DNA of 40,642 bases from Prolixibacteraceae bacterium. Its GTDB lineage: Bacteria; Bacteroidota; Bacteroidia; Bacteroidales; Prolixibacteraceae. Every line of letters starts with the position of its first letter. Position 1 is the stretch's first letter. Shown here in pieces: positions 1 through 40,642 of this stretch. The notes below the pieces were generated by a model. The model worked only from the letters and a program-made list of their open reading frames with translations. It had not been told where the DNA came from and ran no database searches. Position numbers and translations under genes: made by a program. Location of the stretch: assembly GCA_016933815.1 (NCBI GenBank), contig JAFGAF010000104.1, positions 1 through 40,642 on the forward strand. The letters are read 5' to 3'.

Positions 1-440
1 ACAAAATCGTCGAAAACGGTTTTGATTTTTTCTTCACCTTCGAGTTTTGAGCTACCGTAAACCGATAATGGATTTGTTTGATCCTCCTCGGTGTAAGCTT
101 CACCTTTTTCGCCATCAAAAACATAGTCTGTCGATATGTGAATCAGAAAAGCATTTTGCATTGCACAGGCAGCTGCCAATACTTGAGGTGCCAAAGCATT
201 TATTTTTCTGGCATTTTTAACATCTATTTCAGCTCCATCGACATCGGTAAAAGCTGCACAGTTTACTAATATTGCAGGTTTACTTGCTTCCATAAATACC
301 GAAACGGCATCGGGGTTGGTTATATCCAACATGTCAACATCGGTGAAAATAAATTCTAGACCAGGAAAATTACGGCAAAGCCTCCTCAACTCATTTCCTA
401 ACTGTCCGTTTGCTCCGGTTACTAATATTTTACTGTTCAT
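1..440 (-). CDS. rfbD: dTDP-4-dehydrorhamnose reductase, partial (C-terminus runs off the left edge)
   Basis: Reverse frame from the CAT at 438-440 reads [21 protein letters not shown]..., a Rossmann SDR N-terminus typical of RfbD. It overlaps the rfbC stop (ATGA) and lies in an rfb operon. Confidence 0.85.
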   Translation of the reverse strand, partial: MNSKILVTGANGQLGNELRRLCRNFPGLEFIFTDVDMLDITNPDAVSVFMEASKPAILVNCAAFTDVDGAEIDVKNARKINALAPQVLAAACAMQNAFLIHISTDYVFDGEKGEAYTEEDQTNPLSVYGSSKLEGEEKIKTVFDDF

Positions 441-997
441 TTCTTAAGTATAAAATTATGTTCGCTATCTCTAAATTTTGGTAGTATTTTATCTTTATCC
501 GACAAATGAATATCTTTTTCTTCTAATTTCCAATCGATATTCAATTCTCGATCGTTAAAAATAATTCCTTTTTCCGATTCTTTGTTATAAAATTGGTCAC
601 ATTTGTAAGAAAAAATTGCCTCGGGGCTTAAAACTGCGAATCCGTGAGCAAAACCTTGGGGTATTAACAGTTGCCATTTATTTTCTTCGTTCAATTCAAC
701 ACCAAACCATTTCCCAAAGGTTTCGGAACCTTTTCGAAGGTCAACAGCTACATCGAAAACCCTTCCTTTTATTGCTCTAACCAGCTTTGCTTGTGCATAA
801 GGCGCCAATTGGTAATGTAGCCCTCGCAAAACTCCAAAGCTCGATTTTGATTCGTTATCTTGCACAAAATTGTAATTTAATCCCAATTTGTCAAAAAAAT
901 TTTGATTAAACGACTCAAAAAAGTAGCCACGATCGTCGATAAACTGACGGGGTTCAATAATCAGCAGGTCTTTTATCGTTGTTTCAATTATTCTCAT
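437..997 (-). CDS. rfbC: dTDP-4-dehydrorhamnose 3,5-epimerase
   Basis: [32 protein letters not shown]...[19 protein letters not shown]...[12 protein letters not shown] is a classic RmlC. The track ORF start (1117) is over-extended into rfbA; the likely start is Met41 at 997. Confidence 0.93.
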
Positions 998-1863
998 TGT
1001 TCTTTTAAAAGGTTGATTAAATATTGTCCGTACTGGTTTTTGCTTAAAGGTTCGGCCAATTTTGCCAGTTGATTTTTGTCGATCCAATTTTTTCGAAAGG
1101 CAATTTCTTCGAGGCAAGCCACTTTAAGTCCTTGGCGTTGTTCTATTGTAGCAATAAAGTTCGAAGCTTGAATAAGGCTTTCGTGTGTGCCGGTATCGAG
1201 CCAGGCCATTCCGCGCCCCATTAGTTCAACGTCGAGCCTGTTTTCGTTAAGGTAGCACTTGTTCAGGTCGGTTATTTCGAGTTCGCCGCGTGCCGATGGT
1301 TTTAGTTTTTTTGCTTTCTCAACCACATCGTTTGGGTAAAAATAAAGACCTGTTACAGCATAATTCGATTTTGGTTTTTCGGGTTTTTCTTCAAGGCTTA
1401 AAACAGCGCCATTTTCATCAAACTCAACAACACCATAACGTTGCGGGTCGTTAACAAAATAACCGAATACAACTGCATTTTCTGATATTTGTGAGGCTTG
1501 TTTTAACTGTCCCGAAAAACCGTAACCATAAAATATATTGTCGCCCAATACAAGGCAAACATTGTCGTTTCCAATAAATTCTTCACCAATAATGAATGCT
1601 TGAGCAAGCCCGTCGGGGCTGGGTTGTTCGGCGTATTCAACATTTACTCCAATTTGGCTTCCATCGCCAAAAAGATCTTTGTAAAGGCCAATGTCCTTTG
1701 GTGTCGATATAATTAATATATCGCGAATACCGGCAAGCATTAAAACCGAAAACGGGTAATAAATCATTGGCTTGTCGTATATGGGGATAATTTGTTTTGA
1801 AATGCTTTTTGTTATAGGAAACAAGCGGGTACCGGCTCCTCCGGCTAATATGATGCCTTTCAT
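994..1863 (-). CDS. rfbA: glucose-1-phosphate thymidylyltransferase
   Basis: [37 protein letters not shown] nucleotidyltransferase signature; full-length 289 aa. Confidence 0.96.
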
Positions 1864-2819
1864 GCGATTAGATTGTTAATTTTAAATTGTTCAATGTAGT
1901 AATTTATGGTATTTTTTAAACCATGTTCGAGTTGAATATTGGGTTCCCAACCGTTAAGTTGCTGTTTCGCAAGATCGATGTTGGGTAGTCGGTGCATAGG
2001 ATCGTCTGACGGTAGTGGTTTGTAGATGATTTTTGATTGCGAACCGGTAATTTCAATTACCTTTTTTGCCAGTTCAATTACAGTAAAACTTTTGGTATTA
2101 CCAAGGTTTATTGGTCCGGTAACATCTTCGTCGGAGTTCATTAATCGTGTTATGCCTTCAATTAAATCTGTAATGTATTGAAAACAACGAGTTTGGGTGC
2201 CGTCTCCGTAAACGGTAAGGTCTTTCCCTTTTAAGGCTTGAATAATAAAGTTTGAAACAACGCGTCCGTCTTCGGGATGCATCCGAGGGCCGTATGTATT
2301 AAAAATTCGTGCAATTTTAATGCGAACGCCATTTTCGGTGTGGTAATTCATGAAAAGCGATTCGGCGCATCGTTTTCCCTCGTCGTAACTTGATCGTTTT
2401 CCAATAGGGTTTACGTTTCCCCAATACGATTCGGGTTGGGGCTGAATGTTTGGGTTACCATAAACTTCGCTTGTTGATGCTTGTAAGATTTTAGCATTTG
2501 TACGTTTGGCTAGCCCCAGCAAATTTATTGCTCCCAAAACCGAAGTTTTGATTGTTTTTATAGGGTTGATCTGATAATGAACGGGCGAGGCCGGGCATGC
2601 CAAATTGTATATTTCGTCAACTTCGGCGTAAAAGGGTTGAATAATATCGTGCCTTACCAACTCAAATTTTGTGTTGCCCATTAAGTGCTCAATGTTGTGT
2701 TTCGACCCGGTTATGAAATTATCCAAGCATATTACATCGTGACCATCGTTTATTAGTTTATCACACAAATGCGATCCGATAAAACCTGCTCCTCCGGCTA
2801 TTAATATGCTTTTCCCCAT
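1860..2819 (-). CDS. UDP-glucuronate decarboxylase (UDP-xylose synthase-like SDR)
   Basis: [35 protein letters not shown]...[13 protein letters not shown]...[12 protein letters not shown]...[10 protein letters not shown] matches the UXS family. Start moved to Met31 of the track ORF. Confidence 0.88.
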
Positions 2820-3028
2820 ATTTTTTTTACTTAAACAAGTAAATTGAATGCTCTCTGCTTGCTTGTTACATTTCAGATTGTAAAAATATAAATAATGCCC
2901 GATATTCAATAAACTGTAAATAACTTAATCGTTTGTCGATATTTACTATCCAATATCAATTTATGTTTTCAAACCAATGAATACAATAATAAAATGTTGA
3001 TTTTTAGCTAAAAAAAGGCATAACAACT

Positions 3029-3059
3029 TTTGAATATTTCACGGAAAGTTATACTTTTG
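3029..3059 (+). promoter_or_regulatory. Bacteroidota-type sigma-ABfr promoter for rpsA
   Basis: TTTG at 3029-3032, 19-nt spacer, TACTTTTG at 3052-3059; matches TTTG-N19-TAnnTTTG upstream of rpsA. Confidence 0.7.
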
Positions 3060-3117
3060 CCGCGCAATTTAGCAAACGATATAATGTCTAACACATTAAA
3101 TTTTAAAAAAGAATTAA

Positions 3118-5082
3118 ATGACAAAAAAAATTGAAGAGCAAGTTGAGCAAACCGACGTTGTAGCAAACGAGATTGTTCAAGCCGAAAACAAAGAGGCTAC
3201 TGCCCCTGTAAACGATGATGAAGACGCATTAAGCGACGACGAAGTTGTTGAAGAAGTTGTTGCAAAACCAAAAAAACAATTAAAAAAGAAAAGCGAAGAC
3301 CCAAAAGCCGAAGCTGATGAAGATTTTGACTGGGATAATTTCGCTTCAGAAAAAGGTGTAAGCAGCAAAAAGCGCGAAGAACTTGAAGCATTGTACGATG
3401 TTACACTTTCTACAATTCAGGAGAAAGAATGTGTTGACGGAATTGTAATTTCGATGAACAAGCGCGAAGTTGTTGTAAACATTGGCTATAAGTCGGATGC
3501 AATTGTTAGCATGAACGAATTCCGCTACAATCCTGAATTGAAAATAGGCGACACCGTGGAAGTTTATGTTGAAAGTTTGGAAGACAAAAAAGGCCAGCTT
3601 ACTCTTTCTCACAAAAAAGCCCGTTCGTTACGTTCATGGGATCGTGTTAACGAGGCACTCGAAAAAGATGAAGTTATCAAAGGCTTCATTAAATGCCGTA
3701 CCAAAGGCGGTATGATTGTCGATGTTTTTGGCATCGAAGCATTCCTTCCGGGTTCACAAATCGATGTGAAACCTATTCGCGACTACGATATTTACGTAGG
3801 CAAATACATGGAATTCAAAGTTGTTAAAATTAACCACGAATTCCGCAACGTTGTTGTTTCGCACAAAGCGCTCATCGAAGCCGAACTCGAACAACAGAAA
3901 AAAGAAATTATTTCGAAACTCGAAAAAGGACAGGTGCTTGAAGGTACCGTTAAAAATATTACCTCGTACGGTGTATTCATCGACTTGGGTGGTGTTGACG
4001 GCTTGATTCACATTACTGACCTAAGCTGGGGACGTGTTACCCATCCGAACGAAATTGTTGAACTCGATCAGAAAATCAACGTGGTTATCCTCGATTTCGA
4101 CGACGAGAAAAAACGTATTGCTTTAGGTTTGAAACAACTTACTCCACATCCATGGGATAACTTGAGTGCCGAATTGAAAGTTGGCGATTCAGTTAAAGGA
4201 AAAGTAGTTGTATTGGCCGACTATGGCGCATTTGTTGAAATAGCTCCTGGTGTTGAAGGTTTGATCCACGTTTCGGAAATGAGTTGGAGCCAGCACTTAC
4301 GCAGTGCTCAGGATTTCCTTGCTGTTGGCGACGAAGTTGAAGCTCAAATACTTACACTCGACCGCGAAGAGCGCAAAATGTCACTTGGTATTAAACAATT
4401 ACACCAAGATCCATGGGATAAAATTGAAGATATTTATGCTCTCGGATCGAAACATACTGCTAAAGTACGCAACTTCACCAACTTTGGTGTATTTGTTGAA
4501 ATTGCCGAAGGTGTTGACGGTTTGATTCACATCAGCGATCTTAGCTGGACCAAAAAAGTAAAACACCCATCGGAGTTTACTGCAATTGGTAGCGAAATTG
4601 AAGTGGTAGTTCTCGATATCGACAAGGAAAATCGCAGGTTGAGCCTCGGACACAAACAATTGGAAGAAAACCCATGGGATGTTTTCGAAACAATTTTTGT
4701 ACTCGACTCTGTTCACGAAGGTACCATCATCGAATTGTTCGATAAAGGAGCAGTAGTTGCCTTACCATACGGTGTTGAAGGTTTTGCTACTCCACGTCAT
4801 CTTACTAAAGAAGACGGATCGAGTGTAAAAGTTGAAGACAAACTTCCGTTCAAAGTTATCGAATTCTCAAAATCGGCTAAACGCATTATCTTATCGCACT
4901 CACGTGTATGGGAAGATGTAAAACGTGCCGACGAGAAAGACACCAAAAAGTCGCAAGCACAACAAACTGCAAAAGCAATGAAAAATGTTAGCGACAACAT
5001 TGAGGTAACTACTTTAGGCGACATTTCTGAATTGGCTGCTTTGAAATCTCAGATGGAAAAAGAAGAAAAAGCAAAAAAATAG
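3118..5082 (+). CDS. rpsA: 30S ribosomal protein S1
   Basis: 654 aa with repeated S1 domains (GVFIDLGGVDGLIHITDLSWG, GAFVEIAPGVEGLIHVSEMSW, GVFVEIAEGVDGLIHISDLSW) and an acidic N-terminal extension. Confidence 0.96.
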   Translation: MTKKIEEQVEQTDVVANEIVQAENKEATAPVNDDEDALSDDEVVEEVVAKPKKQLKKKSEDPKAEADEDFDWDNFASEKGVSSKKREELEALYDVTLSTIQEKECVDGIVISMNKREVVVNIGYKSDAIVSMNEFRYNPELKIGDTVEVYVESLEDKKGQLTLSHKKARSLRSWDRVNEALEKDEVIKGFIKCRTKGGMIVDVFGIEAFLPGSQIDVKPIRDYDIYVGKYMEFKVVKINHEFRNVVVSHKALIEAELEQQKKEIISKLEKGQVLEGTVKNITSYGVFIDLGGVDGLIHITDLSWGRVTHPNEIVELDQKINVVILDFDDEKKRIALGLKQLTPHPWDNLSAELKVGDSVKGKVVVLADYGAFVEIAPGVEGLIHVSEMSWSQHLRSAQDFLAVGDEVEAQILTLDREERKMSLGIKQLHQDPWDKIEDIYALGSKHTAKVRNFTNFGVFVEIAEGVDGLIHISDLSWTKKVKHPSEFTAIGSEIEVVVLDIDKENRRLSLGHKQLEENPWDVFETIFVLDSVHEGTIIELFDKGAVVALPYGVEGFATPRHLTKEDGSSVKVEDKLPFKVIEFSKSAKRIILSHSRVWEDVKRADEKDTKKSQAQQTAKAMKNVSDNIEVTTLGDISELAALKSQMEKEEKAKK

Positions 5083-5130
5083 AAATTTTGTCTGGAATTT
5101 TAATGTCGAAATTTGTACCTTGTTCGCATT

Positions 5131-5484
5131 ATGGATTACACAATAGAAAAGAAAGAGAAGTACGTTGTTGTAACAACCACTTCGGTAAAACTCAATACTG
5201 TTAATGCACCCGATTTGAAATCGGAGTTTGTGTTGCTAACAAACGATGGGGTTAAAAATATTATTCTCAACATGAATAGTTGCGAATATTGCGACTCGTC
5301 GGGGTTAAGTGCTATTCTTGTGGCCAATCGTTTATGCGAGCAACTCGAAGGCAATTTCGTATTAACCGGTTTACAGCCCGAAGTTGATAGTCTGATTAAA
5401 ATCTCGCTTCTCGATACAATATTAAATATTAAGGGAAGCATTGATGAAGCCGAGGCTCATATGGAAAGTGTTGTTAATGGGTAA
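5131..5484 (+). CDS. STAS-domain anti-sigma factor antagonist-like protein
   Basis: MDYTIEKKEKYVVVTTTSVKLNTVNAPDLKSEF...NIILNMNSCEYCDSSGLSAILVANRLCE; DSSGLSA is the STAS phosphorylation-site motif. Start taken at the internal Met. Confidence 0.85.
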   Translation: MDYTIEKKEKYVVVTTTSVKLNTVNAPDLKSEFVLLTNDGVKNIILNMNSCEYCDSSGLSAILVANRLCEQLEGNFVLTGLQPEVDSLIKISLLDTILNIKGSIDEAEAHMESVVNG

Positions 5485-5510
5485 GCATTTAATGAAAACC
5501 ATTTTCGTTA

Positions 5511-6443
5511 ATGATACCTTTTGAAATAACCATATTGGGAACAGGCTCAGCATTACCAACTTCGCAACGATACCATACCGCTCATGTACTTAATGTACGT
5601 GAGCGGTTTTTTTTAATCGACTGTGGCGAAGGTACTCAAAACCAAATGCGAAAGTATGGTGTAAAGTTTTCGCGTATCGAACACATTTTTATTTCGCATT
5701 TGCATGGCGACCACTACTTTGGATTAATAGGGCTAATTACATCGTATTTATTGCTTGGCCGGAAAACCGATTTGCACATTTATTCGCATTCGATGTTGCC
5801 CGATTTACTCAAGCCTCAAATCGATATGATGGGCGATGAGCTCAGTTATAAAATTATTTGGCACCCATTGAACTTTAAACGCAGCGAAATAATTCTCGAT
5901 AACAAAGTTGTAAAAGTAATGTCGATTCCCGTTCAACATCGGTTCCCTTGTTGTGCATTTCTTTTTACCGAAGCACCAAGCGATTTGAATGTTAGAAAAG
6001 AACAACTCGAAAAATATCAGGTCCCTTTAACCCAAATATACAATATAAAAAAAGGAGCTGATTATATTGATCAAAACCAGCAAGTAATACCTAACAGTGA
6101 ACTTACTTTGCCGGCAATGAAGCAACGAAGCTATGCATTTTGTACCGATACTGCATTTATGCCCGAACTGAGCGAATTATTTGAAAATGTTGATTTATTG
6201 TATCACGAAGCAACATTCGATAAAACGAACCAGAAACGAGCCGCCGAAACTTATCATTCAACAGCTCATCAGGCAGCTCAAATGGCCAAAATGTCGAATG
6301 CAGGGCATTTGCTTATTGGGCACTTTTCATCGAGATACAAAAACATCGATAAATTGTTGAACGAAGCTCGTGAAGTGTTCGAAAACTGCACCGCTGCAAA
6401 CGAAGGAATGGTAATTCAGATACCTCAAAAAAGATTGGTTTAG
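5511..6443 (+). CDS. rnz: ribonuclease Z
   Basis: LGTGSALPTSQRYHTAHVLNVRERFFLIDCGEGTQNQMRKYG...FISHLHGDHYFGL; metallo-beta-lactamase fold with RNase Z-specific motifs. Confidence 0.95.
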   Translation: MIPFEITILGTGSALPTSQRYHTAHVLNVRERFFLIDCGEGTQNQMRKYGVKFSRIEHIFISHLHGDHYFGLIGLITSYLLLGRKTDLHIYSHSMLPDLLKPQIDMMGDELSYKIIWHPLNFKRSEIILDNKVVKVMSIPVQHRFPCCAFLFTEAPSDLNVRKEQLEKYQVPLTQIYNIKKGADYIDQNQQVIPNSELTLPAMKQRSYAFCTDTAFMPELSELFENVDLLYHEATFDKTNQKRAAETYHSTAHQAAQMAKMSNAGHLLIGHFSSRYKNIDKLLNEAREVFENCTAANEGMVIQIPQKRLV

Positions 6444-6468
6444 TTTTTAATTTTATTGTCAGTCTTTG

Positions 6469-7914
6469 TTAATCCCATTCGTTATTTTCTGTGTTTTCTT
6501 CAAAGAATTTTTTATCGAAATTAACCAAAAAGAGTTTTGTTTTTGGGCGGGTAAATGCAGTGTAAAACCAGCGCATGTATTCAATATTTAGCATGTCCTC
6601 GGTTAAATACCCGTGATCGACAAAAACGGCTTCCCATTGTCCACCTTGTGCTTTATGGCAAGTAACAGCATAAGCAAATTTAACTTGCAGTGCATTGAAA
6701 TAGGGATCTTTTTTTATTTCTTCCCATCGTTTTTTCTTACTTGTAATGTGTTGATAATCTTCTTGTATGGCATTGTAAAGTTTTTGATTATCGTTATTGC
6801 CAAAAGCAGGTGCTTCAATTGTAAGGGTGTCGATAAAAATTTTACATTCGAGCTCAATATTGTCGTAATCGATAAATTGAAGTGTTACATTAGCAAATCT
6901 GTAGCCGTACAATTCTTCTGTTTTATAAATTTTTGCAACACGTGCAATATCTCCGTTGGCAATAAAATCAATTTTCCCTTCTCCATCGGTCCAGTGGTAA
7001 TTGTTTTTAACAATCATAAGTAAATCGCCTTGCGACAACTCCGATTCGCGCCAAAGAATGGTTCTCCGAATGCCTTCGTTAAAGCGGTTTGCCCTTTTAT
7101 TGCTTCGGGTAACCACTATGGTTTCCGATTCGCCGTATTTATCGTAGCAGGTACTTATTGTTTCTATCAGGTCTTCGCCGCCAATGCGTTGTATGTCGGT
7201 ATGCCCTTCGAGTTCAATTTGAAAGAATTGCATGGTATTTCCCCCTGAAATGATTTGCCGTATAGCAGTAGCGTTACTTAATATGCCCGACGATTGCGAC
7301 TGCCTGACAACATCGTTCAAATTTGCTACCAAAACATCCATGTTGTACTCTTCAATTACTTTGGGATCGAGTGCCGGGCTAATGTTAAGCCCAACAGGAG
7401 GAAGCTGTGCCGTGTCGCCCACAAGCATTAAACGGCAGTTTTTCCCGTTGTAAACATATTCTATTAAATCGTCGAGCAATCTTCCGCTACCAAAAATCGA
7501 TTGGTCGGGGGCAGCATTTGCAATCATCGAAGCTTCGTCGACAATAAAAACGGTATTCGATGCTTTATTATAATTTAATTGAAAGTGCCCCAATCCATCG
7601 GATGAAGACATTTGCCTGTAAATTTTTTTGTGAATAGTGTAAGCTGCCTGGTTTGCATATTGCGAAAGAACTTTAGCTGCTCTTCCGGTTGGCGCTAAAA
7701 GTTCGGTGTTTACTTTAAATTGTTTCAATACGTTTACCAATGTGCTCACAAGTAGCGTTTTACCAGTTCCTGCATAGCCCTTGAGCATAAAGATTGCATA
7801 TTGGTTTTCGTTAAATAAAAATGATGAAATTTGCTCAATAGCCTTACTCTGCCCCGGAGTTGGGGTGTGGTTTAAAGATTGGCCTATTATTTGTGTTAAT
7901 TTCTTTTCAAACAT
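6469..7914 (-). CDS. RecD-like/AAA ATP-dependent DNA helicase
   Basis: Walker A GYAGTGKT, Walker B VFIVDEAS, UvrD_C_2-like C-terminus (AYAVTCHKAQGGQWEAVFVDHG...MRWFYTAFTRPKTKLFLVNF). Confidence 0.88.
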   Translation of the reverse strand: MFEKKLTQIIGQSLNHTPTPGQSKAIEQISSFLFNENQYAIFMLKGYAGTGKTLLVSTLVNVLKQFKVNTELLAPTGRAAKVLSQYANQAAYTIHKKIYRQMSSSDGLGHFQLNYNKASNTVFIVDEASMIANAAPDQSIFGSGRLLDDLIEYVYNGKNCRLMLVGDTAQLPPVGLNISPALDPKVIEEYNMDVLVANLNDVVRQSQSSGILSNATAIRQIISGGNTMQFFQIELEGHTDIQRIGGEDLIETISTCYDKYGESETIVVTRSNKRANRFNEGIRRTILWRESELSQGDLLMIVKNNYHWTDGEGKIDFIANGDIARVAKIYKTEELYGYRFANVTLQFIDYDNIELECKIFIDTLTIEAPAFGNNDNQKLYNAIQEDYQHITSKKKRWEEIKKDPYFNALQVKFAYAVTCHKAQGGQWEAVFVDHGYLTEDMLNIEYMRWFYTAFTRPKTKLFLVNFDKKFFEENTENNEWD

Positions 7915-7962
7915 ATTCCACTAAATTAATTTTTATGGGGAAACATAATCTGATTTTTTTTA

Positions 7963-7970
7963 TAAATTTG
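7963..7970 (+). promoter_or_regulatory. putative -7 element (TAAATTTG) upstream of the 8006 CDS
   Basis: TAAATTTG matches TAnnTTTG, but no good -33 TTTG was found at the expected spacing. Confidence 0.4.
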
Positions 7971-8005
7971 CAGACAAAGATCGCAAAACTTAAAAATTTA
8001 AATAA

Positions 8006-8647
8006 ATGAAACGAATTTTAATTCAAATTGTATTAATAGCAATTGTCGTATTCTTGGCCTATATGTTATGGGATACCATTAAAACTCCTATCGATTTTGA
8101 AAAGGAACGTAAAGCAAGATACGAAGAAGTGGTTGAAAACCTTATCGATATCAGAAAAGCACAGTTGGCTTTTAAAGATGTAAATGGCCAGTTTTGTGGC
8201 GATTGGGATTCGTTGGTAACTTTTGTTAAAACCGATTCAATTCCAAAAATTAGAAAAATTGGTATGTTAACCGATAGTATGATCGAAGCCGGATTGGATG
8301 AAAAAGCCGCAATGAAAAAAGGGCTTATAATTCGTGATACGATTAAGGTTAGTGTTCTGGAAGAAGTTTTTGGTACCGACTACAATGTTGATCAACTTCC
8401 AATTATTCCTGAGTCGGGTGGCGAAAAATTTTGGTTGCGTCAAACTATTATTACCACAGGTTCGGGAGTTAAGGTACCTGTTTTCGAAGCACGTGCTCAT
8501 AATAATTTAATTTTAGCCGAACTCGAAGACGATTACAAACAACAAATAATAAACTTGAACGAACAACGCAGAAAAAATAATCGTTATCCGGGGCTAAAAG
8601 TAGGTTCAGTTGAAGAACCAAACAACAACGTAGGTAACTGGGAATAA
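8006..8647 (+). CDS. conserved hypothetical membrane-anchored protein with pseudopilin-like architecture
   Basis: 213 aa. N-terminal TM helix (ILIQIVLIAIVVFLAYML) followed by a charged helix RYEEVVENLIDIRKAQLAFKDVNGQFCGDWDSLVTFV. Confidence 0.8.
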   Translation: MKRILIQIVLIAIVVFLAYMLWDTIKTPIDFEKERKARYEEVVENLIDIRKAQLAFKDVNGQFCGDWDSLVTFVKTDSIPKIRKIGMLTDSMIEAGLDEKAAMKKGLIIRDTIKVSVLEEVFGTDYNVDQLPIIPESGGEKFWLRQTIITTGSGVKVPVFEARAHNNLILAELEDDYKQQIINLNEQRRKNNRYPGLKVGSVEEPNNNVGNWE

Positions 8648-8655
8648 TATTTCTA

Positions 8656-9495
8656 ATGGAATTATTATCGAGGTATATCGACGAAACTTTCGATTTAAAT
8701 AATTGTAACAATTATAATTTATCCATCCAGTTTGCGCTGGATGGATTTTCTTTTGCTATTTTCGATCCTGTTGTTAAAAAAATAATTGTTGCTTCGGAAT
8801 ATTCTTTTGTGGCAACTGCTCCAATTGTATTGAAAAATTCGATTCAATCAATAATTAATAACGAATCGTTTTTATTGAGCAGTTTTAAAAAGGTAAAAGC
8901 TTATTTCTCAAATAACAAAATTACCCTAGCTCCAAAAGCATTGGCCGATGTATCGATGAAAAATATTTTGCATGATTTTTCGCACCAAACCGAACGCGAC
9001 GATGCTTTATTTATTAAACCAATTGATAACGAGTTAATTGTAGTTTTCTCGTTGCCAAAAATTGTAAAAGAGATACTCGATAAGTTTTATCCAAATATTG
9101 AGTATTATTCGTCGCTTTGTCCGGTATATAATTATTCAAAAAATTTAAGTGTTTCAGGCAGGGTATTGTGTATTTCGGTTTCTGGGCACAATATTATGCT
9201 CTTTGTAAAACAAGGAAGCAAAATTGAAGCTTATAATTCTTTTTTTATTCAGAATGAAACAGACGCCTTGTATTATATTCTTAATTTAATAGGGAACTTT
9301 AACGATAACCTGAAAACAGAAGTTTTGCTTTTAGGTAAAGTTAACAGGGCCGACAGCTTAATTTATATGCTTAAAAACTATTTTGAAAAAATAAGGTTTG
9401 CCGAATATGCTTCCGATTATAATATCAGTTACTTGTTGATGAATGAGAGTCAACATCGTTATGTTGAACTATTTGAATTGTTGTTATGCGAATAG
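8656..9495 (+). CDS. DUF3822 family protein
   Basis: 279 aa; position directly upstream of and overlapping rsmD, plus sequence character (LSIQFALDGFSFAIFD...), match the DUF3822 family of Bacteroidota. Confidence 0.75.
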   Translation: MELLSRYIDETFDLNNCNNYNLSIQFALDGFSFAIFDPVVKKIIVASEYSFVATAPIVLKNSIQSIINNESFLLSSFKKVKAYFSNNKITLAPKALADVSMKNILHDFSHQTERDDALFIKPIDNELIVVFSLPKIVKEILDKFYPNIEYYSSLCPVYNYSKNLSVSGRVLCISVSGHNIMLFVKQGSKIEAYNSFFIQNETDALYYILNLIGNFNDNLKTEVLLLGKVNRADSLIYMLKNYFEKIRFAEYASDYNISYLLMNESQHRYVELFELLLCE

Positions 9496-10025
9496 TAGGC
9501 GGTAAGTACAAAGGGCGTATATTTAATCCGGGCAAAAGTTTTGAGGCAAGGCCTACAACCGATATTGCCAAAGAAAGCTTGTTTAATATTCTTACTAATC
9601 GTATCGATTTTGAGGATATTAAAGTGTTGGATCTGTTTTCGGGAACAGGCAGTATCGCCTACGAATTTTTATCGCGTGGAACAAGAGACATCACTTTAAT
9701 TGAACTTCAATTTAAGCACGTCCAATTTATCAAATCGGTTATTAATGCTTTGGGCGAAAAGGCAAAGGTTTACCGGTCGGATGTTTTTAGGTTTATCAAA
9801 CAAGAAAAAAATTCATACGATTTAATATTTGCCGACCCACCTTACGATCATCCGCAATTGGGTGAGTTACCTGCCTTAATATTGAAGGGATCTCTTTTAA
9901 ATAAAAATGGATTGTTAATTGTGGAACATCCTGCCAATTATCAATTTAGTAAAGTTGAAGGATTTGTTGAGTTGCGCAAGTACGGTAAAGTTCATTTCAG
10001 TTTCTTCGAAAAACAACAAGAGTAA
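9486..10025 (+). CDS. rsmD: 16S rRNA (guanine(966)-N(2))-methyltransferase RsmD
   Basis: MRIVGGKYKGRIFNPGKSFEARPTTDIAKESLFNIL...VLDLFSGTGSIAYEFLSRG...FADPPYDHP; RsmD hallmark motifs. Confidence 0.95.
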   Translation: MRIVGGKYKGRIFNPGKSFEARPTTDIAKESLFNILTNRIDFEDIKVLDLFSGTGSIAYEFLSRGTRDITLIELQFKHVQFIKSVINALGEKAKVYRSDVFRFIKQEKNSYDLIFADPPYDHPQLGELPALILKGSLLNKNGLLIVEHPANYQFSKVEGFVELRKYGKVHFSFFEKQQE

Positions 10026-10042
10026 CTAAAAATAGTTACTCT
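10019..10042. terminator. perfect hairpin between convergent rsmD and xerD
   Basis: AGAGTAACTA-AAAA-TAGTTACTCT: 10-bp perfect stem containing the rsmD stop codon (10023-10025); no strong U-run. Confidence 0.6.
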
Positions 10043-10078
10043 CGTTATTTGTATCAATAAATTATCTGTTTTTACTGT

Positions 10079-10978
10079 TTACGACCTGGGATGAAATTTG
10101 TTAATTGCATCTTTTAAGTAATCGCGGTCGAGGTGTGTGTAAATTTCGGTAGTAAGAATCGACTCGTGTCCGAGCATTTCCTGAACAACCCTCAAATCGG
10201 CACCACCTTCAATTAAATGGGTAGCAAATGAATGCCTGAAAGTGTGCGGGCTGATCTTTTTGTCTAAGCCAACTTTTTCGGCCAAGCTTTTAATGATAGT
10301 GAAAATCATTACTCTGCTCAGGCTGTGTCCACGACGATTTAGGAACAAAATATCTTCAGAACCACGTCCGATTTTTAATTTCGAGCGGTATTCTTCGATA
10401 TACTTGGTGATTTCGTCGGCAGCTTTGATGCTGATTGGAATAAGTCTTTCTTTACCGGCTTTGCCTTCAACTTTAATGTAACCTTCGTCGAAGAAAAGGT
10501 TGCTAACTTTTACGCTAACCAATTCAGATACCCTAAGGCCGCAGCTGTAAAGTATTTCGAGAATAGCCTTGTTACGCTGACCTTCGGGTTTATCGTTGTC
10601 AATAGCATCGATCATTGAATTGATTTGTTCGGTGCTGAGTACATCGGGTAACTTACGGCCAATTTTTGGCGATTCAAGCAGCGATGTTGGGTCGCTGTTG
10701 ATTTTTTCTTCGATTAATAAAAACTTAAAGAAAGATTTAATACCCGAAATAGTACGTGCTTGCGTACGAGGGCTTACTCCCTTTTTATTTAACATCTCAA
10801 GGAAATCTTTCAGATGCTGCAATTTAACTTTATTAGGAGTAATTCCTTTAAAAGTATTACGTAAAAACTCGCTTAACTTGTTGATGTCGTTTATGTAAGC
10901 GTTAATTGAGTTTTGCGATAATCCTTTCTCAAGTCGCAAATACTCTTCAAATCCTTTAATGCTGTCTTCCCATTTCAT
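10079..10978 (-). CDS. xerD: site-specific tyrosine recombinase XerD
   Basis: 299 aa with SAM-like N-terminus, catalytic LYSCGLRVSELVSV, HTFRHSFATHLIEGGADLRVVQEMLGHESILTTEIYTHLD. Confidence 0.93.
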   Translation of the reverse strand: MKWEDSIKGFEEYLRLEKGLSQNSINAYINDINKLSEFLRNTFKGITPNKVKLQHLKDFLEMLNKKGVSPRTQARTISGIKSFFKFLLIEEKINSDPTSLLESPKIGRKLPDVLSTEQINSMIDAIDNDKPEGQRNKAILEILYSCGLRVSELVSVKVSNLFFDEGYIKVEGKAGKERLIPISIKAADEITKYIEEYRSKLKIGRGSEDILFLNRRGHSLSRVMIFTIIKSLAEKVGLDKKISPHTFRHSFATHLIEGGADLRVVQEMLGHESILTTEIYTHLDRDYLKDAINKFHPRS

Positions 10979-11110
10979 ATAACTAAATTTATTTGTTTAC
11001 TAACTTTAACAAAATTCTTTTTAATAAGTTCTGCAAAGTTTATAATTTTTTATTAATTGTTTTAAAATTTTTTATATTATTGTTGAGCAAGTTACTAAAA
11101 AAAAATTAAA

Positions 11111-11527
11111 ATGAAAGTTATTATCATAAATGGTCCAAATTTAAATTTATTAGGGGTTCGTGAAAAGAGTATTTACGGCGATTCCAGCTTCGAAACATAT
11201 CTCAAATTATTGAAAGATAAATATCCCGATATTGATATTGAATATTACCAATCGAACATCGAAGGTGAAATAATTGATAAGCTGCATCAAACGGGATTTT
11301 CATACAATGGGATAATTATTAATGCCGGAGCTTACACCCATACTTCGATAGCCATTCGTGATGCTATTTCGGGCATAAAAACACCTGTGGTTGAGGTGCA
11401 TATTTCGAATATCTTAACCCGCGAAAGTTTTAGGCACGAATCGGTAATTGGGCCTGTATGCCGAGGCAGTATAATGGGCTTTGGGCTTGATTCGTACCGT
11501 TTAGGTCTCGAGAGCTTTTTAGTTTAA
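11111..11527 (+). CDS. aroQ: type II 3-dehydroquinate dehydratase
   Basis: MKVIIINGPNLNLLGVREKSIYG...NAGAYTHTSIAIRDAISGIKTPVVEVHISNILTRESFRH. Confidence 0.96.
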   Translation: MKVIIINGPNLNLLGVREKSIYGDSSFETYLKLLKDKYPDIDIEYYQSNIEGEIIDKLHQTGFSYNGIIINAGAYTHTSIAIRDAISGIKTPVVEVHISNILTRESFRHESVIGPVCRGSIMGFGLDSYRLGLESFLV

Positions 11528-12165
11528 CGCATATCGATAACGGTTACCCCGGGGTGCTTTTTCGCGTCGAAAGTGAAAAAACTTTCGGGGTATGTTTTAC
11601 TCGTTTCCATATTTTTAATGGCAATTGTGTATTTGTTGCCATCGGTGCCAAACATTGTTGCAGTGCATATTTGCAGCTTGTTTTTATCGATATTAATAAT
11701 GATGCGCGTAAAGTCTTTTACCTCGGTAGGCTGAAGGTCAATTTTATAAATTTGTTTGCCATTTTCGTTGGCTTCGCCTAAAAATGAATAGTCGAATCCT
11801 TCTTCGTAAATGGTGAAAATTGTAGCAGGGTTTATCATGCCTTCTTCGTCGAAATTGGCTTCGCTAATGCTTACTTCATTGGCATCTTCGATGTATGTCC
11901 ATTGGTCGATTCCGTTACTGATCAATTCAATTCCGCTTACTTTTAATGCGAATTTATCGTTTTGCAAAACAAGGTTTCCTTTGTTTGATTCTTTAAGGTC
12001 AACTTCGGTGTTTTCCATAATAAAATCAAAGTCACTGGTTATGCTATTGTATTTTCTGGTTTTTTCAGAAACCTGATCGAGTATATTTTTTGCTTTTTGA
12101 TCGATTTGTGCATTTGTTTGCACCAGGGTTAAAATGCTAATCAGTAAAATGAGTATTTTTTTCAT
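11524..12165 (-). CDS. lolA: LolA-like outer membrane lipoprotein carrier protein
   Basis: Signal peptide MKKILILLISILTLVQTNAQ, then a LolA-like domain; directly downstream of ftsK as is common in Bacteroidota. Confidence 0.82.
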   Translation of the reverse strand: MKKILILLISILTLVQTNAQIDQKAKNILDQVSEKTRKYNSITSDFDFIMENTEVDLKESNKGNLVLQNDKFALKVSGIELISNGIDQWTYIEDANEVSISEANFDEEGMINPATIFTIYEEGFDYSFLGEANENGKQIYKIDLQPTEVKDFTRIIINIDKNKLQICTATMFGTDGNKYTIAIKNMETSKTYPESFFTFDAKKHPGVTVIDMR

Positions 12166-12180
12166 TGTTTTCGAATTTTT

Positions 12181-14640
12181 TCAAAGCGTGTTCAATAATT
12201 GTTCCAAACTATATTCGTCGTATAATAATACTTTTCGGGCTTTACTTCCATCGGCAGGACCAACTATTCCGGCTGCTTCGAGCTGATCCATAATTCGGCC
12301 TGCCCTGTTGTACCCGATTGAGAATTTGCGTTGTATCATCGATGTTGACCCTTGTTGATTAAGCACTACAAGTCGTGCTGCATCGTCGAAATATTCATCG
12401 CGGTTGTTCAGATCGACCGAGCCGGGAGCATCGCTTTCGTCGCCAACATATTCGGGTAATAAGAACGCCGTGGGGTAGGATTGCTGTTTGGCTATATGTG
12501 CGCAGATATTTTCAACTTCGGGTGTGTCAACAAATGCACATTGTAAGCGTATAAGCTCACTGCCGGCGGCAAAAAGCATGTCGCCCTTTCCAATTAATTG
12601 GTTGGCTCCCGATTGATCGAGAATTGTACGTGAGTCAATCATCGACGCAACTTTAAAGGCAATGCGTGAGGGGAAGTTTGCTTTTATTATACCTGTAATG
12701 ATATTGGCCGATGGGCGTTGAGTGGCAATTACCATGTGTATGCCCACGGCCCTAGCAAGCTGGGCAATACGTGCAATGGGTAATTCAATTTCTTTGCCGG
12801 CAGTCATAATAAGGTCGGCAAATTCGTCAATTACAACAATAATATATGGTAAAAAACGATGCCCTTTTTCGGGGTTTAGTTTACGTTCAATAAATTTTTT
12901 ATTGTATTCTTTAATGTTTCGAGTGTGGGCTGTCTTGAGCAAGTCGTAGCGGCTGTCCATTTCAATGCCTACCGAGTTTAAAGTGGCTTTCACCTTTTCA
13001 ACATCGGTAATAATTGCTTCTTCGGCATCGGGTAATTTGGCCAAAAAGTGCTTTTCGATTGACGAATACAGGTTTAATTCAACTTTTTTGGGATCGATAA
13101 AAACAAATTTCACCTGCGATGGGTGCTTTTTGAATAATATCGATGTGATAATTGCATTTAATCCAACCGATTTACCTTGGCCGGTAGCACCGGCAACCAA
13201 CATGTGGGGCATTTTGGTTAAATCGAACAAAAATGTTTCATTCGAAATGGTGCGTCCCATAACAACGGGCAGCTCAGCTGTTGTTTCCTGAAACTTTTTC
13301 GATGCAACAATTGAACGCATCGATACTACTTGCGGATTTCGGTTGGGAACTTCGATACCAATGGTGCCCCTGCCCGGAATTGGGGCAATAATACGTATGC
13401 CGAGTGCCGAAAGGCTCAGGGCAATGTCGTCTTCGAGGTTTTTAATTTTTGAAATTCGGATGCCTTGTGCCGGAACAATTTCGTAAAGTGTAACCGTTGG
13501 CCCAATGGTGGCTTTAATTTTGGTTATTTCAATTTTGAAGTTTCGGAGTGTTTCTACAATTTTGTTTCGATTTTCTTTTAGTTCTTCATCGCTTACTTCG
13601 TTTTTTAAGTGTGAATAATCTTCGAGTAAGTCAATTGGAGGATATTCATAATGCGAAAGGTCGAGTGTAGGATCATAGTCCTCCATTGGTTGGTTTTCGT
13701 ATTCGCCAATCAGTTCTTCTTTTTTCTCAACAGTCATTTCAACATCTTCGGCTTCGTTTTCAGGCGCTATAGTTTTTGTTTCAATTTGTGTGTCGGTATT
13801 GTCATCAACTGAAGTGTTAATTGTTTCATTTTGTTTTGCATTTAGGTTTGTGTTTTTTTCTTCGCGTTCAATTTCAAACTCGTCTTCGAAGTTGTCGGGT
13901 AATTGATTGTCGTTTTCCTCTAAGATTACCTTAGTAGGCTTATCGTCATAATTATCGGAAAGGGTTTCAACGCTTTTGCTGTCAATTAAGCTGCCTTCGG
14001 GGTTGGGTTTTGGTTTATCGGATTTAACAAATAATTGAACAAAACCTTCAATGGCAAATACCAGATATGCTAGTAAGGCCAGCAGAAGAATAAAAAAAGT
14101 ACCGACTTTACCAACAAATGAATTGAGCCACAGTGAGATATGAAAGCCGTAATTGCCACCGGGGTATATGTGCAATTTTTCGTAAAAATTGCCAAAGATG
14201 TAACCTAATGTAACCGATAGCCATATAACAAGAAGCAGCGATTTTAAAGTTTTTCCGTAAAGATTTTTGATTGGTCTGTTTAAAAGCTTAAAACCATATA
14301 ATACGCTTAAATACAAAAACAAAAACGATGGAATACCAAACCAGCGATTAATGAAAATATCGGCAATCCATGCTCCTGTTTTACCAGTTATGTTTTCAAC
14401 TTTAATGTTTGGATCGCGAACAAATTTCCACCAATTTAGCGAGAACTTGCTTTGATCGGCTTCGGCGTTAATTAAAAAGCTGCTAAAAGCAAAGAACAAA
14501 TAAATTGAAATGGCTAATAATGCAAAACCAAAAACTAAACGGTATTGTAGTTTTTTGCCGCTGTTCACTTTTGGTTTCGAATTGTTAGTAGGTTTTTGTG
14601 TTGCTTTCTTTTTAGTATTTTGTTGTTTTTTTTCTGCCAT
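12181..14640 (-). CDS. ftsK: DNA translocase FtsK/SpoIIIE
   Basis: N-terminal TM segments, acidic linker, motor domain (HMLVAGATGQGKSVGLNAIITSILFK, YIIVVIDEFADLIMTAGKE, ATQRPSANIITGIIKANFPSRIAFKV), C-terminal gamma winged helix. Confidence 0.96.
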   Translation of the reverse strand: MAEKKQQNTKKKATQKPTNNSKPKVNSGKKLQYRLVFGFALLAISIYLFFAFSSFLINAEADQSKFSLNWWKFVRDPNIKVENITGKTGAWIADIFINRWFGIPSFLFLYLSVLYGFKLLNRPIKNLYGKTLKSLLLVIWLSVTLGYIFGNFYEKLHIYPGGNYGFHISLWLNSFVGKVGTFFILLLALLAYLVFAIEGFVQLFVKSDKPKPNPEGSLIDSKSVETLSDNYDDKPTKVILEENDNQLPDNFEDEFEIEREEKNTNLNAKQNETINTSVDDNTDTQIETKTIAPENEAEDVEMTVEKKEELIGEYENQPMEDYDPTLDLSHYEYPPIDLLEDYSHLKNEVSDEELKENRNKIVETLRNFKIEITKIKATIGPTVTLYEIVPAQGIRISKIKNLEDDIALSLSALGIRIIAPIPGRGTIGIEVPNRNPQVVSMRSIVASKKFQETTAELPVVMGRTISNETFLFDLTKMPHMLVAGATGQGKSVGLNAIITSILFKKHPSQVKFVFIDPKKVELNLYSSIEKHFLAKLPDAEEAIITDVEKVKATLNSVGIEMDSRYDLLKTAHTRNIKEYNKKFIERKLNPEKGHRFLPYIIVVIDEFADLIMTAGKEIELPIARIAQLARAVGIHMVIATQRPSANIITGIIKANFPSRIAFKVASMIDSRTILDQSGANQLIGKGDMLFAAGSELIRLQCAFVDTPEVENICAHIAKQQSYPTAFLLPEYVGDESDAPGSVDLNNRDEYFDDAARLVVLNQQGSTSMIQRKFSIGYNRAGRIMDQLEAAGIVGPADGSKARKVLLYDEYSLEQLLNTL

Positions 14641-14743
14641 GTAATTTTTCCTTGTTACTTATGCTCGTTTCTTTTTAGCGTTGCAAATTTACCAAAATTG
14701 ATTGAATCGATGATGCCGATTCGTATCAAATTGGTAAGTAGTA

Positions 14744-15502
14744 TTAGGGGTTTGTAAGTGTGTAAATTAAACCTGCCGAAAAACTGAGTGCCTCAATTTT
14801 TATGTTGTGATCGATATTGTTGATTTCTTCGTTCAGGCTTGTTGAGTTTTCGTTAACGTAGTAGCTAACGTGTTTGTGTTTTGATGCTGAACGGTAATAG
14901 CTTGCTTGTATTTTAAATTGAATGTTCTTGTTTATTTCAAGCCTCAATGCTAAATCGGTCATTATTGGTACTGAGTAGTTTGTTTTTGAAAGGTTTTGCG
15001 AAAATATGGTGCGTTTGTTTTCACTGTCAGTAATTTCCATATATAGCGTAGGGATGGTTGATATGTTTAAACCGCTGTAAACCCCTGCTTCGATATAAAA
15101 CTTGTTGATAATTATTGGGTAGTTGTATTTTGCACCTACCAAAGGAGCCGACCATTGCCAAAACCCCGAGCTATAAATCAAGGAATCATCGTTAAAATAT
15201 TCACCCAAAACCGATTTGGTCCAATTGTATCCTTCGCTTTTATTGATTGGAGCCGAGCCAAAATGGAAGCGCCCTGTAAGGGCAAACCTGTTGTGAAGGT
15301 AGTAATCACCATCGAAAGTCAGGGTAAAGCCTTGTTGTGCAAAGCCAGCATCGTAATTTGTGTTATTGTAGCTTTTAAATTGACCTAAGGGTAGGGTACT
15401 GCCCATTGCAATGCTGAATTTAATTGGCGATTGAGCAAATGATTGAGCTAATGTGCCAGTTAAAAGAAGAATCAGGAGTATTAGAAATTTGAGTTTGTTC
15501 AT
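14744..15502 (-). CDS. secreted outer-membrane beta-barrel-like hypothetical protein
   Basis: Signal peptide MNKLKFLILLILLLTGTLAQSFAQ, alternating strands with aromatic turns, C-terminal ALSFSAGLIYTL. Confidence 0.7.
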   Translation of the reverse strand: MNKLKFLILLILLLTGTLAQSFAQSPIKFSIAMGSTLPLGQFKSYNNTNYDAGFAQQGFTLTFDGDYYLHNRFALTGRFHFGSAPINKSEGYNWTKSVLGEYFNDDSLIYSSGFWQWSAPLVGAKYNYPIIINKFYIEAGVYSGLNISTIPTLYMEITDSENKRTIFSQNLSKTNYSVPIMTDLALRLEINKNIQFKIQASYYRSASKHKHVSYYVNENSTSLNEEINNIDHNIKIEALSFSAGLIYTLTNP

Positions 15503-15646
15503 TATGAGTAATTTCTTTATTTCGAGCCAAAGTTAATTTTTTGTTTGCCCAAATTCATTCTTAAATAACGAAAAAGTTTAAAATTTATTAGTTTTGGTCA
15601 ATACTTAGATGCTTGGCTTTGCTTGCGCATCAAAACACAAAAAAAT

Positions 15647-16879
15647 ATGGCTTTAAATTATATTTGGATTGCTTTTTTTCTGATCGCTTTTGTTGTCGCT
15701 TTGGTAAAACTGGTTTTTTTTGCCGATTATGTTGTTTTTCAGCAAATGCTTACTGCCACTTTCGATATGGCTAAAACCGGTTTTGAAATATCGTTAGGAC
15801 TTACCGGAGTACTTACATTGTGGATGGGCATAATGAAAATTGGCGAAAAAGGGGGCATCGTTGCCATCTTATCGAGAATTATTGGTCCTTTCTTTGAAAA
15901 AATTTTCCCCGAGTTGGGCAAAAACCACCCGGCATATGGTGCAATAAGCATGAATATTGCAGCAAACATGCTTAACCTCGATAATGCAGCTACGCCCATG
16001 GGCTTGCAGGCAATGAAAGAAATGCAGGAGTCGAACCCCAAAAAGGACACAGCATCGAACGCCCAAATAATGTTTATGGTTTTAAATACTTCGGGTTTAA
16101 CTGTTATTCCGGTTTCAATAATGGTATATCGTGCGCAACTTGGTGCAGTTAATCCAACCGACATATTTATTCCATTACTTATTGCAACATTTTTTTCAAC
16201 TTTAGCTGGGTTGATATCTGTATCTATTTATCAGCGAATTAACTTGTTTAATAAGGTGATTTTGTCCTGGTTAGGTGGTTTGTCTGCATTTGTTGTTGGT
16301 TTGATTTGGTATTTTTCAACATTAGGGCAGGAGCAAATTGAGCGCATTTCGGGTGTGGCCAGCAGCGTAATAATTTTTACGCTTATTGTTAGTTTTATTT
16401 TGTTGGCATTGCACAAAAAGCAAAATGTTTACGAGGCGTTTATCGAGGGTGCTAAAGATGGGTTTAAGGTGGCAATTAAAATAATTCCTTATTTGGTGGC
16501 CATATTGGTGGCTATTGGTGTATTCAGGGCATCGGGGGCAATGGATTATTTGGTTGGCGGAATTGGTAGCATTGTTGCTTGGTTTGGTTTTAATACAGAT
16601 TTTGTTGATGCGCTTCCAACTGCTTTAATGAAACCGTTAAGTGGTAGTGGTGCCCGCGGTATGATGATTGATGCCATGAACACGCATGGAGCCGATTCGT
16701 TTGTAGGTCGTTTGGCTTCGGTGTTTCAAGGTTCAACCGATACTACTTTTTATGTTTTGGCCGTTTATTTTGGCTCGGTTGGTATAAAACGAACAAGACA
16801 TGCCCTTGCATGTGGTTTAATAGCCGATTTTGCAGGTATTTTAGCTGCAATATTTGTGGCCTATTTGTTTTTTCATTAA
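15647..16879 (+). CDS. SpmA/SpmB-fusion nucleoside-recognition (Gate) domain membrane protein
   Basis: MALNYIWIAFFLIAFVVALVKLVFF...GLTGVLTLWMGIMKIGEKGG...NMLNLDNAATPMGLQAM (SpmA half) and LPTALMKPLSGSGARGMMIDAM...DTTFYVLAVYFGSVGIKRTRHAL (SpmB half). Confidence 0.9.
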   Translation: MALNYIWIAFFLIAFVVALVKLVFFADYVVFQQMLTATFDMAKTGFEISLGLTGVLTLWMGIMKIGEKGGIVAILSRIIGPFFEKIFPELGKNHPAYGAISMNIAANMLNLDNAATPMGLQAMKEMQESNPKKDTASNAQIMFMVLNTSGLTVIPVSIMVYRAQLGAVNPTDIFIPLLIATFFSTLAGLISVSIYQRINLFNKVILSWLGGLSAFVVGLIWYFSTLGQEQIERISGVASSVIIFTLIVSFILLALHKKQNVYEAFIEGAKDGFKVAIKIIPYLVAILVAIGVFRASGAMDYLVGGIGSIVAWFGFNTDFVDALPTALMKPLSGSGARGMMIDAMNTHGADSFVGRLASVFQGSTDTTFYVLAVYFGSVGIKRTRHALACGLIADFAGILAAIFVAYLFFH

Positions 16880-16904
16880 AACAAAAAGAGTATTAAGCGT
16901 AAGT

Positions 16905-18899
16905 TTAATTTTTATTGCAGCATGCTTTTATTTGCGCAATAGCCCTTTCGCCAAGTTGGGTTTTCTTTTCGATGTGAGTAAGAATTTCGCTAACAAAACT
17001 ATTTGTTTCGAATTTGCCCCTTACCATTTCAAAGTCGGCCATTTTGGTTTTTGCATCGCCATCGCTTCCAAAGCCGGTCATGGCACTAAGTTGGAATTCT
17101 TTTTTGGCATCTTCGTACAACATTTTGTCGAGTTCAATTACGCTTTCTCTCCATCGCTCAACCAGTTTAACCAGATCGGCCGGTGTTATTTCGTCGATTG
17201 TTTTTCCCATGCGTTTTTCCAGTAAGCCCGCCGACCAGTTCCACTCTATGTCGTAGTACGATTGGTGTAATTTCTTGAGAAAATTTTCAATATCGGTCAA
17301 ATTGTTCAGTTTGTTGTTTTCGATATCGCTCAACATTTTTTCTATTTCACTTTTGGGTGCAATAAGGCCTGCAAGGTCAATCCATTCACCTTTACCAACA
17401 TCGGAGTTGGGTTTCAGATAATTGCGAAGTTCTTCAACCGACTTAAATTCTTTTCCGTTGATGTGGGTAATTACCGAGTTCCCTAAAAATTTATCGATGC
17501 CCATGTTGTAGAGCTTCATTCCGCGACGAAGTGAGTTGTCGGTAATTGAGGTGTTTTGATAAATATATTCATTGGAAGCTTCGCCCGAAACTTTTTTAAG
17601 GGTATCGAGTATTTCTATTGCTTTTACCATTTTTTGGATGGTGAAAGGGCTTAGCAAGTTGAAGTTAATACTGTCGATTTTGTTACTGTCGGCTCGTTTG
17701 TCGCGCTTTGGCCATTTCATTGCATCGCGAATGGTTCCCACACTCCTGAGGTTTACGGCAGGTGCAAGCCACGATTTGTCGTTGGCTTCAATAAGGTATG
17801 AGAACGGAAGGTTTGATGTGTCGGAATTTTTATAATGGCGACCCATTACCAATGTGAAAGGTCCAATTTTGGCCGGCCAAAGCAGATACGAGTCGCTGGT
17901 GGTTTTCGATCCGCGCTCAACTATGCCTTGGTGTATTGGGCCGAGCTTGTACATGTGGTTGCTTTGGTTCGATCCTGAACCGGCGTTTAGAAAAGAATAC
18001 ATGCCGGCAATCAGTAGGGTTGATTTGTGGTGGGTAACAGTGTAGGGACCTGCAAATATTGAACAAGCTTCGCCATGGAAACCTTGGCAGTTGGCAAAAA
18101 ATACCGAATTCTCGGCTGAATAACCTTTGCCCAGTTCGCATCCCTGCCCAATATAGCATTTGCTTACAATAACGCCTTCGACAACCGACGAGCCCGATTG
18201 AATAATAAAATCTTTCATTATCACATCGTTGCCAATTTTTACGGGGGCTTCGTGGTTGCTGTTTATCGAACCATTTTCGATTAATCGGGCTCCTTCGATA
18301 TAAACCTCGTCGCCAATCCATACATTTTTTATGGCACCGGTATTGGTTATAGTGCTGTTGTTGCCAATGTGTCCGCGTTTAAAAGCTTTTTGGTTGGCAT
18401 ATTCATTTATTAAGGATTCGAGTTTTTGTATTAGTTCAGGTCTGTGTCGATATAATGTCATTATGTAGGCCAGTGGAGCAGATAGTTGATCGTATATCAA
18501 AATCTCGCGGCCGCCCGATTCATCGAGTACTGCAACTTTTTGGGCATTACCAAAATGACTTTCACCATCGTTGGCAATTAGTTGTACATTATTGATAATT
18601 ACATTGTTGCCAATGTTGTAATTCGAAATGTGATTTTTGACATAGTTGATAAAACAGTTCTCTCCAATACTGCAATTGTGCAGGGTTGAATTATAGATGC
18701 CTGCTTTGCGTTTTATGCCTCCGTATAATTTGATGGTAGCAGTTTGAGAGGCTATTTGTATTACACCGTTAAAGTGCACGTTAAATATTGTTTCGGTGTT
18801 AAAGTCGGGTGCTACAAATATATTGCTCCATTCGTCGCACGTACACATTTGTTGTTTTAATTGTTCAATTTCGGTGTTGGTGAGATTGCGGTAATTCAT
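16905..18899 (-). CDS. DUF4954 family protein (left-handed beta-helix, nucleotidyltransferase-like)
   Basis: 664 aa with many hexapeptide-like turns (IGENCFINYVKNHISNYNIGNNVIINNVQLI, GNDVIMKDFIIQSGSSVVEGVIVSKCYIGQGCELGKGYSAENSVFFANC). Confidence 0.8.
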   Translation of the reverse strand: MNYRNLTNTEIEQLKQQMCTCDEWSNIFVAPDFNTETIFNVHFNGVIQIASQTATIKLYGGIKRKAGIYNSTLHNCSIGENCFINYVKNHISNYNIGNNVIINNVQLIANDGESHFGNAQKVAVLDESGGREILIYDQLSAPLAYIMTLYRHRPELIQKLESLINEYANQKAFKRGHIGNNSTITNTGAIKNVWIGDEVYIEGARLIENGSINSNHEAPVKIGNDVIMKDFIIQSGSSVVEGVIVSKCYIGQGCELGKGYSAENSVFFANCQGFHGEACSIFAGPYTVTHHKSTLLIAGMYSFLNAGSGSNQSNHMYKLGPIHQGIVERGSKTTSDSYLLWPAKIGPFTLVMGRHYKNSDTSNLPFSYLIEANDKSWLAPAVNLRSVGTIRDAMKWPKRDKRADSNKIDSINFNLLSPFTIQKMVKAIEILDTLKKVSGEASNEYIYQNTSITDNSLRRGMKLYNMGIDKFLGNSVITHINGKEFKSVEELRNYLKPNSDVGKGEWIDLAGLIAPKSEIEKMLSDIENNKLNNLTDIENFLKKLHQSYYDIEWNWSAGLLEKRMGKTIDEITPADLVKLVERWRESVIELDKMLYEDAKKEFQLSAMTGFGSDGDAKTKMADFEMVRGKFETNSFVSEILTHIEKKTQLGERAIAQIKACCNKN

Positions 18900-18910
18900 A
18901 ATTGCGTTTT

Positions 18911-19633
18911 TTACATTATTGTTAGTTCTGCCAAATAATCGTAATGGGGTCCGTATTCAATAATTTTTGTTTTATATCCGCAGCTTTCGGCAATATCGCT
19001 TAAAAAAACATGGTCGGCAAATAACCACGAGAATGGTTTGCCATTTATGTGCTTGTAGCTTAATTGATAATCGATTTCGCCATAGTAAGTTTCTGCGTTG
19101 ATGTCGAGCATAAACGAACCGTCATCTTGCTCGTAAAGATAAATCAAATCGGATGAATCGAGCAAAATTTTTCCGCCTTGATTTAACATTTTTTTCAGAT
19201 GTGTTAATAAATTGATGAGCCCGTTTGGGGTGCCGGCAATTCCAATGCCATTCATTAATAGTAAAATTGTATCGAATTGCTTGCCTGAAAAAAGCATGAT
19301 GTCGCTGTTGATAACTTCTTTAATGCCACGGTTTTTCATCACTTCGCAACAAGGCAACGATATTTCGAGGGCTGAAACTTCGAAGCCTTGTTTTTGCAGC
19401 CATAATGCATGAGATCCAGCTCCGGCGCCAACATCGAGAATTTTGCCCTTGCATTTTTTTAGCGCCAAGCGTTCAAGCATTGGCATGTTTTTGTAATTGC
19501 GAAAGAAATATTCGGGGGGTAGTTCTTCATCGTCAACTACCGACGATGAAACGATAATTGGAGTATTGTCGTTTGAATAAAAATAGTTTGAAATTGCTTG
19601 CCCTATCGGATCTGTTGTTGTTTCAATGTTCAT
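18911..19633 (-). CDS. class I SAM-dependent methyltransferase
   Basis: GKILDVGAGAGSHALWLQKQGFEVSALEIS motif I; FDTILLLMNGIGIAG. Start uncertain (19633 or 19657). Confidence 0.85.
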   Translation of the reverse strand: MNIETTTDPIGQAISNYFYSNDNTPIIVSSSVVDDEELPPEYFFRNYKNMPMLERLALKKCKGKILDVGAGAGSHALWLQKQGFEVSALEISLPCCEVMKNRGIKEVINSDIMLFSGKQFDTILLLMNGIGIAGTPNGLINLLTHLKKMLNQGGKILLDSSDLIYLYEQDDGSFMLDINAETYYGEIDYQLSYKHINGKPFSWLFADHVFLSDIAESCGYKTKIIEYGPHYDYLAELTIM

Positions 19634-19667
19634 AAAGATGTTTGAAATATTATTCAAAAATAATAAA

Positions 19668-19958
19668 TCAAACTGAAACAGGCTGACTAAATTCTACAGT
19701 TGACGATATTAATTTTAAACAGTTCTGTTTTATTTTAGAATAAATATAGAAGCCTTTATTGAGTCCTTTCGATATGATGAAAATCCGGGAATCGTTAAAT
19801 TGCTTGGCAGTTTCAATTACAAAATCGAGATTGATGTTTTCTTTGTGGAGCCACAAGTTGGCATCGAGGTTGCCAGGAATGAGTTTAAGACCGTTTCTCT
19901 CGGCTTGTTCGAAGAACATTTGAGCAGTTTGGTATTCAATGTTTTCAGTTAAATTCAT
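19668..19958 (-). CDS. small conserved hypothetical protein (96 aa)
   Basis: Intact ORF with plausible soluble composition upstream of the methyltransferase on the same strand. Confidence 0.6.
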   Translation of the reverse strand: MNLTENIEYQTAQMFFEQAERNGLKLIPGNLDANLWLHKENINLDFVIETAKQFNDSRIFIISKGLNKGFYIYSKIKQNCLKLISSTVEFSQPVSV

Positions 19959-20004
19959 AGTTTTCAGTTTTTAAAATTCAAGTGGGTTACTTGTTATTTA
20001 AATA

Positions 20005-20037
20005 CAATTTAGGAAGGGCTTCCCCCCTCCTAAATTG
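20005..20037 (-). terminator. terminator hairpin downstream of the FadL-like gene
   Basis: CAATTTAGGA...TCCTAAATTG 10-bp perfect outer stem with G/C-rich inner pairing. Confidence 0.7.
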
Positions 20038-20051
20038 CATTTATTTCTTAA

Positions 20052-21653
20052 TTAAAAACGAAAACCTAAAGTAATTGTTGCTTGGTGGTTGAATTCGTTG
20101 ATGTTAGCCAATGCACTTCCGTTGTTCGGATTGGTATATAAAATCTCGTGCACTTTTTCGACATAGCTGAGTTGGTTGAGCCGGTATGCAAAATCGATAA
20201 AAAAGTGTTTTTGCCTGTATCCGAAACCTCCGGTGTAGGCCATGTAGGTATCGTTGCTGTTAGCAATGTCGATACTGCTGCCATCGCGGTATTCGAACTT
20301 TGATTGCCATGGATTGCCGAAATAATTAAAACCACCACGAAGGCTAATGTTGGGCGATACTCGCACTTCGGTACCAAAACGTAAATTGCCGGTTGCTTTA
20401 AGTGCATTGTTTATGTCTGAATTCTGATCGGAGTAATCATATCCGTCGCCGGATTCTCTTATTTTTGCTTTTGCATAGTTCACCATTTCATAATCGACAC
20501 TGAACAGGGCTTTGTCTGATAAACTGTAGGCTGCGCTCAGGTTAATCTTTGATGGTGTTGCCAGATTGTAATTGTATCTGATTGAATTGCTAGATTCCCA
20601 GTTGTTTTTAAATCCTAATTCTTCGTTGCCTATAGCCTGATCGTAATGTGCTTTTACCGTTTTTTCTTCATAAAAGGTCATTTCGTAAAATGTAGGTGTG
20701 TGGAAAGAAGCACCTAACCTTAACGATTTAAACGGACGGTAAATTAAACCTGTTTTGAAATTGACACCAACACCCGATTCTGTGGTTTCGGTATTAATTT
20801 TATAGTCGTTCAAGTAATCGCTTTTATTTAAGTTGTCGATTTCGGAATAAATAACACTTGTTTGATAATTCAGATCGGTTAAGCCCAACGATGCCCCCAT
20901 GTATAATTTATGGTTAATGTTTAAACCAACCGACATTAAGTATTCATCTATATAGCCTTTGCGGCTGCTGATACGTTTTTGTTGATGTGCCCTAATGCCG
21001 GTAGCTTCGTATCCAATGCCCAAAAGGTTATTGTTGCTGTCGTAAATTTCGTAGTCGGTATAGTCGGTTAAATCGTTATAATAAACGCCTTCAATAACAT
21101 TTGGATCGGGATCTTCATCAATAAGCCAGGTGTCCCATACAAGCCCCTCGTAATGTCCGTTAAAGCTTTCCGGATTTCCTATGTCATTGGCATAATCGGT
21201 ATAATAACTAAGCAACGATGTTTGGGCATCGAAGCCCTGTATGTACGAGTTTGAATGAAAATTTTTAAGCCTGTTGAGGCCGGCACCAAAACTAATGCTT
21301 ACAAGTCCGCTGTTCGAGTTGGTGTTAACGGTAGCTACATAGCTAAGGTTGCTGATTACCGCACGGTACCTGTCTTCTGATTCGTTATTGCCTAAATACG
21401 ACGAGTTAATTTGGTTAATATTGAGCGAAGGAGTAAATGCAAATTCATTCGATCGATAAAAGCCCAAACCTGCAGGGTTAATGCTTGCCGAAGCAAAATC
21501 GCCGCCTAAGGCACCAAAGGCACTACCCATGGCCATCGATCGAGCCGATCCGCCGTATTCAGTTTGTGAATATCGCAGTGCATTGAAAAAGTCTTGTGCC
21601 GAAGCAATATTTAAACTTAGTAGTGCTATTATAATTAATATATTACGTTTCAT
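20052..21653 (-). CDS. OmpP1/FadL/TodX-family outer membrane transport protein
   Basis: Signal peptide, then QDFFNALRYSQTEYGGSARSMAMGSAFGALGGDFASASINPAGLGFYRSNEFAFTPSL; C-terminal beta-barrel strand ending in F. Confidence 0.85.
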   Translation of the reverse strand: MKRNILIIIALLSLNIASAQDFFNALRYSQTEYGGSARSMAMGSAFGALGGDFASASINPAGLGFYRSNEFAFTPSLNINQINSSYLGNNESEDRYRAVISNLSYVATVNTNSNSGLVSISFGAGLNRLKNFHSNSYIQGFDAQTSLLSYYTDYANDIGNPESFNGHYEGLVWDTWLIDEDPDPNVIEGVYYNDLTDYTDYEIYDSNNNLLGIGYEATGIRAHQQKRISSRKGYIDEYLMSVGLNINHKLYMGASLGLTDLNYQTSVIYSEIDNLNKSDYLNDYKINTETTESGVGVNFKTGLIYRPFKSLRLGASFHTPTFYEMTFYEEKTVKAHYDQAIGNEELGFKNNWESSNSIRYNYNLATPSKINLSAAYSLSDKALFSVDYEMVNYAKAKIRESGDGYDYSDQNSDINNALKATGNLRFGTEVRVSPNISLRGGFNYFGNPWQSKFEYRDGSSIDIANSNDTYMAYTGGFGYRQKHFFIDFAYRLNQLSYVEKVHEILYTNPNNGSALANINEFNHQATITLGFRF

Positions 21654-21710
21654 GACTATGTGGTTAATGCGTTTAATACTTAATTATTAATGTATGCAGG
21701 TCAACATGAA

Positions 21711-23279
21711 TTAACGTCTGCCACCCGACGATGATGATGATGACGACGATGAGCTACGGCTACCCGATGAGCTGCTACCCGAACTGTACGAGCTTGAGCT
21801 GCTTCCGCTTGAATAGCTGCTTCGTGAGCTGCTACCGCTTGAGTAACTGCTGCTTGAGCTGCTTCGCGATGGTGCTGAATAGCTGCTGCTACTACGGCTG
21901 CTCCTCGATGATGAGCTGCTGCTTGGTTGGTAGCTGCGGCTACTTGAACTGCTCGATGGGCTGCTTTTGTAGCTTGAACTGCTTCCCGAACGGCTTGAAC
22001 TGCTCGATGGTGCGGTGTAGCTGCGCGACGAACTGCTTGTTGACGGAATGGTATAACTGCGGCTTGTACTTCGGCTTGTGCTGCTTGGAGCTGTTTGTGT
22101 GCTTTGGCTGCTGCGGTTATATGTTGCTCGGGTATTGCTACGTGGTGTGTTATAGCTTTGTGTGTAGCTGCGTGTTCCGGTTGTTGTGCTTTTTGTGTCG
22201 CTAACAGTTGACCTGTAACTGGTATTGCTGCTTGAGCGTGCCCTTGGCGCAGTACTTGTGCTAACACCGGTACTGCGATTGGTATTGCTGTTAGTAGTGT
22301 TAACTCTTGTGTTGCTTTCGGTGTTGCGTGTTCCGGTATTTCTGCGTTTTTCGGTTAATATTTCGCTTTGTGGTACAGTGCGATTGGCCGATGCCGATTT
22401 TTGAGCCGAAGCAACAATGTTGTCGGTACCAGATGTGCCACGGCGTCCACTTACTGTTGCCGATTTGTTGGTGGTTTGTCCGCTGCGAGCGTAAGTTTCG
22501 CCAGCAGATGTGCGAACTCCACCGCCTCCGCTATAAGTGTTGGGGCGACTCGAGCGCCTTTCGCCATTGTAGTAATCGGTTTTCTTACCTGCGTAATAAG
22601 GGTAGTTGTTGTAATGATGCGGATAATGGTGGTAATAATACGGGTAATAAGAATAGTAAGGCGAAAAGCCCCAATACGAGTATGGCGAATACCATGAGTT
22701 GTACCCGTACCAGCCTCCATACGAATAATACGGCCTGTACCAGTAGCTGTCGTAATACCATGGATCCCAGTAGTGGTAGCTCCAGCTTGAATAATAAGGG
22801 GTATAGCCCCAGTTGAAACTTAAGTTCCAGTATGGGTCGGGATCGTAATAGTAAGGATTGTGAAAACGACGAATACGATCGGCATAAGAGTAGTTGTCGT
22901 CGATGTAGTAATTGTTAACAACATAAGAGCCATCTTCTTCATCGGTGAAGAAAATGGTATCGTTACCTTCCGATTCGATATTTTCAAGGTTATAAGCTTG
23001 TACATCGTTAAACCACGATGGTTCTTCATCGGCGTAAATGTAATTGTTAAGAGTTTTTGTGCCGTCAGTTCCTTCTTCTAGCTCGCTAACAATAATTGTA
23101 TTGTCGCCAGTTTGTGTGCTTTCGCTCAGGGCAGTTAGCTCTTCACTACTAATTTCGGGGATATTATCTCCGGGCCAGTAGTATAAGTCGTCAATGTAAG
23201 TGCTTCCGGTTTGCAAGCTGGTGCTGCATGCCGTTGCAATTAATGCGACCAATCCGATAATGATTACTTTAGGTTTCAT
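21711..23279 (-). CDS. low-complexity lipoprotein: Tyr/Trp/Pro-rich middle, Ser/Arg-rich C-terminus
   Basis: Lipobox LIATAC; aromatic block NPYYYDPDPYWNLSFNWGYTPYYSSWSYHYWDPWYYDSYWYRPYYSYGG; poly-Ser tail ending SSSSSSSSSSGGRR. Confidence 0.8.
   Translation of the reverse strand: MKPKVIIIGLVALIATACSTSLQTGSTYIDDLYYWPGDNIPEISSEELTALSESTQTGDNTIIVSELEEGTDGTKTLNNYIYADEEPSWFNDVQAYNLENIESEGNDTIFFTDEEDGSYVVNNYYIDDNYSYADRIRRFHNPYYYDPDPYWNLSFNWGYTPYYSSWSYHYWDPWYYDSYWYRPYYSYGGWYGYNSWYSPYSYWGFSPYYSYYPYYYHHYPHHYNNYPYYAGKKTDYYNGERRSSRPNTYSGGGGVRTSAGETYARSGQTTNKSATVSGRRGTSGTDNIVASAQKSASANRTVPQSEILTEKRRNTGTRNTESNTRVNTTNSNTNRSTGVSTSTAPRARSSSNTSYRSTVSDTKSTTTGTRSYTQSYNTPRSNTRATYNRSSQSTQTAPSSTSRSTSRSYTIPSTSSSSRSYTAPSSSSSRSGSSSSYKSSPSSSSSSRSYQPSSSSSSRSSRSSSSYSAPSRSSSSSSYSSGSSSRSSYSSGSSSSSYSSGSSSSGSRSSSSSSSSSSGGRR
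21714..22090 (-). repeat. low-complexity serine-codon repeat tract within the lipoprotein gene
   Basis: Degenerate repetition of GCTGCT/GAGCTGCTT/TGAGCTGCTACC units on the + strand, encoding (S/R/Y/G)n on the - strand. Confidence 0.7.
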
Positions 23280-23381
23280 AACTTGTCCTCCTTAGGCTTT
23301 ATATTTTTGTTTTTTTGTGCTTTATTTGTAAACTTTTTTATACGTTCAAAAATAAACAAATACTATACCAAAGGATAGAAA

Positions 23382-24857
23382 ATGGCAAAGGAATTAACTT
23401 CGAAAAGTGAAAATTATTCTCAGTGGTACAACGATTTGGTTGTAAAGGCCGATTTAGCTGAGAATTCGGCCGTAAGGGGATGCATGGTAATTAAGCCTTA
23501 TGGCTATGCAATATGGGAAAAGATGCAGGCCGAACTCGACCGTATGTTCAAAGAAACCGGGCACGTAAATGCATATTTTCCGCTGTTTATACCAAAATCG
23601 TTCTTCAGTAAAGAGGCCGATCACGTTGAGGGGTTTGCCAAAGAGTGTGCTGTTGTAACTCATTACCGTTTGAAAAACGACCCCGACGGCAATGGTGTTG
23701 TGGTCGATCCGGCTGCAAAACTCGAAGAAGAACTGATTGTGCGTCCCACTTCTGAAACCATTATCTGGAACACTTACAAAAATTGGATACAATCGTGGCG
23801 CGATTTACCTATTTTGTGTAACCAATGGGCTAACGTTGTGCGTTGGGAAATGCGTACCCGCTTGTTTTTACGTACTGCCGAATTCCTTTGGCAAGAAGGA
23901 CATACAGCACACGCAACAAAAGAAGAGGCCATTGAAGAAACATTCAAAATGGTAAATGTTTATGCCGATTTTGCCGAAAACTTTATGGCAATGCCTGTAA
24001 TTAAAGGGCATAAGTCGGAAAACGAACGTTTTGCTGGTGCACTCGACACACTTACCATTGAAGCTTTGATGCAAGATGGTAAAGCTTTACAATCGGGTAC
24101 TTCGCACTTTTTAGGTCAAAACTTTGCAAAAGCATTCGATGTTCAATTTGCCAATAAAGAAGGTAAACTCGATTATGTTTGGGCTACCTCGTGGGGTGTT
24201 TCAACTCGGTTAATGGGGGCTTTAGTGATGGCTCACTCCGACGATAATGGCTTGGTGCTGCCTCCAAAACTGGCTCCTTTTCAGGTGGTTATTGTACCTA
24301 TTTATAAGAACGACGAGCAACTTGCGGCTATTTCGGTTAAGGCCAACGAGATAGTTGCTAAACTTAAGGCTAAAGGGATTTCGGTGAAGTTCGACAATAA
24401 CGATGCCAAAAAACCTGGTTGGAAATTTGCCGAGTACGAATTGAAAGGTGTACCTGTTCGTTTAGCAATGGGTCCTCGCGATTTGGAAAATGGTACAGTT
24501 GAAGTTGCACGTCGCGACTTATTGACCAAGGAAGTGGTTAATATTGATGGAATTGATCAGTATGTGGACAATTTGCTTGAAATTATTCAACAAACAATTT
24601 ATAAAAAGGCCTTCGACTACAGAACAGAGCATACAACGAATGTTGATACCTGGGATGAATTTAAAGAGGTGTTGGCCAATAAAGGCGGATTTATTTCGGC
24701 TCATTGGGACGGAACCCGCGAAACCGAGCAGCTTATCAAAGACGAAACAAAAGCTACCATAAGGTGTATTCCGCTCGATGCGGTTGAGGAAGAGGGCAAA
24801 TGTGTTTACTCGGGTAAACCTTCGAACAAACGTGTGTTGTTTGCAGTAGCCTATTAA
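23382..24857 (+). CDS. proS: prolyl-tRNA synthetase
   Basis: 491 aa; [46 protein letters not shown]...[27 protein letters not shown], archaeal/eukaryal-type ProRS. Confidence 0.96.
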
Positions 24858-24881
24858 TTTCAAAAAAAATATTCTTACTTT

Positions 24882-24918
24882 TGAGACTGTCTATTCATTG
24901 GACAGTCTCATTTTTTTT
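24882..24918 (+). terminator. Rho-independent terminator after proS
   Basis: TGAGACTGTC-TATTCATTG-GACAGTCTCA followed by TTTTTTTT. Confidence 0.93.
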
Positions 24919-24936
24919 ACTATTAACCATTTTACT

Positions 24937-25032
24937 ATGAAACGAGCATGTAAAATATTCACATCCAAGTTGATGATAATATACTTCATGCGAGTTCCAT
25001 ACGACCTTAAAAAATTAACAATTATCGTATGA
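24937..25032 (+). CDS. possible 31-aa upstream ORF/leader peptide (MKRACKIFTSKLMIIYFMRVPYDLKKLTIIV)
   Basis: Open frame from ATG 24937 to TGA 25030-25032, overlapping the downstream ATG (25029) as ATGA. Not in the supplied track because of its size. Confidence 0.3.
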   Translation: MKRACKIFTSKLMIIYFMRVPYDLKKLTIIV

Positions 25033-26030
25033 AAGTATTGTTTATTGGTGGTACAGGTAATATTTCAACAGCCAGTTCACGTTTGGCCATCGAAAGAGGA
25101 ATCGATTTGTATCATTTAAACCGGGGGCTTACCAAAAGGAATATTCCGGGGGTAAAAACTATTGTGGCCGATATGGCTAATTCGCAGCAAGTTGCCGAGG
25201 CTTTGATAGGGCATAACTTCGATGTGGTGGTGAATTTTATTGCTTTTAAACCCGAGGAGGTTAAACGTGATATTGCTCTTTTTAAAGGAAAAACAAAACA
25301 GTACATTTTTATCAGCTCGGCTTCGGCCTATCAAAAACCCGGTGGGCATCCGGTAATAACCGAATCGACACCACTTTGCAATCCTTATTGGGATTACTCG
25401 CGCGATAAGATTACTTGTGAAGAGATTCTGAACAATGAATTTCGAAACAGCGGTTTCCCAATTACCATTGTTCGCCCATCGTTAACCTACGAAACGGTTA
25501 TACCGGTTGCCATTGGCAGTTGGATCGATTTTACAATAGTTGAGCGAATGAGGCAGGGCAAAAAAATTATTATTCATGGCGACGGAACTTCGCTCTGGAC
25601 AATTACTCATTCGGCCGATTTTGCAAAAGGTTTTGTAGGGCTTTTGGGACATCAGCAGGCCATTGGGCACAGCTTTCATATAACTTCGGACGAAATTTTA
25701 ACATGGAACCAGATATACGAAGCTGTAGCCAATGCCGCAGGTGCGAAGCTGAATGCCGTTCATATTGCATCCGATTTTATTTGCGATGTAGCCGATCAAA
25801 TGGGCATGCATTGGATGAGGGGCGGACTGCTGGGCGATAAGTCGCAAAGCGTTATTTTCGATAATTCGAAAATTAAACGTTTTGTTCCCGAATTTACTGC
25901 AAGTATTCCATTCTCAGTAGGCATAAAACAAACCATTGAGTGGTTCGAAGCTCATCCGCAACGCATGGTAATCGATCAATCAAACAACGATTTTATCGAT
26001 AAAGTACTTGCTCGATATGGTGCATTATAA
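25029..26030 (+). CDS. NAD-dependent epimerase/dehydratase (SDR) family protein
   Basis: MKVLFIGGTGNISTASSRLAIERGIDLYHLNRG...YIFISSASAYQKPGG...ITIVRPSLTYE; extended SDR. Confidence 0.87.
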   Translation: MKVLFIGGTGNISTASSRLAIERGIDLYHLNRGLTKRNIPGVKTIVADMANSQQVAEALIGHNFDVVVNFIAFKPEEVKRDIALFKGKTKQYIFISSASAYQKPGGHPVITESTPLCNPYWDYSRDKITCEEILNNEFRNSGFPITIVRPSLTYETVIPVAIGSWIDFTIVERMRQGKKIIIHGDGTSLWTITHSADFAKGFVGLLGHQQAIGHSFHITSDEILTWNQIYEAVANAAGAKLNAVHIASDFICDVADQMGMHWMRGGLLGDKSQSVIFDNSKIKRFVPEFTASIPFSVGIKQTIEWFEAHPQRMVIDQSNNDFIDKVLARYGAL

Positions 26031-27824
26031 ATCTTCGAGTTTTTCTTCGAGCCTTTTTATTCTTTTTTCCAAATCGGCTTGCTCTTTTTGAAGTTGTTTT
26101 TTCTCTTTTTCGAGCTGTTTTATTCGTGTTTTTTGTTCGTTGGTTGGAATTGAATCGTAATATTGTGAGTCGCAATCATCGAATTCAATTTCGCTCAGCG
26201 ATCCTAAAACAGCCGAAACGCCGTTTAATGCCGATGAAACAATTCCTTCAATGTCGAGGTTTCCTACAACATTTGCTGCAACATCGAGCCCCGTAATTGC
26301 TGCCGAAACAGCAGCATCGATAATTTCAGGAGATATTCCTTCGGCTTCCATATCGCGACGCATTTCGTATTCAACTTCGCGGCGTGCTTGAGCTATTTCA
26401 CGTGACGCTTCGTGCATATCGCGATTGATATTTTCGTTTTTCAGCTCCCGGCGTGCTTGTTCAACTTCATAAGAGGCCTCTTTAAGGGCAAAAGCTGCTT
26501 CTTGTAAAGCTTCTTTTACAATTCTGTCAACATTGATCTCTTGCATGGTGCGGTCAATTTCGGCCAAAATTTCAGATGAAAGTACAGTGTCGTTTTCCGA
26601 AATCGCAACTTCTATTGCCTTTTCAAGTTGATGTAATTGTTGTTCGTCGGGTTGTTCCTTTGCAATTCTTTCTTCAACTACTAACATGAGGCTGTCGCGG
26701 TCGGGAATGTAGCTCATTGATTGAGAATTCGCAGCGAACGAGTCTTTTATTAATCCACTTGAGGTTTTAGAAAAAGTAAATGAGGCCAGTATTAGGCCAA
26801 CTATGATTACCGTTGCGGCAATCAATCCTTCTGAAATGTTTGTTTTCATGGCTATTTGTTTTTGTAAACGTTTAATGCGGTGAAGAACACTGCCTTTGTT
26901 TCCGCTAAAGGCTAAGGATACGTGAAAGGCTACAGTTTGCTTAATTTGCATGGCTGCCAGTGTTCTAATGTAATTATTTTTGTCGCCGGTTATTTGTATT
27001 GCAATATTATCACAGCTATTTTCTCTTTCAACTCTTATTTGGCGTGATATGAACCAAACTGCCGGATGATAAAAAAATACCAGCTCAATAATCGATTGAA
27101 CAATATTGAAAAAGTAATCGTTGCGCATTACGTGTGCCAACTCGTGGGCGATAATGGCTTCTATTTCTTTTGAAGTTAAACCTGTAAAGGCCGAAACTGG
27201 AAATAATATTATTGGTTTAATTGTTCCTAGTGTTAAAGGGACATTGGTTAGTGGAGAAAAAAAAGCTTCAACTTTTCGTTTGAGTTTCATTTGCTTGGCA
27301 AATGCTTCTATCTTTTGTATCCATATTTCAGGGATAGGGCTTATTTGGTACTTTCGGAGACGATGAGTGTATAATAATCCAGTTATCAAACGAAGAATGA
27401 AAATGGCCATTCCAATAATCCATATCGAAAATATAAGATAGAAATTTTGCTGGAAAAAAGCTCGTGTTTTGAGCGTTTTGATGTTGATGGTAGCTTGATA
27501 GTTCGCAGTTATAGCTGTTTTTGAATTTTTGGCGTCAAGTACCGATTTTAAATACCCGGGATCAGACACCATTTGTTCTTTTAGTACTTGTTTTTCTTTG
27601 GCATATTGATAAGAATTTACAAAAGTGTAAGCAGCCCAAACACATATTCCCAAAAGAGCAGCAAATGATAGAAAGTACTTGATTTGGGCACTCATGTTCT
27701 TTAAAAGAATCAAGAGTATAGTCAATAATAAAGCTATTGCAGCTCCTTGCCACAATGAATGAACAATTGTCCATCCCATAGCTTCTATTAATTCAAGTGA
27801 AAAATGCTGTACTATTAGCTTCAT
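26025..27824 (-). CDS. M56 family (BlaR1/MecR1-like) membrane metallopeptidase with C-terminal coiled coil
   Basis: Multiple TMs, HEXXH in IEAIIAHELAHVMRNDYFFN, ENSCDNIAIQITGD; C-terminus QTRIKQLEKEKKQLQKEQADLEKRIKRLEEKLEDL. Confidence 0.9.
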   Translation of the reverse strand: MKLIVQHFSLELIEAMGWTIVHSLWQGAAIALLLTILLILLKNMSAQIKYFLSFAALLGICVWAAYTFVNSYQYAKEKQVLKEQMVSDPGYLKSVLDAKNSKTAITANYQATINIKTLKTRAFFQQNFYLIFSIWIIGMAIFILRLITGLLYTHRLRKYQISPIPEIWIQKIEAFAKQMKLKRKVEAFFSPLTNVPLTLGTIKPIILFPVSAFTGLTSKEIEAIIAHELAHVMRNDYFFNIVQSIIELVFFYHPAVWFISRQIRVERENSCDNIAIQITGDKNNYIRTLAAMQIKQTVAFHVSLAFSGNKGSVLHRIKRLQKQIAMKTNISEGLIAATVIIVGLILASFTFSKTSSGLIKDSFAANSQSMSYIPDRDSLMLVVEERIAKEQPDEQQLHQLEKAIEVAISENDTVLSSEILAEIDRTMQEINVDRIVKEALQEAAFALKEASYEVEQARRELKNENINRDMHEASREIAQARREVEYEMRRDMEAEGISPEIIDAAVSAAITGLDVAANVVGNLDIEGIVSSALNGVSAVLGSLSEIEFDDCDSQYYDSIPTNEQKTRIKQLEKEKKQLQKEQADLEKRIKRLEEKLEDL

Positions 27825-27826
27825 AA

Positions 27827-28210
27827 TTATTCTTTTTTGTCCATTTCATCAATAATGCGTTTTATCTCCTCAATTTCGCGTGTGCTGGTTTTTTTGTTTC
27901 CAAGCAGTTGCATCACCAAGCCCGATGCCGAGCCTGAAAAAGTTGATTCCAAGAAACGATCGAGCAGATTGCCACGTGTTTCTTCTTTTGGAAAAACCGT
28001 ATAATAAAGATGGTTTTTTCCGTTAGGTTCTCGTCGAAGTAAGCCTTTGATGGTCATGTTTTGCATTATTTTTAAAGCAGTAGTATAGCCAACATCTTTA
28101 GAGTTGCACAATTTTTCGTGTATTTCTTTTACTGTAAGCGGCTCGTTGTCCCATAAAATATTAAGAATTTCTAATTCGGCAGCAGTAGGTATTGGCTTTT
28201 GTATTTCCAT
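27827..28210 (-). CDS. BlaI/MecI-family transcriptional repressor
   Basis: MEIQKPIPTAAELEILNILWDNEPLTVKEIHEKLCNSKDVGYTTALKIMQNMTIKGLLRREPNGKNHLYY; start moved to the internal Met at 28210. Confidence 0.93.
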   Translation of the reverse strand: MEIQKPIPTAAELEILNILWDNEPLTVKEIHEKLCNSKDVGYTTALKIMQNMTIKGLLRREPNGKNHLYYTVFPKEETRGNLLDRFLESTFSGSASGLVMQLLGNKKTSTREIEEIKRIIDEMDKKE

Positions 28211-28221
28211 TTTTCTTGTAT

Positions 28222-28237
28222 TACGATTTATATCGTA
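28222..28237. promoter_or_regulatory. candidate BlaI-type operator 1 (TACGAT-TTAT-ATCGTA)
   Basis: Perfect 6+6 dyad immediately upstream of the BlaI-like start. Confidence 0.7.
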
Positions 28238-28245
28238 CAAATATA

Positions 28246-28261
28246 TACGATAGTTGTCGTA
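28246..28261. promoter_or_regulatory. candidate BlaI-type operator 2 (TACGAT-AGTT-GTCGTA)
   Basis: Same dyad with one mismatch, centre 24 bp from operator 1. Confidence 0.65.
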
Positions 28262-28321
28262 ATTGCAATGCTTTAGCTTGTTTTTTTTAGAATATTGTTT
28301 TTATTGCATTGAAATACAGTA

Positions 28322-28363
28322 ATATAAAAGAGGATTCCCCAGGCGGGGAATCCTCTTTTATAT
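28322..28363. terminator. strong hairpin downstream of the GH3 gene
   Basis: ATATAAAAGAGGATTCCCC-AGGC-GGGGAATCCTCTTTTATAT: about 19-bp perfect stem. Confidence 0.85.
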
Positions 28364-28380
28364 CATTTTTTCGCTGTGTG

Positions 28381-31086
28381 TTATTGAACTGTAATTGTAT
28401 TTCTTAGTCGTATGTCGCTGCTCGAAGCACCAATTTGGATTTCGAATTGGCCAGGCTCAACCATGTATTTTCGCAACATGCTGTTGTAGTAGCGAAAATC
28501 GACTGACGGTTTTAAGATAAACGAAACCGTTTTTTCTTCGCCTTTTGCCAGCGAAATTCTTTCGAAGGCTCGTAATTGTTTTACAGGCATTGGTTTTGAC
28601 GATTCAATATCGCGGACATAAAGTTGAATTGTTTCGTCGCCATTGTAATTGCCGTTGTTTTTGATTTTGAACGAAATATTGATGTTTTCATCCGGAGTAG
28701 CTGTTTGCTTGTCAATCTGCAAATCGGAATATTCGAATTTGGTATAACTTAAACCATGTCCGAATGGGTAGAGTGGCTCACCTTTGTAATACCTGTATGT
28801 GAAGCCTTTGCCTGCTTGCATGTTGTAGTCGGTAAAATCAGCAAGTTCGTTGGTCGATGTGTAAAAAGTAACAGGTAGGCGGCCAGCAGGGTTATAATTT
28901 CCCAGTAGTACATCGGCAACAGCATCGCCACCACGTTGACCGGGGTACCAAGCCATTAAGATGCCGGGGATTTCATTTTCTAAACCATCAAAAGCAATTG
29001 CACTGCCTGCCATAAGCACAAAAATGACCGGAGTTCCGGTGGCTACAAGTGCTTTGAGTGTTTTAACCTGTACTTCGGGCAGTTCAATTTTTGTGCGGTC
29101 ACCGCCATTGAACCCATCAATGCCTTGGCGGTTGCGCATTTCTTCACCTTCCCAATTGGCATCGAGGCCACCAACAAAAATGGCAACATCGGCCTTTTTA
29201 ACGTTGGCCAACATTTCGGCCGATGGTTCAAACGGACCTTTAGGCTTAGTTTCCTCCTCTTCAAGCTTTTTCCAAACCAGCATAATGCCGGCATCCTGTG
29301 TTGCTTCGAAATACTCAATTTTGATATTGTAAGTTTTGTCTTCTTCAAAATTGAATTTTGTGATTCCTTGTCTGAAAGTATTTTCGGACCAGTCGTTAAT
29401 TATTAATTGATCATCGATATAAATTCGGCAACCATCGTCGAAGAAAGCACCAAATTCGTACTCGCCTTGACCCGGCGAAAGTAGTTTTCCGCTCCAACGA
29501 ACCGAAAAATGATCGTTTTCGAGCGCATTTTCGGGTGTTAATATGCCTTGAGCTACAGCTGTTTCTGTTGGTGAGCCGGTACGCCAAAACATCCTGATTA
29601 CCGCATCGGTTTGTGTTAAAACAGGTTCGCCTTCAAGTGCTGCTCCTTTGAAATATTCCCCCCTTAAACCTTGTATTTTATTGCCATTTGGGTCGGTACT
29701 GCTCAGGTATTTCGATTCAACAAGCTGGTGGCGCATAGTGGGCTCATCGTGCTCAACAATTTGACAAGCTTCGTTGTAATATATTTTAACCTTAGGGCCA
29801 AGTGCTTTTTGTAAACCATCGAATACGGTTACTGGGTTCGAAGCATCGCCATAGTAATTTGCCCTTAATGCATCGATGCTTTTTGCGTTGGGGCCGAGAA
29901 TAGCTAACGATTTTATTTTCTTTTTATTAAGCGGAAGTATGCCGTCGTTTTTCAATAAAGTCATCGATTCCTGTGCCATTTTGTAGGCGTATTCGTCGTG
30001 ATCTTTACTATCGTTAACCGAAAAGGGTATTTGTGCGTAGGGAACCATTTCGGGCGGATCGAACATGCCCAATTTCATACGTGCCAGCATGAGCCGGTAC
30101 AATGCGCGGTCAATTTCACCTTCGTCGATAAGGCCTTTGTTTACAGCTTCGAGCATGGCTTCTTTATAAACACCGCCACAGTTGAGGTCGCAACCATGGC
30201 GAAGGCCAACGGCAGCAGCTTCTTCGGCTGAATTCACAATTTTGTGGTAGGCATAAATATCTCGAATGGCACCGCAGTCGGAAACTACATAGCCATCAAA
30301 ACCCCATTCTTTTCGAAGAATATCTTCGAGCAATAACCAGCTTGCCGAAGCCGATTGGCCATCAACGCGGTTGTATGCTCCCATGACTGAATAAGCTTTT
30401 GCATCGACAACAAGGTCGTGAAAAGCGGGCAGGTAAGTTTCCCATAAATCGCGGGCATTGGGAACTGCATTGAACCAATGGCGTTCGGGTTCGGGGCCGT
30501 TGTGTACGGCAAAATGTTTGGCCGTTGCAACCAATTTCAGGTATTTGGGGTCGTCGCCTTGCAAGCCACGCACAAATTGAATACCCATTTGTCCGGTAAG
30601 GTAGGGGTCTTCGCCATAGGTTTCGTGACCTCGTCCCCAGCGTGGATCCCTGAAAATGTTGATGTTAGGCGACCAGTATGTTAAGCCTTTGTAACGGCCA
30701 AAGTCGTTGTTCCGAAGTGCTTCGTGGTGTTTGGCACGAGCTTCGTCGCTAATAATGTTTGCCACATCGAAAATTAGTTTAGTGTTGAAAGTAGCCGCCA
30801 TTCCAATGGCTTGCGGAAATACAGTTGCAGTTCCGGCTCGTGCAACGCCGTGCAGGCATTCGTTCCACCAGTCGTATTCGTTTATACCTAAGCGAGGTAT
30901 TGCATCGGAATTGTTGCCCAATTGCGAAATTTTCTCTTCAAGGGTCATTTGCATAACTAAATCGAGAGCACGGGTTTCGAAATCGAGCGATGTGTCGGTG
31001 TATTTGGGGTTTTGCAGTTGTTGTGCTTGAGCAAAACTCAACATCAATATTGCAGCAAACAAGAGAACAATTCTTTTTGTCATCAT
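28381..31086 (-). CDS. glycoside hydrolase family 3 protein with PA14-like insert
   Basis: Signal peptide; ATAKHFAVHNGPEPERHWFNA, VVSDCGAIRDIYAYHKIV (nucleophile region), C-terminal fibronectin-III-like domain; PA14-like insert (GLRGEYFKGAALEGEPVL...IYIDDQLIINDW). Confidence 0.93.
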   Translation of the reverse strand: MMTKRIVLLFAAILMLSFAQAQQLQNPKYTDTSLDFETRALDLVMQMTLEEKISQLGNNSDAIPRLGINEYDWWNECLHGVARAGTATVFPQAIGMAATFNTKLIFDVANIISDEARAKHHEALRNNDFGRYKGLTYWSPNINIFRDPRWGRGHETYGEDPYLTGQMGIQFVRGLQGDDPKYLKLVATAKHFAVHNGPEPERHWFNAVPNARDLWETYLPAFHDLVVDAKAYSVMGAYNRVDGQSASASWLLLEDILRKEWGFDGYVVSDCGAIRDIYAYHKIVNSAEEAAAVGLRHGCDLNCGGVYKEAMLEAVNKGLIDEGEIDRALYRLMLARMKLGMFDPPEMVPYAQIPFSVNDSKDHDEYAYKMAQESMTLLKNDGILPLNKKKIKSLAILGPNAKSIDALRANYYGDASNPVTVFDGLQKALGPKVKIYYNEACQIVEHDEPTMRHQLVESKYLSSTDPNGNKIQGLRGEYFKGAALEGEPVLTQTDAVIRMFWRTGSPTETAVAQGILTPENALENDHFSVRWSGKLLSPGQGEYEFGAFFDDGCRIYIDDQLIINDWSENTFRQGITKFNFEEDKTYNIKIEYFEATQDAGIMLVWKKLEEEETKPKGPFEPSAEMLANVKKADVAIFVGGLDANWEGEEMRNRQGIDGFNGGDRTKIELPEVQVKTLKALVATGTPVIFVLMAGSAIAFDGLENEIPGILMAWYPGQRGGDAVADVLLGNYNPAGRLPVTFYTSTNELADFTDYNMQAGKGFTYRYYKGEPLYPFGHGLSYTKFEYSDLQIDKQTATPDENINISFKIKNNGNYNGDETIQLYVRDIESSKPMPVKQLRAFERISLAKGEEKTVSFILKPSVDFRYYNSMLRKYMVEPGQFEIQIGASSSDIRLRNTITVQ

Positions 31087-31114
31087 CTTAAATCATTGAA
31101 TGTGAATAAAAATA

Positions 31115-32104
31115 TTAGTTTTCTATTTGGTGCATTTCGTTGTGTTTTTTTAGGAGTTCGGCCATTACGAATTTGCCTGAGGGTTTTATTTGGTCTTCGG
31201 TCCAACCGCCTAAGGAGTCGGCATTTTCGATCAGTGCAGCTGAGCCTTCGTTTTTGTCAGCTACCGACCAGTTGCAATGGCTAATATGGTGTTTGTCCAT
31301 CCAGTTGTACCATTGGCGGGTTTCTTTTTCGTAAACATCGCCGTCGCCATTCGCTTCGGTAGTTCCGTATTCGGTTACAAAAAGGCAAAGTCCTTTCGAA
31401 ATAGCAGTGTCGCCACGTTGACGCAGTTCTTCACCATGGGTTCCGGCGTAAAAGTGCAGCGTATAGGCAATATTATCTGCATCGATTGGGTCATCGGCTG
31501 CTTCATCTACAAATTGCGACCAAATAGGTGTTCCGCAAACAATAATGTTATTTGGTGCATTTTTTCTGATTACAGTAATTATTTCTTCTGAATAGGGCTT
31601 CAGTATTTCGCTCCATGAAACCCTAATTGGTTCGTTGTAGATTTCGTATATAATGTTGGGATATTTGCCATATCGTTCCGAAATGATGCCAAAAAACTCT
31701 TTAGCAACTTCGGTGTTTTTTTCGGCCATGTGCGAGTGAAAATCAACAATAACATAAATACCCAAGTCGATTGCAGCATCAATAACATCGGTAACTTTTT
31801 TGAGCTCTGTTTCGGGGTTACCCATGTAGCCGTCGCGTTCAACCCCCATTGCGGCTCTTACAACAGAGCATTTCCATTCGTCGCGCAACCATTTTACACA
31901 ATCGTAATTGTAGTATTTGCCAATCCATTGGCTCCAAAATAACGACATGCCTGCCAGTTGAACAGTTTCACCATTTTCGCCAATAATTTTGGTTCCTTCA
32001 ATTTTGAGTTGACCATATTTTTCGACTGGTGTTGGTAGTTTCTTTGTGCACGAGGTGCTTAACAGAAGGGTAGTTACAAATAACGAAAGCAATAATTTTT
32101 TCAT
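31115..32104 (-). CDS. glycoside hydrolase family 5 endoglucanase-like lipoprotein
   Basis: Lipobox LLLSTSC; VVRAAMGVERDGYMGNP, VIVDFHSHMAEKN, NIIYEIYNEP (acid/base NEP), LFVTEYGTTEANGDG (nucleophile TEYG), CNWSVADKNEGSAAL. Confidence 0.92.
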   Translation of the reverse strand: MKKLLLSLFVTTLLLSTSCTKKLPTPVEKYGQLKIEGTKIIGENGETVQLAGMSLFWSQWIGKYYNYDCVKWLRDEWKCSVVRAAMGVERDGYMGNPETELKKVTDVIDAAIDLGIYVIVDFHSHMAEKNTEVAKEFFGIISERYGKYPNIIYEIYNEPIRVSWSEILKPYSEEIITVIRKNAPNNIIVCGTPIWSQFVDEAADDPIDADNIAYTLHFYAGTHGEELRQRGDTAISKGLCLFVTEYGTTEANGDGDVYEKETRQWYNWMDKHHISHCNWSVADKNEGSAALIENADSLGGWTEDQIKPSGKFVMAELLKKHNEMHQIEN

Positions 32105-32196
32105 ACGATTAATAGTTATATAGTTAGAATAATTGTTTAAATATAGTTTTTTGTGCCGATTTAGAAAAGGATTATTACAATTGACTACAATAAAAA

Positions 32197-32229
32197 AAAA
32201 TGAGGCCGCAACTAAGGCAACCCCATTTT
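32197..32229 (-). terminator. hairpin downstream of amt
   Basis: AAAATGAGGCC...GGCAACCCCATTTT imperfect inverted repeat between amt and the GH5 gene. Confidence 0.5.
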
Positions 32230-32263
32230 AAAACTACACAAAAAAACTGATGAATATTCAAGC

Positions 32264-33595
32264 TTATTCTTTTTTGTATTCAAAGCCATAAGTTTCGCTA
32301 TGCTGACTTAAATCGAGTCCAATTTTTTCTGAATTAGGTGTTACTCGCATGCCAATAATTTTGTTGGTAACCCAATAAAGGGCAAACGAACCTCCCAGGG
32401 CAAAAATGGTAACTATAACTAAGGCCAGAATATGGTAACCAAAAGTTTCGAATTCGCCATAAATGAGGCCAACTCCGCTTGCAAAAACTGCTGTCAGAAT
32501 CATTCCTGTAATACCACCTACGCCATGAGCAGGAAAAACGTCGAGTGTATCGTCGATGTTTGAACGATGACCAAAGTAGTTGATCGCAATGTTGCTTATT
32601 ATTGAAGCAGCAACGCCAATGAAAATACTTGATCCTACATTTACAAAGCCGGCAGCCGGGGTAATTGCAACTAAACCAACCACTAAGCCAATTGATGCGC
32701 CCATGGCTGATGGTTTTTTACCTTTTGCAGCATCGAAGAAAATGTAAGCAAGCATTGCTGCTGCCGAAGCGGTATTTGTGTTGAGCAGTGCAAGTGTTGC
32801 TGTTGCGTTTGCGCCTAAAGCCGAACCGGCGTTAAAACCAAACCAACCGAACCACAGCAACCCGGCGCCGAGAAGAACAAATGGTATGTTGGCAGGTTGT
32901 ATGGGTTTGTTGTAGTCTTTTCGTTTGCCCAGAAAAATTGCGCCTGCCAAAGCGGCAAAACCAGCCGACATGTGTACTACAGTTCCTCCTGCAAAATCGA
33001 GTACGCCCCAGTTGCGGAAAAGCCCGTTGGGGTGCCAGGTCATGTGGGCCAGTGGAGCATAAATAAATAAAGTGAACAGGCAAATGAAGAGCATGTATGC
33101 CCTAAAGCGAACGCGTCCGGCAAACGATCCGGTTATTAGGGCCGGTGTGATAATGGCAAACTTGAGTTGAAACATGGCAAAAAGAGCCAGCGGAATGGTT
33201 GGTGCAAGGTCGGGGTGGGTATGCCCATGAACGCCCCTGAACATGAAAAATGTGGCAGGATTTCCAATTATTCCTGAGCCGGCACCACCTATGCTGTCGC
33301 CAAATGCAAGGCTAAAACCAACAACTACCCATAAAATGCTTACAATTCCCATGGCAATAAAGCTTTGCAAAATGGTGGAAATTATGTGGCGTGGGTGTAT
33401 CATTCCTCCATAAAAAAAGCCTAAGCCTGGGGTCATTAATAAAACCAAGGCAGTGGCGGTAAGCATCCATGCTGTGTCGCCCGTGTTTAGTGCCGGATCG
33501 TCGGCAAAATGTCCGCTTCCAGGAAATAAAATTCCTAAAACAGCTGCAATAACTATAAGGCCCAGAATTAAGAGCCAACTACTTTTCCCTTTCAT
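32264..33595 (-). CDS. amt: ammonium transporter Amt
   Basis: 443 aa; DTAWMLTATALVLLMTPGLGFFYGGMI, FAGGTVVHMSAGFAALAGAIFLGKRK, HGVGGITGMILTAVFA. Confidence 0.96.
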   Translation of the reverse strand: MKGKSSWLLILGLIVIAAVLGILFPGSGHFADDPALNTGDTAWMLTATALVLLMTPGLGFFYGGMIHPRHIISTILQSFIAMGIVSILWVVVGFSLAFGDSIGGAGSGIIGNPATFFMFRGVHGHTHPDLAPTIPLALFAMFQLKFAIITPALITGSFAGRVRFRAYMLFICLFTLFIYAPLAHMTWHPNGLFRNWGVLDFAGGTVVHMSAGFAALAGAIFLGKRKDYNKPIQPANIPFVLLGAGLLWFGWFGFNAGSALGANATATLALLNTNTASAAAMLAYIFFDAAKGKKPSAMGASIGLVVGLVAITPAAGFVNVGSSIFIGVAASIISNIAINYFGHRSNIDDTLDVFPAHGVGGITGMILTAVFASGVGLIYGEFETFGYHILALVIVTIFALGGSFALYWVTNKIIGMRVTPNSEKIGLDLSQHSETYGFEYKKE

Positions 33596-33659
33596 AGTGT
33601 TTGATTTACTTATTTCTTAAAAAATAATCTATAAAATATCAAAAAGATTAAAATAATGG

Positions 33660-33667
33660 CAAATATA
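33660..33667 (-). promoter_or_regulatory. putative -7 element of the amt promoter (TATATTTG on - strand)
   Basis: CAAATATA on + strand = TATATTTG, about 65 bp upstream of the amt start; no matching -33 element. Confidence 0.4.
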
Positions 33668-33688
33668 TATCAAAAAAGTATTTTTCGA

Positions 33689-33731
33689 TGGGTGATTTTA
33701 AATAAAAATGATATTTTTTTGGGTGAATTTA
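33689..33731. repeat. direct repeat pair TGGGTGATTTTA (33689-33700) / TGGGTGAATTTA (33720-33731)
   Basis: 11/12 identical 12-mers offset by 31 bp in the divergent amt/lrp intergenic region. Confidence 0.6.
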
Positions 33732-33999
33732 CTGTGGGGTAATAATTCGAAGAAAGTGTTTGTTTGTTTTTTATGTCTGTTTTTAATGGCTGTTGTTCAA
33801 TTTGAGCATTTTAAATTGATTAAAATATCCCGTTGTGTGAGTTGGTAATTGTTTTGACAAAAAGATATTTGATGTTTTGCTGATAAAAAATGGTTATTAT
33901 GAAAAAAGGTTTGTGTTTGGATAGGTAATTTTGTGTATTTAGTTATTTTTGTGAAAAAGATAGTAATTTAGGCTTTTAACCTTGCAAAAATTTATAAAC

Positions 34000-34464
34000 A
34001 TGTCGATAAAACATCAACTTGACGAGATAGATTTAAAAATTTTAGATATAATAACTAAAAATGCTCGAATGCCGTTTAAGGATGTAGCTGCCGAATGTGG
34101 AATATCGAGGGCTGCAGTTCACCAAAGGGTAAACCGCATGGTTGATATGGAAGTTATTATTGGATCGGGTTATTATATCGATCCAAAGAAAGTTGATTAT
34201 CACACATGTACATATATTGGTATTTTTCTCGAAAAGGGTGGTATTTACGAAGATGTTGCCCGCAGGCTTGAGAAGATTCCTGAAGTTGTTGAGTGTCACT
34301 ATACTACAGGGCAATATGCCATATTTGCTAAAGTTTATGCACGCAACAACGAGCATTTAAAAGAAATACTTAACGAAAATATTCAGAAAATTGATGGTGT
34401 TTCGAGTACCGAAACTTTTATTTCGCTTGAGGAAACCTTTAAACGCGAAGTGCCAATTAATTAA
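34000..34464 (+). CDS. Lrp/AsnC family transcriptional regulator
   Basis: MSIKHQLDEIDLKILDIITKNARMPFKDVAAECGISRAAVHQRVNRMVDMEVI; AsnC HTH plus RAM domain. Start at the internal Met. Confidence 0.93.
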   Translation: MSIKHQLDEIDLKILDIITKNARMPFKDVAAECGISRAAVHQRVNRMVDMEVIIGSGYYIDPKKVDYHTCTYIGIFLEKGGIYEDVARRLEKIPEVVECHYTTGQYAIFAKVYARNNEHLKEILNENIQKIDGVSSTETFISLEETFKREVPIN

Positions 34465-35195
34465 CCTCGTTGTTTAACTACTTCGAACATAACTACTCCA
34501 GTAGCTACCGATACGTTTAACGATTCGATTTTTCCTTTTACCGGTATCTTAATTAATTCGTCGGCTGTTTTAAGCAGTTCGGTTGAAATGCCTGTGTCTT
34601 CGGCTCCTGCAATAATTGTGCAGGGCACTGTGTAATCGCATTCATGGTATAGCTGATTTGCTTTTTCGGTTGCCGCAAATATTTTTATGCCGTTTTCCTG
34701 AAGTTTTTTCAAGGTTAAATGGCCGCTTTTTACTTTGCAAACTGGAACAACATGCAGTGCTCCGGCCGATGTTTTAACTGCATCGGCGTTAATTTGTGCC
34801 GATCCTTTTTCGGGAACGATTATGGCGTGAACGCCGGCACACTCGGCACTGCGTACAATGGCTCCAAAGTTTCGTACGTCGCTTACCTGATCGAGATAAA
34901 CAAAAAACGGGCTGTCGCCATTTTCATAAGTACGTGCAATTATTTCATCGAGATCGAAAAATGGTACCGGCGAGAGAAAAGCAACTACCCCTTGATGGTT
35001 TTTGCGCGTTATTCGGTTGAGTTTTGGCTCAGGAACCGATTGTACATTAATTGAATGCTCTTTGATGAGTTCAGTCAGTTCTTTGTATAGTTCGCCTTGT
35101 AAACCCTTTTTTACAAGTAGTTTATCGATTGTTTTACCTGAGTTAACGGCTTCGATTACAGCCCTGATTCCAAAAATGAAGTTGCTTTTTTCCAT
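34461..35195 (-). CDS. rlmB: 23S rRNA (guanosine(2251)-2'-O)-methyltransferase RlmB
   Basis: FIFGIRAVIEAVNSGKTIDKLLVKKGLQGE...LDQVSDVRNFGAIVRSAECAGVHAII...IAGAEDTGIS...IPVKGKIESLNVSVATGVVMFE; SpoU family. Confidence 0.95.
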   Translation of the reverse strand: MEKSNFIFGIRAVIEAVNSGKTIDKLLVKKGLQGELYKELTELIKEHSINVQSVPEPKLNRITRKNHQGVVAFLSPVPFFDLDEIIARTYENGDSPFFVYLDQVSDVRNFGAIVRSAECAGVHAIIVPEKGSAQINADAVKTSAGALHVVPVCKVKSGHLTLKKLQENGIKIFAATEKANQLYHECDYTVPCTIIAGAEDTGISTELLKTADELIKIPVKGKIESLNVSVATGVVMFEVVKQRG

Positions 35196-35204
35196 GTTTC
35201 AAAG

Positions 35205-37148
35205 TTACCAAGTTTTTTTGTTTTGCCATGCATCGAGTTGCTCATTCGATAATTCCCATTCGTACATGGTTTGATCGAGTTGCCGTTTAACTTTTTCGTA
35301 CTCGTTGTATAAATTATGATCGGTATTATCGGGATTGGCCAATTGCTTATCCATATTTGCCAATTTGCTTTCCAAATCGGCTATTTTGTTTTCGAGCTCT
35401 TCGACTTGTTTTTCGGCCTTTTTAATTTCTTTGTTGATTTCTTTCTGTTCTTCGAAGCTTAGCTCAGTGCTTTTTGTGTTTTTATCTTCTTTTGTTGGAG
35501 TGCCGTTATTGCTGGTTTTTCGTTCGAGTTCTTTAAGCGATTCTATTTTTTTCTTGTTGATAAAATCGTAAATACCACCCAAGTGTTGAATAATTTTTTT
35601 GTCTTTGAATTCGTAAACGCAATCAACCAAACCATCGAGGAATTCGCGGTCGTGCGATACCAATAATATTGTACCGGTAAAATCGCTGAGGGCTTTTTTT
35701 AGTATTTCTTTCGATTGCATATCGAGGTGGTTGGTAGGTTCATCCATTACCAAAAAGTTTACCTCTTCGAGCATCAGTCTAACCATTGCAAGTCGTGTGC
35801 GTTCGCCTCCCGAAAGTACTTTTACTTTTTTATCGACTTCTTCGCCCGAGAACATGAATGCGCCAAGTATATCACGTATCTTTGTGCGTACGTCGCCAAC
35901 AGCTACCTTGTCGATTGTTTCAAGAATAGTGAGTTCACCATCGAGTAAATCGGCCTGGTTTTGAGCAAAGTATCCAATTTTAACGTTATGGCCAATTTTC
36001 ATTAAACCGCTGTGATCCAATTGATTCATTATTATACGAGCCAGTGTTGTTTTGCCTTCGCCGTTTTTGCCAACAAAGGCAATTTTTTCGCTTTGCTCAA
36101 TATATAAATCAATGTTTTGCAGCACCTCTAGTTGCCCGTAAGTTTTGCCAACAGTTTTGGCTTCGACAACAATTTTGCCTGAGCGAGGTGCAGGCGGAAA
36201 TTTAATGTTCAGCCGTTTGTGGTCTTCCTCGTCAACTTCAATGATGTCGATTTTCTCGAGTTGTTTAATGCGCGATTGAACTTGCACTGCTTTTGTGGCC
36301 TTGTACCTGAAGCGTTCAATGAAATCTTCGGTATCCTGAATCATTTTTTGTTGATTGCGGAAAGCTGCCAATTGTTGTTCGCGGCGCTCTGTTCTCAGTT
36401 CAACATATTTCGAATAGTTGGCTTTGTAATCGTAAATTCGACCCAACGATATTTCAATGGTGCGGTTGGTTACGTTGTCGAGGAAGGCCCTGTCGTGCGA
36501 AACCAAAACAATAGCTCCGCTGTAGTTTTTCAGAAAGTCTTCGAGCCATTGAATCGATTCAATATCGAGGTGGTTGGTAGGTTCGTCGAGCAGGAAAATG
36601 TGAGGTTTTTGTAACAGCAGTTTAGCCAACTCGATACGCATGCGCCAGCCTCCGCTGAATTCATTGGTTTGACGGGTGAAATCTTCGCGTTTAAAGCCCA
36701 ATCCAATTAATGTTTGTTCAATGTTTGCATGAAAACTATGCCCTCCCATTAGGTTAAAACGATCGGTAAGGTCGGTTGAACGTTGAATGAGTTGGTGGTA
36801 TTCGTCTGAGTCGTAATCAGTGCGTGTAGCCAGTTCATTGTTGAGCTTTTCAATTTTCTTTTCCATGTTAAGCAGCTCGCTAAAAGCTGTTTGGGCTTCG
36901 TCGAAAACGGTACGCGAATCACGCAATACCATGGTTTGTGGTAAATATCCAACAATTGCATCCTTGGGTGTTATAATGTTTCCTTCGGAAGGCTGTTGAA
37001 GCCCGGCCATCATTTTTAATAAGGTGGTTTTACCTGCCCCGTTTTTTCCTACCAAGCCAATACGGTCGCGAGGATTAACAATAAACGAAATGTCTTTGAA
37101 TAATTCGAATCCCCCAAAATTTAATTTTACCTGCTCAACTGAAATCAT
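35205..37148 (-). CDS. ABC-F family ATP-binding cassette protein
   Basis: Two ABC domains (GLVGKNGAGKTTLLK, GGWRMRIELAKLLLQKPHIFLLDEPTNHLD; AFVGKNGEGKTTLAR, LSGGERTRLAMVRLMLEEVNFLVMDEPTNHLD), interdomain linker, C-terminal coiled coil, no TMs. Confidence 0.95.
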   Translation of the reverse strand: MISVEQVKLNFGGFELFKDISFIVNPRDRIGLVGKNGAGKTTLLKMMAGLQQPSEGNIITPKDAIVGYLPQTMVLRDSRTVFDEAQTAFSELLNMEKKIEKLNNELATRTDYDSDEYHQLIQRSTDLTDRFNLMGGHSFHANIEQTLIGLGFKREDFTRQTNEFSGGWRMRIELAKLLLQKPHIFLLDEPTNHLDIESIQWLEDFLKNYSGAIVLVSHDRAFLDNVTNRTIEISLGRIYDYKANYSKYVELRTERREQQLAAFRNQQKMIQDTEDFIERFRYKATKAVQVQSRIKQLEKIDIIEVDEEDHKRLNIKFPPAPRSGKIVVEAKTVGKTYGQLEVLQNIDLYIEQSEKIAFVGKNGEGKTTLARIIMNQLDHSGLMKIGHNVKIGYFAQNQADLLDGELTILETIDKVAVGDVRTKIRDILGAFMFSGEEVDKKVKVLSGGERTRLAMVRLMLEEVNFLVMDEPTNHLDMQSKEILKKALSDFTGTILLVSHDREFLDGLVDCVYEFKDKKIIQHLGGIYDFINKKKIESLKELERKTSNNGTPTKEDKNTKSTELSFEEQKEINKEIKKAEKQVEELENKIADLESKLANMDKQLANPDNTDHNLYNEYEKVKRQLDQTMYEWELSNEQLDAWQNKKTW

Positions 37149-37284
37149 ACTGTGTGAAAATTTTGCCTGCAAAGATAACAGAATTGCTTAAAGCGCATAT
37201 CGAAAGTTTTTAGCGTTGTTTACCGATAAAAAACCAATACTCACCATCAGTTTTCATGCTTTTACAGTTTACATTCATTTTGCT

Positions 37285-37310
37285 TGTAACATTTTAAAAA
37301 CTAAGCAGTC
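37285..37310 (+). promoter_or_regulatory. possible ECF-sigma-like promoter upstream of the 114-aa secreted protein
   Basis: TGTAAC (37285-37290), 16-nt spacer, AGTC (37307-37310); resembles general ECF spacing (AAC-N16/17-CGTC) with one mismatch. Confidence 0.3.
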
Positions 37311-37369
37311 ATATAGGGTGTAAACACAAAACAAATAACAAAAAATAGTAACAATAAAAATTTAAAGTC

Positions 37370-37714
37370 ATGAAAACACTTATTTTAATCGCAATTGCAC
37401 TCGCAACCCTTATCGTTCCTTTTACCTCAAATGCAGCAAGTAAAAGTACTTCGAACGCCGATGTTGATTCTTTGAGTTTTGAGTATTTTGATGAAACCCA
37501 AGAAGCTGAACTCGAAATTGAACCTTGGATGGTGAATGACGAAGTTTGGAGTTATAACGAAACTGTTAATGAGCCTGAATTAAGCATTGAAAAATGGATG
37601 AGCGACGATAATTATTGGAGTAAAGGCAAAAGTCTTTTAAAAAATTCAGTAGAAGGTGAGTCGGAGTTGGTTATTCAAAAATGGATGACTGATAACAAAA
37701 CCTGGCGTTTGTAG
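37370..37714 (+). CDS. small secreted protein with three Trp/Met-containing repeats
   Basis: Signal peptide MKTLILIAIALATLIVPFTSNAA, then EAELEIEPWMVNDEVW / EPELSIEKWMSDDNYW / ESELVIQKWMTDNKTW. Confidence 0.85.
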   Translation: MKTLILIAIALATLIVPFTSNAASKSTSNADVDSLSFEYFDETQEAELEIEPWMVNDEVWSYNETVNEPELSIEKWMSDDNYWSKGKSLLKNSVEGESELVIQKWMTDNKTWRL

Positions 37715-37785
37715 TATAATTATTAAAATGAAAAGATTCTTCATAGTATTGGTTTAGATAGTTAGTTCGACAATTATTCAGTCTG

Positions 37786-37828
37786 CCACCAATCGTTACA
37801 AGTAATGCGATTGGTGGTTTTTTATTTT
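37786..37828 (+). terminator. Rho-independent terminator
   Basis: CCACCAATCG-TTACAAGTAATG-CGATTGGTGG followed by TTTTTTATTTTT. Confidence 0.92.
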
Positions 37829-37860
37829 TATATTTGAAGAAAAAGAAAATAAGAAATACA

Positions 37861-39060
37861 ATGTCGGAATATTTGAATAATCAATACAACAATGACGAAA
37901 AGCTATTTTTCTTTTCGAAAAAATTAATTGAAACCGGAAGTGCAAGGGATTTTTTCAATGAATTTGAACCTTTGTTGAAAACAGTAAACGCCCGGAATAC
38001 CATGCAAATAATCGATCGTTTGCTAACCGAAAATATTCCTTTTTACCAGGTTAAAGCCAATATAGGCAAATTGTTGAACCTGTTTTACAAATCATTAAAA
38101 GAGGCCCCTGTTAAGGTGCCTGCCGATGGTCATTTTCTGTATTTTTTGATGTTGGAAAACAGAGGTGTCGAGCAAATAATTGGTCAACTTAAAGAAGAAT
38201 TAAAAAAATTGAAAGGAGATGAATATCTTGAACATTTAGGTGTAATAAAAGAATTGTTAGAGCAACTTAAAGCTTATGAGCTTCATTACATAAAAAAAGA
38301 GAATATTCTTTTTCCATACATCGAAAAAACAATAGCTGATTATCGTTGTCTGCAATTAATGTGGTCATTTCACGACGATTACCGGCGTTTATTAAAAAAG
38401 TTATTGTTAATGCTTGACAATAAAAAGCCTGAGCTTAAAGAGCTTCAAAAGCTTATTGGTGATTTGTTTTTTGTTTTGTTGCCTATAATGTTTAGGGAAG
38501 AATTTATTCTGTTTCCCGAGGCTCTACGGTCAATTCCCGATGAAGCATGGGGAGATATGTTGTTGCACGGTAATGAGTTGGGTTGGTGTTATATTGATGC
38601 TCCGATAATCGTTGCTGAGCTTAAGAATAACACAAATGCTACAAAAACAGGTATGGTCGATTTGGTTACAGGCCAGCTAACACCTGAACAAATAATTTTA
38701 ATGATGGAGCATCTTCAGCTAGATGTTACTTATGTTGATGAGAATGATGAAGTACGCTATTTTTCGGGACTTAAGCACCGCATCTTTCCTAGGTCGAAGG
38801 CAATAATTGGACGTAAAGTACAGAATTGTCATCCAAAAGAGAGTGTGCATGTGGTTAATGAAATTGTACAAGCATTTAGGGACGGATCGAAAGATAAGGC
38901 CGATTTTTGGATTCAAATGAAAGGCCGTTTTGTAAAAATAAGTTATTATGCCTTACGCGACGATTCGAATAATTATAAGGGTACTATTGAAGTAAGCCAA
39001 GATGTTAGTGATATTCGAACTCTTGAAGGTGAGAAACGCCTTCTGGATTGGGGTGATTGA
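37861..39060 (+). CDS. DUF438/hemerythrin/PAS domain protein
   Basis: N-terminal DUF438-like region; hemerythrin-like GHFLYFLMLENRGVEQ, HYIKKENILFPYIEK, LMWSFHDDYRRLLKKL; C-terminal PAS VDENDEVRYFSG...IGRKVQNCHPKESVHVVNEIVQAFRDG. Confidence 0.88.
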   Translation: MSEYLNNQYNNDEKLFFFSKKLIETGSARDFFNEFEPLLKTVNARNTMQIIDRLLTENIPFYQVKANIGKLLNLFYKSLKEAPVKVPADGHFLYFLMLENRGVEQIIGQLKEELKKLKGDEYLEHLGVIKELLEQLKAYELHYIKKENILFPYIEKTIADYRCLQLMWSFHDDYRRLLKKLLLMLDNKKPELKELQKLIGDLFFVLLPIMFREEFILFPEALRSIPDEAWGDMLLHGNELGWCYIDAPIIVAELKNNTNATKTGMVDLVTGQLTPEQIILMMEHLQLDVTYVDENDEVRYFSGLKHRIFPRSKAIIGRKVQNCHPKESVHVVNEIVQAFRDGSKDKADFWIQMKGRFVKISYYALRDDSNNYKGTIEVSQDVSDIRTLEGEKRLLDWGD

Positions 39061-39084
39061 TTTTTGGGGTTTGGATATATAAAA

Positions 39085-39125
39085 TTGATGAGCACCATAA
39101 ATATTGAATTATGGGTACTCATCAA
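39085..39125. terminator. hairpin between convergent DUF438 gene and purL
   Basis: TTGATGAG...CTCATCAA outer stem with inner CATAA...TTATG pairing. Confidence 0.65.
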
Positions 39126-39136
39126 CTTTCTGAAAT

Positions 39137-40642
39137 CTATTTGATTTTATTTTCAATCCATTTGAATGCATTCACAAATGCCTCAACCCAAGGGCTTACT
39201 TCATCGGCTTTGCGCTCGGCCGGGTAATAGCCCCATTGCCAAGGGAAAATTGCCCTTTCGAGGTGGGGCATCATGGCAAAGTGGCGGCCATCGGCCGAAC
39301 AAATACCCGCAGTGTCGAAATCGGATCCGTTTGGATTGCCCGGATAAGCTGTATTGCTGTATTTCATTGCAATATTGTAAGCATTTTCACCTGCAAGCAA
39401 ACTGAATTTTCCTTCGCCGTGTGCCACCCAAACGCCTAAAGTTTTTCCGGCCATAGTGCTCATCATTACAGAATTGTTGGCTTGTATGTTAACAGTAAGA
39501 AAGCTCGACTCAAATTTGTGGCTTTCGTTGTGCAACATGGTTGGTTTTTGTTCCATGCCCGGATAAATAAGGTTAAGTTCAACCATTAACTGGCATCCGT
39601 TACATACTCCTAAACTAAGTGTATCGTTGCGTTTGTAGAAATTATCGAGGGCTACTCGGGCTTTTTCGTTGTATTTGAAAGCGCCTGCCCAACCTTTTGC
39701 AGAACCAAGTACATCGGAGTTGGAAAATCCGCCAACGAAAACAATCATGTTAATGTCGCTTAAATCTTCTCGGCCACTTATGAGGTCGGTCATGTGTACA
39801 TCTTTCACATCGAAGCCGGCCAGGTAAAGGCTGTAAGCCATTTCGCGGTCGCCGTTAACGCCTTTTTCGCGAATGATAGCAGCTTTGATACCACTCTGAG
39901 AACGGCGTTTCAATTCAATGCCCAGTGAAGCAGCTGTTCCGGCAAAATCGCCAAAGTTGTAGTTCAACTCGTTTTTCTTGTAACTTTTGTAACGTTCAAG
40001 TGCCAATGCCGGTGTACTTTGGTTGCGGTCGAGCAAATACGAAGTTTTGAACCATAAGTCGCGAAGGCTTTGAATGTCGAAATCGTAGCTTTCGTTTCCA
40101 TTAACAATTAAAACGTTTGCCGAATTGGTAGGTAAGCCAATTTTTACGGCTTCAATGCCGGCTGTTTTTAAAATATCTTCAACTTGTTCGGTTGCTTGGA
40201 ATACAATGCCGGGGTTTTCGGCAAAAAGCAATTTAACGGTATCGGCTTCGTTTAAGCCGCTTAGGTTTAGGTCTAAGCCGCTTTCGTTGTTCGAAAAACA
40301 AAGCTCAAGCAGGGTAGTAATCAAACCGCCGCCGCCAATGTCGTGCCCACTGGCAATTAAACCTTTTTCGATTAATTCTTGTACCGTGTTGAAAGCTTTT
40401 AAGAAGTATTCGGCATCGGTAACGGTAGGTGTTTCGTTGCCCAGTTTGTTGTTGATCTGTGCAAAAGCACTTCCACCCAAAGCTTTAGGCGCTTTTGAAA
40501 AGTCGATGTAATATAATGATAAGCCTTCTACCAATACAGGTTCAACAACTTTTTGAACATCGGAAACCTCTCCCGAGGCCGAAATGATCACAGTTCCTGG
40601 TGAATACACCACATCATCTTTGTATTTCTGGGTCATCGAACA
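39137..40642 (-). CDS. purL: phosphoribosylformylglycinamidine synthase, C-terminal part (runs off the right edge)
   Basis: GHDIGGGGLITTLLELCFSNN and glutamine amidotransferase domain (LGVCNGCQLMVELNLI...HGEGKF...MPHLERAIFPWQWGYYP). The frame stays open through 40642. Confidence 0.94.
   Translation of the reverse strand, partial: CSMTQKYKDDVVYSPGTVIISASGEVSDVQKVVEPVLVEGLSLYYIDFSKAPKALGGSAFAQINNKLGNETPTVTDAEYFLKAFNTVQELIEKGLIASGHDIGGGGLITTLLELCFSNNESGLDLNLSGLNEADTVKLLFAENPGIVFQATEQVEDILKTAGIEAVKIGLPTNSANVLIVNGNESYDFDIQSLRDLWFKTSYLLDRNQSTPALALERYKSYKKNELNYNFGDFAGTAASLGIELKRRSQSGIKAAIIREKGVNGDREMAYSLYLAGFDVKDVHMTDLISGREDLSDINMIVFVGGFSNSDVLGSAKGWAGAFKYNEKARVALDNFYKRNDTLSLGVCNGCQLMVELNLIYPGMEQKPTMLHNESHKFESSFLTVNIQANNSVMMSTMAGKTLGVWVAHGEGKFSLLAGENAYNIAMKYSNTAYPGNPNGSDFDTAGICSADGRHFAMMPHLERAIFPWQWGYYPAERKADEVSPWVEAFVNAFKWIENKIK

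Follow-up and report, generated by a model that had tools for sequence, protein, structure and literature searches.

A family of small, probably exported WM-repeat proteins in Prolixibacteraceae and relatives and its possible link to envelope-stress control

The window is a stretch of 40,642 nucleotides from a Prolixibacteraceae bacterium (contig JAFGAF010000104.1 of assembly GCA_016933815.1), and one of its genes encodes a small acidic protein with three copies of a 16-residue unit. This protein belongs to a large and apparently undescribed family, the WM-repeat family. No database model covers it, most genomes sampled from one bacterial family carry it, and promoters, an operator and operons link it to the envelope-stress response. 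We give a probability of about 0.5 to the reading that the protein is a stress-induced, secreted, disordered and multivalent WM array that docks on a shared envelope partner. More tentatively, and with a probability somewhat below one half, the family may be an undescribed class of envelope-stress effectors: disordered E-x-W-M-x5-W arrays with many paralogues and a dedicated receptor, wired to ECF, PadR/PspC and MacAB systems. The link to envelope-stress control is the element that is new beyond the sequence reading. To our knowledge, little is known of envelope-stress responses in Bacteroidota, and there are few descriptions of secreted, disordered proteins of bacteria that carry short linear motifs in multivalent form. 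The WM family gives access to the regulon, and its motif is defined sharply enough to be used for finding the partner.

Table 1. Features of the window at and around the WM gene.
Feature	Position	Strand	Remarks
amt-like transporter	32264-33595		Part of conserved synteny block; name by sequence reading
Lrp-type regulator	33982-34464		Part of conserved synteny block; name by sequence reading
rlmB	34461-35195		Part of conserved synteny block; name by sequence reading
ABC-F ATPase gene, divergent neighbour	35205-37172	-	Gene order kept in L039; pairing with the WM gene also in L040
Possible site for a regulator: direct repeat TTTACC(G) / CTCACC, 21 nt apart	37219-37247	+	Upstream of ECF-type promoter
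ECF-type -35 element TGTAAC	37285-37290	+	Conserved at the syntenic L039 and L040 promoters
ECF-type -10 element GTCATATAGGGTG	37308-37320	+	17 nt from GTAAC
WM-repeat secreted protein (predicted), 114 aa	37370-37714	+	ORF, ATG start; relatives in 98/140 same-family genomes
Probable signal peptide, residues 1-23	37370-37438	+	Read by eye
Repeat unit 1, EAELEIEPWMVNDEVW	37502-37549	+
Repeat unit 2, EPELSIEKWMSDDNYW	37571-37618	+
Repeat unit 3, ESELVIQKWMTDNKTW	37658-37705	+
Terminator hairpin then T-run	37785-37818	+	MFE -19.2 kcal/mol, z -5.5

The sequence-only reading had described a signal peptide followed by a 91-residue acidic mature protein with three 16-residue units, and recomputation reproduced both the coordinates and the residues of these units. 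They start at residues 45, 68 and 97, which gives the spacings of 23 and 29 that had been reported, and the chain stops two residues (RL) past the last W, again as described. The same seven positions (E1, E3, L4, I6, W9, M10 and W16) are invariant; when the mature sequence was shuffled 200 times, the best three 16-mers shared 2.3 columns on average and never more than 4. The N-terminus is hydrophobic and resembles a signal peptide by eye, with the probable cleavage site placed, also by eye, between MKTLILIAIALATLIVPFTSNAA and SKS. The mature part carries a net charge of -13, and the whole protein has no cysteine. Three known types of exported protein were considered and set aside: a lipoprotein, as there is no lipobox cysteine; a cargo of type IX secretion, as Pfam and NCBIfam place no C-terminal sorting domain in a chain that ends two residues after the last W; and a SilE-like silver- or copper-binding disordered protein, as repeated Met/His/Cys clusters are absent.

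More than 60 distinct relatives were collected, all of them small, acidic and exported by prediction. Their unit is E-x-x-L-x-[IVL]-E-x-W-M-x-[DN]-x-x-x-[WF], present in 2-8 copies per protein. The extracted relatives are 76-292 residues long, mostly start with MKT and a hydrophobic stretch and contain no recognised domain; every WM open frame listed in 140 same-family genomes is shorter than 300 residues. In a first search of the window genome and 60 relatives, 35 of the 61 genomes gave matches. With a two-unit profile, members were detected in 98 of the 140 same-family genomes, frequently at several loci, and in 21 of the 295 genomes sampled from the order, where they are spread across about ten families. 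The 395 genomes sampled elsewhere in the phylum gave no member. Named records with WM genes come from Prolixibacteraceae and relatives, for example Draconibacterium, Maribellus, Sunxiuqinia, Mariniphaga, Labilibacter and Carboxylicivirga.

Conservation of the unit was judged from 210 copies, retrieved with a pattern that demanded W9, M or L at position 10, an aromatic residue at position 16 and hydrophobic residues at positions 4 and 6, and that left the others free. The resulting profile is [ED]1, L4, [IVL]6, E7, W9-M10, [TLV]11, [DN]12 and [WF]16. Beyond the demands of the pattern, E or D occupies position 1 in 96% of the units and E occupies position 7 in 94%, and position 4 is L in 86%, although any of five hydrophobic residues was accepted there. 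Near-identical units occur in several proteins of one genome. The repeat regions have a median net charge of about -22 per 100 residues and a median of zero His and zero Cys, with one Met per unit core. The strict E7, W9, M10 and last aromatic residue, the free linkers and the variable copy number are expected of a motif array with one conserved partner. They fit the suggestion, made from the window protein, that a tiny exported protein carries a short module for binding or assembly. Of the ligands proposed with it (a periplasmic partner, a carbohydrate or a peptide), the analysis gave no ground for preferring any one. The number of repeats in homologues, which had been singled out for checking, does vary, and even syntenic orthologues differ: two WM genes at corresponding loci (L039 and L040) have two units and the window gene has three, so units have been gained or lost at one locus.

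No named domain had been assigned to the window protein, and Pfam, NCBIfam and PDB searches likewise gave no match. The sequence-only reading had staked itself on two points, that the protein would not fall into a characterised family and that its repeats would be kept in orthologues; no Pfam, NCBIfam or PDB profile match placed it in such a family, and the units are kept in relatives. For the family as a whole, membership of a known protein family was rejected on Pfam, NCBIfam, PHROG and PDB searches. No Pfam, NCBIfam or PHROG model fits the WM members beyond scattered weak matches of single members, the PDB profile search returned no sequence up to E 10, and a literature search at the level of titles and abstracts surfaced no description of such a family.

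The window gene is preceded by an ECF-type promoter. Its strict form, TGTAACNTTTN13GTC, has a single exact copy in its own genome, at the WM gene, and the upstream footprint common to the window, L039 and L040 consists of TTYACCGAT, TGTAAC and GTCATATNGGGTG. Among 31 WM genes of relatives, 17 have GTAAC-N17-GTC ahead of them, against an expectation of 0.26 and a maximum of 2 in shuffles. In every one of these promoters the spacer is 17, with 16-20 permitted. In the set of 64 distinct WM genes the format lies upstream of 31, and 26 show no recognisable promoter of this type. Four two-unit WM genes of the same genus (L006, L007, L014 and L018) are without the GTAAC promoter and share a GGAATTTAGCGGTAGAAT-like stretch, which is perhaps the promoter of another sigma factor.

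The surroundings of the gene are conserved in part. The order amt, Lrp-type regulator, rlmB, ABC-F and WM is common to the window and L039, and L040 keeps the ABC-F/WM pair. Among relatives, the recurrent neighbours of WM genes are ispE, rlmB, ABC-F, PadR/PspC and MacAB. Since a strong hairpin with a T-run lies 3' of the WM gene, the gene is probably monocistronic, and thus probably transcribed alone. The next gene (37834-39060, + strand), beyond this hairpin, encodes a protein with a hemerythrin HHE domain and PAS_10. The window gene is not part of a PadR/HAAS-PspC operon, and its neighbours are the ABC-F gene and the PAS/hemerythrin gene. Because these are not stress genes, the stress link of the window gene itself rests on its promoter.

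A candidate for the sigma factor emerged from one genome (G030), where the strict pattern occurs five times: at two WM genes, at an ECF sigma gene and at two sites with no evident target. Of the 140 family genomes, 111 have this ECF, almost always as a single copy. At eight resolved orthologous loci, the ECF gene has its own TGTAAC-N17-CGTC promoter 51-63 nt before the ATG and is followed by a gene for a membrane anti-sigma factor of about 345 residues. The promoter of the window gene has the same spacing as that of the ECF gene, and their -10 elements are one base apart (AGTC and CGTC). Across the 140 genomes, 88 have both ECF and WM genes, 10 have WM only, 23 have ECF only and 19 have neither (Fisher p 1.6e-5, uncorrected for phylogeny). 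In wider pattern searches, the GTAAC-N17-GTC format also precedes an OMP_b-brl_2 barrel gene beside the ECF gene, MacB-type ABC ATPase genes in four genomes and a gene for a DUF2807 protein. ECF, barrel, ABC and DUF2807 genes behind one promoter format suggest the make-up of an envelope-stress regulon. At L145 and L157, the same format stands before a gene for a secreted protein of about 155 residues, which at L145 has no Pfam match.

The assignment of this ECF to the window gene is tentative. The candidate was not found in the window's own genome (G000, an 82% complete MAG), nor in G010, G011 and G012, three genomes that are 97-98% complete and have WM genes; it is present in five of the seven other genomes of the same genus. 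Also against the assignment, WM promoters like that of the window gene have A, G or T before GTC, whereas the ECF's own promoters have C. A second ECF group also has promoters of the TGTAAC-N17-GTC format. In four loci of this group (L191, L199, L204 and L217), TGTAAC-N17-GTC (CGTC) lies apparently before the ECF's own gene, and the same promoter precedes a neighbouring gene whose product starts with MEDILIPI or similar. The idea that GTAAC-N17-GTC is specific to one single-copy ECF is weakened by this second group and by the WM genomes without the first ECF. In the mechanism that we propose, an ECF sigma factor freed from its membrane anti-sigma would transcribe the window gene via TGTAAC-N17-GTC, and envelope-maintenance genes would be transcribed together with it by the same ECF. 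Such a system would resemble ECF/membrane anti-sigma envelope-stress regulons in promoter format, in an autoregulated ECF with a downstream anti-sigma and in barrel and ABC targets; it would differ in its output, disordered motif arrays from a family of many genes and not a chaperone or protease.

WM promoters fall into two classes by the base before GTC. Class A (27 genes, the window gene included) has A, G or T, and class B (11 genes) has C. In class A, TTAAG-N5-TTAA lies exactly at -47/-48 from the -35 box in 10 of the 27 genes (L009, L026, L032, L046, L049, L059, L061, L065, L068 and L069), compared with 0.5 in shuffles; we take it to resemble an OmpR/PhoB-type half-site pair. Paired T[TC][AG]CC motifs are also enriched upstream of class A genes (7/27, against 0.2 in shuffles). 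The first copy of the direct repeat upstream of the window promoter is conserved in L039 and L040, and the layout of the repeat presumably resembles that of LytTR-type sites. Class B has fixed elements: a palindrome at -98, TATATTTG at -65 and TTAAAAAAAGTTCTA at -23. With one mismatch permitted, the palindrome TACTATGTRTTGCANNGTANTA has eight copies in 14 genomes, and the reversed control has none. Each of the eight precedes the ECF-type promoter of a WM gene by 75-76 nt, which makes the palindrome a dedicated operator of class B. In five of these eight cases, PadR comes next after the WM gene, ahead of a protein starting with MKKTFTINISG, which at L054 comprises HAAS, PspC, LiaI-LiaF-TM and Toastrack domains (Pfam). 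At L041 and L053, WM genes adjoin MacB/MacA/TolC-type genes.

These class B operons are like the PSP operons with HAAS-PadR, PspC and Toastrack, and in relatives a PadR/HAAS-PspC circuit of the phage-shock type would be a second input to WM genes. The window gene differs in lying outside any such operon. HAAS-PadR systems with PspC are described as a phage-shock-type circuit (PMC11237479), and the portion of that account considered here names no secreted repeat protein of the WM kind.

The regulatory context bears on two other readings. MacB-type ABC transporters and PspC are systems associated with membrane-active compounds, and both are found among the regulon and neighbours of WM genes. This, together with the strong negative charge, suits an acidic, Trp-bearing chain that captures cationic amphipathic peptides, either within the periplasm or beyond the cell, and keeps them off the membrane, one peptide per unit, with more units giving more capacity. 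Capture by charge, however, needs no near-invariant E7, W9 and M10 at fixed places, and we regard such a sponge for antimicrobial peptides as unlikely. Slightly less probable still is a feedback role, in which the units would attach to the anti-sigma factor or to PspC on the periplasmic side and so report or reset the stress signal. The promoter format common to WM genes and the ECF/anti-sigma operon, the operons of WM genes with PspC and an anti-sigma periplasmic C-terminus that looks conserved by eye are all consistent with a feedback ligand, but in 23 genomes the ECF occurs with no WM gene detected, in 10 the reverse holds, and many scattered WM loci per genome are much for such a role.

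The AlphaFold2 model of the window protein, made with 22 relatives in the alignment, has a mean pLDDT of 70 and a pTM of 0.25 and shows no global fold. Each unit forms two four-residue helical pieces, with block pLDDT up to about 90 in places, and confidence is low for the stretch ahead of the first unit in the window protein. Within the limits set by shallow alignments, the net charge and the missing global fold fit a disordered chain with short docking motifs, and the WM proteins are predicted to be largely disordered. In our preferred reading of a docking array, each E-x-x-L-x-[IVL]-E-x-W-M-x5-[WF] unit would be a short linear motif of two helical turns that docks on a common envelope partner, presumably a protein; 2-8 units on flexible acidic linkers would then make a multivalent binder, and the benefit would be protection under stress. 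A 6-unit relative, modelled from a shallow alignment, has a pTM of 0.18, and the model shows no stacking of its units into a solenoid. Another idea is that the units pair with each other, on the surface or in the periplasm, into a network that would strengthen the damaged envelope. The two models show no stacking, though as monomer models from shallow alignments they cannot test assembly. High like charge also disfavours such pairing; with near-identical units across several proteins of one genome, their variable number and the sticky W/M/W pattern in its favour, we consider self-assembly improbable, more so than a feedback role. Excision and modification of the units as peptides from a multi-core precursor would suit the signal peptide and the conserved cores between variable acidic linkers, but it is very improbable, as no maturation enzyme recurs beside WM genes and no conserved cleavage motif was seen in the linkers.

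Seven loci (L043, L045, L047, L050, L051, L060 and L062) represent a subfamily in which the WM protein has 6-7 units and starts with a membrane anchor that shows no obvious cleavage site. Two known kinds of protein invite comparison with the docking array. Spy and CpxP are small exported periplasmic proteins that are made during envelope stress and form a helical cradle. By analogy, WM proteins may be like them in being small, exported and proposed products of envelope stress; they differ in having no Pfam match to these proteins, no predicted folded domain and a repeat motif in place of the cradle. Streptococcal SIC is a secreted acidic tandem-repeat protein. WM proteins, likened to it by description only, are also acidic, repeated and predicted to be secreted, whereas they belong to a different phylum and are built on a 16-residue unit with a fixed E-x-W-M core.
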